Assembly (NCBI RefSeq): GCF_001511835.1
Contig: NZ_LN997848.1
Span: 3,686,001-3,750,000, forward strand
Reading direction: 5' to 3'
Length of the DNA stretch: 64,000 nucleotides
DNA from: Magnetospirillum sp. XM-1
Lineage (GTDB): Bacteria; Pseudomonadota; Alphaproteobacteria; Rhodospirillales; Magnetospirillaceae
This document shows positions 1 through 64,000 of this stretch, in pieces; the stretch's first letter is position 1; each line of letters opens with the position of its first letter. A model generated the notes under the pieces. That model did no database searches. It was not told where the DNA came from and saw only the letters and a program-made list of their open reading frames with translations. The position numbers and the translations under genes are program-made.

Positions 1-408
1 GTTGATCAGCGACGAGACCAGGACGAAGCGCGCCTGGTCGGGACGGCTTTCCATGGCCTGGCGGGCACGGTCCACCGCGTCGGCGCCTACCGCCTGCGCC
101 TCCTCCAGATGGGAGGCCTCGGCCAGCAGGTTGGATTGGGAATTGAGCAGCGAGGCCAGCTGAACCGCATAGGATTCGGGCTGGGCCTGGGCCAGGGCGC
201 GATAAAGCGCCAGCGATTCCGAGACCGCCAGCAGACCGGCATCGGCGTCGCCGCCGGCGATCTGCAGATTGCCCAATTGCCACAGGCACTCGGCATGGGC
301 GGGATAGATGATACCGGGATCGAATTCCAGGCGGCGGCGGAAGTCGGCGGCCAGGGCGCCTAGGCGCGCAATCTCGGCGCCGGGCTCGGCGGGCGGGGAC
401 GAGGTCAA
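1..408 (-). CDS. TPR-like protein, N-terminal part (runs off left edge)
   Basis: An open frame of 136 codons reads leftward from a TTG start at 408-406 and continues past base 1. TTG is chosen because AGGAG lies eight bases upstream and no ATG is in frame near it. The protein is Ala/Leu-rich and helical (ECLWQLGNLQIAGG, then ALYRALAQAQPESYAVQLA), spaced like tetratricopeptide repeats. It is probably a cytoplasmic scaffold or adaptor, but no partner can be named. The C-terminus is outside the window, so any fused domain is unseen. Confidence 0.6.
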   Translation of the reverse strand, partial: MTSSPPAEPGAEIARLGALAADFRRRLEFDPGIIYPAHAECLWQLGNLQIAGGDADAGLLAVSESLALYRALAQAQPESYAVQLASLLNSQSNLLAEASHLEEAQAVGADAVDRARQAMESRPDQARFVLVSSLIN

Positions 409-493
409 TGGGATTCTCCTTTCGCGAGGCCCCTTCTGGGCCCGGACTCAACCCGAGCGCATGCGCTCGCGAGGGTAGTCTAGGCGCCCAGGG

Positions 494-1303
494 TTAACAC
501 TTCGTTCGAGGCAGGATCTCGATGGATTCAAGACGCCCTTTCAGGCTGAACGTCTTGAAGATCTGCTCGATATCCTCCGCCACGCCGTTGGCGTGATAGT
601 TGAGCGACATCTCGAATTCCGGCAGGGGATCGGTGCTGCCCATGGGGAAGAACGCCATGCGCATGGGCCAGGCCGGCGAATTGAGCAATGGGCTGCTGAT
701 GGTGGCGGGCTGCGGCGCCATGGCACGGCCGATCTGGGCGCTGGTCTCCAGCGCGCCCTCCTCGCCCTGCCCGTCGAACAGCGGCCGCGCCAGGATGCGG
801 CCGCCCTTGTTGGCGGTCTCGATCAGCCGGATGGTGTGGGCGGTGGGAAACAGCGTCCCCTTGGGCAGCTTGATGGTCCGCGCCTCGGGCCTGGTATAGC
901 TGGCGATTCCGCCCTGCCCGACGCCCTTGAGCTTGGCCGAGCCCTCCACCTCCTCGGTCACCTGCCCCTCGCGCGACTGGCGCACCCGGAAGCGGTAATT
1001 GAGGCCGTCCTTGGATTCCCAGCCCAGGAAATCGGTGGTGGTCGCCACCTGCCCACCCTCGGAATAGGCATAGGTGATCACCAGCCGGAATTCGGTGATC
1101 CAGCCGTCGCAGGCGTCGATGAACTGATAGGTCCAGGCGCCGTTGGCGTTGGCCATGCCGCTGCCCGAGCGCGAAGCCGACAATCCCATACGGTAGGTGG
1201 CGCGATGGGAGGCCAGTTCAGCGGCATGAGCCGCCTCGGCCCCGACAATCGCCAATGCGGAGACGAGGCACCCCGACACCACCCCAATACTGCGCTTCAT
1301 CAA
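494..1303 (-). CDS. eipB: EipB-like cell-envelope integrity protein (DUF1849)
   Basis: 269 aa with a signal peptide (basic start MMKR, hydrophobic stretch to about residue 25, AHA-A cleavage site), so exported to the periplasm. The body matches the DUF1849 family, whose Brucella member EipB is a beta-spiral periplasmic protein needed for envelope integrity. That protein has a conserved disulfide between a cysteine near residue 69 and one near the C-terminus. Here Cys65 (in DACDGW) and the final residue Cys269 occupy equivalent places, which supports the assignment. Monocistronic; the gene to the right is divergent. Family assignment is from memory of the fold family, not a search. Confidence 0.8.
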   Translation of the reverse strand: MMKRSIGVVSGCLVSALAIVGAEAAHAAELASHRATYRMGLSASRSGSGMANANGAWTYQFIDACDGWITEFRLVITYAYSEGGQVATTTDFLGWESKDGLNYRFRVRQSREGQVTEEVEGSAKLKGVGQGGIASYTRPEARTIKLPKGTLFPTAHTIRLIETANKGGRILARPLFDGQGEEGALETSAQIGRAMAPQPATISSPLLNSPAWPMRMAFFPMGSTDPLPEFEMSLNYHANGVAEDIEQIFKTFSLKGRLESIEILPRTKC

Positions 1304-1521
1304 ATCCTCCGACGGGAAATCCCGTAATCATTATACACCGCCCGCGTCCGCCCACCAGAACAGACCGGGCCCGGCAGAATTTTCCTGGCCTTCCGGCAGG
1401 ATTTTCCCGCCACGGCGGCTCGCCGCCCGCCGGAACGCCGGTTTTCCGCCGGTTTGGCCTGGCACGCGACCTGCATCTTAAGACATTGGGTTCGGGCCCC
1501 GGCTTTTGGAGGAGGTGGCGA

Positions 1522-1782
1522 ATGACATTCGAATTTTCACCCGACTGGATGGAAGCCCTGCTGCGCGCCCCCGACGTCGCCTCGACCGTCATGGGCACCT
1601 CGCCGCTGATGCCGCCCGCCGCGCCGCCCACCCATCCCGATGCCAGGGAGGTGGCCGCCCTGGTCGGCGAACTGTTCGCCGAAGGCACCTTGTCCGTCGA
1701 ACAGTTCCACACCCTGCTGGCCGCCCCCGAACTGGAACCCTATCGCCACGCCACCCTGCAGCCCGCCGAAAAGACGCCATGA
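1522..1782 (+). CDS. small hypothetical protein with EGTLS motif
   Basis: 86 aa. The start is fixed by GGAGGAGGTGG just upstream of the ATG. There is no signal peptide or membrane segment. Residues 46-64 (ALVGELFAEGTLSVEQFH) are a predicted amphipathic helix-turn-helix strikingly like residues 70-86 of the next gene (THELYMEGTLSWDEFQ). Function unknown. The stop codon overlaps the ATG of the downstream gene (ATGA), so the two are translationally coupled and probably act together. Confidence 0.65.
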   Translation: MTFEFSPDWMEALLRAPDVASTVMGTSPLMPPAAPPTHPDAREVAALVGELFAEGTLSVEQFHTLLAAPELEPYRHATLQPAEKTP

Positions 1783-2264
1783 ATATCGGATCGACCCTTC
1801 TGCGCCTGTTCTCCGACCGCCCGCCGCCCGAAGCGCAGCGCCTGGAGCCGCGCCTGGGCAACGGGGTCGAGAAGCAATCCGCCACTGAGACGCCGCCCGA
1901 GCCCCTGGTCGCCCTGCCGCCGCCCTCGGCCCCGCCCGAGCCGCGCTTCGACCTGCGCAACATCTCGCCCAAGGAATTCGCCGACGTCACCCACGAGCTC
2001 TACATGGAAGGCACCCTGTCCTGGGACGAGTTCCAGATGATCGGCTTCCCCACCGAGCTCCACCCCCGCTACGACGAAACCATCGGCGCCCTGACCGGCG
2101 AACCGGCCCGCCCCGACCACCCCAAGGACATGCTGGCCCGCTGGGAATCCCGCGTCGAATTCGAACGCAAATACAACCCCGACGCCGACCAGGTCCGCAT
2201 CGCCGAGAACGCCCTGGCCAAACTCAACTGGCAAACCCAGCCGCCGGTGAAGATGAGCGCCTGA
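1779..2264 (+). CDS. hypothetical protein with EGTLS motif, partner of upstream gene
   Basis: 161 aa, starting in an ATGA overlap with the preceding gene. The N-terminal 56 residues are Pro/Glu-rich and likely disordered. Residues 60-90 hold the same ELxxEGTLSxxxF element as the small upstream protein, followed by a soluble C-terminal half with many charged residues. No catalytic motif is seen. I do not recognise the family. The shared element suggests that the pair arose by duplication or binds a common partner. Confidence 0.65.
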   Translation: MNIGSTLLRLFSDRPPPEAQRLEPRLGNGVEKQSATETPPEPLVALPPPSAPPEPRFDLRNISPKEFADVTHELYMEGTLSWDEFQMIGFPTELHPRYDETIGALTGEPARPDHPKDMLARWESRVEFERKYNPDADQVRIAENALAKLNWQTQPPVKMSA

Positions 2265-2270
2265 CCCAGG

Positions 2271-2426
2271 CTGTCATCCTGAGCAGCGCGAAGGATCTTT
2301 CACGCACGGCAGGCAGGGGGGGGAGGGACTCCTTCGGAGGCTTCTTGGGCTCCGCCCAAACCCGCCAAAGGGCGCGGCCCTTTGGGAACCTCGGATTTAG
2401 GCCGAATAAGCTCTTAGACATATCTT
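2271..2426. repeat. intergenic palindrome cluster with dispersed GTCATCC element
   Basis: Starts with CTGTCATCCTGAG..GAAGGATC, an element that recurs near 3447, 3509 and 21415. It continues with two perfect hairpins: TTGGGC-TCC-GCCCAA (2345-2359) and CCAAAGGG-cgcgg-CCCTTTGG (2365-2385). It lies between convergent genes and may terminate both. Confidence 0.55.
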
Positions 2427-3110
2427 TCAAGCAGCTTGGACACGCGCCATCAACGCCGCCTTCAAAACCTGAAGCGGAGAGCGGCCGTCATTGAGCCGCT
2501 CAAGCCACCACTCCGTTTTCCTTTGCAGGCCATCCGCAACGGGCCCCGCACGGTAACGTCCCAATGAAACTGATAGTAATCCGACGGCGTTTCCAGACTC
2601 AAATATTGAGTCTGCACTCCGTAACGACGACGCCGCAAAGATCACTTTCAATATGTCATTACCAATAAAATCTAGCTGCGCCTCCACAGAATTATTCATT
2701 AAGTTAAATACAGGCTGCCTAGCATACGCCATTGGATCACTGAAGTTTGTTTTTGTATCAATCACAGCGGCGACCAACTCAACCGGCAACAGGGGATAAC
2801 CATCATGAGCAGAAGCCGGAGGAGGTATATCGCACCCCACTACAGGAATTTTATGGATGATGATATCCCAACTCCTTGAGCGAACACCTTCACGCTCACG
2901 CCTAAATATCTGGGACGGGCCAGAAATACACCATCCTGATGGCAGCCAATCGCGGATCATCTGTTTTACTCTAGCTTCCATCCAAGGCCCAACAACAGGC
3001 ATTCCTTGATGCAAGCTGGTCATTACTGATCTGAGATCATGGCAGAACTGTAATGTCTCCACATCATCAATCTCTTGGGTCTGTAATGAAATGCGGTGAA
3101 GATCTATCAT
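2427..3110 (-). CDS. DUF6602-like protein, possible PD-(D/E)xK nuclease fold
   Basis: 227 aa from the ATG at 3110; the frame is open further upstream but those residues lack protein character. Residues 44-62 look like the helical start of DUF6602-type proteins. The core then follows: SWDIII (Asp82), then VELVAAVIDTKT with Glu111, Asp118 and Lys120, an arrangement typical of PD-(D/E)xK nuclease folds. Such proteins often sit in defence or mobile contexts, but their function is unproven. GC and codon use are lower than in the flanking genes, suggesting transfer. A broken antitoxin-like gene lies just upstream. No clear Shine-Dalgarno is seen, so the start is uncertain. Confidence 0.6.
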   Translation of the reverse strand: MIDLHRISLQTQEIDDVETLQFCHDLRSVMTSLHQGMPVVGPWMEARVKQMIRDWLPSGWCISGPSQIFRREREGVRSRSWDIIIHKIPVVGCDIPPPASAHDGYPLLPVELVAAVIDTKTNFSDPMAYARQPVFNLMNNSVEAQLDFIGNDILKVIFAASSLRSADSIFESGNAVGLLSVSLGRYRAGPVADGLQRKTEWWLERLNDGRSPLQVLKAALMARVQAA

Positions 3111-3147
3111 TGCATCGGTCCCATCACGACCACTCAGATCAATCCCC

Positions 3148-3375
3148 CTACACCAACGTCTCTTCAACAATCCTCGGATTGCGGTCCTGCATGGCCAGCA
3201 GCACACGGGCGGGCGGGGCCTTCCGGAGTGCGGCGGCGGATGGCGGAGACGTCCGTCTGGGCGAAAATGTGAAGCACCAGGTCGGCAACCGCCCCCCCTG
3301 GGCATGGACCAGGGCTTCGCCCAGGCCCTGCATGATCCTTTCGGCAGCGCTACCCATCACTCTTGCTCTCTCCAT
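3148..3375 (-). pseudogene. relic of a HigA-type XRE antitoxin
   Basis: The frame opens MGSAAERIMQGLGEAL, the usual start of HigA-like antitoxins, and ends RVLLAMQDRNPRIVEETL, the usual tail. Between them the expected sequence (TDVSAIRRRTPEGPAR) is in the +1 frame, entered at a run of seven G and left again at GCCCGCCCG. The helix-turn-helix itself is missing. Two frameshifts plus a deletion make this a pseudogene unless the G-run is a sequencing error, and the missing HTH would remain even then. No toxin gene is adjacent. Confidence 0.45.
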
Positions 3376-3606
3376 TCCGCACTACGCCCATAAAAATGGC
3401 ATACGCCAACCGCATACACGGATCAATGGCATCCTCCATTTGCCATGTTATCCCGAGCGAAGCCGATGGATCTCCGCCTGAATCGACCCGAACACCATGG
3501 AGCAGGATGAGATCCCTCCTCCCGATGGTCGTCGGGATGACAGCTCGCCACAACTCTCTCCAACCAACGGGCTCCCAAACTTTGGCGGGCATGGGCAGCG
3601 CCCATG
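3376..3606. repeat. gene-free stretch with two dispersed GTCATCC-type elements
   Basis: No convincing coding frame. It holds a copy of the GTTATCCCGAG..GGATCT element at about 3447-3474 and an inverted one (GATCCCTCC..GGGATGACAG) at about 3509-3543, bracketing a short spacer like a mobile palindrome. Confidence 0.4.
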
Positions 3607-3632
3607 AAAAAGGGGGCCATGAAGGCCCCCTT
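3607..3632 (-). terminator. rho-independent terminator of aspS
   Basis: Stem GGGGGCC (3612-3618) / GGCCCCC (3624-3630) with a five-base loop, extended by A-T pairs. Read on the minus strand it is followed by TTTTT. It starts 28 bases after the aspS stop. Confidence 0.85.
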
Positions 3633-3659
3633 CCTCACTTCGACAGGACGGAAGGGCCC

Positions 3660-5456
3660 TCAGCCCTCCTTCACTTCTTTCTTCGGCTTGGGCAGGTCCA
3701 CCTTGAGGTGGAGCTCGCGCAGGCGTTCCATGGTGACCTCGGCGGGGGCCTGCATCAGGAGGTCCTGGGCCTGCTGGTTCATGGGGAACAGGATGATCTC
3801 GCGGATGTTGGGCTGGTCGGCCAGCAGCATGACGATGCGGTCGACGCCGGGGGCCGAGCCGCCGTGGGGCGGCGCGCCGAACTTGAAGGCGTTGAGCATG
3901 CCGCCGAAATGCTCTTCCACGTGGGCGGCGGAATAGCCGGCGATCTCGAAGGCCTTGTACATGATGTCGGGGCGGTGGTTACGGATGGCGCCCGACGACA
4001 GTTCGACGCCGTTGCAGATGATGTCGTACTGGAAGGCCTTGATGGTCAGCGGGTCCTGGTTGAGGAGCGCGTCCATCTCGCCCTGGGGCATGGAGAACGG
4101 GTTGTGGGAGAACTCGACCAGGCCGGTTTCCTCGTTCAGCTCGTACATGGGGAAGTCCACGGTCCAGCAGAACTTGAAGACGTCCTTTTCCAGCAGGTCC
4201 AGCTCGTTGCCGATCTTGGTGCGGACCGCGCCGGCGAACTTGGCGGCGGGCAGTTCCTTGTCGCAGGCGAAGAACACCGCATCGCCGTCCTTGAGGTTGG
4301 CGGCGGCCTTGATGGCCTCGACCCGGGCGGGCTCCAGGTTCTTGGCGATCGGTCCTTTCGGACCGTCGGCGGCGAACTGGATGTAGCCCAGGCCGCCGGC
4401 GCCGTTCTCGCGCGCCCAGTCGTTCAGCTTGTCGAACCACGAGCGCGGCTGGCCGGCGGCACCCGGCGCGGGAATGGCGCGCACCACGTTGCCCTTGTCC
4501 ACCAGCTTGGCGAACAGGCCGAAGCCGGAACCCCGGAAGGGCTCGGTCACGTCGGCGATGACGATGGGATTGCGCAGGTCGGGCTTGTCCGAGCCGTATT
4601 TCAGCATGGCGTCGGCATAGGTGATGCGGGGGAACGGCGCCGGGGTGACGGCGCGGCCCTTGCCGAATTCCTTGAACACGCCTTCCAGCACCGGCTCGAT
4701 GGCGTTGAACACGTCGTCCTGGGTCACGTAGCTCATCTCGAAGTCGAGCTGGTAGAACTCGCCCGGCGAGCGGTCGGCGCGGCCGGCCTCGTCACGGAAG
4801 CAGGGCGCGATCTGGAAGTACTTGTCGAAGCCGGCGACCATGAGCAGCTGCTTGAACTGCTGCGGCGCCTGGGGCAGGGCGTAGAACTTGCCGGGATGCA
4901 GACGGCTCGGCACCAGGTAGTCGCGGGCGCCTTCCGGGCTGCTGGCGGTCAGGATCGGGGTCTGGAACTCGGTGAAGCCCTGGCCGATCATGGCCTGGCG
5001 CAGATAAGCGATCACGCGCGAGCGCAGCATCATGTTGGCGTGGACGTCCTCGCGGCGCAGGTCGAGGAAGCGATACTTGAGGCGCATGTCCTCGGGGTAT
5101 TCCTGGTCGCCGGCCACCTGGATGGGCAGCACGTCGGCGATGGACTGGATCTCGATCTCGGAGACCTGCATCTCGATCTCGCCGGTGGGCAGGCGGGGAT
5201 TGACGGTCTCGGCCGAGCGCTTGACCACCTTGCCGGTGACGGTGATGACACTTTCGGGCCGGGCCTTCTCCAGGGTGGCGAACACCGGGCTGGAGATGTC
5301 GATGACGCACTGGGTCAGGCCGTAATGGTCGCGCAGGTCGACGAACAGCAGATTGCCGTGGTCGCGCTTGCGATGAACCCAGCCGGACAGCCGAGCCTGG
5401 ATGCCGGCATCCGCCGCCTTCAACTGACCGCAGGTGTGTGACCGATAGACGTGCAT
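3660..5456 (-). CDS. aspS: aspartyl-tRNA synthetase
   Basis: 598 aa, the normal length for bacterial-type AspRS. It charges tRNA-Asp with aspartate in the cytoplasm. In order: OB-fold anticodon-binding domain ([10 protein letters not shown] near residue 25), class II motif 1 region ([18 protein letters not shown]), motif 2 ([10 protein letters not shown]), inserted GAD domain, and motif 3 ending in GVDRIVMLL. The start MHVYRSH is chosen because the family begins there and GAGGG precedes it. His33 in the RDHG loop is the residue associated with non-discriminating enzymes in other proteobacteria, so it may also make Asp-tRNA-Asn for a GatCAB route. That is inference from one residue. Confidence 0.97.
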
Positions 5457-5640
5457 GAAACCCTCGTACGCGATGCGCCAATTCAAAGCGGGAAGAAGGC
5501 ATCCCGGGCCATATTTTGTCAAGGCGGGATAACCCATTATTTACGAGTCGGGCAGCAAACTCGTTCTTGCCCCCCGGCCGGAGCGTGGACGGGATGCCGG
5601 CGACCAGAAGGTTCGTCGAATCTTGCCAGGATGGTGAGCC

Positions 5641-6234
5641 ATGACCCACAACGCCACAGGTATGCGCGCCCTTCTGCGCAATCTCGATTCCCGCAGCCGC
5701 GACGTGGTCGCCCGCACCCTTGGGGTGCTGGGCTGCCGGACGCTACGCGTCTCGGACCAGGACGACCCCCTGGACGATTCCGAGATGATCGATCTTCTGG
5801 TGATGGACGCAGATTCCGACGTGGAGGCCACCTGCGCCATGGTCCGCGACATGCGCAGGGGGGTGGGGACCGAGAACGCCTTCGCGGTGACGGTGCTGAT
5901 GACCTCGCTGGCCCAGACCGAGCATCTGGCCCGCCTGCTCGATTGCGGCCCCGACGCCATTTTGGAAAAGCCCGTCGATCCGGTGAAGGTCGCCGAGCGT
6001 ATCACCGAGCTGACCCGCAAGCGCCGCTGCTTTGTGGTCACCGAGACCTATGTGGGCCCCGACCGCCGGGCGCGGGGCATGCGTCCCGGCTCGCCGCCCG
6101 CCGCCCGCGTTCCGGTGCCCAATCCCCTGCGTGAGACCACGCTGTCGGGCATGAGCCGCGACGAGTTGCGCGACCTGATCCGCATGACCCGCGAAGCCCT
6201 GGACCGCAAGCGTGCGGGATACGCCGCCGCTTGA
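5641..6234 (+). CDS. atypical receiver-domain protein with YxGPDRR tail
   Basis: 197 aa cytoplasmic protein. Residues 9-125 fold like a CheY receiver: phosphoacceptor candidate Asp56 (LLVMDADS), switch threonine/serine region VLMTS and Lys110 in EKPVDP. The usual N-terminal acidic pair that binds Mg2+ is absent (LLRNLDSRSRD), so phosphorylation may be weak or lost. After it comes YVGPDRR (137-143), a motif common in alphaproteobacterial receiver proteins whose role is unclear, then a helical tail. No DNA-binding output. It stands alone between aspS and rnd, so no cognate kinase is evident. Confidence 0.8.
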   Translation: MTHNATGMRALLRNLDSRSRDVVARTLGVLGCRTLRVSDQDDPLDDSEMIDLLVMDADSDVEATCAMVRDMRRGVGTENAFAVTVLMTSLAQTEHLARLLDCGPDAILEKPVDPVKVAERITELTRKRRCFVVTETYVGPDRRARGMRPGSPPAARVPVPNPLRETTLSGMSRDELRDLIRMTREALDRKRAGYAAA

Positions 6235-6283
6235 GAAGCCGCCCGCTTGCCGGATCGCCCGCCAGGGTGTATCTGTGGCAGCC

Positions 6284-7477
6284 ATGCCGATGATCTCCGA
6301 CACCGTGTCGCTTGCGGCTTTTTGCCGCCGACTGAAATCCGCCCCGTTCGTCACCGTCGACACCGAATTCATGCGGGAGAAGACGTACTGGCCGCAGCTC
6401 TGCCTGGTGCAGGTCGCCGGCCCCGACGAGGCACGCGCCATCGATCCCCTGGCCCCGGGCATGGACCTGGCGCCGCTGTTCGAGCTGATGGCCGACACCA
6501 ACGTCTTGAAGGTGTTCCACGCCGCCCGCCAGGACGTGGAAATCTTCCTGCATCTGGCCGACGCCATCCCGACCCCCATCTTCGACACCCAGATCGCCGC
6601 CATGGTCTGCGGCTTCGGCGACGCGGTGGGCTACGAGACCCTGGCCTCGCAGCTGGCCAAGGCCCGCATCGACAAATCCATGCGCTTCACCGACTGGTCC
6701 ATGCGCCCGCTGTCGGAAAAGCAGGTCCAGTACGCCCTGGCCGACGTCACCCATCTGCGCGTCGCCTACGAGAAGCTGGTGCGCAAGCTGGAAAAGAACG
6801 GCCGCATCGAATGGCTGGCCGAGGAAATGGCCCTGCTGACCGAGCCCGGCACCTACCGGGTGGACCCGGAGAACGCCTGGCGGCGGTTGAAGCCCCGCTC
6901 CACCTCGCCCCGCTTCCTGGGCGTCCTGAAGGAACTGGCCGCCTGGCGCGAGCGCGAGGCCCAGGAGCGCGACCTGCCGCGCCAGCGCATCCTGCGTGAC
7001 GAGACCCTGACCGAGATCGCCGCCCACCATCCCACCGACACGGCCGAGCTGGGCCGCACGCGCGGCATCGGCAAGGGCCTGGTGGAGGGCAAGATGGGCC
7101 TGGCCATCCTCGACGCGGTCAAGCGCGGCATGGCGCTGCCCGAATCCGACTGCCCCAAGCCCGGCGACCGGGTGGAAGTGCCCAAGGGCCTGGGACCGGT
7201 GGTCGAGCTCTTGAAGGTGCTGCTCAAGATGAAGTGCGACGAGCACGGGGTGGCGGGCAAGCTGATCGCCAATTCCGCCGACATCGACGCCATCGCCGCC
7301 GACGACGATGCCGACGTCCCCGCCCTGCACGGCTGGCGGCGCGAGCTGTTCGGCGAGGACGCGCTGAGGCTCAAGCACGGCCGCCTGGGCCTGGGCTTCT
7401 GCACCGACGGAAGGCGGCTGCGCACCGTGCCCATCGAGCCGGTGGAAGCGTGTACCGAGCCGGCGGCGGCCGACTGA
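6284..7477 (+). CDS. rnd: ribonuclease D
   Basis: 397 aa; 3'-5' exoribonuclease trimming tRNA precursors. The DEDD exonuclease domain fills about residues 5-180: VDTEF (Asp26, Glu28), HAARQDVEIF and YALADVTHL supply the metal-binding acids. It is followed by an HRDC domain (about 210-290). The start at MPMISD is preferred over longer frames because family homology begins there. The stop lies one base before the TTG start of the next gene, so the two are probably co-transcribed. Confidence 0.93.
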   Translation: MPMISDTVSLAAFCRRLKSAPFVTVDTEFMREKTYWPQLCLVQVAGPDEARAIDPLAPGMDLAPLFELMADTNVLKVFHAARQDVEIFLHLADAIPTPIFDTQIAAMVCGFGDAVGYETLASQLAKARIDKSMRFTDWSMRPLSEKQVQYALADVTHLRVAYEKLVRKLEKNGRIEWLAEEMALLTEPGTYRVDPENAWRRLKPRSTSPRFLGVLKELAAWREREAQERDLPRQRILRDETLTEIAAHHPTDTAELGRTRGIGKGLVEGKMGLAILDAVKRGMALPESDCPKPGDRVEVPKGLGPVVELLKVLLKMKCDEHGVAGKLIANSADIDAIAADDDADVPALHGWRRELFGEDALRLKHGRLGLGFCTDGRRLRTVPIEPVEACTEPAAAD

Positions 7478-7478
7478 C

Positions 7479-8108
7479 TTGGCCGGGCTCGGTTATTCCG
7501 ACGCCAAACGCCGGGCCGCCCAGGCCGCAACCGAAGCCTTTAATCAGGGCAGGGGGCTGGCCGCGGCCGCCCGCGCCGCCATCGCCGCCACCGATTCCTT
7601 CTTCGATCAGGTCCGCCGGGCGCTGAACCTGGATGAACAGGTGAAGCGCCAGGCCTGCGCCGCCGGCTGCGCCTGGTGCTGCCATCAGATCGTCGCCGTC
7701 TCGGCGGCCGAGCTGGAGCTGGTGGCCGAAGCCATCGCCGCCAAGGAACCGCAAGCCCGCGCCGCCATCGCCGCCCGCGCCAGGGAAGCGGCGGCCAAGG
7801 GCGCCGGCCTCGACCAGCGGCAATGGTGGGCGGCGCGCATCCGCTGTCCGCTGCTGGAAGACGACGGGCTGTGCGGCATCCACGAATCCCGGCCGCTGCC
7901 CTGCCGCGCCCATAATTCCGCCGATGCCAACGCCTGCCGCCGCTCCTTCGAGGGCGAGGCGGTGCGCACCCCCGTCCTGGCGGCGCAGCAGGGCGTCTGG
8001 GCCCATGGCCAGATGGGGCTGCTGGATGCCTTGGCGGCCGGCGGCTGGGAAGCCGCGCCGCTCAATCTCGCCCTGGCGCTGAACGCCGGCCTCAGCCGCC
8101 GCCCGTGA
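7479..8108 (+). CDS. YkgJ-family cysteine-cluster protein
   Basis: 209 aa, TTG start directly after the rnd stop. Contains the YkgJ/CxxCxxCC-type metal-binding pattern: CAAGCAWCCHQ near residue 60, then RCPLLEDDGLCGIHESRPLPCR near 130. Such proteins are thought to bind zinc or an Fe-S cluster; their role is unknown. The N-terminal third is Ala-rich and helical. The 3' end overlaps by 17 bases the 3' end of the convergent kinase gene. Confidence 0.8.
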   Translation: MAGLGYSDAKRRAAQAATEAFNQGRGLAAAARAAIAATDSFFDQVRRALNLDEQVKRQACAAGCAWCCHQIVAVSAAELELVAEAIAAKEPQARAAIAARAREAAAKGAGLDQRQWWAARIRCPLLEDDGLCGIHESRPLPCRAHNSADANACRRSFEGEAVRTPVLAAQQGVWAHGQMGLLDALAAGGWEAAPLNLALALNAGLSRRP

Positions 8109-9516
8109 GATCCTTGGGCAGCCGCACCTGAAAGAGGCTGCCGCCGTCCGCCCCCGCCTCGACGGTGATCGAGCCGCCGTGCCCCTCGGCGATCTTGCGG
8201 CAGATGGCCAGCCCGATGCCGCATCCGTCATAGGCCTCGCGCTCAACCGCCCGCTGGAACACCCCAAAAATACGCTCGGCGGAGTCGGAAGGCACCCCGA
8301 TGCCGTTGTCTTCGACCGTCACCTGCCAGAAATTGCCGAGGTCCGCGCAAGCGATCCGCACATGGGGAACGCTTCCCGGCACCACATATTTCAAGGCGTT
8401 GCCGACCAGGTTCTGGAACAGCCGCAGCAATTCCATGGCGTCACCCTGGACCTTGGGCAGGCCGGGCTGCACCTCAACCACCGCTCCGGACGAGGAAATG
8501 GCCGGTTCGAGATTGCTCAGCGCCTCCTGCACCGCCCGCGCCAGATCCACCGGGGCGAACGCCCGCTCCCCACGGCCGATGCGGGAATAGTCCAGCAGGC
8601 CGACGATCATGGCATCCATGCGCCGGGCCCCGTCCACGGCGAAATGGATGAAGTCGCGCAAATCGCCATCCAGCGCGCCGCCCAGGCGCCGTTCGACCAG
8701 GCTGATATAGCTGCTGACCATGCGCAAGGGCTGGCGCAGGTCATGGGAGGCGACATAGGCGAACTGCTCCAGTTCGGCATTGGATCGCGACAGCTCGGCG
8801 GTGCGCTCGGCGACCGTCTCCTCCAGCCGGTCGCGGTCGCGGCGCAGGCTCTCGGCCTCGGCCGCCAGCGCCGCCCCCACCCTTTCGGCTTCCAGGCGAT
8901 ACTGGACCGCCACCATCACCACCGCCGAGATGCTGGAGATGAATACGTTGACGGCGGTCAGGCCGCCTTCGCGCAGATAACTTTCCCCCACCGCCACACC
9001 CAGGCCGCCGGCAGCGGCCCGCACCGCGAACCAGAGGGTGATGAACCCCAGTACCCACCGGAACAGACGGTTGGTGAAGCTGGGCGGTCCGTGCCGCAGC
9101 AGCAGCGCGCAATGCCCCAGGAACGGCGCCATGATGAGCGACAGGATGGCGATGCGGATCTGAACATCGGGCTGATGGAAGGTGAACCACAGGAACGAGG
9201 GGATCAGGGCGGCCAGGGACAGCCCGTACCAGCGGTCGGCCGGCGGCCGCCCCACATGCACCGCAACCCCGCGATGCAGCAGGCACACGCTGCCCAGCAG
9301 CAATGCGTTGGCCAGAATGATCGACAGCAATGGATGCCAGTACCCCCTGAGGGAAATCAGCACCATGCCCAGGCCGGAGAGAATGGCGCTGGGCGCCCAT
9401 TGCCGGCTGGGGGCATAAATCTCGCCCGGCCTCCAGCCGCCCTGGAACATCAGCCCAAGGACGATAAGCAGAAGCCCCATGGCGAATATGGCTGTGGGCA
9501 CGTCTAGCACGAACAT
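8092..9516 (-). CDS. membrane sensor histidine kinase
   Basis: 474 aa. The N-terminal 215 residues carry about seven hydrophobic helices, a membrane-embedded sensor with no sizeable periplasmic loop. Then come a short coiled coil (EAESLRRDRDRLEETVAERT), a HisKA domain with His258 in FAYVASHDLRQPLR, and a HATPase domain with DNGIGV and GCGIGLAI. The kinase half belongs to the LEQFAYVASHDLR group also seen at 41,459-43,066. No regulator gene adjoins it. It is convergent with the YkgJ gene and overlaps its tail. Confidence 0.9.
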   Translation of the reverse strand: MFVLDVPTAIFAMGLLLIVLGLMFQGGWRPGEIYAPSRQWAPSAILSGLGMVLISLRGYWHPLLSIILANALLLGSVCLLHRGVAVHVGRPPADRWYGLSLAALIPSFLWFTFHQPDVQIRIAILSLIMAPFLGHCALLLRHGPPSFTNRLFRWVLGFITLWFAVRAAAGGLGVAVGESYLREGGLTAVNVFISSISAVVMVAVQYRLEAERVGAALAAEAESLRRDRDRLEETVAERTAELSRSNAELEQFAYVASHDLRQPLRMVSSYISLVERRLGGALDGDLRDFIHFAVDGARRMDAMIVGLLDYSRIGRGERAFAPVDLARAVQEALSNLEPAISSSGAVVEVQPGLPKVQGDAMELLRLFQNLVGNALKYVVPGSVPHVRIACADLGNFWQVTVEDNGIGVPSDSAERIFGVFQRAVEREAYDGCGIGLAICRKIAEGHGGSITVEAGADGGSLFQVRLPKDLTGGG

Positions 9517-9573
9517 CGCACTAGACTTTAGTATTCACGCTTCCAACCGCCAAGCCGCAACTGGGCATAGCTG

Positions 9574-10035
9574 CTATGGCCGGGGAATGACCCGTTTTGC
9601 CTGATGGACCATGGTGTCCAGCGCCGACAGGAACCGCGAGCGGTCGGCCTTGGCGAAGGGCGCGGGACCGCCGGTCATGGTGCCGGTCTCGCGCAGCGTG
9701 TTCATCAGGTCGCGCGTCGCCAGGGCGTCGCCGATGGAATTCTCGGTCATGGGCTTGCCGTTGGGACGCAGCACCAGGGCCTGCTTGACCAGACAGCGCG
9801 ACCCTAAGGGAATGTCGTTGGTGATGCAGATGTCGCCGGCCGCGATCAGTTCGGCGATGCGGTCGTCGGCGGCGTCGGGGCCTTCGGGCACGACGATCAT
9901 GGTGATCAGCGGGTCCTGGGGCAGCCGCAGCCAGGCGTTGCCCACCACGGTGACGGCCAGGCCGTAGCGCCCCGCCACCTTGAACACCTCGTCCTTGACC
10001 GGACAGGCGTCGCCGTCGATGTAGATTTTGGTCAT
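9574..10035 (-). CDS. YaiI/YqxD-family (DUF188) protein
   Basis: 153 aa soluble protein. It begins MTKIYIDGDACPVKDEV, the family signature, with conserved acidic residues of a PIN-like fold. ITNDIPLGSR and GDALATRDLM are also characteristic. The cellular role of the family is not established; nuclease activity has been suggested from the fold. The start at MTK is preferred over an 18-codon longer frame because conservation begins there. Confidence 0.88.
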   Translation of the reverse strand: MTKIYIDGDACPVKDEVFKVAGRYGLAVTVVGNAWLRLPQDPLITMIVVPEGPDAADDRIAELIAAGDICITNDIPLGSRCLVKQALVLRPNGKPMTENSIGDALATRDLMNTLRETGTMTGGPAPFAKADRSRFLSALDTMVHQAKRVIPRP

Positions 10036-10129
10036 CTCAATTTCGCCCCTCAGGCGCCGGGCGGGCCAGCTCCGTGGCCCTTGGCTCACGCGGCATAAGC
10101 CGCGGCGGCCTTTGGCCTTGCCTCCTCGC

Positions 10130-10146
10130 GCCGGCCTTTGGCCGGC
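10130..10146. other. GC hairpin between DUF188 gene and ppx
   Basis: GCCGGCC-TTT-GGCCGGC perfect stem 13 bases beyond the ppx stop, with no T-run. It could be a weak terminator or an intergenic palindrome. Confidence 0.4.
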
Positions 10147-10158
10147 CCTTCGTCGGAA

Positions 10159-11643
10159 TCACGTCACCCGCCGGAAGATCAGGGCCTCGCAGTCCAGAAC
10201 CTTGGCCAGCCGGTCGAAGGAGCGGTCGCCCTCGAAGGTGAAGGCCGGGTTGTCGGCGGGCACTTCCAGGATCAGGTACTTGTCCTCGACGAACAGCCGG
10301 GTCTGGCGCAGCAGGTTGGGGGCGCCGCCCGACAGGGTGTGGGCCAGGCGCAGCGCCAGGCCCACCGTGCGGGCGCGGCGGAAGGCGCCTTCGTCCAGCA
10401 GCTGGATGAAGCGCGCCACCTCGGGCGAGTCCTCGTTGCCTTGGTAGCGGCAGAACACCGCGAAAGCGATTGCCGCGCGGTGACGGTGGCCCACCCCCAT
10501 GAACGGCAGGCGCAGGATGCGCAGGAAGGCCTGTTCGGCGCGGTAGTCGGGATGCTCGTTCCAGAAGATGTCCGACACCAGGCAGGCGGCGTGGCGCAAC
10601 TGCATCTCGCGCTTGCTCTCGGCGGGGAACAGCGGCGCCATCCAGGCCAGCAGCTCGTCGCCGTGCTCGGGAAAGCGCGAATTCAGCAAGGCCATGTGGC
10701 GGCACACCGACAGCAGCGGGTCCTCGTGCTTCAGCTTGTCGGGCAGCCGCTTGAGGAACTGGCCTTCGCGCATGCCGTAGATGGAGAACACCAGCCGCGA
10801 CGGGCCGACGGCGCGGATCACCCGGGCCAGGATCAGCGCCGCCATGGGCAGGCCGCTGGTGCGCTTCTTGGAGATTCCGGGAATCTTCTCCAGCGACTTG
10901 CGGCTTTGGGTCGAGACCAGCTCCAGGATGGACAGCGCCTCGCGGGCGTCGAGGGAGAAATTGTCGAGCACGGTCAGCGGATGCTGGGTCTGACTGATGC
11001 AGATGCGCGCGATGGAGCGCCACGCGCCGCCCACGGCATAGAGGTTGCGCCCCCTGCCCTCGCCCAGCCAGGGAATATTCTTCAGGTGGCCATCGACGAT
11101 GTCGGCGGCCTTGCCCTTGTCGTCACCCGAGGCCTCGGTCAGGCGCAGAAGACCCAGCGGCATGGTGACGTGCAGGCCGAAATCCTGGTCCTGGACCGTC
11201 ACCAGCTCCAGCGAGCCGCCGCCTAAATCGGCGACGATGCCGTTGGCGTCGGGCGTGCCGCACAGCACGCCCATGGCGGCCATCTTGGCCTCCTGGCCGC
11301 CGGACAGCACCTTGACCTCGACATCGAAGCGCCGCTCGATCTCGCGCACGAAATCGGCGCCGTCGGCGGAATCGCGCACGGCCGCCGTGGCCAGCACGTC
11401 CAGACGCTCCACCTCCATGGCCCGGCACAGGGTGACGAAACGGCCCACCGCCACCAGGGCGGCCTCGACGCCTTCGGGCGACAGGCGGCCGGAACTGCCC
11501 ACGCCCTGGCCCAGGCCGCACACCGCCTTTTCATTGAACAGCGGCACGGGCACCCGCTGCGCCATGTCGTAGACGCAAAGGCGGATGGAATTGGACCCGA
11601 TATCGACGATGCCGATGGGTTCCTGGCGGAGCTTGATCTTCAT
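10159..11643 (-). CDS. ppx: Ppx/GppA-family exopolyphosphatase
   Basis: 494 aa. ASKHA-fold phosphatase: VDIGSNSIRLCVYD near residue 13 and ADLGGGSLELV near 138 form the phosphate-binding loops. The C-terminal half is an HD-like helical domain (LRHAACLVSDIFW) as in long Ppx enzymes. It hydrolyses polyphosphate ends or pppGpp; sequence alone does not separate the two activities. It follows ppk1 by six bases, the usual synthesis/degradation pair, and is certainly co-transcribed with it. Confidence 0.93.
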   Translation of the reverse strand: MKIKLRQEPIGIVDIGSNSIRLCVYDMAQRVPVPLFNEKAVCGLGQGVGSSGRLSPEGVEAALVAVGRFVTLCRAMEVERLDVLATAAVRDSADGADFVREIERRFDVEVKVLSGGQEAKMAAMGVLCGTPDANGIVADLGGGSLELVTVQDQDFGLHVTMPLGLLRLTEASGDDKGKAADIVDGHLKNIPWLGEGRGRNLYAVGGAWRSIARICISQTQHPLTVLDNFSLDAREALSILELVSTQSRKSLEKIPGISKKRTSGLPMAALILARVIRAVGPSRLVFSIYGMREGQFLKRLPDKLKHEDPLLSVCRHMALLNSRFPEHGDELLAWMAPLFPAESKREMQLRHAACLVSDIFWNEHPDYRAEQAFLRILRLPFMGVGHRHRAAIAFAVFCRYQGNEDSPEVARFIQLLDEGAFRRARTVGLALRLAHTLSGGAPNLLRQTRLFVEDKYLILEVPADNPAFTFEGDRSFDRLAKVLDCEALIFRRVT

Positions 11644-11649
11644 GTCGGT

Positions 11650-13788
11650 CTAGGCAAGCTGCAGGTGTTTCGACTTGCGCCCGCGTTCGCCCGCGCTGCC
11701 GCGCCCCGACAGCGACGGATTGGTCATGAAGTAGGTGTGGGCGTTGAACGCGCCTTCCTCGGCCTTGAAGCGCTCGTAGACGCCGTCGGGACGCAGGATC
11801 CAGGTCTGGGCCTGATCCTTGAGGTTGGCCACCATGATCTGGTCGAGAATCTGGCGATGCACGGTGGGATTCTCGATGGGAACGAAGGATTCCACCCGCC
11901 AGTCCATGTTGCGCGGCATCCAGTCGGCCGAGGAAATGAAGATCTTGGCGTGACGCGACGGCAGGCGGTGGCCGTTGCCGAAGCAGATGACGCGGGAATG
12001 CTCGAGGAAACGGCCGACGATGCTTTTGACCCGGATGTTCTCGGACAGGCCGGGCACGCCGGGCCGCAGGCAGCAGATACCCCGGATCACCAGATCCACC
12101 TTCACCCCTTCCTGCGAGGCGCGGTAGAGCGCGTCGATCAGCTGGGGGCAGACCAGCGAGTTCATCTTGGCCCAGATGGCGCCGGGCTTGCCCTCCTTGA
12201 CGTTGGCGATCTCGGCCTCGATCAGGGACAGCACCTTCTTGCGCAGGAAGATCGGCGCGATGGCCAGGCTTTCCATGCCGTCGGGCTTGGCGTAGCCGGT
12301 CATGTAGTTGAAGGTCTTGGCGGCGTCGCGGCACAGCGCCGGGTCGCAGGTGAAGAACGACAGGTCGGTATAGACCTTGGCGGTGATCGGGTGGTAGTTG
12401 CCGGTGCCGAAGTGGACGTAGGACACCAGGGTGCCGCCCTCGCGCCGCACCACCAGGGAAATCTTGGCGTGGGTCTTGAGTTCGAGGAAGCCGAAGACCA
12501 CCTGCGCGCCGGCGCGCTCCAGGTCGCGGGCCCAGCGGATATTGGCCTCCTCGTCGAAGCGGGCCTTCAGCTCCACCATGGCGGTGACCGACTTGCCCGC
12601 CTCGGCCGCCTCGACCAGCGCCTTGACGATGGGAGAATCGGCGCTGGTGCGGTACAGCGTCTGCTTGATGGCCACCACCGCCGGGTCGGCCGCCGCCTGG
12701 CGGATGAACTGCACCACCACGTCGAAGCTTTCGAACGGGTGGTGGACCACGATGTCCTTCTTGCGGATGGCGGCGAAGCAATCGCCGCCGAAATCGCGGA
12801 TACGTTCCGGGAAACGGGCATGGTAGGGCGGGAACAGCAGGTCCGGGCGCTCGTCGACGATCAGGCGCTTGGTATCCACCAGCCCCAGCAGGCCGTCGAT
12901 CTCGAACACGTCCTCCTCGTCGGCGTGCATCTCGGCGATGGCCAGATCCTTGAGGTCCTGCGGAATGCCGGCGCCGAACGACAGGCGGATGACGTGGCCG
13001 CGCCGCCGCCGCTTCAGGGCGGATTCGAACACGCGGACCAGATCCTCGGCCTCTTCGTCGATATCCATCTCGGTGTCGCGGATCACCCGGAAATGGCCGA
13101 AGGATTCCATACGGAAACCGGGGAACAGCTGGTCGAGGAACAACAGCACGAACTCTTCCAGCGGCAGGAAGCGGATGCCGTCGCCGGGCAGGCGGGTGAA
13201 GCGCTCGATCTGGCTGGGCAGCGGCAGCAGGGCGCGCAGCACCTCGCCGTCATCCAGCTTGTAGAGATGCAGCACCAGGGCCGAACCGCCGTTGGGCAGG
13301 AAGGGGAAGGGATGGGCCGGATCGATGGCCAGCGGCGTCAGCACCGGGAAGACATGCTCCATGAAGCGGCCTTCCAGCCATTTCATGTCGGCCTTGGACA
13401 GCTCGGAACGGTCGATCACCGCGATGCCCGCCTGGCGCAGCTCCACCTTCAGCTCGCGCCAGCACTTCTTCTGGGCTTCCAGCAGCCGGGCCGCCTCGGA
13501 ATTGATGGCCGCCAATTGCTGGGCCGGAGTGAGCCCGTCCTGGCTGGTGGTCATCACGCCGGCGTCCACCTGACCTTTGAGGCCGGCGACGCGCACCATG
13601 TAGAACTCGTCCAGGTTGGCCGCCGAGATGGACAGGAAGCGCAGCCGCTCCAGCAACGGATGGTGCGGATTGAACGCTTCCTCGATCACCCGGCCGTTGA
13701 AGGCCAGCCACGACAACTCCCGATTGATGAAGCGATCCTTGGATTCGATGTCGATGACCGGGATGTCGACGGCCTGCGCATGAGTCAC
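11650..13788 (-). CDS. ppk1: polyphosphate kinase
   Basis: 712 aa from a GTG start at 13788 with GGAG seven bases before. An ATG 42 bases further upstream lies in TATATA sequence that looks more like a promoter. It makes polyphosphate from ATP. The N-terminal domain starts [13 protein letters not shown], followed by head and two phospholipase-D-like catalytic domains. His459 in [10 protein letters not shown] matches the phosphorylated histidine of PPK1 enzymes, and [14 protein letters not shown] supplies the second active-site element. Upstream of ppx in one operon, divergent from a SixA gene. Confidence 0.95.
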
Positions 13789-13877
13789 GGCGTTTCTCCA
13801 TTGGACGAGGCGTGGTGCGCCCCCGTTCATTTATATATCCTGATCGAAGCCCTGTCATGACCGAGGCGGTTACGGAT

Positions 13878-14423
13878 ATGAGAAAACTCTTTCTGCTGCG
13901 CCACGCCAAGTCCAGTTGGGACGACCCCTCGTCCGAGGATTTCGACCGCCCATTGAACGGGCGGGGCCGCAAGGACGCCAAGCGCATGGGCCGCCACATG
14001 GCGGAACAGGGATTTCGCCCCGGCATCGCCCTGGTCTCGGCGGCGGCGCGCACCGTGGCCACGTGGGAATTGATCGAGCCCCATCTGGAAGGCGTCCCGG
14101 TGGCCATCGAGGAGGAATTGTACGAAGCGGGCAAGTCCAGGCTGCTCGACCGCCTGCGCCGGATGGACGAGCACATGGATTCGGTGCTGCTGGTCGGGCA
14201 CAATCCCGGCATCGGCCGCCTGGCCGAGGTGCTGGTCGACCATCACGGCGACCCCGCTTTGCTGGCCGAACTGGCCGCCAAGTTCCCCACCGGCGCCCTG
14301 GCGGAGATCGGCCTGGACATCGGCCATTGGGGCGAGTTGGAGGCCGGGCGGGGTCGGCTGCTGTCCTTCGTCCGCCCAAAGGATCTGGAGACGGCTTCAC
14401 CCGTCGCCGATTCGGCTCTATAA
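13878..14423 (+). CDS. sixA: SixA-type histidine phosphatase
   Basis: 181 aa from MRKLFLLRHAKSS; an in-frame ATG at 13857 is an alternative start. RHA with His9 is the phosphorylated histidine of the 2H phosphatase superfamily, and LLVGHNPG carries the second histidine. SixA enzymes remove phosphate from phosphohistidine of phosphotransfer proteins, a plausible job given the wealth of two-component proteins in this genome. Somewhat longer than E. coli SixA. Divergent from ppk1 with an AT-rich intergenic stretch. Confidence 0.85.
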   Translation: MRKLFLLRHAKSSWDDPSSEDFDRPLNGRGRKDAKRMGRHMAEQGFRPGIALVSAAARTVATWELIEPHLEGVPVAIEEELYEAGKSRLLDRLRRMDEHMDSVLLVGHNPGIGRLAEVLVDHHGDPALLAELAAKFPTGALAEIGLDIGHWGELEAGRGRLLSFVRPKDLETASPVADSAL

Positions 14424-14463
14424 CCGTCGCCGCACAGTTCCGGCAGCAGGGCTCTCCTTTCCC

Positions 14464-16650
14464 ATGTCCGCAGACCTTCAGTTGATCTTCCGCCAAGGCA
14501 TGGGCGCCCTGCAGCAGGGCCGCTGGGACGAGGCTGCCCGCCAGTTCCGCACCCTGAACGGACGCAATCCCAACGCCCCCGAGCCCCTCTATTACCTCGG
14601 CATCGCGCTCTTGTCGGGCGGCAAGCCGGCCGAAGCCGCCGAGGTGCTGAACCGTCTGGTGCGCAAGCACGGCGACAACCCCATGGCGCTGAACGCGCTG
14701 GGATCGGCCCAGGCCGCCGGCGGCCACAAGGGACATGCGGAAAAGTCGTTCCGCCGCGTCCTCGCCCTGGCCCCCGACCTCGGCGACGCCGCCGACAACC
14801 TGGCCCGCCTGCTGATCGAGACCGGCCGGGCGGCCGAGGCCCGCCCCCTCCTCCAAGGCCTTCTGGCGCGCGAGCCCGGACGGGTGCCGAGCCGCCACCT
14901 CCTCGGCCGGGCGCTCCGGGACACCGGCGACGTGGAAGGGGCCCTGGCGGCCTTTCAGGCGGTATTGTCGGCACAGCCCGACTTTCCCGCCGCCGTCAAC
15001 GATCTCGGCCTGCTGCACTACGCCTGCGGCCAGGGCCAGGAGGCGCTGGACTGTTTCGAGCGCCTGCTCCGCCTCAATCCGGCCGACCCGGTGGCCGCCA
15101 ACAATCGGGCCATGGCGTTGCGCGTCCTCGGCCGTCAGGAGGATGCGGAACAGCAGTACCGCTCCCTGCTCGAGCGCTTTCCCGACGCGGCCGAGGTCAA
15201 CCTCAATCTCGGCAAGCTCCTGGCCCGCACCGGCCGGGCCGTGGAATCGACGGCCTTCCTGGAAAAGGGCGGCTGTATCGAGGCCCGCTGGTGGAATGCG
15301 CTGGTGCTGCCCAACCAGTACGAAACCGAAGAGCAGGTTGCCCAATGGCGCCGCCGTTTCGCCGAGAAGCTGGAAGCCGTCGCGGCCGAAATCCACGCCC
15401 TGCCGGCGGCGCAATTGCCCGCCCAGGCCGGCATCTTGGAGCTGGACGTGTTCTTCCTGGCCTATCAGGGCGAAAACGACCGCGACCTCAACCGTCAGCT
15501 GCGCGGCGCCCAAACCCGTGTCGCCCAGGCCTGCCACGGCTTCGGCGCTCCGGTTCCGCCCCGCCCCGCCCGCCCCCGCATCCGGGTCGGCTTCCTGTCC
15601 GGCAGTTTCCATTTCCATGTGGTGAACCAGCTGATGCGGGGCTGGATCGCGGGCCTGGACCGCGACACCTTCGAGGTCTTCGTCTTCCACGCCGGCGCCA
15701 CCTGGGACCAGGGGACGGAGGCCACCGCCGCCATCGCCGAGCATCTGGTCGACGCCTACCTGCCCACCGACCAGCTCGCCCGCAAGGTGGCCGAGGCGGA
15801 ACTGGACGTGCTGATCTATCCCGACGTGGGGCTGGACCCGCGCATGGACCGCCTGGCCATGCTGCGCCTCGCCCCCATCCAGTGCGCCGCCTTCGCCCAT
15901 CCGGTAACCACCGGCATGCAGAGCATGGACTATTTCCTCAGCGGCGAGCTGATCGAGCCCGAGGATGCCGACGCCCACTACACCGAGAGGCTGGTCCGCC
16001 TGCCGGGCATCGGCTTCAATCTTGCGCCTCCCAAGGTGGACGAGGCCGTCGAGCCTCAGCCCGATCCCGACCGCAAGGGTCCACGGCTGTTCTGCGCCCA
16101 AAGCCTGTACAAGATGCTGCCCGGCCGCGACCATCTGTTCCCGCGCATCGCCAAGGCGGTGGGGGAATGCTCCATCGAGTTCATCGACCGCTTCGGCATC
16201 TACAAGGAAGTGTTCCTGAAGCGCATGGAGCACGCCTTCGCCGCCCATGGTCTCGACGCCAGGCACTTCGTGCGCATCCACGGCGCGGTCACGTCCAAGG
16301 AATTTCTCGGCATGATCAAGACCGCCGATATCTCGCTGGACAGCCTGGACTGGTCCGGCGGCTACACCACCATGGAAGCCCTGGCCTGCGCCACGCCCAT
16401 CGTGGCGGGAAACGGCCGCCTGCTGCGCGGCCGCGTGTCGGCCGGCATCCTGCGCGCCGCCGGACTGGGCGAACTGGTGGCGCCGGACGAGGAAGCCTAT
16501 GTGGCCCTGGCCGCCCGCCTGGCGACCGACCCGGCCTACCGCGAGCAGGTCTCGCAGGTCATGCGGGCCAACGGCCCCGGCGTGTTCGACAACCCCGCCC
16601 CCGCAGCCGGGCTGGCCGCCTTCCTGAAGTCGGTGGCGCGCCCCGCCTAA
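14464..16650 (+). CDS. TPR protein with O-GlcNAc-transferase-like (GT41) domain
   Basis: 728 aa cytoplasmic protein. Residues 1-290 are about seven TPR units (for example ALNALGSAQAAGGHKGHAEKS). The rest matches the SPINDLY/OGT C-terminal catalytic domain: RVGFLSGSFHFHVV, QCAAFAHPVTTGMQSMDYF, FCAQSLYKMLPGRD and LDSLDWSGGYTTMEALACATPIV, the last being the nucleotide-sugar binding loop. Bacterial members often glycosylate flagellins or other proteins; the acceptor here is unknown. It starts 40 bases after sixA, ends close to the convergent SDR gene, and is possibly in the sixA transcript. Confidence 0.9.
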   Translation: MSADLQLIFRQGMGALQQGRWDEAARQFRTLNGRNPNAPEPLYYLGIALLSGGKPAEAAEVLNRLVRKHGDNPMALNALGSAQAAGGHKGHAEKSFRRVLALAPDLGDAADNLARLLIETGRAAEARPLLQGLLAREPGRVPSRHLLGRALRDTGDVEGALAAFQAVLSAQPDFPAAVNDLGLLHYACGQGQEALDCFERLLRLNPADPVAANNRAMALRVLGRQEDAEQQYRSLLERFPDAAEVNLNLGKLLARTGRAVESTAFLEKGGCIEARWWNALVLPNQYETEEQVAQWRRRFAEKLEAVAAEIHALPAAQLPAQAGILELDVFFLAYQGENDRDLNRQLRGAQTRVAQACHGFGAPVPPRPARPRIRVGFLSGSFHFHVVNQLMRGWIAGLDRDTFEVFVFHAGATWDQGTEATAAIAEHLVDAYLPTDQLARKVAEAELDVLIYPDVGLDPRMDRLAMLRLAPIQCAAFAHPVTTGMQSMDYFLSGELIEPEDADAHYTERLVRLPGIGFNLAPPKVDEAVEPQPDPDRKGPRLFCAQSLYKMLPGRDHLFPRIAKAVGECSIEFIDRFGIYKEVFLKRMEHAFAAHGLDARHFVRIHGAVTSKEFLGMIKTADISLDSLDWSGGYTTMEALACATPIVAGNGRLLRGRVSAGILRAAGLGELVAPDEEAYVALAARLATDPAYREQVSQVMRANGPGVFDNPAPAAGLAAFLKSVARPA

Positions 16651-17426
16651 AGCGTGCCGGGAAACGCCCCGCCGTCGATCAGCAGGTTCTGGCCGGTGAT
16701 GTAGCCGGCCTGGGCCGAGCACAGGAAGGCGCAGGCATCGCCGAATTCGGCCGGGTCGCCGAAGCGTCCCGCCGGATTGGCGCCGCGCCGCTCGTCCAGC
16801 ACCTGATCAACGGAAAGCCCGCGCTTGGCCGCCTGGCCTTCCATGGTGACGCGCAGGCGGTCGGTGTCGAAGGGGCCGGGCAGCAGGTTGTTGATGGTGA
16901 CGTTGTGGCGCACCGTCTGGCGCGCCAGCCCGGCGACGAAGCCGGTCAGCCCCGCCCTGGCCCCGTTGGACAGGCCCAGGATGTCGATGGGAGCCTTCAC
17001 CGCCGCCGAGGTGATGTTGACGATGCGGCCGAACTTCCGCGCGATCATGTGATCCACACTCGCCTTGATCAGCTCGATGGGGGTCAGCATGTTGGCGTCC
17101 AGCGCCTTGATCCACTGGGCGCGGTCCCAGTCGCGGAAATCGCCGGGCGGCGGGCCGCCGGCATTGGTCACCAGAATGTCGGGATCGGGCAGGATGGAGA
17201 GCAGCACGCCGCGCCCCTCGGGCGTGGTGACGTCCACCGGCACCGTCTTGATGGCGGCCCCGGTCCTGGCGCGGATTTCCTTGGCGGCCTGTTCCAGCAC
17301 GTCGGGGCGGCGCGCCGCCATCACCACGTTGACGCCCTCGCGGGCCAGGGATTCGGCGCAGGCGCGGCCCAGGCCCCGCGACGCGCCGCAGACGATGGCG
17401 CTACGGCCCTTCAGTCCCAGATCCAT
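16647..17426 (-). CDS. SDR-family oxidoreductase with non-canonical active site
   Basis: 259 aa. Rossmann fold with cofactor loop GASRGLG near residue 15 and NAGG near 89. The catalytic serine is kept (NITSAAV), but the expected YxxxK 13 residues later reads SNGAR, so Tyr is Ser and Lys is Arg. A group of SDR proteins with SNxxR is known among sequences labelled 3-oxoacyl-ACP reductases; its chemistry is unclear. The start MDLGLKG follows GGAGGG and lies inside the end of hdaA (26-base overlap), so translation is probably coupled. Last gene of a four-gene operon. Confidence 0.87.
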   Translation of the reverse strand: MDLGLKGRSAIVCGASRGLGRACAESLAREGVNVVMAARRPDVLEQAAKEIRARTGAAIKTVPVDVTTPEGRGVLLSILPDPDILVTNAGGPPPGDFRDWDRAQWIKALDANMLTPIELIKASVDHMIARKFGRIVNITSAAVKAPIDILGLSNGARAGLTGFVAGLARQTVRHNVTINNLLPGPFDTDRLRVTMEGQAAKRGLSVDQVLDERRGANPAGRFGDPAEFGDACAFLCSAQAGYITGQNLLIDGGAFPGTL

Positions 17427-18096
17427 GATCCTCACCCTCCAGAATGCGCCGGGCCAGCGGCACGGTGACGGCGCGCCGTCCGGCCAGGGCGGCGCGGTCC
17501 AGACGCTCCACCACCCGGGCACAGGCGGCGAAGCTGCGCTCCATGCGGCCCACCAGAAAGTGAACCACATCCTCGCCGATGCGCAACTGGCGATCATCGA
17601 ACAGCTTGACCAGCAGGGCGGCCAGCAGGGAATCGTCGGGCGCCCCGATGGACGCCACCGGCATGGCCAGCAGCCGCGAGCGCAGGTCGGGCAGCCCCAC
17701 GCCCCAGGCGGAAGGCGGCACGCGCGCGGTCAGCAGCAGCCGGCGTCCCAGCTCGCGGCCCTGGTTGATCAGGTGGAACAGCGCCACCTCGTCGCGGGGG
17801 GCGCGGTCGCAATCCTCCACCGCCAGGACCGGCACCGTTTCCAGCAGGGGGCGCGTCGCCTCTTGCGTCAACTCGGCGGCCGAGACCAGCACGCCGCCGC
17901 CGTCATGGGCGAAGAGATGGGCCAGATGGGTCTTGCCGCTGCCGGCCGGGCCGACCAGGATGCTGGCCGGACCGGGCCAGCGCTCGGGCGCGGCCACCCA
18001 GGCATGGGCCTCGCCGTTGCAAGGCGCCACCAGGAAGTCGTCCGCGGCCAGCGAGGGCACATGCCCGAACGCCAGGGGAAGCTGGGCGTCGCTCAT
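17401..18096 (-). CDS. hdaA: Hda-like DnaA-related regulator
   Basis: 231 aa. Begins with a clamp-binding style element (QLPLAF, residues 4-9), then an AAA+ core: Walker A GPAGSGKTHL, Walker B-like LAVEDCDR, sensor region LLLTARVPPSAW. It lacks the DnaA DNA-binding domain IV. Such proteins bind the DNA clamp and promote ATP hydrolysis by DnaA, limiting re-initiation of replication. The ATG overlaps the stop of the AI-2E permease gene by four bases. This arrangement is common in alphaproteobacteria. Confidence 0.88.
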   Translation of the reverse strand: MSDAQLPLAFGHVPSLAADDFLVAPCNGEAHAWVAAPERWPGPASILVGPAGSGKTHLAHLFAHDGGGVLVSAAELTQEATRPLLETVPVLAVEDCDRAPRDEVALFHLINQGRELGRRLLLTARVPPSAWGVGLPDLRSRLLAMPVASIGAPDDSLLAALLVKLFDDRQLRIGEDVVHFLVGRMERSFAACARVVERLDRAALAGRRAVTVPLARRILEGEDHGSGTEGP

Positions 18097-19175
18097 GACT
18101 TGCTGTAATCGTCCCCGATTCCGTCGTAGAGCGAGCTTCGCATGTAGTTCTGCAGCGCGAAGCGGACCAGCACGCCGATCACCGAGGCGGCGGGCACCGC
18201 CAGCAGGATGCCGACGAAGCCGAACAGGGCGCCGCCGGCCAGCAGCGAGAAGATGATCCACACCGGATGCAGCCCCACCCGGTCGCCCACCAGCTTGGGC
18301 GTCAGGAAGTTGCCTTCCAGGATGTTGCCGAACAGGAACACGACGCCGACGCCGCCCAAAAGGTGCCATTCGCCGCCCTGGGCCAAGGCCAGCCCGACGC
18401 TGGCGATCAGGCCGATCAGCATGCCCACATAGGGAACGAAGGCTCCAAGCCCGGTGCCCAGGCCGATCATCAGGCCGAGGTCCAGACCGGTCAGCGTCAG
18501 CCCGACGCCGTAGAACACGGCCAGGATCATGCAGACCATGGCCTGGCCGCGCACGAAGCCGGCGATGGTGCGGTCGATCTCCTTGAGTTCATGACGGATG
18601 GTGTCGGCATGGTGGCGGGGCAGCCAGTGATCCACCTTGACGACCATGTGGTCCCAGTCGCGCAGCAGGTAGAAGGTCACCACCGGGGTGATGAACAGCA
18701 GCGACAGGATGCTCATGGCGGCGATGCCGCCCGACAGCACGCCCTTGACCACGCCCAGGCCCCATTCCACCGCCGTGCCGGCATAGGCCCCGGCCGAGGC
18801 GCGCAGCTTGTCCAGATCCTCGGGCGACAGGTGGCGATAGACCTCCTCCAGCAGCGGCAGGGCGCGCTGATGCAGGGATTGGGCATAGGTCGGGACCTTC
18901 TGGACGAAGGTCACCACCTGGCTCTGGATGACCGGGGCCAGCAGGGTCAGGCCGATTCCCAGCACGCCGAAGAACACCAGGCAGATGATCCCCGTGGCGA
19001 GCGTGCGCGACAGCCCGGCCCGCTCCATGCGATCGGCCAGCGGATCGAGGAAATAGGCCACCGCCATGCCGGCCACGAACGGCAGCATTACGCCGCGCAG
19101 CATGTAAAGCAGCACCAGGAAGACGGCGCCGCCGATCAGCCAGAAGCGCAGCCGCTGCCCCGAACTCATGCTCAT
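18093..19175 (-). CDS. AI-2E-family inner-membrane permease
   Basis: 360 aa with about eight hydrophobic helices in the usual pattern: two N-terminal, one near 60-90, a long soluble stretch (100-145), then a C-terminal block containing FVPYVGMLIGLI and EGNFLTPKLVGDRVGLHP. The family includes TqsA and Na+/H+ antiporters; the substrate is unknown here. The start at MSMSSG is chosen for AAGGGGG upstream; a second ATG lies two codons later. Both ends overlap neighbours by four bases (ATGA), so the DUF2066-permease-hdaA-SDR genes form a coupled operon. Confidence 0.9.
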   Translation of the reverse strand: MSMSSGQRLRFWLIGGAVFLVLLYMLRGVMLPFVAGMAVAYFLDPLADRMERAGLSRTLATGIICLVFFGVLGIGLTLLAPVIQSQVVTFVQKVPTYAQSLHQRALPLLEEVYRHLSPEDLDKLRASAGAYAGTAVEWGLGVVKGVLSGGIAAMSILSLLFITPVVTFYLLRDWDHMVVKVDHWLPRHHADTIRHELKEIDRTIAGFVRGQAMVCMILAVFYGVGLTLTGLDLGLMIGLGTGLGAFVPYVGMLIGLIASVGLALAQGGEWHLLGGVGVVFLFGNILEGNFLTPKLVGDRVGLHPVWIIFSLLAGGALFGFVGILLAVPAASVIGVLVRFALQNYMRSSLYDGIGDDYSKS

Positions 19176-20248
19176 GGCACCCCCTTGAGCCGCATCACCC
19201 AGAATCCCTCGTTCCAATCCAGCAGCAGCCCGGCGGCACCTAAGGTGGTCTTCACCTGCTCGGGCTCGCCCACCGTGTGCAGCATCAGGGCCGCCTCTTC
19301 CCGAGACAGCGAGACGATCTCCCAGCGACGCACCAAGGTGACGCGGCCCAGCCTTTCGCGCACCGCGATCCAGTCCTCCAGGCCCTTGAGCGGGGCCATC
19401 ACCGCCATGGAGGCCGCCCGGTCGAAGGACAGCAGGTTAGACTGCTTGTAGGCGTTGTCCAGGGTTTGGCCGGCTTCGGACGCCGCCTGGCGCAGCGCCG
19501 CGTCCAGACCGGCCTCGCCGATGGGATAGGAGCGGGTGTCGAAGGGCTTCATCACCCCGGGCATGCCGGTGGCGGTCACGTCGACGGCGTTGGTGGCGCC
19601 GTTGACCATGGCGGTCATCACCAGCACGTCGGGGGTGCGGAAACGGGCGCCGAGACCGGCCAGCGCCTCGGAATCGCCGGCCAGCGCCTTCTCCACCGTG
19701 AGCGACTGGATGTCGGCGATGTCACCGGTGGGCACCGCCAGCGGCACCAGACCGCCGCTGCCCAGGCCCAGCCACGCGGCCCGCCACGGATTGGGATCGT
19801 CCCACAGCAGGGCGCGGCCGACCCCGATGGGACGGAACACCGGCACGATCACCACCGGACGGGGCCGGGGTTCGGCATATTTGACGCCGGCGCCCTGGAG
19901 CAGCTTCTTCACCGCCTGCGGATTGTAGCGGACGGTGAGCGTGGCGATGTAGCGCACCGCCGACGAGCGCTCGTGCTCGATGGCCACGTCGCGCACGTAT
20001 TGCAGCGCGTCGGCATGGGGCAGGCGACCATGGTCGGCGGGCATGGTGAGACGTTCGAGCAGACGCCGGAAGCCGACCCTCTCGGCCTCGGCGATGGCCT
20101 GTTCCTTGGCCGCCGCCACGCCCTGGGCGGTGACGTCCACCTCGATGCCGCGCACGGCGAAGGCGTCGGCGGCCATGGAGACGCCGGGAAGCGCCAGCAG
20201 CGCGACAACAAGGACCAGCCAACCGAGCCGGAGACCGCGAGAAGACAT
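19172..20248 (-). CDS. DUF2066 exported protein
   Basis: 358 aa with an N-terminal signal peptide ([22 protein letters not shown]), so periplasmic or envelope-bound. The family domain starts at [14 protein letters not shown] and includes FRRLLERLT. Function of DUF2066 is unknown, but it is typically encoded beside hdaA and purM as here. First gene of its operon, 63 bases from the divergent purM start. No good ribosome site precedes the chosen ATG, so an upstream start is possible. Confidence 0.8.
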
Positions 20249-20311
20249 TGCAAACCGTCCGGGATGAAGTATTTTGACCCACTCGATTTTCGCCGAGACC
20301 ATACCACACCC

Positions 20312-21406
<1,095 letters not shown>

Positions 21407-21414
21407 CGCCCGCT

Positions 21415-21445
21415 TGTCATCCCGAGGCGCAGCCGAGGGATGACG
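21415..21445. repeat. dispersed palindromic element between purM and purN
   Basis: TTGTCATCCCGAGG..CCGAGGGATGACGG, an imperfect palindrome of the same family as the elements near 2271, 3447 and 3509. Confidence 0.55.
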
Positions 21446-21462
21446 GTCAAGGATCGAGGACG

Positions 21463-22080
21463 ATGAGCTTGAAGAAGAAGAAGGTCGGCGTTCTGGTCTC
21501 GGGCCGGGGCAGCAATCTCCAGGCCCTGCTCGACGCCTGCGCCGATCCCTCCTTCCCGGCCGAGATCTCCCTGGTGATCTCCAACGTGCCCGGCGTCTAC
21601 GCCCTGGAGCGCGCCGAGAAGGCCGGCGTGCCGACGCTGACCATCCCGCACAAGGGCTTTCCGAGTCGCGAGGCCTTCGACGCCGAGATGGACAAGGCGC
21701 TTCGGGCCGCCGGCATCGAGATCGTCTGCCTGGCCGGCTTCATGCGCCTGCTGTCCACACCCTTCGCCGAAGGCTGGCGGGGCCAGATGATCAACATCCA
21801 TCCCGCCCTGCTACCCTCGTTCAAGGGGTTGCACACCCACGCCCGCGCCATCGAGGCGGGGGTGAAGCTGCACGGCTGCACCGTCCATCTGGTGACGCCG
21901 GAACTGGACGACGGCCCCATCCTGGTGCAGAAGGCGGTACCGGTCCTTAGCCAAGACGACGAGGACACGCTGGCCGCCCGCGTGCTGGAGCAGGAGCACA
22001 AGGCCTACCCGGAAGCGCTGCGCCTCTTGGCCGAGGGCCGCGTCACCGTCGAAGGCAACCGTGCCCTCATCCGTGAGTGA
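21463..22080 (+). CDS. purN: phosphoribosylglycinamide formyltransferase
   Basis: 205 aa. Transfers formyl from 10-formyl-THF to GAR in purine synthesis. GRGSNLQALLDA binds GAR phosphate, NIHPALLPSFKG carries the catalytic Asn and His, and TPELDDGPIL the catalytic Asp. The start MSLKKKK follows GAGG. Its last 20 bases overlap the next gene in another frame. Confidence 0.95.
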   Translation: MSLKKKKVGVLVSGRGSNLQALLDACADPSFPAEISLVISNVPGVYALERAEKAGVPTLTIPHKGFPSREAFDAEMDKALRAAGIEIVCLAGFMRLLSTPFAEGWRGQMINIHPALLPSFKGLHTHARAIEAGVKLHGCTVHLVTPELDDGPILVQKAVPVLSQDDEDTLAARVLEQEHKAYPEALRLLAEGRVTVEGNRALIRE

Positions 22081-23044
22081 CCCCGCCTCCATCCTGATCT
22101 ATGTCGGCCTGGACGCGGTCGGCGACGGCTTGATCAAGCTGCCGTTCATCCGCGCCTTGCGCGCCGCCTTCCCCAAAGCCCGCATCACCTGGATGTCGGG
22201 CAAGGGACCGACGGTGTTCGAGGATATCCTGGCGCCGCTGGTCACCGGCCTGATCGACGAGATCCTGCCCTTCACCCGCATCGGAGAGCGGCCTTTGGAA
22301 CTGATGGGCCGCCGCCCCCTGCCCGGCCGTTCTTTCGACCTGATCATCGACACCCAACGGCGCGGCCTGACCACCCTGGTGTTGAAGCGCATCCGCCATG
22401 GCCGCTTCATCTCGGCCACCGCCGGTTTCCTGTTCTCGGACGGCAAGCCCGCCGACACCACCCGGCCGGCGGCCATGATCGGCCAGCTGATGCAGCTGGT
22501 CGAGGCGGCGGCGGGCCGCAAGGTGGCAGAAACCTCCCCCCTGCCCCGCGATGCGGCCATCGAGGCCGAGGCCGAACGCCTGCTGCCCGCCGGGCCGCGC
22601 TATGTGGGGCTGGCGCCCGGCGCGGGCGGGCGCTGGAAATGCTGGCCGCTGGAGCGCTACATCGCGCTGGCCGCCGGGCTGAAGGACGCCGTGCCGGTCT
22701 TCCTGCTGGGTCCCGCCGAGGCCGAGGACTGGGCCGCCACCATCCGGGCCGCCCTGCCCCAGGCCTTGCTGCCGCTGCAGGACACGGCGAGGCTCACCCC
22801 CATGCTGACCATCGCGCTGGGCCGCCGGCTGGCGGCGGCGGTGGCCAACGACAGCGGCACCGGCCACATGCTGGGCGCCGCCGACATTCCGCTGGTCTCG
22901 CTGTTCGGGCCCACGGCCGCCCACAAGTTCGCGCCCCACACCCGCCGGGCGGCCATCGTCCGCGCCCAGGATTTCGGCGGCGAGGCCATGGACTCCATTC
23001 CGCTGGAGGCCGTGGAAAAGGCCCTTCTGCCGTTGTTACTTTGA
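22061..23044 (+). CDS. glycosyltransferase family 9 (heptosyltransferase-like)
   Basis: 327 aa, GTG start inside the purN tail. Features of GT9 enzymes that add heptose to lipopolysaccharide core: N-terminal [42 protein letters not shown], and [17 protein letters not shown] followed by LFGPT. It probably acts at the cytoplasmic face of the inner membrane. The acceptor and donor cannot be told from sequence. The overlap suggests co-expression with purN. Confidence 0.87.
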
Positions 23045-23099
23045 CCCAGGTCAAGGCTGGGTCTACCATATTCCCGCAACCGCAACACCGAGTGCCGTC

Positions 23100-23624
23100 A
23101 TGAATATCAAGGACCATATCCGCGGCGTTCCCGACTTCCCCAAGCCGGGCATCCTGTTCTACGACATCTCCACCCTGCTGGCCCATCCCGACGCCTGGCA
23201 GGTGGCCATGGGCCGCCTGGCCCGCGACATCATCCGGTTCCAGCCCGACGTGCTGGCCGGCATCGAATCGCGCGGCTTCCTGGTGGCGGCGCCGCTGGCG
23301 CTGAAGCTGGGCTGCGGCTTCGTCATGCTGCGCAAGAAGGGCAAGCTGCCGGGCGAGACCATCCGCCACGACTACGCCCTGGAATACGGCACCGACACCA
23401 TCGAGATCCAGAAGGGCGCCATCGAGGAGGGCAAGCGGGTGGTGATCCTCGACGATCTGCTGGCCACCGGCGGCACCATGGCGGCGGGCGTCGAGCTGCT
23501 GCGCAAGATCGGAGCCCACGTCACCGGCGCGGCCACCATCATCGACCTGGCCTTCCTGCCGGGCAAGCAGCGGCTCAAGGAACTGGACGTTCCCTTCACC
23601 TGCCTCGCCTCCTACGACGAATAG
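23100..23624 (+). CDS. apt: adenine phosphoribosyltransferase
   Basis: 174 aa purine-salvage enzyme making AMP from adenine and PRPP. The PRPP loop [14 protein letters not shown] and the N-terminal [14 protein letters not shown] are diagnostic. IESRGF and RKKGKLPG are also typical. Followed nine bases later by a sensor kinase gene. Confidence 0.96.
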
Positions 23625-23633
23625 GAGCGGGAG

Positions 23634-25661
23634 ATGCCCTTCGCGGGGATCGAGGCGGCCTTGGCCGGAATGGCGGTGGGAGCGGCGGTGACGCTGCTCG
23701 CGCTCGGCCGTCGCCGTGCCCGCCCCGCGACGAACGGAGAGGCAGCGCTGGACGCCCAGCGGCTTCTGGTCGAGGCCCTGGGCAACAGCCGGGACGGCGT
23801 CGCCCTCTACGACGCAGGCAATCTGCTGATCACCTGCAACGAGCGCTATCGCCAGCTGCTGTCGCCCATCAAGGATCTGATCGTTCCGGGTGCGCGCTTC
23901 GACGACCTGATGGCCGAACTCGCCCGGCGCGAGAACAAGGGCGGGGACTGGCTGGGGCGCAAGATGTCGGGCGGCGGGCTGACCGACGCCACCGCCGGCG
24001 ACGACAAGTTCCGCGACGGACAGTGGATCAGCGTCGCCGCCTACGCCACCCAGGAAGGAGGCCAGCTGCGCATCCTGCGCGACATCACGCCGCGCAAGCA
24101 GGCGCAGATCTCGCTGGAAGGCACGGTGTCCTGGCTGAAGGGCGTGATGGACACGGTGGTGGACGGCATCGTCACCATCGACGAGACCGGCACGGTCTTG
24201 AGCTTCAATCCGGCGGCAGAACGCCTGTTCGGCTGGACCGCCGACCAGGTGGTGGGGCGCAACGTCAGCATGCTGATGCCCGATCCCCATCAGAGCGCCC
24301 ATGACGGCTACATCCGCTCCTATCTCGAGACCGGAATCCGCAAGATCGGCTCGGCGGGGCGCGAGGTGGAGGGCCTGCGCCGGGACGGCACGCGCTTTCC
24401 CATGGAACTGGCCATCGCCGAGATGCACCAGGGCGACATGCTGACCTTCATCGGCGTGATCCGCGACATCAGCGAGCGCAAGAAGAATGAACAGGCGCTG
24501 ATGGACAGCCAGGACCGCCTGCGCCAGGAGGCGGACCGGCTGCAGGCCATCATCGACAACATGCCCCAGGGCGTGGCGGTGTTCGCCTCGGACGACGCCC
24601 TGATCGCGCTCAACGAATCGGCCATCCGCATGCTGGGCCTGCCCAACGCGGAGATCACGCCCGGCACCATCGACATCTCGCTGTTCATGGCGCTGCTGGC
24701 CGCCAACGACACTCCGCCCGGCCGTCACAGCGCCCAATTGACCGCCGATCTGGCCGAAAGTATCCGCGAACGTCCGGAAATGGTGTTCGAGCATTTCGCC
24801 CCCAGCGGCATCATCATGGAGGTGCGGTCCTCTTCCATGCCGGGCGGCGGGCTGATCCTCAGCTTCACCGACGTCACCTTCCGCAAGCACACCGAGCAGA
24901 CGCTACGCGACGCCAAGGAGGAGGCCGAGCGCGGCAACCGGGCCAAGAACACCTTCCTGGCCAATATCAGCCACGAGCTGCGCACCCCCTTGAACGCCAT
25001 CATCGGCTTTTCCGAGATGATGAAGCACGAGATCTTCGGGCCGCTGGAGCCGGCCAGCTACCGCACCTACGTGGACGACATCCACGAAAGCGGCCAGCAC
25101 CTGCTGGAACTGATCAACGACATTCTGGACATGTCCAAGGCCGAGGCCGGGATGACCGACCTGATGGAGGCGGCGGTGCATGTCCCCGACATGATCCGCA
25201 CCGCCATACGGCTTTTGAGCCGCCGGGCCGACAATGCCGGCATCAGCCTGGTCGAGGACCTGCCCCCCTCGCTGCCGCTGCTGCTGGCCGACGAGCGGCG
25301 ACTGCGCCAGATCATCCTCAACCTGGGCTCCAACGCGGTGAAATTCACCGACGAGGGCGGTCGGGTCGTCATCGGCGCCCGCGTCGCCAAGGCCGGGTTC
25401 ACCATCACGGTGACCGATTCCGGCATCGGCATGACCTCGGAGGAAATGCGGCTGGTGATGGAACCCTTCGTTCAGGCCGACACCAGGCTGTCGCGCAAAT
25501 ACGAGGGCAGCGGCCTCGGCCTGCCGCTGACCAAGGCCCTGGTCACGGCCCATGGCGGGACGCTGGCCCTGGACAGCGAGCCGGGACGCGGCACCACCGT
25601 GACCGTCACCTTCCCGGCGTCACGCATCGTCACCGACAACATGGCGGCGGTCGATATCTAG
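23634..25661 (+). CDS. PAS sensor histidine kinase with FixL-like PAS domain
   Basis: 675 aa. One N-terminal hydrophobic helix (about 8-25) may anchor it. Three PAS domains follow: about 45-150, 165-280 and 300-420. Then HisKA with His447 (NISHELRTPLNAI) and HATPase (DSGIGM, GSGLGLPL). The middle PAS resembles the heme-PAS of FixL: His223 and Arg243 match, by spacing, the heme ligand His200 and gating Arg220 of Bradyrhizobium FixL, while positions equal to Arg206 and His214 differ. Oxygen sensing is therefore possible but unproven. No regulator is adjacent; probably co-transcribed with apt. Confidence 0.9.
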   Translation: MPFAGIEAALAGMAVGAAVTLLALGRRRARPATNGEAALDAQRLLVEALGNSRDGVALYDAGNLLITCNERYRQLLSPIKDLIVPGARFDDLMAELARRENKGGDWLGRKMSGGGLTDATAGDDKFRDGQWISVAAYATQEGGQLRILRDITPRKQAQISLEGTVSWLKGVMDTVVDGIVTIDETGTVLSFNPAAERLFGWTADQVVGRNVSMLMPDPHQSAHDGYIRSYLETGIRKIGSAGREVEGLRRDGTRFPMELAIAEMHQGDMLTFIGVIRDISERKKNEQALMDSQDRLRQEADRLQAIIDNMPQGVAVFASDDALIALNESAIRMLGLPNAEITPGTIDISLFMALLAANDTPPGRHSAQLTADLAESIRERPEMVFEHFAPSGIIMEVRSSSMPGGGLILSFTDVTFRKHTEQTLRDAKEEAERGNRAKNTFLANISHELRTPLNAIIGFSEMMKHEIFGPLEPASYRTYVDDIHESGQHLLELINDILDMSKAEAGMTDLMEAAVHVPDMIRTAIRLLSRRADNAGISLVEDLPPSLPLLLADERRLRQIILNLGSNAVKFTDEGGRVVIGARVAKAGFTITVTDSGIGMTSEEMRLVMEPFVQADTRLSRKYEGSGLGLPLTKALVTAHGGTLALDSEPGRGTTVTVTFPASRIVTDNMAAVDI

Positions 25662-25702
25662 AGTCTGCCCGGGTTTCACAGAATCGATTTTTCGTTTCGT
25701 CA

Positions 25703-25753
25703 CCCCCGGACTTGATCCGGGGGTCCATGGATTGCCGGGTCAAGCCCGGCAAT
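25703..25753. repeat. double intergenic palindrome
   Basis: CCCCCGGA-cttga-TCCGGGGG (25703-25723) and ATTGCCGGG-tcaag-CCCGGCAAT (25731-25753) in the gap between convergent genes. It is a type of repeat common in alphaproteobacterial intergenic DNA and may also terminate transcription. Confidence 0.6.
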
Positions 25754-25799
25754 GACGGCCAATGGAGATGCTTCCTTCTAAGCCGAGCGGACTCTATCC

Positions 25800-26207
25800 C
25801 TACCTCCGGCCCAGCTCGATCTTGGGACAGCGGTCCATCACCACCGCCAGTCCCGCCGCCTCGGCGCGGGCGGCCGCCTCCTCGTTGATCACGTCCAGCT
25901 GCATCCAGACCACCTTGGCGCCCATGGCGACGGCCTCGTCGGTGATGGGGCCGGCGGCGTCGGAATTGCGGAAGATGTCCACCATGTCCACCGGAAACGG
26001 GATGGACGCCAGGTCCTTGTAGACCGTCTCGCCCAGGAATTCCTGCCCGTCCAGGCCGGGATTGACCGGCACCACGCGATAGCCGCGCTGCTGGAGATAG
26101 GCGGCAACGTAATGGCTGGGCCGCGAGGGATTGTTGCTGAAGCCCACCACGGCGATGGTGCGGACGGTCTTGAAGATATGGTCGATCAGGCTGTCGCTGG
26201 CAGGCAC
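25800..26207 (-). CDS. CoA-binding domain protein (YccU-like)
   Basis: 135 aa, GTG start with GGAG upstream. A stand-alone Rossmann CoA-binding domain: RTIAVVGFSNNPSRPSHYVAAYL, RVVPVNPGLDGQEFLGE, DMVDIFRNSD, KVVWMQLDVINEEAAARAEAAG and VMDRCPKIE. Related to the CoA-binding part of succinyl-CoA synthetase and YccU. It may bind CoA or NAD; role not known. Divergent from the hydrolase-decarboxylase fusion gene. Confidence 0.88.
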   Translation of the reverse strand: MPASDSLIDHIFKTVRTIAVVGFSNNPSRPSHYVAAYLQQRGYRVVPVNPGLDGQEFLGETVYKDLASIPFPVDMVDIFRNSDAAGPITDEAVAMGAKVVWMQLDVINEEAAARAEAAGLAVVMDRCPKIELGRR

Positions 26208-26300
26208 GTGCGTCTCTCCCGGAAGTCCGAAGGAAACTATAGCGGCCTTGCCGCCTTTCGCCAGCCTTCCTAAAGTGGCGCACTGGCCGGGGAGGAAGGG

Positions 26301-28460
26301 ATGGACGTCACGGTTCAAGGCAAGGCGGTGTTCGCCAGCGCGTTCGGCAAGGACTCCGATCCGGCCGTGCTGCTGGCGTACGGCGCCGGCGGCAGCCATT
26401 CCACCTGGAGCGGCATCGCCCAGGGCTTGGCCGCCCAAGGCTGGCGCGTGCTGGTTCCCGACCTGCCCGGCCACGGCGCCTCGCAAGGCCCCGCCCTGGA
26501 CACCATCGCCGCCCTGGCCGGCTGGCTGGCCGATTTCCTGAACGCCGCCGGGGTGGAGAAGGCCGTCCTGGCCGGTCATTCCATGGGAGCACTGGCCGCG
26601 CTCGAGTGTGCCGCCCGCCATCCCGACCGGGTCCGTTCCCTGCTGCTGCTGGGCGCCGCCGCGTCCATGCCGGTCAACCAGGCGCTGCTGGACATGGCCC
26701 GCGACGATCCCAACGCCGCCTGCGCCCTGATCGCCAAATGGGGGTTTGCCAAGGAGCCGCCCGCGCCCCCGGAGCTGATCACCGCGACCGCCGCCCATCT
26801 GGCCCAGGCCGCGCCCGGCGTGCTGCACGTCGACCTTGCCGCCTGCAGCGCCTATGACGGGGGCGACGCCGCCGCCGCCAGGGTCGGCTGCCCGGCCACG
26901 GTGATCGTCGGCGGCCAGGACCGCATGGCCTCGCCCGATGCCGGGCGCGCCCTGGCGGCGCGCCTGCCCCAGGGCCGCGCCGTGGTGCTGGAGCGGGCCG
27001 GACACCTGATGATGGCCGGACATCCCCAGGCCACCCTGGCGGCCATGGCCGACGCGCTCGATTCCGGCCTCGACCCCGCCGATTGGGAAGGCCTGCGCGC
27101 CCAGGCCCACCGCATGCTGGACGAAAGCCTGGACTTCATCCGGGACGTGCGCCGGCACCCGGTGTGGCGGCCCATGCCCGCCGAGGTGCGGGCCGCCTTT
27201 GACGCCCCCCCACCCAGGATGGGCCAGGAGCTTGCCGCCATCGATTCAGAATTCCGCCAACTGGTCGAACCTTTCGGCCCCGGCAACGTCCATCCCGGCT
27301 TCATGGGCTGGGTCCATGGTGGCGGCACGGTTGAAGGCATGCTGGCCGAGATGATGGCCGGCGGCCTCAACGCCAATCTGGGCGGCCGCGACCACGCCCC
27401 CATGGAGGTGGAGCGCCAGATCCTGCGCTGGATGCGGAACCTGTTCGGCTATCCCGAGGGGGCCAGCGGCCTGTTCGTCACCGGCACCTCCATGGCCAAT
27501 TTCCTGGCCCTTCTGGTGGCGCGGACCAGGGCGCTGGGGACCGGCATCCGGCGGACCGGCCTGTCCGGGGCCGAGGGGCTGGTCGCCTATGCTTCCGCCG
27601 CCGCCCATGGCTGCATCCCCCAGGCCTTCGAGATGAGCGGGCTGGGCGCGGCTTCCCTGCGCCTGCTGCCCACCGATTCCGCCCACCGCCTCGACATGGA
27701 GGCGCTGCGCCAGGCGGTGGCGGCCGACCGCGCCGCCGGGCGGCGGCCCTTCATGGTGGTCGGCAGCGCCGGAACGGTGGACGTGGGCGCCATCGACGAT
27801 CTCGGCGCCCTGGCAACCTTCGCCGAGGCGGAAGGAATGTGGTTCCACGTGGACGGCGCCTTCGGGGCGCTGGGCATGATGTCGCCCGAACTGGCGCCGC
27901 TGCTGGCCGGCATCGAGCGCTCGGATTCCATCGCCTTCGATTTCCACAAATGGGGACAGGTGCCCTATGACGCGGGCTACCTGCTGGTCCGTGACGGCGA
28001 GGCCCACCGGGCCGCCTTCGCCTCGCCCGCCGCTTACCTGAGGCGCGAGACGCGGGGACTGGCCGCCGGTTCGCCCTGGCCCTGCGATTACGGCCCCGAC
28101 CTGTCCAGAGGCTTTCGGGCGTTGAAGACCTGGATCACGCTGAAGGCCCACGGCATGGACGCGCTGGGCGCGGCCATGGCCCGCTGCTGCGAGGTGGCCC
28201 GCCACCTGGCCGCCCGCATCCAGGCCGAGCCGTCGCTGGAGCTCCTCGCCCCGGTGGCGCTCAACATCGTCTGCTTCCACCGCCCGGGAGCGGATTGCGC
28301 CCAAATCGTCGCCGATCTGCATGAAAGCGGCATCGCCGCGCCGTCCACCACCACCATCGACGGAAAACTGGCCATCCGCGCCGCCATCGTCAATCACCGC
28401 ACCAGGAAAAACGATGTCGATCGCATGGTCGATGAGGTTCTACGCGTGTCAACGAAGTAA
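26301..28460 (+). CDS. alpha/beta-hydrolase fused to PLP-dependent decarboxylase
   Basis: 719 aa, two enzymes in one chain. Residues 1-255 are an alpha/beta hydrolase: nucleophile Ser94 (AGHSMGAL), acid Asp207 (GGQDRM), His235 (AGHLMM). Residues 260-719 are a group II decarboxylase of the aromatic amino acid/glutamate type: His436 (AAAHGC) to stack on PLP, Asp518 (HVDGAFG), and Lys550 in DFHKWGQ forming the Schiff base. The second half starts as usual for the family (MLDESLDFI, HPGFMGWVHGGG). Substrates are unknown. GGAGGAAGGG precedes the ATG. First gene of a cluster with an ATP-grasp-like and another PLP enzyme; fusion confirmed by one uninterrupted frame. Confidence 0.9.
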   Translation: MDVTVQGKAVFASAFGKDSDPAVLLAYGAGGSHSTWSGIAQGLAAQGWRVLVPDLPGHGASQGPALDTIAALAGWLADFLNAAGVEKAVLAGHSMGALAALECAARHPDRVRSLLLLGAAASMPVNQALLDMARDDPNAACALIAKWGFAKEPPAPPELITATAAHLAQAAPGVLHVDLAACSAYDGGDAAAARVGCPATVIVGGQDRMASPDAGRALAARLPQGRAVVLERAGHLMMAGHPQATLAAMADALDSGLDPADWEGLRAQAHRMLDESLDFIRDVRRHPVWRPMPAEVRAAFDAPPPRMGQELAAIDSEFRQLVEPFGPGNVHPGFMGWVHGGGTVEGMLAEMMAGGLNANLGGRDHAPMEVERQILRWMRNLFGYPEGASGLFVTGTSMANFLALLVARTRALGTGIRRTGLSGAEGLVAYASAAAHGCIPQAFEMSGLGAASLRLLPTDSAHRLDMEALRQAVAADRAAGRRPFMVVGSAGTVDVGAIDDLGALATFAEAEGMWFHVDGAFGALGMMSPELAPLLAGIERSDSIAFDFHKWGQVPYDAGYLLVRDGEAHRAAFASPAAYLRRETRGLAAGSPWPCDYGPDLSRGFRALKTWITLKAHGMDALGAAMARCCEVARHLAARIQAEPSLELLAPVALNIVCFHRPGADCAQIVADLHESGIAAPSTTTIDGKLAIRAAIVNHRTRKNDVDRMVDEVLRVSTK

Positions 28461-28512
28461 TGCTTAACCATTTCGAGATAGTCTAGAGCGTCCCATTGCC
28501 CAAGGAATCCCC

Positions 28513-29751
28513 GTGACCGCAGGACAGGACAGGCCTTGGCCGCCCCAATCCATGGGCATGGCCCGCTTGACCACCATGGCCTTTCATGGCGAGAACATGG
28601 TGCCGTCGGCCATCTCGCTGCTGAAACGGAGCGAGGCCGATCACGGCGATTCCGCCGCCCTGCTCGACCTTGCCACCATCCATTTCCTGCTGGGGCACGA
28701 AGAAGCCGGGCTGACCTACCAGGAGCGCGCCCTGGCGCTCGATCAGGTCTATCGCGAGCAGACCAGCGCCGCCACCGACGACGACGACACGGTCCGGCTG
28801 CTGGCCTTCGCGGCGCCGGGCAACCTGATGTCCAACGTGCCCATCCAGTTCCTGCTCGAAGAGTCCGACATCCGCCTGGACCTGCTCTACGTGGTGCCCG
28901 GCGAGGATCTGCCCGAACGGGTGCCCGGCCACGACATGGCCATGGTCATCGTCGGGGAATCCGAGGCCAACCGCGAAATTCTCGAACGCATCTCCGCCTT
29001 CGCCGACCTGTGGCCCTGCCCGCCGGTCCTGAACGATCCGCGCAAGGTGCTGCAATTGTCCCGCGACGGGGTGAGCACCCTGCTGGCCGGGGCGCCGGGC
29101 ATCCGCATCCCGGCAACCACCCGCATCGATCCGGAGGACCTGGCCCGCCTGGGCCGGGGTGAAATCGCGCTGTCCGACCTGCTGCCCGACGGCACCTTCC
29201 CGGTCATCACCCGGCCGGTGGATTCCCATGCCGGCAAGGGACTGGCCAAGCTGGACGCGCCGTCGACCATCGGCCTTTACCTCGCCGCCCATCCGGCCGA
29301 GGCCTATTACCTGTCCAGCTTCGTGGATTACCGCGGCGAAGGCGGAATGTTCCGCAAATACCGCATCGCCATGATCGACGGGCGGCCCTATGTCTGCCAC
29401 ATGGCGGTATCCAGCCACTGGATGATCCACTACCTCAACGCCGACATGCGCGAAAGCGCCGAGAAGCGCGCCGAGGAGGCCCGGGCCTTCGCCACCTTCG
29501 ACGAGGAATTCGCCGCCCGCCACGCCGGCGCCTTCGCCGCCATGGCCGAACGCATCGGGCTCGACTATTTCGCCATGGATTGCGCCGAGACGCCGGACGG
29601 CCAGTTGCTGGTGTTCGAAGCCGACACCGCCATGATCGTCCACGCCATGGACCCGCCCGACATCTTCCCCTACAAGGCCCCGCAGATGCGCCGCATCTTC
29701 AAGGCCTTCCAGGACATGCTGCGGCGGATCAAGCAGTCCAAGACCGCCTGA
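28513..29751 (+). CDS. TPR protein with ATP-grasp-like C-terminal domain
   Basis: 412 aa, GTG start with AAGGAA upstream. Residues 35-80 contain a TPR-like hairpin pair (ALLDLATIHFLLGHEEAGLTYQ). From about 170 the chain resembles RimK-like ATP-grasp ligases: VLNDPRKVLQLSRDG, FPVITRPVDSHAGKGLAKL (phosphate-binding loop), YYLSSFVDY, FRKYRIAMIDGRPY, and near the end GLDYFAMDCAETPDG..LVFEADTAM with the metal acids. It would join a carboxylate to an amine using ATP. It lies between two PLP-enzyme genes, two bases before the next. Confidence 0.75.
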   Translation: MTAGQDRPWPPQSMGMARLTTMAFHGENMVPSAISLLKRSEADHGDSAALLDLATIHFLLGHEEAGLTYQERALALDQVYREQTSAATDDDDTVRLLAFAAPGNLMSNVPIQFLLEESDIRLDLLYVVPGEDLPERVPGHDMAMVIVGESEANREILERISAFADLWPCPPVLNDPRKVLQLSRDGVSTLLAGAPGIRIPATTRIDPEDLARLGRGEIALSDLLPDGTFPVITRPVDSHAGKGLAKLDAPSTIGLYLAAHPAEAYYLSSFVDYRGEGGMFRKYRIAMIDGRPYVCHMAVSSHWMIHYLNADMRESAEKRAEEARAFATFDEEFAARHAGAFAAMAERIGLDYFAMDCAETPDGQLLVFEADTAMIVHAMDPPDIFPYKAPQMRRIFKAFQDMLRRIKQSKTA

Positions 29752-29753
29752 TC

Positions 29754-31313
29754 ATGGACCTGGACGGGCCTACCGACCTTTGGCTCACCACCGGCGGCGA
29801 CGAGCGGTTGCGGGTCGATCCCGACAGCGGGCTGAACCGCTACGGCTGCTCGCCCAAGCCCCGGCCCTGGGCCATCACCTTCGCGTCCACCACCGCCACC
29901 TCGGTGTCCGACGGTGCCTTCGCCCATGTGGAGGCCCTGCGCCGCCGTCTGGCCGACGCCGCCCGCTCCGGCCGCCTGGACGCGGAATACGCCGCCGCCA
30001 TGGAGGAGGTGCGGACCGAAATTCCCCGCCAGTGCGGCATGGTGCCCGGCACCGAGGCCATCGTCACGCCATCGGGTACCGACGCCGAGTTCTACGCCCT
30101 GCATCTGGCCCTGGCCGCCGACCGCAGCCCGCTCACCAGCATCGTCATCGCGCCCAGGGAAACCGCCAGCAACGTGCTGCAGGCCGCCTCGGGCCGCCAT
30201 TACAACGCCACCACCGCCATGGGCCACCATGTCGCCGTGGACGCGGCCGTGGACGAGGCCACCGCCGCCCGGGTGGAACTGGCCATCCTGCAGGTCCGCG
30301 ACGAATCGGGACGCCCCTTGCCCGTGGCGGAGATCAACCGGGCGGCCGAGTCCCTGGTGGAGCGCGAGGTGGCGCGGGGCCGCCGGGTGCTGCTCCATCT
30401 GCTCGACACCTCCAAGACCGGGCTGGTGGCGCCCGGCGCCGATTTCACCGCCCTACTGGCCCAGCGTTTCGCCGGCCATCTGGACGTGGTGGTCGACGCC
30501 TCGCAGCTCCGCCTGTCCCGGCAAAGCGTCGCCGGCTATCTCGGCCACGGCTTCATGGTCATCGTCACCGGCTCGAAATTCTTCACCGGCCCGCCCTTCG
30601 CCGGCGCCCTGCTGGTGCCGCCCGCCATCGGCGGACGGGTGCTGCTGGGCCAGGCCGCCCTGCCCCAGGGCTACAACGCCTATACCGAACGCCATTGCTG
30701 GCCCGATGCCTGGGAGAACTGGTGCCGGCCCATGGGCGGCGAGCCCAATATCGGCCTGTTGATGCGCTGGTGGGCGGCGCTGTGGGAGATGGCCGCCTTC
30801 CACGCCGTGCCGCCGCCCGAGGCGCGGCGCATCCTGGAGCGTTTCCTCGCCTCGATCCGCGCCGCAATCGAGGCCGCGCCCCGCCTGCGTCTGCTTCCCT
30901 GCCCGGCTCCTAAGCGCGGCGAGGCGGCATCCTGGGACGGGCTGGCCACCATCCTCACCTTCACCGCCACGCCGCCCAAGGCCAAGGCGCCGCTGGGCAT
31001 GGAGGATCTGCGCCGCCTTCATCTGTGGCTCAACCGCGACGTCTCGGCCCTGTTGCCGGACAATGCGCGGGAGCGGGACCGCCGCCTCGCCGCCCTGGCC
31101 TGCCATATCGGCCAGCCGGTGACGGTGGGCGAAGCCTTGAGCGGCCTGCGCCTTGCCGCTGGCGCCCGCCTGGTCTCCGGCGCCCGCCAGGCCATGCTGG
31201 CCGGACGTTCGGTGGAAGCCTTCCTCGACCTGGAAATCGCCGAGGCCAAGCTGGTGCTGGCCAAGCTGGACATGCTGCTGCGCCATTGGCGGCACCTGTC
31301 GCGAACCGCCTGA
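29754..31313 (+). CDS. PLP-dependent fold-type I enzyme
   Basis: 519 aa. Fold-type I layout: substrate/PLP loop TPSGTDAEFYAL (105-116), Asp248 (VVVDASQ) for the pyridine nitrogen, Lys275 (VTGSKFF) for the Schiff base. The last 200 residues form a separate helical domain with little similarity to known aminotransferases. It could be an aminotransferase, lyase or decarboxylase. Two bases behind the ATP-grasp-like gene, so co-translated. The three-gene set suggests modification of an amino acid or peptide. Confidence 0.8.
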   Translation: MDLDGPTDLWLTTGGDERLRVDPDSGLNRYGCSPKPRPWAITFASTTATSVSDGAFAHVEALRRRLADAARSGRLDAEYAAAMEEVRTEIPRQCGMVPGTEAIVTPSGTDAEFYALHLALAADRSPLTSIVIAPRETASNVLQAASGRHYNATTAMGHHVAVDAAVDEATAARVELAILQVRDESGRPLPVAEINRAAESLVEREVARGRRVLLHLLDTSKTGLVAPGADFTALLAQRFAGHLDVVVDASQLRLSRQSVAGYLGHGFMVIVTGSKFFTGPPFAGALLVPPAIGGRVLLGQAALPQGYNAYTERHCWPDAWENWCRPMGGEPNIGLLMRWWAALWEMAAFHAVPPPEARRILERFLASIRAAIEAAPRLRLLPCPAPKRGEAASWDGLATILTFTATPPKAKAPLGMEDLRRLHLWLNRDVSALLPDNARERDRRLAALACHIGQPVTVGEALSGLRLAAGARLVSGARQAMLAGRSVEAFLDLEIAEAKLVLAKLDMLLRHWRHLSRTA

Positions 31314-31382
31314 CCGGCAGAGTTTGCCGGGTGAGCGGCATCCGGCAAAATAAACACTCAACATTTTCAATGCTCTACCAAA

Positions 31383-31398
31383 TGGCACGGCCGTTGCT
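31383..31398 (+). promoter_or_regulatory. sigma-54 promoter
   Basis: TGGCACG-gccg-TTGCT, an exact -24/-12 match with GG and GC ten bases apart. Expected start of transcription is about 31,409, giving a leader of about 50 bases before the FliD-like gene. The upstream 50 bases are AT-rich. Confidence 0.85.
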
Positions 31399-31459
31399 TG
31401 GATAATCCGCAAGGATTCTCTCTTCAGCGGGCGCTGCCTGCGCCCCGGAGCACAAGGCC

Positions 31460-32740
31460 ATGAGCACCAACGCCGTATCCGCCCTGCCGACCGCCCTTGC
31501 CGGCCTGTTGAAGCAATACGCCAACCCGACCCAGAAGGGCGACGGCGCGACGACGGCGGCAACCGTCGCCAACGCGCTGGCCAGCCCGCTCAGCCTGGGG
31601 CGCGACGAGGCCTATTCCCTGTCGCTGGGCTCGGCCCAAAGCGGACAGGCCATGATGGGCTATACCCGCCTCGCCACGCTGGGCGCGCAGGTGGACAGCG
31701 ACCTGCAGTCGGTGGCCGCCCACGCCACGGATTCGGGCGGCTCCGGTTCCGTTCAGGTGGAGGTGGGCCAGTTGGCCCAGGCCCAGACCGTGGTGACGTC
31801 CCTGTTCGGCGATCCCGATTCGGTGTCGCTGGGCACCGGCACCCTCAGCGTGCTGCTGGGCGAGCTGGACGGCGAGACCGGGGCCTTCAACGCCACGGGC
31901 GAGCCGGTGGAGATCGCCATCACCGGAGGCTCGCTCAACGACATCGCCAAATCCATCAACGACGCCGCAATCGGCCTGTCCGCCCAGGTGGTGGAATCGG
32001 GCGGCGGCTTTGAGCTGGAAATCAGCGGCAAGGATACCGGCGCGGCCAAGGCCTTCTCTCTGTCGGGCCTCGGCGAACTGGAATTCGACCCATCGCGGCC
32101 CAACCTCTCGCCGCTCACCATCACCAACGAGGCCCAGGACGCCGTCTACACCATCGACGGCACCGACTTCACCTGGCCGTCCAACACCGACGTGCCGGTC
32201 GCCTTCGGCACCACGGCGGCCTTCACCCAGACCGGATCGCAGAGCGTGCCGAAATCGTCGCTGACCGACACCGTGCAGACGATGATGAAATCCTTCAACG
32301 GGCTGCAGCAGGCCATCGTCGAGATGACCGGCGACAAGGGCGAGCTGGCGGCCAACGCCAATCTCGCCGCCGGCATGTTCAAGCGCATCGGCGACGCCGC
32401 CATGGCCAGCTATTCCACCGGCGGCGACGTCTCGACGCTGGCCGATATCGGCATCTCGGTGGAAAAGGACGGCACGCTTTCCATCGACCAGTCCGTCCTG
32501 GCCCAGGCGCTGGGCAAGGACCCGGCCGCCGTGCAGTCCCTGGTGGCCCAGGCCGCCAAGGGCATGGACGACGCCATTCGGCCCTATCTCGGCAACAAGG
32601 GCGCCATTTCGTCGCAGGTGACGGTGCTGGGCTCGCTGCTGGGCCGGGGCTCCAGCCTGCTCGACTATCTGGGCGGCGGCTCCAAGGCCGGCAGCGGCCT
32701 GGCCGGCAACGCCAACAGCCTGCTCGCCGCGCTGGGCTGA
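31460..32740 (+). CDS. FliD-like flagellar filament-cap protein
   Basis: 426 aa, Gly/Ser/Ala-rich, Cys-free, no signal peptide, like exported flagellar axial proteins. The C-terminal third (SSLTDTVQTMMKSFNGLQQAIVEM, then DIGISVEKDGTLSIDQSVLAQAL) matches the FliD C-terminal domain; the N-terminal part is less typical. Shorter than many FliD proteins. No fliS or flagellin gene adjoins. A sigma-54 promoter upstream fits late flagellar control. It might instead be a FliD paralogue or another filament-associated protein. Confidence 0.7.
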   Translation: MSTNAVSALPTALAGLLKQYANPTQKGDGATTAATVANALASPLSLGRDEAYSLSLGSAQSGQAMMGYTRLATLGAQVDSDLQSVAAHATDSGGSGSVQVEVGQLAQAQTVVTSLFGDPDSVSLGTGTLSVLLGELDGETGAFNATGEPVEIAITGGSLNDIAKSINDAAIGLSAQVVESGGGFELEISGKDTGAAKAFSLSGLGELEFDPSRPNLSPLTITNEAQDAVYTIDGTDFTWPSNTDVPVAFGTTAAFTQTGSQSVPKSSLTDTVQTMMKSFNGLQQAIVEMTGDKGELAANANLAAGMFKRIGDAAMASYSTGGDVSTLADIGISVEKDGTLSIDQSVLAQALGKDPAAVQSLVAQAAKGMDDAIRPYLGNKGAISSQVTVLGSLLGRGSSLLDYLGGGSKAGSGLAGNANSLLAALG

Positions 32741-32757
32741 TCCTCAAACAAACATCA

Positions 32758-32791
32758 ACGGCCCCCTTCCTCGCGCCGGGAAGGGGGCCGT
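32758..32791. terminator. bidirectional terminator hairpin
   Basis: Perfect 13-base stem ACGGCCCCCTTCC (32758-32770) / GGAAGGGGGCCGT (32779-32791) with an eight-base loop, between the ends of two convergent genes. T-runs on either side are weak. Confidence 0.7.
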
Positions 32792-32807
32792 CGTCATTTG
32801 AGGGGTA

Positions 32808-33101
32808 TTACTTGCCGGTCGCCGGGGCGGCCGGGGTGGCGGGGGTCGCAGGGGTGGCCGGGGTCGCCGGAGTGGCGGCATGCTCGGCCTTCTTGCCGTG
32901 GTCCTTGGCGTCCTTCTTGGCGTGGGCGGCGTCGCTCTTGCCCTTTTCCATCTTGGCGGCGGCGGCGCCGGTGGTCTGGCTGGTGGCGGCCGGGGCGGCG
33001 GGGACGGCGGTGGTGGTCGACGTGCTGCCCTGGGCCCAGGCGGCCACGGGGAGCAGCGAGGCGGCGACGAGGGCGGTGGCGAGGAAACGGGTGGCACGCA
33101 T
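32808..33101 (-). CDS. small exported Ala/Pro/Thr-rich protein
   Basis: 97 aa. Signal peptide (MRATRFLATALVAASLLPVAAWA, shown by a basic start, hydrophobic core and AWA cleavage). The mature part is low complexity: a Ser/Thr/Ala stretch, a Lys/His/Asp-rich middle (KKDAKDHGKKAEH), then five ATP repeats. Function unknown; perhaps an envelope or cell-wall associated protein. GGAAG precedes the ATG. Repeats are coding, so not a tandem array. Confidence 0.7.
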   Translation of the reverse strand: MRATRFLATALVAASLLPVAAWAQGSTSTTTAVPAAPAATSQTTGAAAAKMEKGKSDAAHAKKDAKDHGKKAEHAATPATPATPATPATPAAPATGK

Positions 33102-33283
33102 GGGAGGCTTCCTTTTCTATCTCGTTTCCGACGGCCGTCATGGCGCGTTCGGTAGACATAAAGGTCGCTCCCGCCCGTGGCGGAATAAGGGACGAATTGT
33201 GATTCTTTCAGGGCAGATCAGGGCAGTTGCGCCACAATCGCCACGGTGCCATGGTGGACGCAATCCTGACGCAACCCTTCGCC

Positions 33284-33937
33284 ATGACGAGGCCCGCCAT
33301 TTCCGCCGATTCCTGCCGTCTCTACCTGATCACGCCCCCGGTCATCGAAAAGCCCTTCGAATGGGTCAAGACCCTGGAAGCCACCCTCGATGCCGGCGAC
33401 GTCGCCTGCCTGCAGATCCGCCTGAAGGGCCTGGACGACGATGCCATCGCCCGCGTGGTGGACGTGCTGCGCCCGCCCGCCCAGCGGCGTGGCGTGGCGG
33501 TGCTGTTGAACGACCGCCCCGACCTGGCCTTCGAGACGGGCTGCGACGGCGTGCATGTGGGCCAGTCCGACGCCTCCTACAAGGCGGCCCGCCAGGCGGT
33601 GGGCCCGGAAGGCATCGTTGGCATCACCTGCCACGATTCGAGGCACCTGGCCATGGAGGCCGGCGAGGCCGGGGCCGATTACGTGGCGTTCGGGGCCTTC
33701 TTCCCCACCGAGACCAAGGACGCCCCCACCCGCGCCGACATCCAGATTCTGGACTGGTGGCACGGCCTGTTCACCGTGCCCTGCGTCGCCATCGGCGGTA
33801 TCACGGTGGAGAACTGCCGCCCCCTGGTGACGGCCGGCGCCGATTTCCTGGCGGTGTCGGGCGGCGTGTGGAACCACGCGGAAGGCCCCGAGGCGGCGGT
33901 GCGCGCCTTCGCCAAGATTCTGGCCGAAGGGGCTTGA
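33284..33937 (+). CDS. thiE: thiamine-phosphate synthase
   Basis: 217 aa TIM barrel coupling HMP-PP and THZ-P to thiamine phosphate. Signatures: [65 protein letters not shown] and [28 protein letters not shown]. The start is uncertain: ATG at 33284 fits the family, 33251 is in frame, and neither has a strong ribosome site. No TPP riboswitch was seen upstream. One base separates it from the LOG gene. Confidence 0.9.
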
Positions 33938-33938
33938 G

Positions 33939-34520
33939 ATGAAGCGGGTCTGCGTCTTCTGCGGCTCCAATTCCGGCGCCAATCCGGCCTATGCCGAGGC
34001 GGCGGTCCAGCTGGGCCGGCTGCTGGCCCAGCGCGGCCTCGCCCTGGTCTATGGCGGCGGCAACGTGGGCCTGATGGGCATCCTGGCCGACGCCGCCCTG
34101 GAGGCGGGCGGACAGGTGATCGGCGTCATCCCCGAATCCATGCTGAAATGGGAGGTGGGCCACCCCGCCCTCACCGAGCTGCGGGTGGTGGCCAGCATGC
34201 ACGAGCGCAAGGCGACCATGGCCGAGCTGTCGGACGCCTTCATCGCCCTGCCCGGCGGCGTCGGCACGATGGAGGAGCTGTTCGAGATCTGGACCTGGGG
34301 CCAGCTGGGCCTGCACGCCAAGCCGCTGGGCTTCCTGGACGTGGCGGGCTATTTCGAGCGCCTGCACGCTTTCCTCGATCACATGGCCGATGAAGGCTTC
34401 GTCAAACCCCGCCACCGCCGCATGACTGCGGCCCATCACGACCCCGTCACCCTGCTCGCCCTGCTGGAAAGCTACCAGCCGCCGGAGACCATTCGCGTCA
34501 TCGACCGCGAAACCGCGTGA
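33939..34520 (+). CDS. LOG-family nucleotide 5'-monophosphate phosphoribohydrolase
   Basis: 193 aa. CVFCGSNSGANPAYAEAA at the start, GGGNVGLMGILADAAL and the PGGVGTMEELFE motif are diagnostic of LOG/lysine-decarboxylase-like proteins, which release bases from nucleotide monophosphates (cytokinin activation in plants and their associates). The substrate in this organism is unknown. Directly follows thiE. Confidence 0.92.
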   Translation: MKRVCVFCGSNSGANPAYAEAAVQLGRLLAQRGLALVYGGGNVGLMGILADAALEAGGQVIGVIPESMLKWEVGHPALTELRVVASMHERKATMAELSDAFIALPGGVGTMEELFEIWTWGQLGLHAKPLGFLDVAGYFERLHAFLDHMADEGFVKPRHRRMTAAHHDPVTLLALLESYQPPETIRVIDRETA

Positions 34521-34528
34521 AAGCCCGC

Positions 34529-34557
34529 TTGACAGGCCCGGCGGCGCGCCATATAAA
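34529..34557 (+). promoter_or_regulatory. strong sigma-70 promoter of the tRNA-Val locus
   Basis: TTGACA (34529-34534), spacer of 17 bases, TATAAA (34552-34557). Transcription should begin near 34,564 and run through both the partial and the complete tRNA-Val copies. Confidence 0.8.
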
Positions 34558-34622
34558 GCGGCCCTTCCCCGGCGGTCCGCTCCGCCAAGGGAATACGGAG
34601 GCAAGCCTCCGATGGAAGAGAT

Positions 34623-34664
34623 GGGCGATTAGCTCAGCGGGAGAGCACACCCTTCACACGGGAG
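34623..34664 (+). pseudogene. 5' half of a duplicated tRNA-Val(CAC)
   Basis: 42 bases identical to the first 42 of the intact gene at 34,780 except one change (CACACCC for CACTCCC) that breaks a pair of the anticodon stem. After the anticodon arm the sequence diverges, so no T arm or acceptor 3' strand follows. It lies at the normal distance from the promoter, as though the original gene had been cut here. Confidence 0.75.
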
Positions 34665-34779
34665 TGATACGTTAAGGCAATCCGCCAGTTTGCGGGGAGC
34701 CAATCGGGACAGATTTCCGGACAAGTACCGGTTTTGCCCCAGTAGCGCCGTTGGACTTCCAACGGTTGAAGATGTAGAT

Positions 34780-34854
34780 GGGCGATTAGCTCAGCGGGAG
34801 AGCACTCCCTTCACACGGGAGGGGTCACAAGTTCAATCCTTGTATCGCCCACCA
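34780..34854 (+). tRNA. tRNA-Val (anticodon CAC)
   Basis: Full cloverleaf: acceptor GGGCGAT/ATCGCCC, D arm GCTC..GAGC, anticodon stem CTCCC/GGGAG with loop TTCACAC, T arm ACAAG-TTCAATC-CTTGT, and encoded CCA end. Reads GUG codons. The island begins just downstream. Confidence 0.97.
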
Positions 34855-35183
34855 TCTACCTCTTATTTTTCAATGAGTTAGATCTACACGGCTTACGAAA
34901 ACCGGACAATTTTTGTCCGGAAATTTCCGACATTATCGTCGAAAAGCGAGTTCGCATTCCGCTGCGGAAATCGTTTGCTCCCTGTCGGGGCATGGAAGCA
35001 AAAACTCAGAAGGTTAAACGGAATTAAGTGGCTACCGCCCTGGCCCACTCATCCGATTGCAGCCCCGACGGCAGTAGCCTCTTTCCCACCAATTCCCCGA
35101 TTCTGCCAAAATCTGGCCGCTCCCTTCGGCCAATAGCGTCGCCATACTCCTTGGGCGAACCACTCTTCAATCTGCGCTTTAGA
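34855..35183. other. tRNA-distal stretch with hairpin and truncated frame
   Basis: Holds CCGGACAA-ttt-TTGTCCGG (34902-34920), a probable terminator of the tRNA. From 35183 down to a TAA at 35025 on the minus strand there is an open frame with protein-like content (ending SDEWARAVAT) that begins inside the adjacent IS end. It is probably the tail of a gene cut by the IS insertion. Confidence 0.4.
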
Positions 35184-35194
35184 GCAATTCGCGA

Positions 35195-35800
35195 TCACAC
35201 TGGTTCATATCCGGCAGCCTTGAAGAAATTTCGGCACTCTTGAGGTTCGTAGAGATCGCAGATTCGGCCGATGGCGTCCCATAGGTCCTGAATGGTCCTG
35301 GCAGCCGTTTTTCTGAGGTGTGCCTTGAGCTTCGAGAAGGCCATTTCGATGGGATTGAGGTCGGGGGAATACGGCGGCAAGAACAGCATGAAGGCACCAC
35401 GATCTTGGATGATCCGTTCTGCCCGAGGACTTTTGTGAGCTGAGAGATTGTCGAGGATCACGACGTCGCCCGGCTCCAGGGTTGGGGCCAGTTGGGTCTC
35501 GATATAGGCCTCGAACATCTTCCGGTTCATCGGGCAATTGATGACAAAGGGCGCCACCAAGCCATCATGACGCAGCCCGGCGATGAATGTTTCCGTCTTC
35601 CAATGTCCGAAGGGCACAGCGGCTTTCAACCGCGCCCCTTTGGGTGAGCGGCCCCGCAGACGGGTCATTTTGGTATTGGTTCCGGTCTCGTCGAGGAACA
35701 CCAGGCGATGGGCCTGACGCCGCATCAGCGGTTGGCGGCCTTTAATCCACTCCTCGCGCAGCAACCGGACGTCCGGCCTCATCTGCTCGGACGCGACCAA
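35195..35800 (-). CDS. IS630 transposase, C-terminal frame
   Basis: Catalytic DDE domain: LVFLDETGTNTKM (first Asp), VVILDNLSAHKS (second Asp) and LPPYSPDLNPIEMAFSKLK (Glu). It normally continues the upstream frame. The listed start ATG is nominal; translation most likely arrives by a shift at the run of eight A just upstream. Stop at 35195, close to the left inverted end. Confidence 0.8.
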   Translation of the reverse strand: MVASEQMRPDVRLLREEWIKGRQPLMRRQAHRLVFLDETGTNTKMTRLRGRSPKGARLKAAVPFGHWKTETFIAGLRHDGLVAPFVINCPMNRKMFEAYIETQLAPTLEPGDVVILDNLSAHKSPRAERIIQDRGAFMLFLPPYSPDLNPIEMAFSKLKAHLRKTAARTIQDLWDAIGRICDLYEPQECRNFFKAAGYEPV

Positions 35801-36176
35801 AGTTTTTTTTATAGGTCAGCCCCTGTGCCCGGAGAAACCGGGCAAGGTTGGAAAGATGGATTTGAACGCCCCGCTCGGCCAGTTCTTTGGTTAAATCGGC
35901 CAGCGAGATATCCGGAACCTGCTTAACACGCAGCAGCACATAGGCCCGATGGTCGCCCAATTTACTGCGCCGATCACCGCCTTGCCGCTTTGGCGCCACC
36001 GTCCCACTCGACAGATATTGCGCCACATAGCGTACCGCCGAGCTCACCGAGATATTGAAGACACTGGCCGCCTGTCGGCGCGAATGGCCAGCCAGAACAT
36101 ATCGCGCAACACGGTCGCGCAGATCTACGGATAAAGGTCGAGTCATCGTGGGCCACCTCCACAGGAAGTGAATCAC
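35742..36176 (-). CDS. IS630 transposase, N-terminal frame
   Basis: DNA-binding half: MTRPLSVDLRDRVARYVLAG, then a helix-turn-helix (RRQAASVFNISVSSAVRYV) and a second winged part. The natural start may be MTRPLS at 36146. The frame runs GLTYKKNFG and soon ends. With one A fewer in TATAAAAAAAAC the frame joins the C-terminal domain (YKKTLVASEQ), so transcript slippage or +1 shift at A8 would give full transposase. Confidence 0.8.
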   Translation of the reverse strand: MIHFLWRWPTMTRPLSVDLRDRVARYVLAGHSRRQAASVFNISVSSAVRYVAQYLSSGTVAPKRQGGDRRSKLGDHRAYVLLRVKQVPDISLADLTKELAERGVQIHLSNLARFLRAQGLTYKKNFGRVRADEAGRPVAARGVD

Positions 36177-36210
36177 GATTAGCCGCGCCTGTGAATCTGG
36201 AGGGTTCTCT

Positions 36211-36254
36211 GAGGTCCGGCCGGTACGACGGCAGCCTCAAAGGAGCCGGACCTC
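36211..36254. repeat. 10-base inverted repeat hairpin
   Basis: GAGGTCCGGC (36211-36220) and GCCGGACCTC (36245-36254), immediately left of the inner element end. It may be part of the IS630 right arm or a cis-acting end of the IS91-like unit. Confidence 0.5.
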
Positions 36255-36296
36255 TGAGAAGCCGGATTGAACGAAACCGCGGGACGCAGACGAGGT

Positions 36297-36545
36297 CTAT
36301 GGGGATTTGGCCGTGGCGGTGGGTGCGCCGGGCGGCTGGGGCGGTGAGATGACGGCCGAGGGGGCGTTCACGGGCGCGGCGGCCAGGACCAAAATTGCGG
36401 CGGCGGTTGCCGTGAGGTGCCGATCGGCGGCAATCGCGCTGACCATGATGGGCGCCAGGACACGATGTGGGCGACCGAGCGCGATGCCGACGGCCAGCGT
36501 CGGTGCGAGCACGGTTCCCAAGAGCAGGCACGGTACGGCGGTCAT
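36297..36545 (-). CDS. small hydrophobic protein of the IS91-like unit
   Basis: 82 aa. Its ATG overlaps the transposase stop (ATGA). Two hydrophobic stretches (CLLLGTVLAPTLAVGIAL and LTATAAAILVLAAAPV) and a Pro-rich tail suggest a small membrane protein. Not recognised. It could be a non-functional frame in high-GC DNA, but the coupled start argues for translation. Confidence 0.35.
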   Translation of the reverse strand: MTAVPCLLLGTVLAPTLAVGIALGRPHRVLAPIMVSAIAADRHLTATAAAILVLAAAPVNAPSAVISPPQPPGAPTATAKSP

Positions 36546-37750
36546 GACGTGTCGATCCGGTAGGCGGCATGGCCGGCCGGTGATCGAGGGATGGCGCCGA
36601 GCGGCGCCATAGTGCCGCCGCAGCATGGGCAGCGGCGGAGGTCGTGGCCGGTGAGGCGGTGATGGCGGTCGCGGTAGTCGTCGGGCGTCCCCGCCGTGAC
36701 CGTTGCCGGCGCCGGCACGGCCAGCAGGCGACGGCAGTTTTCCAGCTTGGCCGCCCGCTGGCCGTTGGCGAGGAATCCGTAATGACGGATGCGGTGGAAG
36801 CCGTCGGGCAAGACGTGGAGCAGGAAGCGGCGGATGAATTCGCCGGGCTGCAGCGTCATCACCTTCTGCTTGTCGTGATGACGATAGTCTTTCCAGCGGA
36901 AACGGACCGAGCCGTCCGCGATCTCGACCAGGCGGCTGTTGGCGATGGCAACGCGGTGGGTGTAGCGGCCGAGATAGGCCAGCACCTGCTCGGGGCCGCC
37001 GAATGGGCGTTTGGCGTAGACCACCCAGTCGGTTTTGCGCAGCGGCGCCAGATGGCGGGCAAAGGCGGCCGGCTCGGCGAGGGCTGCGAGGTCGGAGAAG
37101 AAGGCGAGCTTGCCCGCCAGGAACGCCGCCGTCATTTGGGCCAGAAACAAGCGGCGGAACAACCGGGACAGCACACGCACCGGCAGGAAGAAGCCCGGAC
37201 GGCAGGCGACCCAGCGGCTTCCGTCCGGCGACAGGCCGCCGGCCGGCACCACGCAATGGAGATGGGGATGGTGCTGGAGCGCCTGTCCCCAGGTGTGCAG
37301 CACGGCGACGAAACCGGGTTCGGCGCCGAGATGCCTGGGATCGGCGGCGATGGTGCGCAGTGTCTCGGCTGTCGCCTTGAACAGGATGTCGTAGACCACC
37401 GCCTTGTTGTGGAAGGCAATGGCGGCGATCTCGGCCGGCACGGTGAAGACGACGTGGAAGTATGGCACCGGCAGCAACTCGGCTTGGCGGTCGGCCAGCC
37501 ACTGGGCGCGTGCCAGCCCCTGGCATTTGGGACAATGCCGGTTGCGGCAGGAATTGTAGGCGATGCGCACCAGCCCGCACGCACCACAGGACTCGCTATG
37601 GCCGCCCAATTGCGCCGTTCGGCAAGCCTCGATGGCGGCCATCACCCGGCGGCGGCCGCGGTCGAGATGTCCATCCTGGGCAGCCCGCCATGCACTGCCG
37701 AAGCGGCGGAACACGTCCGCCACCTCCAGTCCCCCGGCCATGGCTGCCAT
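36542..37750 (-). CDS. IS91-family transposase (HUH, rolling-circle type)
   Basis: 402 aa. N-terminal zinc-binding domain (CGACGLVRIAYNSCRNRHCPKC), then the HUH motif HPHLHCVVPAGG, and the catalytic tyrosine region VLAYLGRYTHRVAIANSRL. The C-terminal cysteine pair CPCCGG is typical. It nicks DNA and moves by a rolling-circle-like route. Starts one base after the integrase stop. Confidence 0.9.
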   Translation of the reverse strand: MAAMAGGLEVADVFRRFGSAWRAAQDGHLDRGRRRVMAAIEACRTAQLGGHSESCGACGLVRIAYNSCRNRHCPKCQGLARAQWLADRQAELLPVPYFHVVFTVPAEIAAIAFHNKAVVYDILFKATAETLRTIAADPRHLGAEPGFVAVLHTWGQALQHHPHLHCVVPAGGLSPDGSRWVACRPGFFLPVRVLSRLFRRLFLAQMTAAFLAGKLAFFSDLAALAEPAAFARHLAPLRKTDWVVYAKRPFGGPEQVLAYLGRYTHRVAIANSRLVEIADGSVRFRWKDYRHHDKQKVMTLQPGEFIRRFLLHVLPDGFHRIRHYGFLANGQRAAKLENCRRLLAVPAPATVTAGTPDDYRDRHHRLTGHDLRRCPCCGGTMAPLGAIPRSPAGHAAYRIDTS

Positions 37751-37751
37751 C

Positions 37752-38609
37752 TCAGGACGGCGGCACCACCATCAGGTCGAGGCCGTCGAGTGGGCTGGTC
37801 GTCTTGGCGATCATTGCGTTGGAGACCTGGGTGTAGCGGGCCGTGGTCGACAGATTGTTGTGGCCGAGCAGCACCTGAATGATGCGGATGTCGGTGCCCG
37901 CTTCCAGCAGATGGGTGGCAAAGCTGTGGCGCAGGGTATGAACGGTGACGCACTTGTCGATCCCGGCGGCGGCACAGGCCGAGCGGCACGCGCAATTCAG
38001 CACATTCGGCTCGATCGGCTTGTCCTCGCGGCCGGGAAACAGCCAATGCCCGGGCCGCGCCAGCCGCCAATAGGTGCGCAGGATGCCGAGCAACTGCGCC
38101 GACAACATGACGTAGCGGTCCTTGCGCCCCTTGCCCTGCTCGACCCGGATCACCATCCGGCCGCTGTCGATGTCGGCCAGCTTGAGCGCCACCACCTCTG
38201 ATACTCGCAGCCCGGCGGCATAGGCCGTGGTCAGCGCCGTGCGGTTCTTCAGGCTGGGCACCGCCTCCAGGAAGCGCACCACCTCGTCGGCGCTCAATAC
38301 TACTGGCAACCGCCGCGGCTGGCGGGCATAGGTGATCCGCTCCGGGGTCTCGGGGCACCGCAGCGTCACCCCGTAGAAGAACCGCAGCGCCGCCACAAAC
38401 TGGTTGAGGCTGGCCCACGAAATCCCCTGCGACACCAAGTGGACCTGCCACGTGCGCACGTCTTCAAGGTCGAGCCGATCCGGCGATCGATTGAAGAAGC
38501 GGCTGAACTTCGAAACCGCATGAAGGTAGGATCGTTGCGTCGCCGGCGAAAGATTGCGGACCGTCATGTCCTCGATCATGCGGCGACGCAAAGGGCTCAA
38601 TTCGGCCAT
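37752..38609 (-). CDS. tyrosine recombinase of the IS91-like unit
   Basis: 285 aa. SAM-like N-terminal core-binding domain (VRNLSPATQRSYLHAVSKF), catalytic domain with Arg in AAGLRVSEVVALK, Lys in QGKGRKDRYV, HTLRHSFATHLLE, LLGHNNLSTTARYTQV with the nucleophilic Tyr. Such integrases are often found upstream of IS91-like transposases. Function in movement is inferred. Confidence 0.9.
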   Translation of the reverse strand: MAELSPLRRRMIEDMTVRNLSPATQRSYLHAVSKFSRFFNRSPDRLDLEDVRTWQVHLVSQGISWASLNQFVAALRFFYGVTLRCPETPERITYARQPRRLPVVLSADEVVRFLEAVPSLKNRTALTTAYAAGLRVSEVVALKLADIDSGRMVIRVEQGKGRKDRYVMLSAQLLGILRTYWRLARPGHWLFPGREDKPIEPNVLNCACRSACAAAGIDKCVTVHTLRHSFATHLLEAGTDIRIIQVLLGHNNLSTTARYTQVSNAMIAKTTSPLDGLDLMVVPPS

Positions 38610-38781
38610 CGGGGGCCTCCTGTCTGTAGGGGGGGGCGTGGAAAACCAACCTTCTCAGACAGGAGCCTTCGCCGTCCCCTCAGGCTCCAATACCGCGCCA
38701 GCGGTTTCGTTCAATCCCCTGCGATTCCGTTAGATCGCGAACCGCTCTAGCATATCGAGCGCCCGCAAGATTATCTGAGAC

Positions 38782-39027
38782 CTATGGCACGGAAGTTTGG
38801 CTTAGACGAACCCCAGTTCCTCCGCCAGCAACCTCTCCATCTTCTAAGAATTTAACCCCCATCGCCTCCATTGCCTCCTGAAGATCTCGGAGCGTCCGAT
38901 CGTAGGGGCGGCGAGCCCCACGCTCAAAATCAGCAATGGTCTTCTTGTTCACTTTTGATGCCGCAGCAAGTTCATCTTGCGCCCATCCCAAGAGCGCTCT
39001 CGCGGCTCGACACTGCGCAGAATCCAT
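38782..39027 (-). CDS. short XRE-type DNA-binding regulator
   Basis: 81 aa, essentially one Cro/CI helix-turn-helix: ARALLGWAQDELAAASKVNKKTI, then DFERGARRPYDRTLRDLQEAMEAMGV. Resembles the many one-domain XRE proteins of mobile regions. The start at 39027 is chosen; an in-frame ATG at 39081 would add 18 residues. TATAAT lies at the 39081 ATG. Target unknown. Confidence 0.75.
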   Translation of the reverse strand: MDSAQCRAARALLGWAQDELAAASKVNKKTIADFERGARRPYDRTLRDLQEAMEAMGVKFLEDGEVAGGGTGVRLSQTSVP

Positions 39028-39156
39028 TTTATTACCCAACCTTCCATTATTTATGTTGTCCTTGGCGCTCGAACCTGCCATTATAAATGCAAGGTTATCA
39101 CGCGGCGAGGCAATGACAAATAATGTCTCGCGCCACTGGAAGCAGGAGCAACCCAG

Positions 39157-39714
39157 ATGAAATCTGTTACCGAACCCTGGCTCAGCCGTCGCCCGGACCT
39201 TTGGCTGCCGGACATTTTGCATAAGACTGCCACGGGCGGCCTTCGGGCTGGGTGTGATGCTCAATTGCTTGCCATCTGCCTCACCACTGGGGTGATCCGG
39301 TTCGCTCCTTTCGCCATTCCTTGCCCAGTTGGCATCGATGACGCCGAACTGCCCGCCGTGCGCAGACAGGAAGGCCCACATCACCGTCGCCTACGCCTCC
39401 TCGGCTTGTCGCTGGCCCAAGCCATTGATCCGCAGTCATTGATCATCGAAGAACACCGCGCACCAATTCGTGATTCCCACACGTTCGTTGACGTCTATGC
39501 CGAAAGTCGGTTCGGCCGATTGGCAATCGAACTGGGCGCGCGGGACGGACGCGACATCCCGCCTTTGTTGCGGTGCGTCGTGGACCATGTGCTGGTCCTG
39601 CCATTTTCTGGCTGGAGCGGCGGCACTTTTCTTGGTGGACACTTTTTCCGCCCTGACTCCCGACCATTGGCTAGGCCCTCATTCGAGGCCATGACCGATG
39701 CTTTCGAACACTAG
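39157..39714 (+). CDS. hypothetical protein
   Basis: 185 aa from an ATG preceded by GGAGCAACCCAG. No signal peptide or membrane segment. Contains charged and hydrophobic stretches in a normal globular mix (SLAQAIDPQSLIIEEHRAP, VVDHVLVLPFSG). Not recognised. The opposite strand is also open over part of it, so coding is likely but not certain. Divergent from the XRE gene. Confidence 0.5.
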   Translation: MKSVTEPWLSRRPDLWLPDILHKTATGGLRAGCDAQLLAICLTTGVIRFAPFAIPCPVGIDDAELPAVRRQEGPHHRRLRLLGLSLAQAIDPQSLIIEEHRAPIRDSHTFVDVYAESRFGRLAIELGARDGRDIPPLLRCVVDHVLVLPFSGWSGGTFLGGHFFRPDSRPLARPSFEAMTDAFEH

Positions 39715-39757
39715 ACCACCACAATTACCCAAACCCACTAATCAAGGAACCTACACT

Positions 39758-39970
39758 ATGTTTATCCCTGCTGACCGCCCCGTCTCCGCCGATATTCTCC
39801 TGTCGGCGATCGACAACCTGCATCTGCCGTCGCCGATCAAGTTCGGCATTTTCGGCCTCTCTCAAAACGCTGTTGGTCGGCTGAGATCGGCGATCCGTGC
39901 CGCCAGGGCGACATCGCCCAGGGTGGAGACGGCCACGGTGCAATTAGCACCATGGCACAGCACGAAGTAA
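39758..39970 (+). CDS. short frame, possible 5' gene fragment fused to a pseudogene
   Basis: 70 aa with AAGGA upstream of the ATG. The first about 45 residues (MFIPADRPVSADILLSAI onward) look natural. From about 39,880 the frame runs antisense through the MtrA-like pseudogene, so it is probably the start of a truncated gene joined to foreign DNA. Confidence 0.3.
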   Translation: MFIPADRPVSADILLSAIDNLHLPSPIKFGIFGLSQNAVGRLRSAIRAARATSPRVETATVQLAPWHSTK

Positions 39971-40290
39971 TCACCAGGAACCGGCGGCCAACCCTCCCGG
40001 ACCTCGAAGCCGCAGGCGGCATGGAGGTCGATCTGTGGGAACGCCTGGGCCAGGGCATTGGAGGCCACCGCCGGATAGCAGTGGGAACAGCCGAGGCAAG
40101 GATACGCGACGGCCTCCATCTGCTACCGCCCCGCCCGAGCCTCTTCGGCCAAGGTCATCGCTTCACTGGGCAGGTTTGCCACCACCGCCAGACCGTCAAG
40201 AAATTCGACAAGACAGCCACATTTCCGGCACTTGGCAAGACTGATGGCCGTCTCCAACTCGTGACGAATGGTTTTCACGGCAGCCTGCAT
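39862..40290 (-). pseudogene. MtrA/DUF4346-like cysteine-rich protein, nonsense-mutated and truncated
   Basis: From the ATG at 40290 (AGGAG seven bases before) the frame reads 55 codons with KCRKCGC, then an in-frame TAG at 40125-40123. It continues in the same frame with CLGCSHCYPAVASNAL, CGFEVREGWPPVPGDYFVL and VAVSTLGDVALA before breaking off at 39,862. The WPPVPGDY..VAVSTLG part resembles methyltransferase subunit A (MtrA)-like proteins, most of whose body is missing. The alternative is two small genes, since a second ATG follows the TAG, but the shared frame and lost C-terminus favour decay. Confidence 0.5.
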
Positions 40291-40516
40291 CAAACGCTCC
40301 TGTTTGCTTCGCAAATTCGTCGCCCCTCATTGCGAAGCTTCAAAAGGTAGCCCGGCACCCGGAGGCCATGTCGCCAAGTCAGACTCACAGGTGCTGTGAT
40401 CAATTGCCATGAACCAGTGGCTTAGTATCGGCATAAATGGAGCGATCAATTGCTGTTAAGGCCGCTCCACTTAGCAACTAGCGAAAAGCTCATCGCCAGC
40501 GATGTCATTCGAAAGA

Positions 40517-40560
40517 GGCCAGAAACATAGCCCAAAATATTTTAGTCTCTGTTTCTGGCC
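40517..40560 (-). terminator. long hairpin downstream of the Spy-like gene
   Basis: Perfect 11-base arms GGCCAGAAACA (40517-40527) and TGTTTCTGGCC (40550-40560); the loop holds AAAATATTTT. It lies 13 bases after the stop of the minus-strand gene and is a likely terminator or 3' stabiliser. Confidence 0.55.
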
Positions 40561-40573
40561 TTCCAACTCTTGA

Positions 40574-41050
40574 TTAGTGCCCCATGCCCGCGTGATGGCT
40601 CATCATCAGAGCGTCGGCAGTCTTTTTTTGCTCTGGGGTCAGTGTGTCGTAGAAGCCGGTCATGGCGGGGATCACCTTACCCATGACGCTGACACGCACC
40701 TCCATCATCTTGCGCATACGCTCCATATGGGTCGGGAGTGTGGTCGCGGGGGGCTGGGCAACGATCTCGGCACAGACCTTCTTCATGGGTTCGTGAGCCG
40801 CCTTCATGGTTTCTTTCAGCTTGGAAAAAGCCACCTTCTGAGACTCGCCCAACCCCAGCTTTACCTCAGCATAGGCCAGATGGCCCGCCATCTTGGCGTC
40901 CATGTCACCGCACATGACCTGCATGTGGTCCGGCGTGACTGGATTGGTCGCCATATGAGCCATATGATCCATATGATCAGCGGCACGGGCGGCACCAGTC
41001 GCGGCCATTACAACAGCCATAGCAACGGCGCAGCAGGAAAGAATCTTCAT
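40574..41050 (-). CDS. His/Met-rich Spy/CpxP-like periplasmic protein
   Basis: 158 aa with a signal peptide (MKILSCCAVAMAVVMAATG, cut after ARA). The mature N-terminus is HMDHMAHM, a likely copper or silver ligand cluster; two internal Cys (VMCGDM, KVCAEI) and a His at the C-terminal end may add ligands. The body is all-helical and ends LTPEQKKTADALM, the LTxxQ motif of Spy/CpxP chaperones that bind unfolded envelope proteins under stress. GGAGGT sits before the ATG. No metal-pump gene adjoins. Confidence 0.75.
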   Translation of the reverse strand: MKILSCCAVAMAVVMAATGAARAADHMDHMAHMATNPVTPDHMQVMCGDMDAKMAGHLAYAEVKLGLGESQKVAFSKLKETMKAAHEPMKKVCAEIVAQPPATTLPTHMERMRKMMEVRVSVMGKVIPAMTGFYDTLTPEQKKTADALMMSHHAGMGH

Positions 41051-41103
41051 AGTGCTACCTCCAGGGGGGAATTCATCCTTAGCATTATAGAACCCTAATG
41101 TAG

Positions 41104-41446
41104 ATGGTGGAACCACCATTTCTGCGCACTTGGAACAGCCGCTACGCCTTCGCCAATGGAAACTCGAACCCCAGCGCCTGGCCGGCCACGTCACGGTTGG
41201 CGGTTGCACGATCCATAGCCGATGTGGAATTGATCCTCGATGGCGTGTCGTTGGTCATTCACGGCGTTCAAGTTCGCGCCGATGCCAGCAAGACCGAGAT
41301 CACCCTTCCCAATTATCGAGCGCCCGACGGTTCATGGAAGGCCGCCGTGACGCTGCCCAACGAGGTGCTTGGGCCAATGGGGCGACGCTGTGATTGCAGC
41401 GGCCATGGAAGCTGGCTTGCTGGTGGAGAAAGCCGCGGTCGTGTAA
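41104..41446 (+). pseudogene. frameshifted hypothetical gene; 3' end duplicated at 43.3 kb
   Basis: The reading DVELILDGVSLVIHGVQVR..TEITLPNYRAPDG is protein-like until ATGGGG. One G fewer there restores GDAVIAAAMEAGLLVEKAAVV and a TAA at 41444. The same ending, unshifted, recurs at 43,326-43,394. Family not known. Frameshift rests on a four-G run and could be a sequence error. Confidence 0.45.
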
Positions 41447-41450
41447 CACG
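41387..41450 (+). repeat. 64-base direct repeat, copy 1
   Basis: GCTGTGATTGCAGCGGCCAT... to GTGTAACACG; 60 of 64 bases match copy 2 at 43,335-43,398 in the same orientation. The two copies bracket a histidine kinase gene. Confidence 0.8.
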
Positions 41451-41458
41451 TCAGTCGG

Positions 41459-43066
41459 TCACGCGCATTGGATCGGCAAGGTAAAGAAAAAGCTGCTTCC
41501 TTCACCGACCGTTGATCGCAGCCAGATACGACCACCATGCTGCTCAGCGACCTTCTTACATACAGACAAGCCAATGCCTGTTCCGTCAAATTTTTCGCGT
41601 GTGTGCAGCCGCTGAAAAATCAGGAAGATACGGTCAAAATAGTCCGAACCAATGCCAATTCCATTATCAGACACTGAGAATTGCCAAAACTCGCCCTGTC
41701 GCTGGCAGGTAATTTCTACAACTGGCTTCCGCCCCTCGGCGCGGAACTTGATCGCATTTCCAATCAAATTCTGGAACACCCGTGTAATCTCGTCTTTTGA
41801 GCAGACGATGACAGGTAGGTCGGAACATATTCTGACATCCGCCTCCGCCTCTTCAATGGAGGTATGGAGAACATGAACAGCCTGGGCAACAAGGTCAGCA
41901 ATGGAATTTGGCTGCAATGGATCGGCAACGCGACCGATCCGCGAGAAGCTAAGCAAGTCCTGAACCAAGGCGTCCATGCGCTTGGCCCCATCTTCGGCGA
42001 AATCCAGAAACTCATGAGCTTCGGCATTGAGCGAGCTGCCATAGCGACGATCCAGCAGTGACATGTAACTGCTCACCATGCGCAAAGGTTCGCGGAGGTC
42101 ATGGGACGCGACATAGGCAAATTGCTCGAGATCTGTGTTTGTGCGCTTCAAGTCCGCGTTTAAAGCTTCCAACTCAGTGCTTCTGGTTTCCAATGCCTTT
42201 CGGTCCTGCTGTCCTTTCATGAACAACACAGCCACCAATGCGCCATCAGATGAAAGACTTATTATGTAGAAGTAGTAATTTGATAGATGCGTCCTGGAGA
42301 TATCGTCAGAAAAAAAGCCGAGGCCATATATCGCCCCAATGAATGCCTGTGCCGCTGCTACGGTTATGGTGATCGTCGTGCCAATTGGGCCCAAACGCAG
42401 GGCTGCCAAGGTCACAAACAGAAACATCCAATATCCGCGAGCAACCTGACCGACTGTCCCATGAAGCCAATCGAGAAAAATTACCTGCCCAAATAACAAT
42501 GATAGGCCAATGATCAGTGGGCCTTCCCACAAGCCTTGCTTTGTCCTTTCAATATTGGGCCATTCTCGCGCGGCGAGCAGGGGCAGCATTGTGATAATGA
42601 ACCCGAAGGCGGCTCCAGCCGTCCGATGGACAGCATCTTGAGAAGCGGCTTCCAAAAATCCAACTTGCACCTGAAGGGTGCTGATGGCGGCCACGGAGAG
42701 CCCCATGAGCAAGCCGACCCCATAAAGCCGAAGGTAATCTGCGACATTGCTGAAGGTCAGTGCCGCACCACCCGTGCGCCTGTAAATCCAAGCGCCCATG
42801 AAGAGTACCAAGCCGTAGCGCCCTCCATCTACGAACATGGAAGCGCTTGCGTCTTGTAGCCAGCGTCCAAGGACCACCCCAATGACTGCCAAGGTAATTA
42901 CGCCATATCCGTGACGCATGGTCAGAAAGACCGCTGGACCGAGCAGCAGCCACGGAAAGCGCATTACATCATTGGTGCCGAAGACTTTGATGACCAATAT
43001 GGACGCCAATCCATAGGCCAGCATCAAGAGCGCGCCATCACGCAAGAATGCTCTGCTGATGGTCAC
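41459..43066 (-). CDS. MASE1-like membrane histidine kinase
   Basis: 535 aa. The N-terminal 285 residues hold about eight to nine hydrophobic helices resembling MASE1 sensors. Then a coiled coil (STELEALNADLKRTNTDLE), HisKA with FAYVASHDLREPLR, and HATPase with DNGIGIG and GTGIGLSV. No periplasmic domain or receiver. The kinase half is close to that of the 8,092-9,516 protein, suggesting paralogues. It is isolated between direct repeats and integrase debris, as if carried in as a cassette. Confidence 0.88.
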   Translation of the reverse strand: MTISRAFLRDGALLMLAYGLASILVIKVFGTNDVMRFPWLLLGPAVFLTMRHGYGVITLAVIGVVLGRWLQDASASMFVDGGRYGLVLFMGAWIYRRTGGAALTFSNVADYLRLYGVGLLMGLSVAAISTLQVQVGFLEAASQDAVHRTAGAAFGFIITMLPLLAAREWPNIERTKQGLWEGPLIIGLSLLFGQVIFLDWLHGTVGQVARGYWMFLFVTLAALRLGPIGTTITITVAAAQAFIGAIYGLGFFSDDISRTHLSNYYFYIISLSSDGALVAVLFMKGQQDRKALETRSTELEALNADLKRTNTDLEQFAYVASHDLREPLRMVSSYMSLLDRRYGSSLNAEAHEFLDFAEDGAKRMDALVQDLLSFSRIGRVADPLQPNSIADLVAQAVHVLHTSIEEAEADVRICSDLPVIVCSKDEITRVFQNLIGNAIKFRAEGRKPVVEITCQRQGEFWQFSVSDNGIGIGSDYFDRIFLIFQRLHTREKFDGTGIGLSVCKKVAEQHGGRIWLRSTVGEGSSFFFTLPIQCA

Positions 43067-43184
43067 AGCCTCATCCTGACAAGCGTCATTGGGATAGCCA
43101 GATTATCCCTCAAGAAGATGTCCCGCTATGTCTTTCGTCAAGGCAGCAGGGTCAAGAGGGGAAACTATATGCGGCAGTTTCAAA

Positions 43185-43271
43185 TCACAGGCCATCCACA
43201 GCAGCCTTCATCATCTGGTCGTTGGCCTCGATATAGCGCTGGGCGGTCAATAGGTGACGATGACCAGCCTG
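43185..43271 (-). pseudogene. C-terminal scar of a tyrosine recombinase
   Basis: 29 codons ending in TGA: QAGHRHLLTAQRYIEAND then QMMKAAVDGL. The GH...T.QRYI..ND pattern is the box II end of phage-type integrases, with the nucleophilic Tyr. Nothing upstream is in frame, so only the tail survives. Confidence 0.6.
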
Positions 43272-43334
43272 CGCGTAAATTTAACCGAATTACGGGCAAA
43301 GGGTGCTCGCCGAGGTGCGATCCCGATGGGGGAT

Positions 43335-43398
43335 GCTGTGATTGCAGCGGCCATGGAAGCTGGCTTGCTGGTGAAGAAGGCGGCTGTCGTGTAACACG
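43335..43398 (+). repeat. 64-base direct repeat, copy 2
   Basis: Same as copy 1 at 41,387-41,450 with four changes. Here it is the orphan 3' end of the hypothetical gene, without its upstream part. Confidence 0.8.
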
Positions 43399-43506
43399 AC
43401 AGCTCCCCACGTCTCCGTAGTTGCTACGGATGCAAATCCGATCTGTATTGGATCAGCACACCTCATTCCGTTGCTTCTTCGAGATTCAAGCCCAACAAAT
43501 AGCAGA

Positions 43507-43638
43507 TCAATCTCCTCTTAACTCCATGAGCCTGAAGAACTGTCTCTCCAATTTGGCGGCAGCCGTCGCCTCACACCGATCCTTCGCAGGCCAATAAGCC
43601 TTGATGTCAGCTTTGCCGCGCTTGACGTAACAAACCAT
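43507..43638 (-). CDS. small hypothetical protein (43 aa)
   Basis: ATG at 43638 with GGAG seven bases before and TGA at 43507. The sequence is basic and globular-like (VKRGKADIKAYWPAKDR, AAAKLERQFFRLMELRGD). Too short to classify. Its good start signal is the main support. Confidence 0.35.
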   Translation of the reverse strand: MVCYVKRGKADIKAYWPAKDRCEATAAAKLERQFFRLMELRGD

Positions 43639-44771
43639 ATCATAACTCCGCACCTACTTAATGTGGCACTGAGCTCTGAAAAGGTCTATGTGGCCGCATT
43701 CAAGGCAGAGTGTTTTCTGCGCAACTGACCGTATACGGCAGACTTCCATTGAATATTTTAGACAATCAATTTCGGTGAAATAGACGTGCTTCCTGAATTA
43801 TAACAACGGGACAACATCTGCTTAACTTCCGGCGAGTAGGCAGAATTACTCAGACTGCCACAAAAGGCGGTTTGCTAGAGCATATTTCCACCTGAATGAA
43901 ACGCAGGGGATTTGGTTGCAGGGACACGCCTTGGCTTATACCGAACTCGGATTTCCCCCGCCCTTCCCCCACCCCAACACCATCGGCAAAAACGGCAAGA
44001 TCACACCTGAAACAAGGCAGGATTACCCCGGCACTGCGGTTGACGACTGTAGTACCCCCAACAGCCGTCATTCGGGGTGACGGACTGCTACGGCCCCGTT
44101 GTGCCATTTGCGGTCATCCACGATCCCTATGAACAAGCCCCACTTGGTTCTGCCTGCCAACTTAGCAGCCTCCTTGGTGGCAATGAGTTACTACTGCGAG
44201 TTGTGTCCGGGACTCCAATGAGCAACCACCACATTTCCCGTGCCTAATCCAAAATTTCAACTTTACAAAATCTCGAAGAGGCAGTGTCAAACGGGACTAG
44301 TGTGAAAAAAATATTTCAATAAAGTTGTTATGGACAGCAGCTCCCTTGTTCGGTCGCCATCAATGGAAATCACACATAAAAAAATTGATATCGGCCTCAT
44401 TTTATACATGAAGGTGTGCGGCGCTGTATATTCGACTATAGTCACAGATTCCGCAGCCGCGTCACTCATTCGACTAAAAACACAAGCATCGCATGTGCCA
44501 TCTGGGGCTATTTATATGGTGCCAGAATCCTGCAAGTCGGCAATGATTGAGTTGGCTGCCGGGAGCGCATGGAGAAAAGAATATTCGTTAAAATATATTC
44601 TTAAAAATTGCAATATTAATTAATTTGCACTAGCCACAACAATATGCGCAGCCATTTTATTTATATATTTTAAAATATTGTTATGCTGCTTTGCAGATTA
44701 AGCATGACCTAATGCTAGAATCGAAAGCGATCTGCGAGGGATAGTGCATTTTGAAATAGGGAATTCTGCCA

Positions 44772-46322
44772 ATGGAAGGGCCAGTTCTCATAGTCGACGA
44801 CGATGCCAATTTGCTGCTGTCGCTGCGTCGCCAATTTGTCGGTAAATTTAACCTAGCAACGGCCCAAGGCGGGCCGGAAGCCATTGAGTTGGTGCGAACA
44901 GCTCAAGATCGAAACGCGTCTTTTGCCGTCGTCGTCTGCGACATGCGGATGCCTGAAATGGATGGGCTTCAGACACTAGCCCATATTCACGAAATTTCGC
45001 CCCAAACCATCTTGTTGATGTTGACGGGAAATTCAGACCAGCAGACAACGATCAACGCCATCAACAGTGGCCATATTTTCAGGTTCTATAACAAGCCATG
45101 TCCAATTCCGATTCTCGAAAGCGGAATAAGCGAGGCCATCACAAAATTCAAAATGCTTCAAGCAGAACACGAGATTCTGGAAAAGACCCTGGCAGGTAGC
45201 ATCAAGGTTCTCATCGATCTCGTATCTTCTACTAATCCAGTCATATCAAGTCATGCAAGACGGATACGTGACTATGCCAGGAAGCTGACCTCTGATGGCC
45301 AGTTCCCCCGTCACTGGCAGTTGGAAATTGCAGCGTCCCTTGCATTGATCGGCCAGCTATCGCTCCCAGTCGAATTGGTTCAAAAGCGGCACGCTGGCCG
45401 ATCCATGAGCGTTGATGAACAATCAACGTTGGCCAGTGCCCCGGAAATAGCCAGCAACCTCATCACCAATATTCCGCGCTTGGGGAAGGTAGCCGAATCC
45501 ATTTACCTCCAGGATCGTGGATTTGACGGTAGCGGCTTCCCTGACGGCGGCCCTGTTGGAGCGGATATTCCTCGGGATGCACGGATCCTCAAGGTGCTTA
45601 AAGACCTCAGCGAGGCCGTCGATGAGATTGGCGCGCCCAACGAAAAATCTTTTGCCCTTCTAGAGGGCAAGAAGGCGCAATACGACCCCGATATCTTTGA
45701 TAAAATCCGTAAATGTCTTGAAGTGCCTCTGGCGGAGGGCCAAAACTCTTCCGATGACGATCGCAATCCGACTGCCGATGGCATAGACAGACCGGTAGAT
45801 GAAGGCTCCGGATCTTCCTTACCAATCAAAAATAAAGCTGCCCGCAATATATCCGGAATCAGCTCTTTTCCCACGACAGAGACCGGCCGCAAAGCCTCAT
45901 TATCTAGAAAGCGTCGGCGCCACCGCATAATCGCCGTCACTATTGCTTCTATTTTTCTTACCGCCATAGGAAGCATAGCAATCTTGTACGACAAGAGATC
46001 ATCACCGCCGCTCAACGAGGTCAGTGCATCCGAATTAATCTTGCAAATGCAAATGGCTGCGAAAGGTGATGTTGCTGCTGCGAGCAATGTTTACGGTGGA
46101 AAGTTGTTGGTCAAGGACGGCCATATCCAAGTAGATAGTATTCCGCGATCAGCCTGTATTCAGGTCAGTTGGAAGCTTATTAAGACCGGAATGCTTAGCA
46201 TCAACGGGCTGGTTGCCCAGCGAGTTACAGGCACTTCCATATCAAAGCAGTGCGACTCCCAGAACGCGAACATTTTAGCGTGGACTCCCTACCAGGCCAA
46301 CGAGAAAGCCGAGGAGGAATGA
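44772..46322 (+). CDS. response regulator with degenerate HD-GYP domain, membrane anchor and pilin-like tail
   Basis: 516 aa. Residues 1-125: receiver with Asp57 (VVCDMRMPEMDG) and Lys108. Residues 140-320: HD-GYP-like helices, but the HD dyad is replaced (SLALIGQL) and GYP reads GFP in RGFDGSGFPDGG, so phosphodiesterase activity is unlikely. After a Ser-rich linker comes KRRRHRIIAVTIASIFLTAIG, one membrane helix (about 386-406). The last 100 residues resemble the globular part of type IVb pilins, with Cys462 and Cys494 placed for the C-terminal disulfide (IPRSACIQV..INGL..KQCDSQNANILAW). Receiver and HD part are paralogous to the 49,079-50,236 protein. Confidence 0.8.
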   Translation: MEGPVLIVDDDANLLLSLRRQFVGKFNLATAQGGPEAIELVRTAQDRNASFAVVVCDMRMPEMDGLQTLAHIHEISPQTILLMLTGNSDQQTTINAINSGHIFRFYNKPCPIPILESGISEAITKFKMLQAEHEILEKTLAGSIKVLIDLVSSTNPVISSHARRIRDYARKLTSDGQFPRHWQLEIAASLALIGQLSLPVELVQKRHAGRSMSVDEQSTLASAPEIASNLITNIPRLGKVAESIYLQDRGFDGSGFPDGGPVGADIPRDARILKVLKDLSEAVDEIGAPNEKSFALLEGKKAQYDPDIFDKIRKCLEVPLAEGQNSSDDDRNPTADGIDRPVDEGSGSSLPIKNKAARNISGISSFPTTETGRKASLSRKRRRHRIIAVTIASIFLTAIGSIAILYDKRSSPPLNEVSASELILQMQMAAKGDVAAASNVYGGKLLVKDGHIQVDSIPRSACIQVSWKLIKTGMLSINGLVAQRVTGTSISKQCDSQNANILAWTPYQANEKAEEE

Positions 46323-46368
46323 GGACAAGCCCCCGTCTTTCAATCATTGATTTTCCAACGGTGGAAAT

Positions 46369-48231
46369 CTATGCCACCGGGAGCCGGATTGTGAATACGG
46401 CTCCTTCCTCCTTCGAATCTCCGACGATAATTTGGCCGCCGTGCTTAACGACAACTACGTCATAGCAAATTGCCAGCCCCTGACCTGTACCCTTTCCCAC
46501 GTCCTTGGTGGTGAAGAAAGGGTCAAAAATCCGGTCCTTGATGTCGTCCGGTACACCCGTACCACTGTCGGAAATGCGGACTTCGACAAAATCCCCGAGA
46601 CTAAGAGTTTCGACGGTAATTTTGCCTGGTTTAAGCCTTCCTGATTCATCGATGGCGTGGGCCGCATTGATGATGAGATTTAAAAACACCTGATTCATCT
46701 CGCCGGGATGACAATTAACTCTTGGCAGTTTAGGGTCAAGTCTGGTCTCTAGGTCTGCAATATGTTTCCACGTGTTCCGTGAAACCGTTACGGTATTTTC
46801 TAAGGCACGATTGAGATCGACCACTGATTTTTGGGTCGTTCCTGGGTGGGAAAACTCTTTCATGGACAATACGATTCTTGCAACCTGCGCCACTCCCTCC
46901 AACGACTGGGAAATTGCGGGGGGCAGCTCATTTATCAAAAAGTCTAGATTGGCCTGTTTAACGCGCTCAAAATACTCCAGGACAAGCGCATCCCGGCTGG
47001 AGTAACGCTCCAAATCACTGGCCACTTTCCGTGCCTCGTCCAGAAGGGGGAGAATGTTTTTGGAGGCGTCTTGAATGAAGCTGAGATTGTCGCCGATATA
47101 CTGGATCGGGGTGTTGATCTCGTGAGCAATACCTGCCGCCAATTGTCCGACACTGGCTAGGCGAGACGCCTGCAAAGCCTCACGCTGGGCTTCCTTGAGA
47201 GCGGCAGTCCGTTCCGTTACCAGATGCTCCAGCTCGGCATGCTGGTCGGCCCGGATACGTTCATATTGGCGTCGCTGGGTTAGATCGCCGACGGTTGCCA
47301 CCACCATCGTCAGACCATCCACCGCCACCCGACTGGCAGTAATCAAGGCGGGAAAGCGGCTCGCATCAAAACGAACAGCCTCGATCTCCACACCTCCCGC
47401 CCCCACTATGCCTTCGAACGGGACCAACTGATTTACATCAGACCCAATAGCTCTGCTGGCCGGAACACCGAAAATGCGTTCGGCGGCATTATTGAACGAT
47501 ACAATTCTGCCTTGATCATCCAGCGACAAGATAGCTTCCGCCGAATTGTCGATGACCGCTTCCAACCGCCGCTCGCTTTGCCGAAGCGCTGCTTCGCGAC
47601 TGCCGACGGCGTCACGCATGATCTGAAAGGCGCGAACCAACTTTCCGACCTCGTCGCCGGACGACATGGGTAAGGCGACATCGTAACTGCCTTCCGAAAG
47701 AAGGTGGCTGGCCTTGGCCAGCTTTTTCATCGGCCGGACTACCGAGTTGTTTTGAAGCCACACCACGGCCAAGGTTCCAAGCAACAAGATCAGCGCGACC
47801 ATAAGTTCAAGCTGCTGCAAAACGGCAAAGGCAGGGGCCACTAGGCTATTTTCCTCAAGATCGACCGTGAGCATTCCCAGTGACCGCCCCGCCCAATCCA
47901 GCGGAACGCTAAGCCGGGTCATCGCCTCACTCCGCTCTGGCCTACCCAGGGGATAGAGCTGCCTTCCCGCTGGGGTCGTCAGGGTTAATGACCTCCACCA
48001 GGGATGGTTTTGCCTAACTTCGGAGAGCGTCTCATAAATCTTGGCCAGATCGCTGGCTAGAAGGTCCGGAACGATGGCCAGACCGACCAGGGTCAACGCG
48101 CGCTTCTCTCCATTCACCCGTTCCACCACCAGAATCTGCTTCAATGAGGCGAAGGCAATGAAATGCATGACCGCAAGTACGCTGCCTGCGACGAGGAGCA
48201 GAGGAACGAGAAGCTTGACGCGAATGTTCAT
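46369..48231 (-). CDS. HAMP-PAS sensor histidine kinase
   Basis: 620 aa. Membrane helix near 8-28, periplasmic sensor about 30-140, second helix about 142-162, HAMP about 163-215 (VVRPMKKLAKASHLL), PAS about 225-330 (AILSLDDQGRIVSFNNAAERIFG), then HisKA (AAGIAHEINTPIQYIGDN) and HATPase (DSGTGVP, GTGQGLAI). Its ATG overlaps the stop of the PhnD-type gene by four bases, so the binding protein is the probable sensory partner of its periplasmic domain. Last gene of a five-gene operon. Confidence 0.92.
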   Translation of the reverse strand: MNIRVKLLVPLLLVAGSVLAVMHFIAFASLKQILVVERVNGEKRALTLVGLAIVPDLLASDLAKIYETLSEVRQNHPWWRSLTLTTPAGRQLYPLGRPERSEAMTRLSVPLDWAGRSLGMLTVDLEENSLVAPAFAVLQQLELMVALILLLGTLAVVWLQNNSVVRPMKKLAKASHLLSEGSYDVALPMSSGDEVGKLVRAFQIMRDAVGSREAALRQSERRLEAVIDNSAEAILSLDDQGRIVSFNNAAERIFGVPASRAIGSDVNQLVPFEGIVGAGGVEIEAVRFDASRFPALITASRVAVDGLTMVVATVGDLTQRRQYERIRADQHAELEHLVTERTAALKEAQREALQASRLASVGQLAAGIAHEINTPIQYIGDNLSFIQDASKNILPLLDEARKVASDLERYSSRDALVLEYFERVKQANLDFLINELPPAISQSLEGVAQVARIVLSMKEFSHPGTTQKSVVDLNRALENTVTVSRNTWKHIADLETRLDPKLPRVNCHPGEMNQVFLNLIINAAHAIDESGRLKPGKITVETLSLGDFVEVRISDSGTGVPDDIKDRIFDPFFTTKDVGKGTGQGLAICYDVVVVKHGGQIIVGDSKEEGAVFTIRLPVA

Positions 48232-49064
48232 TGGTCGACGTAAAACGCCTCCAGCCCAAGATGACGTAAGGTCTCATACTCCTGATCTCTGGCGGGCCCG
48301 ACCGACTTGATCGGGATATCGGCGAGAAGCCTCGCCCCGTGACGATCCCGTCCGAGTTCCAGCAATGCCTTCTGGATACGAAGGACGTCTGCGGGGGGAA
48401 CCCGCGGGTGAGCCGCCAGCGGATGCGGTGGAAAGCGTTCTGTTTCGTGAATGATGGTTAAGCCATCTCGGATTTCCGGCTTTAGCTGATCGAAGGTCGC
48501 ACGGATTCCCCCCGCCGCATCCGTCTGGCCCAGTAAGACGTTCAAATAGGCCGAATCATGGGACTTTACATAGACCTCGGAGATTTTGATATGGAACTTG
48601 CGGACGAATTCGGCGCGTGGGATCAATGAAGCTCCCATGGCATTGGGCGCAGGGAACGCAACTTTACGGCCATCCAGCATCGCCACATTGATCAGGCCAG
48701 TGCCTTTCGCCACAACAACGACACCATACAGATCGTTTTCCACATCGCGGACAATTGGCTGATATCCCTGGAGGCGATGGGCGACCACGTAATGATAGGG
48801 GTTCATATAGGCGAAGTCATAAGCCCCGGCATTGAGGGCTTTTTCAAAGGCAGGTATGGTCGGCTCCATCACTAGTTGAAAGTGAAACCCGGTCATGGGT
48901 TCAAGCCGTTCGATAATTGGACGCCAAATGGCCTCGATGCGCCGATGATCGAACTGAGGCACGATCGAGATACTGTATGTCGGAGTATCGCCTGCCCGAG
49001 CTTCCGAATACCAGGCCGTCACGGCGAACATCAAGATGGCAACTGCTTTGCGATAACCCGGCAT
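48228..49064 (-). CDS. PhnD-type periplasmic binding protein
   Basis: 278 aa with signal peptide (GYRKAVAILMFAVTAWYSEARAGD). Matches PhnD/phosphonate-binding proteins: SISIVPQFDHRRIEAIWRPII, PTIPAFEKALNAGAYDFAYMNPYHYVVA, VVVVAKGTGL, FPAPNAMGASLIPR, YVKSHDSAYLNVLLGQTDAAGGI. Known members bind phosphonate, phosphite or other oxyanions. No ABC permease or ATPase is nearby; instead it overlaps a sensor kinase gene, so it likely delivers ligand information rather than substrate. Confidence 0.88.
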   Translation of the reverse strand: MPGYRKAVAILMFAVTAWYSEARAGDTPTYSISIVPQFDHRRIEAIWRPIIERLEPMTGFHFQLVMEPTIPAFEKALNAGAYDFAYMNPYHYVVAHRLQGYQPIVRDVENDLYGVVVVAKGTGLINVAMLDGRKVAFPAPNAMGASLIPRAEFVRKFHIKISEVYVKSHDSAYLNVLLGQTDAAGGIRATFDQLKPEIRDGLTIIHETERFPPHPLAAHPRVPPADVLRIQKALLELGRDRHGARLLADIPIKSVGPARDQEYETLRHLGLEAFYVDQ

Positions 49065-49078
49065 AACCCTCTCCTGAC

Positions 49079-50236
49079 TTAGTTAGCCCTGGGCCTCGAG
49101 GCAAAGCGGCGCACCATGATGGGCTCCTTCAGCCGCGCCATCGCGTTGATGTTTTGCAGTCTCAGAAACAGCAGATCACTGATGGTTTCACCGGCGGCAA
49201 GTACCAGCCGTCCACTCTCGAGCGTCAGATCGCTTACCAAGACATCACCAGCGCAAATGCCAGTTGCGGGAACGGCAATGCGGATTTCAGCCCCGTCATC
49301 AGACTGACCGCTAGGGGTTAAAAGACAGGCCCCAACTGCGGCAAGAACAGCGAGATCATATCCGCCCTCTTTTTCGAGCGCGACAAGGGCCTCCTTGGAC
49401 GGATTAGCTCCAGCGATCCGATCCAAATTGAGCAGTACTTTGAGAATCCGCCCAGGCAGAGTGGCCAGGGAGCGTTGATCAAAATCACGTTCTCCCCCGG
49501 CGGAGAATTGTACGGCCCGAGCGACTGGCTCAAGGCGGGGAATCTTCTTGATAAGGGCCGCTCCGACGGCAGGAACGCGGTGGATCATCTCTTGTTCCAT
49601 CGCAGAAAGATGCTGGCCTGAATGATGCCGAGCAAGCACTTCGGGAGGAACTGCAATGGCTCCCAGTTGAGACAACTCCGCCGCCATTTCTACAACCCAC
49701 GCATCACCAAGCTTCATATGACGCGCAATCTCTACGGCCCAGCCATGAATACGTCGGGAACGGTGAAAAATGTCCGGGGCCACCAGCGACAGAACATCAC
49801 TCAGCAAGGAAATGCTACCGGTCAAAGTTCCTTCCAGAAGAGCTCGCTCCCCCTGAATTAACTGGTGCTGGCGGATAGCCGCTTCGATGCCGTCGATAAG
49901 CGTCGCCATGGGGCAAGGCTTGTTAAAGAAACGAAAAATCTTCCCGTCATTGATGGCATTGATAGCTGTCTTCTGGTCCGCATTGCCGGTCAGCATGATC
50001 CTAACTGTATCTGGCGATATCTCCTGAAGCCGACGGAGGACCTCTACACCGTCCATGCCGGGCATGCGCATGTCGCAAACGGCGACCGCAAAAGGTCCAG
50101 AACTCTGGGCAAGACCCAATGCCTCAATACCGCCCTCAGCAGTCATCAGATCAAACTTTTGCCCGAGGTGACGGCGCAGGCCTGCCAGCAGGTTGACGTC
50201 ATCATCGACGATCAAAATCTTTTCGGCCAGCCTCAT
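49079..50236 (-). CDS. response regulator with HD-type output domain
   Basis: 385 aa. Receiver 1-120 with Asp55 (VAVCDMRMPGMDG), Lys106 and the FRFFNKPCP tail. Residues 135-290 are HD-GYP-like helices lacking both the HD dyad and the GYP loop, so probably non-catalytic. The last 60 residues (LVSDLTLESGRLVLAAG) resemble the C-terminal module found in some HD-GYP regulators. Start overlaps the HDOD gene stop by four bases. Cognate kinase is likely one of the two in the same operon. Confidence 0.88.
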   Translation of the reverse strand: MRLAEKILIVDDDVNLLAGLRRHLGQKFDLMTAEGGIEALGLAQSSGPFAVAVCDMRMPGMDGVEVLRRLQEISPDTVRIMLTGNADQKTAINAINDGKIFRFFNKPCPMATLIDGIEAAIRQHQLIQGERALLEGTLTGSISLLSDVLSLVAPDIFHRSRRIHGWAVEIARHMKLGDAWVVEMAAELSQLGAIAVPPEVLARHHSGQHLSAMEQEMIHRVPAVGAALIKKIPRLEPVARAVQFSAGGERDFDQRSLATLPGRILKVLLNLDRIAGANPSKEALVALEKEGGYDLAVLAAVGACLLTPSGQSDDGAEIRIAVPATGICAGDVLVSDLTLESGRLVLAAGETISDLLFLRLQNINAMARLKEPIMVRRFASRPRAN

Positions 50237-51468
50237 GATTCGTACTCCTCACGTGCGCGCTCGGCGACGGCAATCCAATCCTCAACTCTGGAAACAGCGC
50301 CAGTTTTTTGCAAAAACACCATATCCAACCCATTGAGCCATTCGGCCTTTTCCGCTTTGCCTGAGGGCGGAGGTTTCACCAGATGCTGAGCCGCATGCAC
50401 GGCGGTAATGGCCCCCATAGTGTGGGGCGAGAAAAACTCGCAGCGACTTGGTTCGTGATGAAAAAGTACCGCCTCAACAACCGGATCAGTAAACCCCCAC
50501 AGCCCCAGAAGTGCCGCCCCCAATTCTGCATGACATGCTCCCAGTGCGTTCCGTTCAGCCGCTACGATGCCACCGCCTGAGCGGTCCAGCGTATTACGTA
50601 GATCAGCCATTTGGACCGGACATTTCGCAAATAAAAGCAGGGACCCGACATGGGATAACATCCCGGCGCATTGAATGAGATCAATTTCATGCGGGTCAAG
50701 GCGGTCGCTTTCAGCGATCCTGCGAGCCAACAGCCCGATCTGCAGGCTTCTTTTTTGCAATTGCTTGACGGCAAGGCAGTCGATACCGGTACAACTGAAC
50801 GATTCGAACACGGTCCCGAGGACGGTCAAGGTTCGAACCATTTCGAAACCAAGTAACTTCACGGCCTGCATTACATCCGAAATGGATGACGGCAGATAGA
50901 AAAACCCGGAATTGGTCAGCTTAAGCAAATTGACTGTCAGCCCAGTGTCCGATGAGATAATCCGTGCGACTTCGGCAGTCGATCCGTCTTGAGACTGCAG
51001 CGCACTGAACAAGTCCGTCAAAGCTTTTGGGAGGGCCGGAATGGAGGTCGCCCCTCCCACCAGGGCCATCAAATCTGCTGATCGAATAATCTGGCGCACG
51101 CCCAAGGAGCGCCTAATCGCCTCAGCCAGGGCATGAGGGGTGCAGGGCTTCACAAAGTACTGATGTGCCGGGCCAATGGTACGAAAGATTGCTTCGCGTT
51201 CAGAAAAGCCGGATAAAATTATTCGAACTGCTTCAGGCTGTATCATTCTGACCCGGTCCAACAGTGTTGCCCCATCCATTCCAGGCATGCGCATATCGCT
51301 GACCACTACAGCCACTCGCTCCCGAGCAAGAATTTCGAGAGCTTCTGCGCCACTGGTGGCAAACACCTGATTCCATTCATTGCGTTGGCCATAAAGGCTT
51401 CTGCGTAAGCCGTCCAAGACGCTTTTCTCATCATCGACAAACAGAACGGTGGGAAGGGATGTGGTCAT
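50233..51468 (-). CDS. response regulator with HDOD output domain
   Basis: 411 aa. Receiver 1-125 with Asp58 (VVVSDMRMPGMDG) and Lys in YFVKPC. Residues 140-340 form an HDOD domain: IPALPKALTDLF, VARIISSDTGLTVNLLKLTNSGFF, VMQAVKLLGFEMVRTLTVL. HDOD proteins act in signalling without known catalysis. 12 bases behind the hemerythrin kinase gene, overlapping the next gene by four. Confidence 0.92.
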   Translation of the reverse strand: MTTSLPTVLFVDDEKSVLDGLRRSLYGQRNEWNQVFATSGAEALEILARERVAVVVSDMRMPGMDGATLLDRVRMIQPEAVRIILSGFSEREAIFRTIGPAHQYFVKPCTPHALAEAIRRSLGVRQIIRSADLMALVGGATSIPALPKALTDLFSALQSQDGSTAEVARIISSDTGLTVNLLKLTNSGFFYLPSSISDVMQAVKLLGFEMVRTLTVLGTVFESFSCTGIDCLAVKQLQKRSLQIGLLARRIAESDRLDPHEIDLIQCAGMLSHVGSLLLFAKCPVQMADLRNTLDRSGGGIVAAERNALGACHAELGAALLGLWGFTDPVVEAVLFHHEPSRCEFFSPHTMGAITAVHAAQHLVKPPPSGKAEKAEWLNGLDMVFLQKTGAVSRVEDWIAVAERAREEYES

Positions 51469-51479
51469 GAACCTTATCC

Positions 51480-54131
51480 TTACGATAAACTAGCGTCTTC
51501 AGACGAGGCTGCGGGTATTTCAATAGGCAGGCGGATCCGGAAGCACGCTCCTGACCCGGGTTCGGACTCTGCGGTGATCTGGCCCCCATGGCGATGAATG
51601 ATTGCTTTGGTAATCGCCAGTCCTTGCCCCGTTCCCTGGCCAGGAGCTTTCGTGGTGAAAAACAGCTCAAAGATCTGCTTGAGATTTTCCGGCTCGATCC
51701 CGACGCCAGAATCCCTGACGGTTAATTCGACGCCATCACCCAAACTCTGTGTCTTCACTTTGATCCGGCCTAGAGATGAAGAGCCCAGTTCCGCTATGGC
51801 ATGCGTGGCGTTAACCAGCAGATTAACGAGCACTTGGTTGATCTCGCCTTCGATAGCAGAAATTTTCGGCAGGTCAGGGTCTAAATCAAATTCCAACTCT
51901 GCCACATATTTCCATTGATTCCGGGTGACAGTGGCAACCACGTCAATCAGGTGATTGAGATCGATGGGATGCGGCAGTTTGGAACTGGGATATGAGAATT
52001 CCTTGATTGCCTGAACAATCTTGGCGATGCGAAGTGTCCCGTCCTGGGCCTGTGCCGCGGCAGCGGGCAACTCGGCCTTGAGAAAGTCCAGGTCAACGCC
52101 GTCTAGATTTTTTGTCACGGTGACCAAATCGGCTTCCGTTGATTTTGCAGCCTTCACGCTCTCGGCCAGATCAAGGAGGCTTGAAATTCCGTCACTCATA
52201 AAGGCGATATTGTCACTGACATATTGGGTCGGCGTGTTGATCTCGTGGGCAATGCCGCCGGCAAGGGTGCCAAGGGCTTCCATTCTGTCCGACTCTGCAA
52301 TCCGCTCGATCATGGCCGCTCGCTCTTGCTCGGCGATAATCCGGTCGGTGATGTCCTGAAGCGTCATGACGACCATCGCGGGGGCGGCGGAGTCGCTGCT
52401 GACCTCGCCCAGAACGTGGAGTGTCCGCACCCCAATCCGCAATTCGAGTTCAAAGCACGATCCCGACCTTCTCGAAAGCAGGTCCATAAGCCTGACCCTG
52501 TCGTCGGATGCGACATTGAAAAACACATCCTCCTCCGACCCAGACTTCCGGGCGGGATCAATCCCGAGCATGTCCTGGGTGCCCTCGCCAAGCAAATAAA
52601 CGCCAGTGATCAGATTCAACTCGATGAATCCAAGCCTTGCGATGCGGTGTGCCTCGCTTAGTTGCTGCTTCGACCTAGCGATTTCCCTGACCAGCTGGGC
52701 CGAGTTGTTTGCCTTCTTAGTCAGACCGAATAGCCGCCACAACAACCAGACCGAACCGACCGACAACAGCAAAAATGCCGAGACGATAACAACGGCTTTA
52801 GTGACATCTGAGCGCCATTGGGCAAGGTAATCTTCTGTTCCCATCCCAACGACGAGATGGAACGGTGCCGCCGACAGGCGGCGATAGGCGTTGAGCCGTT
52901 CGACCCCGTCGCCGGTTCGCTGTGTATGAAAAGACCTAGCCTGATCGCTCGAGGCGATGGCCTGCGCCAATTCGTCAGAAAAAACCTTGGTGCCGATCTG
53001 CTGGGATGGAGACGAGCTGGCCGGATACCGGGTGATCATGCCTGTATCGCCGTCGCGTAACAGAGCGACACCATTTGCCCCAAGTCTCGCCGCTGACAGC
53101 AGGCTATTGAAGTAATCAATATTAACTGTCGCGGATATCACGCCAGCGAAACTACCGTCTTGGCTGTTGTAACGCCGTGACAGCGAGATACCCCATTCAT
53201 GGCCGATACGCGTCAATATGGGATTGCTGACAAAAAGTCCGGAACGGCTATTCTCGCGGTGCACAATGAAGTGGTCGCGATCAGAAATGGATGTTGATTC
53301 AGAGGGTAAGGTGCCGGAGCCATACAAGATGGTGCCGTGCTCATCAGTTACGCGAAAATTGGCCAAACCCGAAAGCCAGGACTTTCGCTTGTCCAGAAAC
53401 ATTTTGGCTTCCCGGTCCTCGATGCGCCCCTTTACTCGAAGCTCGTGCTCCAGCCAGTCCTCGATCTCGTGGAGGGTCAGGTCAATTTTACTGACTGATT
53501 CCGAAATATTGTGATCGAGCAGGAGAGCCGTACTTTCCACCGTGGCGCGGATCTCTCTTTCCTGAAGATTTCTCGTGGCGTTCAAGCCATAGGAGAGCAG
53601 CCCAACAACGGTGATGTCGACCGCCATCGTAATCAAGATCAGAGCAGCCATTACCGACCGGGACAACGTTACACTGGCGGCAATACGCTGTCGCCAGCTT
53701 GGAGACGATTTCGCAATCTCGCCCCCCCCCTCTTTTCTCGCGATAAAGCGGGCGTAGTCTTTATCGCTGTTCTCGATATGAGAGCACAGCCAATTGCTGA
53801 TGAAATCGAGCTCGCCGATCTCCAATTCATGCTTGTCATTGCTGTCGGCACTGGCAACTAGGGCGTCCAATTCTAACAGTAGCTTTTGATGTTCGAGAAC
53901 ATGCTCGCCGAACCGCGGATACCCCCATTCCTCCAACAGTGATTCCTCGTGGCGGAGGTGATCTCGCATCGTCTCGGACACACGATGAATTGCATCAGCG
54001 GTGGCTTGCTTGTCACTGCCCCGTTCCGTAGCCGCCCAGAGATCATTAAGAACGCCAAACAACGCCTGGTGTTCGGCATCAATTTCTGGAATCTGAACGC
54101 TGTATTGGGGCGCCCAGTGGAGAAGAGCCAT
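51480..54131 (-). CDS. bacteriohemerythrin-Cache-PAS sensor histidine kinase
   Basis: 883 aa. Residues 1-130 are a complete bacteriohemerythrin: all seven di-iron ligands are present (His21, His58, Glu62, His77, His81, His118, Asp123), so it should bind oxygen or sense iron/redox in the cytoplasm. Membrane helices near 158-180 and 460-480 enclose a periplasmic double-Cache-like domain (DRDHFIVHRENSRSGLFVS, ISATVNIDYFNSLLSA). Then a PAS-like domain, HisKA (GGIAHEINTPTQYVSDN) and HATPase (DSGVGI, GTGQGLAI). First gene of the five-gene operon. Two inputs, cytoplasmic di-iron and periplasmic ligand, feed one kinase. Confidence 0.93.
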   Translation of the reverse strand: MALLHWAPQYSVQIPEIDAEHQALFGVLNDLWAATERGSDKQATADAIHRVSETMRDHLRHEESLLEEWGYPRFGEHVLEHQKLLLELDALVASADSNDKHELEIGELDFISNWLCSHIENSDKDYARFIARKEGGGEIAKSSPSWRQRIAASVTLSRSVMAALILITMAVDITVVGLLSYGLNATRNLQEREIRATVESTALLLDHNISESVSKIDLTLHEIEDWLEHELRVKGRIEDREAKMFLDKRKSWLSGLANFRVTDEHGTILYGSGTLPSESTSISDRDHFIVHRENSRSGLFVSNPILTRIGHEWGISLSRRYNSQDGSFAGVISATVNIDYFNSLLSAARLGANGVALLRDGDTGMITRYPASSSPSQQIGTKVFSDELAQAIASSDQARSFHTQRTGDGVERLNAYRRLSAAPFHLVVGMGTEDYLAQWRSDVTKAVVIVSAFLLLSVGSVWLLWRLFGLTKKANNSAQLVREIARSKQQLSEAHRIARLGFIELNLITGVYLLGEGTQDMLGIDPARKSGSEEDVFFNVASDDRVRLMDLLSRRSGSCFELELRIGVRTLHVLGEVSSDSAAPAMVVMTLQDITDRIIAEQERAAMIERIAESDRMEALGTLAGGIAHEINTPTQYVSDNIAFMSDGISSLLDLAESVKAAKSTEADLVTVTKNLDGVDLDFLKAELPAAAAQAQDGTLRIAKIVQAIKEFSYPSSKLPHPIDLNHLIDVVATVTRNQWKYVAELEFDLDPDLPKISAIEGEINQVLVNLLVNATHAIAELGSSSLGRIKVKTQSLGDGVELTVRDSGVGIEPENLKQIFELFFTTKAPGQGTGQGLAITKAIIHRHGGQITAESEPGSGACFRIRLPIEIPAASSEDASLS

Positions 54132-54304
54132 CAGGATTGTCCTCGGAAATGATTAGATCGGTCCTTAGCTGGGTCTGAAAGTGACCGGCTTCCAATGATC
54201 CAGCTACTCCCATATGGGACTTATCAAGCAGCAGGTGACGATGGCCATAATGCCCCATGATCGCCGATAGGCGTGGCAGCCCGTCTACTAAAGGACCCCA
54301 TCAT

Positions 54305-54700
54305 ATGAACGCCCAGTCCCAGCCTAATTCGACTGCCTCCATGGGCCCCGGAAGTACGAAATCCCCATCGGTCAAGTTCTTAGGGCAAGACCGACGGCGC
54401 CACAGCCGCAGAATCGGTGATGGAATGGTTGTCATTATCGATAATCGGATATTCCCAATCTTCGACATCTCAGTTTCGGGCATCCGATTTCAGGGCGATG
54501 GCCGACAAGTGGGGGATATCATCAGGTTCCGGCTTGCTTGCCTTCAGAACATGAACGATTTCGTCGATTGTAAAATAATCGTGCGCGCTGCCGATGAAAA
54601 CTCGATTAGAGCGGAGTTCAGGCCAACTTTTCGTCTTATGAAATTTTTACTTGGGCACTTTGGCGAGATCACTGGGCCTCGGCCACTTTTCTTTAGATAA
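54305..54700 (+). CDS. PilZ-domain protein
   Basis: 131 aa from MNAQSQ; a longer frame starts at 54257. RRRHSRR (30-36) supplies the RxxxR and DISVSGI (54-60) the (D/N)xSxxG motif of c-di-GMP-binding PilZ domains. Little outside the domain except a Ser/Pro-rich head. A likely c-di-GMP receptor. It precedes a receiver-only gene by 28 bases and may be co-transcribed with it. Divergent from the hemerythrin kinase operon. Confidence 0.85.
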   Translation: MNAQSQPNSTASMGPGSTKSPSVKFLGQDRRRHSRRIGDGMVVIIDNRIFPIFDISVSGIRFQGDGRQVGDIIRFRLACLQNMNDFVDCKIIVRAADENSIRAEFRPTFRLMKFLLGHFGEITGPRPLFFR

Positions 54701-54728
54701 AGACATAAGCAACTCGTAAGGCCATCAA

Positions 54729-55223
54729 ATGCAAAAGCCTAGCGTATTATTCGTTGACGATGAGCCGAACATTTTATCGGCTATCAATCGCATCCTTAAT
54801 CCGCACAGAGATAAATGGGATATAAATTTCGCCAGCAGCGGAAATGATGCTCTAGATTTTATGGCCAACAACGTCGTCGATGTCATTGTCACTGACATGG
54901 CCATGCCTGAAATGGATGGGAAAAAGTTAATCTACAGGCTTCATGAGTTATTTCCAGATACCATTCCAATTGTTTTATCAGGCCATTGGGACATCGCCAC
55001 ATCGCTGCGTGAACTTGGTCCTAATGTTCGTTTTCTCAGCAAGCCTATTAATCATGACCTGCTGGTCTGGGCGCTTAAAGACGCAGTCACTGATGCGCGC
55101 TTGTCACCCGCCACGCTTCTAGAGATCGCACAACCACGACCAAGCGTCCAAGATCCGCATTCACAGAACTTGAACAAACCTGATTCCGCCAGTTGGATAG
55201 CCGTCATCCCAAATGCAGAGTGA
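54729..55223 (+). CDS. single-receiver response regulator
   Basis: 164 aa. Receiver 1-125 with acidic pair DDE (10-12), Asp56 (VIVTDMAMPEMDG), Lys105 (FLSKP). The 40-residue tail is polar and without a known domain, so it probably acts by protein binding. GC is lower than core genes. Convergent with the LuxR-type regulator gene. Confidence 0.88.
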   Translation: MQKPSVLFVDDEPNILSAINRILNPHRDKWDINFASSGNDALDFMANNVVDVIVTDMAMPEMDGKKLIYRLHELFPDTIPIVLSGHWDIATSLRELGPNVRFLSKPINHDLLVWALKDAVTDARLSPATLLEIAQPRPSVQDPHSQNLNKPDSASWIAVIPNAE

Positions 55224-55234
55224 ATTCTCTGTCT

Positions 55235-56197
55235 CTAAAAGTAGCCGAGGATCATCCTGACAACATCAGATTGACGAGTTGCTCCAGTCTTAAGAAAGAC
55301 CCTCTTGAGATAGTTTCTGGCAGTTCCAACGGCGATGCCAGAGACGGCTGCCGCCTCCTCCAATGAGCAACCCAATACGAGAGAATGGGCAATCCGTGCC
55401 TCCGCTGGGGTCAGGCCGAACAGCGTCGACAATTGCTCAGCCCCTGGAATGCTTTTGCTGAGGGGGTCGCGGAGGTAAACACTTACTTGGGCATCCATCG
55501 CCTGACTATTCGGTGCGCGACTGACTGTTGCAGATAAGGATGTGCCAAGCTTAGGGCGTTCGATCAAAATGGTCCCACCACCATCACCTAAGGCTGTGCC
55601 ACGAATCAATTCATGCAATTGGGCGGTCCCCACTATGGCCGCTAGGCGAAGAATCCGGTCCGCACCGACGTACAGACCATCGGCCGCAGCGCATAAGTGC
55701 GCCGCCACGCTATTCATAAACAGAACATGGGCCTTTATGTCGAGAACGAGAACTCCGACAGCAAGGGAGTCCAGTGCTATTCTTTCCGGAGATGAGCCCA
55801 GAAGGGATTGTGCCTTGCTCTGGTCATCTAAGGCGGCCGCAATGCCCTCCACCAGCAAATGCTTTGGGCAGGGCTTGGGAAAAAACCTAAAAATCTCGGC
55901 ACGATTAATGGCCTCTACGGCCACTCCCATGTCCGAAACGCCGGTTAGCATTATGTAAGTGGATCGCGGGGACACCTGCTTCATCTTCACCACAAGCTCA
56001 ATCCCATTGAGCCCGGGCATCATCATGTCAACAACAACGACGTTGAACGGTTGGGACCTAAAGAGTTCAAGAGCCCTCTCAGGGGAGTCGCAAAATGTCA
56101 AATCCCAGCGAAAATATTCTGTCGCTAAATTTCTTGATAGAGCCTCTAGGACATGGCTCTCATCATCAACAAATATAATGGATGGCTTGCCAGTCAT
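55235..56197 (-). CDS. response regulator with PAS-like and LuxR-type DNA-binding domains
   Basis: 320 aa. Receiver 1-125 with Asp57 (VVVVDMMMPGLNG). Middle 135-245 resembles a PAS fold (IALDSLAVGVLVLDIKAHVLFMN). C-terminal 255-318 is a GerE/LuxR helix-turn-helix (LTPAEARIAHSLVLGCSLEEAAAV). A transcription factor, probably controlled by a neighbouring kinase. 77 bases separate it from the receiver-kinase gene upstream. Confidence 0.9.
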   Translation of the reverse strand: MTGKPSIIFVDDESHVLEALSRNLATEYFRWDLTFCDSPERALELFRSQPFNVVVVDMMMPGLNGIELVVKMKQVSPRSTYIMLTGVSDMGVAVEAINRAEIFRFFPKPCPKHLLVEGIAAALDDQSKAQSLLGSSPERIALDSLAVGVLVLDIKAHVLFMNSVAAHLCAAADGLYVGADRILRLAAIVGTAQLHELIRGTALGDGGGTILIERPKLGTSLSATVSRAPNSQAMDAQVSVYLRDPLSKSIPGAEQLSTLFGLTPAEARIAHSLVLGCSLEEAAAVSGIAVGTARNYLKRVFLKTGATRQSDVVRMILGYF

Positions 56198-56274
56198 TTT
56201 AGGCGCTCACCTTGATGTGGTGACGTTTTGTGGCCGATCTCTCCACTTCTCTGGTCAATGACCAAAGTAAAAAC

Positions 56275-57450
56275 TTATCTCCCGAGAGACCCTCGGCTAC
56301 TTTTGGGCAGTGTGAAGTTGAAGATTGTCCCGCCAGATGGATTCGCCTCATACCAGATCCTGCCCCCGTGATGGTGCACGATCCGCTTGCAAATTGCCAG
56401 CCCGACACCGTGGCCAGTATAATGGCCGTGCCCATGAAGGCGCCGGAACATGTCAAAGATATTGTGGCCAGTTTCTTCAACACCTATACCGTTATCGGCT
56501 ACTTTAAATACCATAACACCTTCGACTTCTGTGTGAAAAATGCGCACTTGAGGAATTGACATCGGAAGGCTGAACTTGATGGCATTTTCAATAAGGTGCC
56601 GTAATAACTGAACAATAGCCCGTTCACTGCCGAAAACAGAAGGTAGTGCGGACACTTCCACCAGTGCGCAGGAATCAGAAATGTCACTCATCAGCGGCTC
56701 CAAGGCCAGTGCACAAGCCCGTCCCATGTTAACATCAGCAAATGCCGTGTGGTCGGTAGCGATCTGGGTGTAGGCCAAAAAGCCTCCGGTTAGAGCATCC
56801 ATTCGATTGACGCCGCTGACGATGAATTGGACATACTCCGCAGCCTCACCGCTTAAGGACGGAGCATGGTGCCGATCCAGTAGCTGAGCATAGGAAATGA
56901 CTTGGCGAAGCGGTTCTCGCAGGTCGTGCGCCGCGATAAAGCTCAATCTCTCCAGTTCTTGCTTGGCCTCAGTCAAGTCCACCACCAACTGACGCAGCAT
57001 GGCATTGTTACGCGAAAGAGCTTTTGCATTGGCCTTCTCCGCCTCTTCCATCGCCTTACGTGAGCGGATTGCCAGATCGATCCCTTCGATCAGGACGGGA
57101 ATGGGGCATGGCTTAGTGAAGAAGCGAAAAACCTTGCCTTCGTTGATAGCCGCCACAGCCGTCTCCTGATCGCTATTCCCAGTCAACAGTATGCGAATGA
57201 TATCGGGATGCCGTATCTGGAGCTCGTGCAGCAACTCAAGTCCTGTGATTTTCGGCATGGTCTGGTCGGTCACCACCACATCAACTGCCCGTTTTCCGAT
57301 GATCTCTAGCGCCTCAACGCAGCTATGGGAGAATATCATAGTCCAATGTTTGTCATATTCGCGGAGCTTGCGCCTCAAGGCATCAAGCACATTCGGCTCG
57401 TCATCAATGAATAATATCGTTGGATTGTCGTGGTCCATGGTAATTTCCAT
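56275..57450 (-). CDS. receiver-histidine kinase hybrid without membrane domain
   Basis: 391 aa cytoplasmic. N-terminal receiver with Asp62 (VVVTDQTMPKITG) and FTKPCP, short coiled coil (MEEAEKANAKALSRNN), HisKA (LSFIAAHDLREPLR) and HATPase (DNGIGV, GHGVGLAI). A kinase placed after a receiver suits a phosphorelay in which the receiver controls it. AAGGG precedes the ATG. Upstream of the LuxR-type regulator, its likely target. Confidence 0.92.
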   Translation of the reverse strand: MEITMDHDNPTILFIDDEPNVLDALRRKLREYDKHWTMIFSHSCVEALEIIGKRAVDVVVTDQTMPKITGLELLHELQIRHPDIIRILLTGNSDQETAVAAINEGKVFRFFTKPCPIPVLIEGIDLAIRSRKAMEEAEKANAKALSRNNAMLRQLVVDLTEAKQELERLSFIAAHDLREPLRQVISYAQLLDRHHAPSLSGEAAEYVQFIVSGVNRMDALTGGFLAYTQIATDHTAFADVNMGRACALALEPLMSDISDSCALVEVSALPSVFGSERAIVQLLRHLIENAIKFSLPMSIPQVRIFHTEVEGVMVFKVADNGIGVEETGHNIFDMFRRLHGHGHYTGHGVGLAICKRIVHHHGGRIWYEANPSGGTIFNFTLPKSSRGSLGR

Positions 57451-57499
57451 TTATTCCCTTGCGGCACTCGGCAAAGTTCATTTCCCGAGCTTCCTTTCA

Positions 57500-58831
57500 T
57501 CACGCACCGACCAGATTAACCCTAGCCATGAAATCGCGGATCTCTCCGTTCAGCTTTTCGGCATTTTCGGCACCTGCAGCCGCGCGTTCGAACAGGCGCT
57601 CGGCTACGGTTGCCGCCTGCCTCGAGGTTGTCGAGACTAGTTGAATGGAGGATGCGGAATGCTCTACGCTTTGTCGCACCTGGGCCGTGGCCTTGGCGAT
57701 CAGGTCGGTAGCTGCGGTCTGCTGGTCGATGGCGCCGTCGACCTTCTGGGTTATCTGGCTGATCTGTAGAACGGTTCGTCCAATCGCTGCCATGACGTCA
57801 ACGGCACCAGCCACCGAGCTTTGGATCAGAGCGATCCGCTCGCGGATATCGTCCGTCGCCTTGACCGCCTGAATGGCCAGCGATTTTACCTCATGGGCCA
57901 CCACCGTGAAGCCCTTGCCTGCTTCCCCGGCGCGGGCCGCCTCAATTGTCGCGTTCAATGCCAGCAGGTTCGTCTGGCCAGCGATGTCGCTGATAATGTC
58001 TACCACATTCTCGATATGTCGGGCGGTGTCGGCCAGATTGGCGAAGACCGCATTGGCGGCATCCACATCGGCGTCGGCGTCATTGGCAATGCTGGATGCC
58101 CGGGATACCTGGCCGCGCACATCGATCAGCGCCGCATGGAGCCCTTTGGTCGACGCCGCGACGGATTCTGCCTCGCGCAGCGTCGCCTGCGCCTCGTCGC
58201 ACACCTTGGCGGACAGGGCCGATGCGCTGTTCACCTCGGCCTTCATGGCGTCGGCTTCGACCCAGGTGCCCTTACTGATGCTAACGCCCTCGTCGACCCG
58301 CGCATTGACCGCATCGCGGAATTGGCCGGCGAGAGAGCTATTTTCGCGGATCCTGATGCCCAGGTTTTCGGTCATACGGTTGATGGTCGTCGCTGAATGC
58401 CGATAGGCCCGATGCATGCCAGCGACGAGTATGCGTCGGTGGAACCGTCCCGCCGTTACCTCCCTTAGCGAGGCATTGCTTTCACGCGCGAAGGAATCTG
58501 CAGCATCAAGCACGTTATTGGTGGCGCGGCACAATCGACTCAGGGTATCGCGCCCCCGCCCGATATCGACCAGCCTTTGCTCCAGATTGCCGACGGCACC
58601 ACCTTCCAGGACGCGAACGACCAGTTCGACGGTGGAATACGTGCGCCGAAGCGCGTACATGCTCCAGCCAAAGGCTACTACACCGCCAGCCGCCAGAACC
58701 AATCCATAGACCGGCAGGGTGGCAATCGCGATTATCGTGGCGCCGCCCCCGAGAACGCAGCACAGGATCATTGTCAATGTCAGCGTGTTCAGAGGGGACG
58801 TAAACAGTGGATGACGCACGATGAAGTTCAT
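57500..58831 (-). CDS. methyl-accepting chemotaxis protein without periplasmic sensor
   Basis: 443 aa. Two membrane helices (about 17-38 and 42-60) with almost no loop, then a cytoplasmic signalling domain with the conserved tip [21 protein letters not shown]. It lacks a ligand-binding domain, so sensing must come from a partner. The PAS gene ends 17 bases upstream, suggesting an Aer-like receptor split into two proteins. Confidence 0.93.
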
Positions 58832-58847
58832 ACTGAAATTTCCTCAT

Positions 58848-59426
58848 CTATATCGAGAAAATGAACTCGGAGTAGCTGAGGCCGGATTTCGCGATCTTTG
58901 ACAACAGGAATTCCAGACCGCGCTCGACGCCGTAGCGATCATGAGATTTCTCGATTACGTTGACCGCGTCATACAACGGGCTGATCGCGTCGATGGCCGT
59001 GCGAGACGGAGCTCTCCGGTTGGAGTGAAAGCCGATGATCTTGCCCGTTCGATTGACTGTCGGGGTTACGTGCGCGAAAACCCAGTAATGGTCACCACAC
59101 TTCGCCCGGTTGATCACATATGCGAAGACCTCCTCACCCTTGCTGATAGTCTCCCACAGCAGTTTGAAGACAGACCTCGGCATGGCGGGATGACGGATGA
59201 TCGAGTGGGGCGCGCCAAGAACCTCGTGCTCCTCATAGCCACTGATTTTCAAGAATTCTGAATTGACGTATGTGATCAACCCGCCCACATCCGTCTTTGA
59301 GACGAGCATTGCCCCGGAATCGAGATGCCGTTCCGTCCCGGTCACATTCTGCCGGATGGCCTTCGCCTGGAGAAACGCTTCCTTGGACGCCGTGGTTACT
59401 GCCCCCTTGAATGTAGAAATCCGCAT
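58848..59426 (-). CDS. Aer-type PAS domain protein
   Basis: 192 aa from MRISTFKG. The PAS domain (about 40-150) follows the Aer pattern: SKTDVGGLITYVNSEFLKISGY, HSIIRHPAMPRSVFKLLWETIS, NRAKCGDHYWVFAHVTP. Aer PAS domains bind FAD and sense redox state. The C-terminal 45 residues are helical. It has no signalling module of its own and is read together with the MCP gene just downstream. Confidence 0.88.
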   Translation of the reverse strand: MRISTFKGAVTTASKEAFLQAKAIRQNVTGTERHLDSGAMLVSKTDVGGLITYVNSEFLKISGYEEHEVLGAPHSIIRHPAMPRSVFKLLWETISKGEEVFAYVINRAKCGDHYWVFAHVTPTVNRTGKIIGFHSNRRAPSRTAIDAISPLYDAVNVIEKSHDRYGVERGLEFLLSKIAKSGLSYSEFIFSI

Positions 59427-60310
59427 AACGCCATGCCCCCATCCACCAAAGATCAAGAAGTACCGAGCCGAATGAACACCGGCAGGTCCAACTCTACCTT
59501 TATGCAGAAGGCCTGCCGCCGATACTCCCAAATGGGAGTGCCAAAATGCAGACGTTGAGTGTTGTTATTGTGGCGTCAAACTGCTTTTCGGTTTGTTGAT
59601 GTGTGCGCGCGCGTCAGCCGAGTGGTGATAGCATCGGCATCTTCACCCGGCCGACGCGCGAGGCAGAGCTCGTATATCGATACGCGACGGCAAACATCCT
59701 CGCTCGGGAGATTTGTGGGAGTTGAACAGGCGAGCTCCGAGATAATGGTGGAGAGGCGCATGGCGTCGAGTGGTGGAACAGTGATCTTATCAGCGACCGG
59801 GTTGGGTCAACCTGAGCCGGTCGGCCACGGCGCGGCAGGCGACAGCTGTGCCCCGGCAACCGCCAGTCAGCGGGAACGCCCGCTATGCCGGGTCAGTGTC
59901 GCTATCGGACCCAGACTGCCACCACCCCCGCAATAGCTGCCATCACAGCCATCCACGCAAACCATGGCTTGGAGCGGCGGCGAATTGGCGGAGGCGCAGA
60001 TAGACCAAAGTGACGCATGAGTGTTCCAAAATGCAGATGGCCGACCGGGTGGCTGTCGAAGGCGGCCCGGTCGGCCTCGCGGGGGGCCGAATTGGCGAAA
60101 CTGCTCCCCTGAAGGAATTGTGCTCTATCTCCAAGAGCAGTCAAGCAATTGATACCAGCAGACAAGACGCGCGGTGAGCCCGTTGGCAGCCGCGCAGCAA
60201 GTGACCGCTATGCCCCCCAGGTTGGGCTGATCCCATAATCTTGGTTTCAATCTGTCACTTGATCAGACCGTCGTCAGTATGCAATGAAACGCTCCCAAGG
60301 GGAGTGGATC
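59427..60310. other. 880-base gap without a firm gene
   Basis: Two short minus-strand frames exist (59,576-59,761; 59,902-60,018, the latter ending in one hydrophobic helix WMAVMAAIAGVVAVWV), both without ribosome sites. A 16-17-base element GAGTG(T)(T)CCAAAATGCAGA occurs near 59,537 and 60,018. A 23-base element near 59,805 recurs at 61,381 with three changes. Confidence 0.4.
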
Positions 60311-60523
60311 ATGAAAGCAGTTGCCCTTGGCGATCTTTATCAGAGTGACGGTCGGAGCCGGACGGTTTGGTCGGTGGACAGCATCATCGACGTCCCGAAG
60401 TCGGGAACCATGGTGCGGCTGGCGAAGATTGATGGTTATGGCTCGGTAACCGTCCATCTGTCTCAACTGGGAGTCGGCAGCGGCTTCACCAAGATCGATG
60501 AGGTCCTCATCCAGGCCCGTTGA
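60311..60523 (+). CDS. small hypothetical protein
   Basis: 70 aa with AAGGGGAG before the ATG. Compact beta-rich sequence (RTVWSVDSIIDVPKSGTMVRLAKIDG), resembling small SH3-like or DUF-type proteins. No membrane segment. Unrecognised. Followed by a NarL-type regulator 150 bases on. Confidence 0.6.
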   Translation: MKAVALGDLYQSDGRSRTVWSVDSIIDVPKSGTMVRLAKIDGYGSVTVHLSQLGVGSGFTKIDEVLIQAR

Positions 60524-60673
60524 CACGCCAAATGATGGAACTGCGTGTTTATAGTGTGTGCCCGAATTTCAAGTGGATCTGCATTATCGGGTGCATTCCA
60601 GACGGAATCGAAGCATACTTTGGGCGTGGCTCTCATATAGCCAATGGCGTGAAAAGTGGGCTTGGCATTTCCG

Positions 60674-61288
60674 ATGAAGATCCTTATTGCCGATGATCAC
60701 CAGTTGTTTCGCGAGGGTCTGCGTCACATCCTCACCCTGTACGTGGAAGCTTCGCAAATTGTGGAAGCGAGCACTTTCGCAGAAGTCATTGAGGCGGGAG
60801 AACGTGTATCTGGCATCGACTTGGCTCTGCTCGATCTGACAATGTCCGGTGGGCCTTGGCCTGAATGTCTAAGAAAATTGCGTCATTTGCTTCCGTCGCC
60901 AGCGCACATCGTAATCGTTTCTGACGTCGCTGACCGGTCCGCCGTCAATCTAGCTATCGACCTCGGAGCGTCGGGATTCATCACAAAAGCATCATCTAGC
61001 CAAGTTTTTCTGGCGGCGCTAAACTTGGTTTTGGCTGGCGGCATTTACCTTCCTGCGGAGTATGCCGATTCCGCTAATCAGCTGGTTACTGCCTCATTTG
61101 AGGTGCCGAATATTACTCACCTCACTCCGAGGCAACGTGAGATTCTCAGCCAATTAAAGACTGGAAAGTCGAACCGGGAAATAGCCACAGATCTTGGTCT
61201 GGCTGAGGGCACTGTGAAACTTCATGTTACAAGCATTCTAAAGGCTCTGTCGGTTCGATCTAGGACACAAGCCGCTTTGCTTGCTTAA
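60674..61288 (+). CDS. NarL/FixJ-family response regulator
   Basis: 204 aa. Receiver with DD pair (7-8), Asp54 (ALLDLTMSGG) and Lys in FITKASS; C-terminal LuxR-type helix-turn-helix (LTPRQREILSQLKTGKSNREIATDLGL, then TVKLHVTSILKAL). Typical length. No kinase adjoins, but several orphan kinases lie in the island. Confidence 0.92.
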   Translation: MKILIADDHQLFREGLRHILTLYVEASQIVEASTFAEVIEAGERVSGIDLALLDLTMSGGPWPECLRKLRHLLPSPAHIVIVSDVADRSAVNLAIDLGASGFITKASSSQVFLAALNLVLAGGIYLPAEYADSANQLVTASFEVPNITHLTPRQREILSQLKTGKSNREIATDLGLAEGTVKLHVTSILKALSVRSRTQAALLA

Positions 61289-61540
61289 AAGTTGCTGTAA
61301 TCTGTTTGCAGATGACTGCGGATTGCCTGGGGTTGATCGTGCGGCCCGTGTGAGGTGCTGTCTCGCCGAATGACCCAATCGGGTCAGCCTGAGCTGGTCA
61401 GCCGGTACGATGCGGCCGACCGCCCTACCCCAGATACCCGTCGTTCGGCGAAAACGGCTGCTGCGGCCCCCTTGTGCTGTGTCCGGACTTTCGGCCCCAT
61501 CGTTGCAGGGAATTGCCTCGAGGAAGTCATGGAAATTGAA

Positions 61541-61571
61541 AAGGCCACCTCCCTTTCGGGAAGCGGCCCTT
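61541..61571 (-). terminator. terminator of the phasin gene
   Basis: On the minus strand GGCCGCTTCCC-GAAA-GGGAGGTGGCC followed by TTTTC, about 25 bases after the phasin stop. Confidence 0.8.
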
Positions 61572-61595
61572 TGCCACGGTAGCTCTAATCAGAGA

Positions 61596-61982
61596 TTAGG
61601 CGGCCTTCGTCACGATCGCCTGGACCGCTTCGGCCTGCTTCTTGACCGGCTCGAAAGCGGCGGTAAAGACGGAGGTAGTCAGTTCGGCGATGGCGCGGCT
61701 ATCGGCGACGGCGGCATCGAAGCCTTCCTTCACCAGCTTGGCCTGCAGCTCAACGAACTCAACCGGCGACTTGACCGAGGACAGCGCCTTGACCGCGTCA
61801 TTGAACTTGGCGACGTTGCGGTTCGCCAGATCCTGATAGGCCTTGGACAGCTTCTCGAAACCGGCCAGGGCGAAGTTGCCGCTCTTGGTCAGGGCCTCGG
61901 CGTTGTCCTTGGCGACAATGGTCAGCTTCTCGACATTGGCCTTGGCAGCGGTGCTGAACTGTTCGATGGTGGCGGCAGCCAT
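61596..61982 (-). CDS. phasin-family protein
   Basis: 128 aa, all-helical, Ala-rich, cysteine-free. The family pattern is clear: TIEQFSTAAKANVEKL, NFALAGFEKLSKAYQDLANRNV, VKSPVEFVELQAKLVKEGFDAA. Phasins coat polyhydroxyalkanoate granules and control their size. GGAG precedes the ATG. A terminator follows. Codon use is of core type, unlike the signalling island. Confidence 0.92.
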   Translation of the reverse strand: MAAATIEQFSTAAKANVEKLTIVAKDNAEALTKSGNFALAGFEKLSKAYQDLANRNVAKFNDAVKALSSVKSPVEFVELQAKLVKEGFDAAVADSRAIAELTTSVFTAAFEPVKKQAEAVQAIVTKAA

Positions 61983-62460
61983 AATGCATGCTCCTTAGAT
62001 TGGGTGGGGCAGTCAATCGGCGGCCGATTGCTGCGCTGCAACATGACGCCTTTATACATGCCCTCCCTATGGGGCGCAAGACTTTTGTTGCAACGCAGCA
62101 TTTTGCATGAATGCTCGCCCCTCGGAACTTCTGAAACCGCTAATTTCCTGGGAAGTGGCTCGCACTGGCCTCGGCCGAGTAAGCCTTTCTGCGTATCACA
62201 TCACAAGCTGCCGGTCACCCAGGCCCCAATGCGATAAGGCAGCACACTGAAATCGCCAGATTACATAGAAAATATGAGACTTATCATGCACACAAAGACA
62301 GAAAAACACCACGCACATACACTTTGAATCGATACAAAGATGCTCAAACGCCATCTAAAAATACTTTATAACAACGCAAAGACACCATGACACCACGAAA
62401 ACTCCGCAAAAAGACAATTTTATTAACTTTTAGAAACATCAAGATACCCTGATTGTCTTA
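61983..62460. other. AT-rich intergenic stretch
   Basis: No gene seen. From about 62,240 the sequence is very AT-rich with repeated ACACCATGA-type words; ACACCATGA near 62,385 and its inverse near 62,465 could form a hairpin. Confidence 0.4.
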
Positions 62461-62694
62461 TCATGGTGTTTTTGTAGCATTAAAGTAGCCGAAAATGACT
62501 TTCTTACCGCTTTTTATCGCTGCATACCTCCTATGGAGGTGCTGCATGAACGCAAATTTTGGCACCCGCAGGTAATGCCGAACCTCGGCGCGGTCCATTC
62601 CGTCTAATGCATCGGGGATGTCGTAGCCCCAAAAGATGCCAAGCCGTCTCCACAACGCAGAGCTTAGCCTCCCCAGATCCATCGTTCGCGGCAT
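62461..62694 (-). CDS. hypothetical protein
   Basis: 77 aa (MDLGRLSSALWRRLGIFWG, then VRHYLRVPKFAFMQHLHRRY). Basic, aromatic-rich, no membrane helix. Not recognised. The 5' region overlaps frames on the other strand and no strong ribosome site is seen, so coding is likely but unproven. Confidence 0.45.
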   Translation of the reverse strand: MPRTMDLGRLSSALWRRLGIFWGYDIPDALDGMDRAEVRHYLRVPKFAFMQHLHRRYAAIKSGKKVIFGYFNATKTP

Positions 62695-62821
62695 GGTCAG
62701 ACCATGTCACGGATCAAATGCCCCGATATGTCGCGCAGAAAAGACGATATGCGATGGACGAAAACACTCAGATCCCCGTCGAATTGCCCTATAACGGACG
62801 AAACGAAGGAGACGATAAGCT

Positions 62822-64000
62822 ATGGCCTTCCCGCTATTACACCTCGGCGATCTCGAGGTTCTTGAAAAGCGACCGCGCCTCGACAACGGATTTGATCTTT
62901 TAATTCAGGCAACGATCGAAGGTCTGCCGCGCTACTTCGCGGTCCGCCACCACCCCGCCAGCGAAATCGCTTCTGGACGTCGCGGCACCCTGGCCGTCTG
63001 CGTGCCGGATACGGTCGCAGCCATGCCCGCAGGTCCATTGGAATTTCAGTATCCAGACGACATCATCCCGAGTTTCATCGAGGCACCAATCAGACGCGAC
63101 CTGGTCAGCACTCTGGCAGAACTCATCGCCTTTCGTCCGAAGATCGCCCGAGCGGGCCGAAATGTCGCCGCGAAAGACCTCCAGGTTCTTAACCGCGACG
63201 ACCGGCTGGCGCAGCAGCGCCAGTTGCGGCAACAACGAGAATGGGAGATTCGCGACCTTGCGGTTCTTGGCGATGGCCGCTTTGCTGCGCGATTGTCATG
63301 CATCGAAGTGGAAGGTCTGGCTGCTGGAACGGAGCATGTCGTCCTCGTGGTGCCCGAATTTAATCCCGCGGCCGTTGCCGCCCGCAGTGGTTTCGGCGGA
63401 ACCATCATTTCCACAGTCGAACCACCCAAACTGCTCAAGGCTCTTCAATCGGAGCATCATGGGCAATTGGCCGCGCTACTTGCCAACATCGATTGTGGCT
63501 GGGACTGCGAGGCCGATGCCATCGTCGACTTTGATGCCGCCATCGCTGGAGAGGAGATCGCTGATCGGCGGGTTAGCGCCATAACCCCGGCAGACAGCAA
63601 GCCGTATGGTGAGGACATTCAAATCGCAGAGCAATATGATGGTGATCGGCCAGCCTATTTGCTGCATACCCCGTTGGGCTGGCATGTTATGGAGACCCGA
63701 CCGATCGGCCTATCATCACGTCTTCAGGCCAAATTGGCTGGCGACGACAAATGGGTTTTTCTGATCTCGCCGTTACGCGCCGCTCGCGCGCTGCTGAACC
63801 AGCTTCCAGATCGGCGTGGCTTTAACGAGTTTATCGCGCGCGACAAGTTCACGGCCGTGATCGAGGCCGACCTGCGCCGCCGACTTCGCGATGAACGGTG
63901 TGGGGCAATCTGGTTGATCATCCGGCGAGCCCACCTGCCCGAAGGAGGCATTGCGATGATGGCTGTCGCATTGCCTCCTATCAAACTTATGGCCCCGCCA
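62822..64000 (+). CDS. long unrecognised protein, runs off right edge
   Basis: An uninterrupted frame of 393 codons from ATG 62822 (AGGAG ten bases before) to the window end. N-terminus MAFPLLHLGDLEVLE; about residues 115-145 are a Gln/Arg-rich predicted coiled coil (NRDDRLAQQRQLRQQREWE). The rest is a globular alpha/beta mix with no signal peptide. Later parts include WHVMETRPIGLSSRLQAKL and WLIIRRAHLPEGG. No family recognised. A short overlapping frame (62,754-62,903) is either a leader peptide or a chance frame. Confidence 0.75.
   Translation, partial: MAFPLLHLGDLEVLEKRPRLDNGFDLLIQATIEGLPRYFAVRHHPASEIASGRRGTLAVCVPDTVAAMPAGPLEFQYPDDIIPSFIEAPIRRDLVSTLAELIAFRPKIARAGRNVAAKDLQVLNRDDRLAQQRQLRQQREWEIRDLAVLGDGRFAARLSCIEVEGLAAGTEHVVLVVPEFNPAAVAARSGFGGTIISTVEPPKLLKALQSEHHGQLAALLANIDCGWDCEADAIVDFDAAIAGEEIADRRVSAITPADSKPYGEDIQIAEQYDGDRPAYLLHTPLGWHVMETRPIGLSSRLQAKLAGDDKWVFLISPLRAARALLNQLPDRRGFNEFIARDKFTAVIEADLRRRLRDERCGAIWLIIRRAHLPEGGIAMMAVALPPIKLMAPP

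Follow-up and report, generated by a model that had tools for sequence, protein, structure and literature searches.

The open reading frame at positions 44772..46322 (+) of the window, the whole 64,000-nucleotide stretch of the Magnetospirillum sp. XM-1 genome analysed here, raises the question of what a pilin-like domain does at the end of a response regulator. It encodes a 516-aa protein in which a receiver, a degenerate HD domain, a linker, a single transmembrane (TM) helix and a type IVb pilin-like tail follow one another, an order shared by orthologues in four other genomes. A sequence-only reading had described this frame exactly as it was found and had proposed that a phosphorylation switch tied to the pilin-like module drives pilus or filament assembly from inside out; searches of an open-access literature library gave no described receiver-TM-pilin protein.

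The cytoplasmic part consists of two domains that both score well over the Pfam cut-off. The receiver, residues 5-111 (44784..45104, +; PF00072 Response_reg, E 9.8e-17), has the phospho-acceptor D57, and its acidic pocket, Asp, Thr and Lys are intact in all five orthologues including the window protein, which by this measure would count as a response regulator. The HD_5 domain, residues 145-308 (45204..45695, +; PF13487, E 3e-33), is degenerate. Canonical HD-GYP phosphodiesterases are recognised by the motifs HDxGK, a metal site, and GYP; in the five receiver versions the HD motif region reads ASLALIGQ, SSLALIGQ or ASLALVGQ and GYP is replaced by GFP in every case, so that the label "dead HD-GYP" given earlier is right and the protein, judged by its motifs, would not be an HD-GYP c-di-GMP phosphodiesterase. 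A low-complexity cytoplasmic linker rich in Pro, Ser, Asp and Lys, residues 320-383 (45729..45920, +), leads through the basic stretch SRKRRRHR to one hydrophobic helix, as had been claimed, at about residues 386-406 (45927..45989, +). The PilS-type tail occupies residues 418-506 (46023..46289, +) and is periplasmic by inferred topology.

The assignment of the tail to the pilins depends on the agreement of several lines of evidence. In the whole protein residues 428-505 match PilS (PF08805) at E 0.0061 and 17.0 bits, and the tail alone reaches E 0.00046 and 20.7 bits, both under the gathering score of 22; PilS is matched at E <= 0.01 by 8 of 53 tail members, with a best E of 6.7e-5, and the Pfam evidence for PilS likeness, taken alone, is weak. 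A single-sequence search with the tail alone gave nothing significant, PilS (E 0.33) standing behind a kinase domain (E 0.11). The PilS alignment itself scored 47.6 against a best of 16.9 (E 0.064) among 40 column-shuffled decoys, and type IVb pilins were the first match of two AlphaFold models built from different tail members, so that in both structure comparisons the modelled tail has the type IVb pilin fold. Cys462 (46155..46157, +) and Cys494 (46251..46253, +), at the positions given earlier, are kept in all 53 aligned tails and align with the cysteines of PilS, and each of 55 distinct tail ORFs has exactly two cysteines C-terminal of the membrane helix; the pair corresponds to the conserved C-terminal cysteine pair of type IVb pilins and would form a putative disulfide. 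Chance resemblance of the tail to pilins is rejected on this agreement of fold, profile and cysteines, and the structural part of the sequence-only reading survives, since the fold matches pilins and the homologues keep both cysteines. When the larger profile A3 was used in a PDB sequence search, the de novo protein OR280 (4hhu; E 0.0032) ranked above PilS (E 0.0098); this match was rejected as chance because it consists of two weak half-length repeats with no stretch passing by itself. The tails do depart from pilins at one point: the segment joining the membrane helix to the next helix is modelled at low confidence (residues 27-30, pLDDT <50) and 51 of 53 alignment rows have a Pro or Gly within it, and for these reasons the continuous alpha1 stick of pilins appears to be broken in the tail family.

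Class III signal peptides are described as the defining feature of type 4 pilins (PMC10191384, PMC8179133), and Glu5 as frequent in prepilins yet not obligatory (PMC10191384); a strict scan for Gly/Ala-x4-Glu around the membrane helix was therefore complemented by a lax one. Neither scan finds a class III signal peptide in the window protein. The strict motif is present in 1 of 55 tail ORFs, where it sits in an acidic stretch upstream of the helix, versus 14 of 18 PilS controls; the four controls missed are L107, whose leader is absent from the ORF, L115, which starts at a contig end, L128, with Asp for Glu, and L110, which is simply without Glu. The lax motif is present in 18 of 55 tail ORFs versus 15 of 18 controls, and among the receiver versions only that of G049 is positive, the window protein and its orthologues in G040, P. 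kuznetsovii and G004 being negative.

The tail is not confined to this protein. A three-row profile placed it in 46 of the 55 genomes of the bacterial family, at 84 places, from a subset of which the 55 distinct ORFs were taken; a 53-row alignment, made of these ORFs minus L069 (cut by a contig end) and L009 (a broken copy), placed it in at least 71 of 297 genomes of the order, including the same 46 of the family, with up to 13 candidates scored per genome. The order receiver, TM helix and pilin-like tail, for which the earlier reading had suggested a search, is present in 5 of the 55 family genomes. Because the tail recurs in 46 family genomes, the receiver-HD-TM-tail order in five, and both AlphaFold models match type IVb pilins first, the observation is more than chance. 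In a class-wide draw 4 of 385 genomes gave a match, two of them weak (E 2.6e-4 and 3.3e-4) and outside the order. One of these two is in G348; the other, in G310, is a pilin (PilS, 42.4 bits) in a type IVb pilus locus (L093:767-3147), where the pilin gene is adjoined by a second PilS-like gene that narrowly misses the cut-off (21.1 bits) and by a gene for a two-domain T2SSF protein. Another N-terminal fusion was seen in G327, where a 345-aa ORF (L119:1426-2460) begins with what looks like a multi-helix membrane protein and continues into a PilS-like pilin domain (36.3 bits).

By profile-based classes, the 55 distinct tail ORFs have three N-terminal set-ups: receiver-HD in 5, a helical domain of about 95 residues in 21 and neither of these in 29. 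The receiver fusion is thus one of three versions of a wider tail family, so the pilin-like domain is not reserved for phospho-signalling. Most of the open frames with neither domain span 159-231 codons, and one of the 29 is the broken copy; the five longer frames, counted from putative starts, are L059 (268 codons), L041 (335), L009 (424), L054 (553) and L055 (564). The genome of the window also encodes receiver-less tails, one of 161 aa (P0002) with no Pfam match and one of 298 aa (P0003) with the helical N-terminal domain and only sub-threshold Pfam matches to other families (Ntox28, Asparaginase_C). The helical domain (L011:6235-7131 and 20 more ORFs) has no Pfam family over the cut-off in the one member scanned, and several of the short proteins (L023, L026, L030-L032 and others) have a His/Pro-rich cytoplasmic N-terminus that could bind metal. 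The neighbourhood of the short version is kept only among close relatives and therefore gives no functional hint.

The receiver version is carried by the window genome, G040, P. kuznetsovii (G037, in which L045 and L052 are the same ORF), G049 and G004. In the tree the tails of this version group together (SH-aLRT 99), and the fusion of receiver and tail most likely arose once; the labels of the two other classes in this tree came from a rough pattern (13 helical ORFs, where the profile later gave 21), the receiver group is identical in both, and L056 and others are long branches that leave the deeper order unsure. The other frames of at least 500 aa in the order-wide search are the place of P0003, where the count reads through a stop, and two proteins, of G024 and G028, without a receiver behind long open frames. 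The identity to the window protein differs between the parts of the orthologues: it is 100% in the receiver, 97% in the HD domain, 93% in the tail, 93% in the linker and 81% in the TM helix for G040; 93%, 82%, 83%, 40% and 33%, respectively, for P. kuznetsovii; 64%, 61%, 55%, 9% and 30% for G049; and 61%, 59%, 50%, 11% and 42% for G004. Selection seems to have held the tail almost as firmly as the signalling domains, leaving the leash free to drift. Since the linker of about 65 residues is hardly conserved in the distant orthologues, a conformational signal passing through it is unlikely, and we infer that the pattern speaks more for tethering or recruitment than for a mechanical signal across the membrane.

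The gene is followed on the opposite strand by signalling genes. A convergent HAMP-PAS histidine kinase (46369..48231, -), candidate phospho-donor, adjoins it, and next to the kinase lies a phosphonate-type periplasmic binding protein (48228..49064, -; PF12974, E 1.3e-59), candidate sensor partner. Farther downstream are a tail-less paralogue with receiver and HD_5 (49079..50236, -), about 42% identical across roughly the first 330 residues, and, on the same opposite strand, two more genes, one for a receiver-HDOD protein and one for a second kinase. This whole set is retained in three of the five receiver-version genomes, including that of the window. In G049 the gene that ends 12 bases upstream of the receiver version, on the same strand, shows 59% identity to the second kinase over 271 residues; in an 8.6-kb stretch of G004, read by eye and with BLAST, no kinase-like match was seen. 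Neither of these two genomes showed the binding-protein neighbour in the stretches examined. As a kinase stands beside the receiver version both in the conserved set and in G049, a kinase is the likely candidate phospho-donor of the receiver. No pilus gene occurs among the 10 neighbours scanned around the window gene. The window also contains, at 51480-54131, a histidine kinase with a hemerythrin domain ahead of a dCache-type sensor region.

Part of the locus is present at a second place in the genome: positions 45281-48081 of the window are 100% identical over 2801 bases to L009:3915-6715 (G000:C1, about 2306.9-2309.7 kb), a further 711 bases (window 48695-49405) agree with the second copy at 99.9%, and transposase-like ORFs were noticed nearby by eye. 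This copy lacks the receiver part and is near-identical, and by these features of its sequence it is a recent partial duplication of the window locus.

The proposal that phosphorylation steers pilus or filament assembly through the tail, perhaps by decoying or capping Tad or other filaments, draws on the pilin fold of the tail and on the machinery of the host. A single Tad locus lies near 1.33 Mb in the window genome (Flp, RcpC/CpaB, secretin, CpaD, AAA/MinD-type ATPase, T2SSE and two T2SSF, with Peptidase_A24 in the same stretch), T2SSF and A24 are present in all five receiver-version genomes, and a link of the receiver version to Tad is possible. The sole T2SSE, T2SSF, A24 and Flp matches of the genome are however those near 1.33 Mb, and the window gene lies about 2.4 Mb away, at 3.73 Mb. 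The fold is of the PilS type, and no canonical PilS over the cut-off was found in the window genome. Among the 55 family genomes, T2SSF, which marks the pilus platform, was found in 49 and the prepilin peptidase A24 in 46, a missing marker in a draft genome being a search miss and not proof of absence. Both markers are missing in five of the 46 tail genomes (G011, G024, G028, G032 and G042) and A24 alone in three more (G002, G012 and G034); in G024 and G032, both 99% complete, none of the pilus ATPase T2SSE, T2SSF, A24 and Flp was found, whereas G042 has two and G028 one T2SSE match of ambiguous kind, neither with Flp. G011, with Flp and T2SSE matches in an 80% complete assembly, was dropped as a pilus-less example. 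Conversely, eight of the nine tail-less genomes carry T2SSF and A24, the ninth being a 0.9-Mb genome. With tails where no pilus machinery was found and none where machinery exists, no prepilin signal, pilus markers more than 2 Mb away and a poorly conserved linker, the functional claim of the earlier reading has little support; direct control of pilus assembly by the window protein is possible, and the inside-out explanation as a whole is improbable.

Two other explanations were weighed. The tail could work as an outside-in sensor, in which the pilin-like domain responds to the redox state of its cysteine pair, to a ligand or to the neighbouring phosphonate-type binding protein and then modulates the output of the receiver-HD part; the inferred topology, the invariant cysteines and the kinase and binding protein adjoining in three of five loci agree with this, but the linker that would carry the signal has drifted in the distant orthologues, the same tail stands on proteins without a recognised signalling domain, and G049 and G004 did not yield the binding-protein neighbour, which makes such a sensor rather unlikely. 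Alternatively, the protein could be a genuine minor pilin whose leader is exceptionally long; prepilin peptidase would cut it, the pilin would enter a filament and the receiver part would be released. The cytoplasmic part of the receiver and helical-domain versions far exceeds the usual length of a prepilin leader. The fold would suit a minor pilin, the membrane topology is the same as that described for an uncut prepilin, and the lax positives, including the G049 receiver version, gain weight from the account of Glu5 as dispensable (PMC10191384); they raised the probability of this explanation slightly, within a range that stays very low, as against them stand the window protein without any signal, the near absence of the strict motif from tails in comparison with the controls and the alpha1 stick that appears broken.

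Several known systems come close to the protein. With the type IVb pilins of the PilS family (PF08805; S. Typhi PilS 3fhu/1q5f, TcpA, CofA) the tail shares the pilin fold and the cysteine pair; in contrast to them, the window protein lacks a class III signal peptide, stays under the PF08805 gathering score and has no pilus gene cluster around it, and in the tail family about 30-390 cytoplasmic residues precede the helix and a Pro/Gly-containing segment parts it from the next one. Like the modular pilins described for S. sanguinis PilB (PMC8179133), the window protein joins a pilin module to an unrelated functional one; PilB is presented there as keeping its N-terminal signal peptide, with an extra module that is C-terminal and displayed on the pilus, whereas the extra modules of the tail family are N-terminal and cytoplasmic. 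The order of receiver and HD_5 is that of the NosR type (NCBIfam NF053512), whose cut-off of 400 is not reached by the window protein (189.3 bits). RpfG-type regulators likewise combine a receiver with HD-GYP, and in comparison with both types the window protein has an additional linker, TM helix and pilin-like tail. The HD-GYP domain of B. pseudomallei NosR has also been described as degenerate (PMC12570481). Archaeal response regulators with a membrane-anchored output domain (MetOD3) are likewise fixed in the membrane by their output part, and their description mentions no pilin resemblance of the kind seen in this tail (PMC5847659).

Taken together, sequence and predictions describe the window protein as a response regulator with a C-terminal membrane-tethered domain of type IVb pilin fold, predicted to be periplasmic and without a prepilin cleavage signal. 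Anchoring or docking seems to be the role of the tail, which would not be a piece of a pilus; a domain that tethers or docks the protein by way of a flexible leash is favoured, at about even confidence, over a switch of pilus assembly. As an envelope docking or anchoring module, the tail would bind a periplasmic or membrane partner and so hold the cytoplasmic receiver-HD adaptor, on its leash, near its kinase or target; phosphorylation would act in the ordinary way, altering which cytoplasmic partners the degenerate HD domain binds while the tail is not moved. The tail probably goes back to a type IVb pilin in which the processing site and the ability to polymerise were lost, and this one anchor would carry a different load in each of the three N-terminal set-ups.

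As subunits of filaments, pilins are known to depend on a signal peptide, a peptidase and a motor. In the tail family the pilin fold would be a membrane domain, fused to a phospho-receiver and found also in genomes where pilus machinery was not found. It is tentatively suggested, at slightly less than even confidence, that this fold has been domesticated as a general, filament-independent membrane-anchor or receptor domain carrying at least three cytoplasmic modules, the two-component receiver among them. If this is true, envelope signalling in this bacterial order uses a "pilin without a pilus" for periplasmic docking; the pilin fold can then be put to use outside filaments and provides a new means of fixing a response regulator in the membrane, and its three versions in one cell would offer a testable protein family in genetically tractable magnetotactic bacteria.
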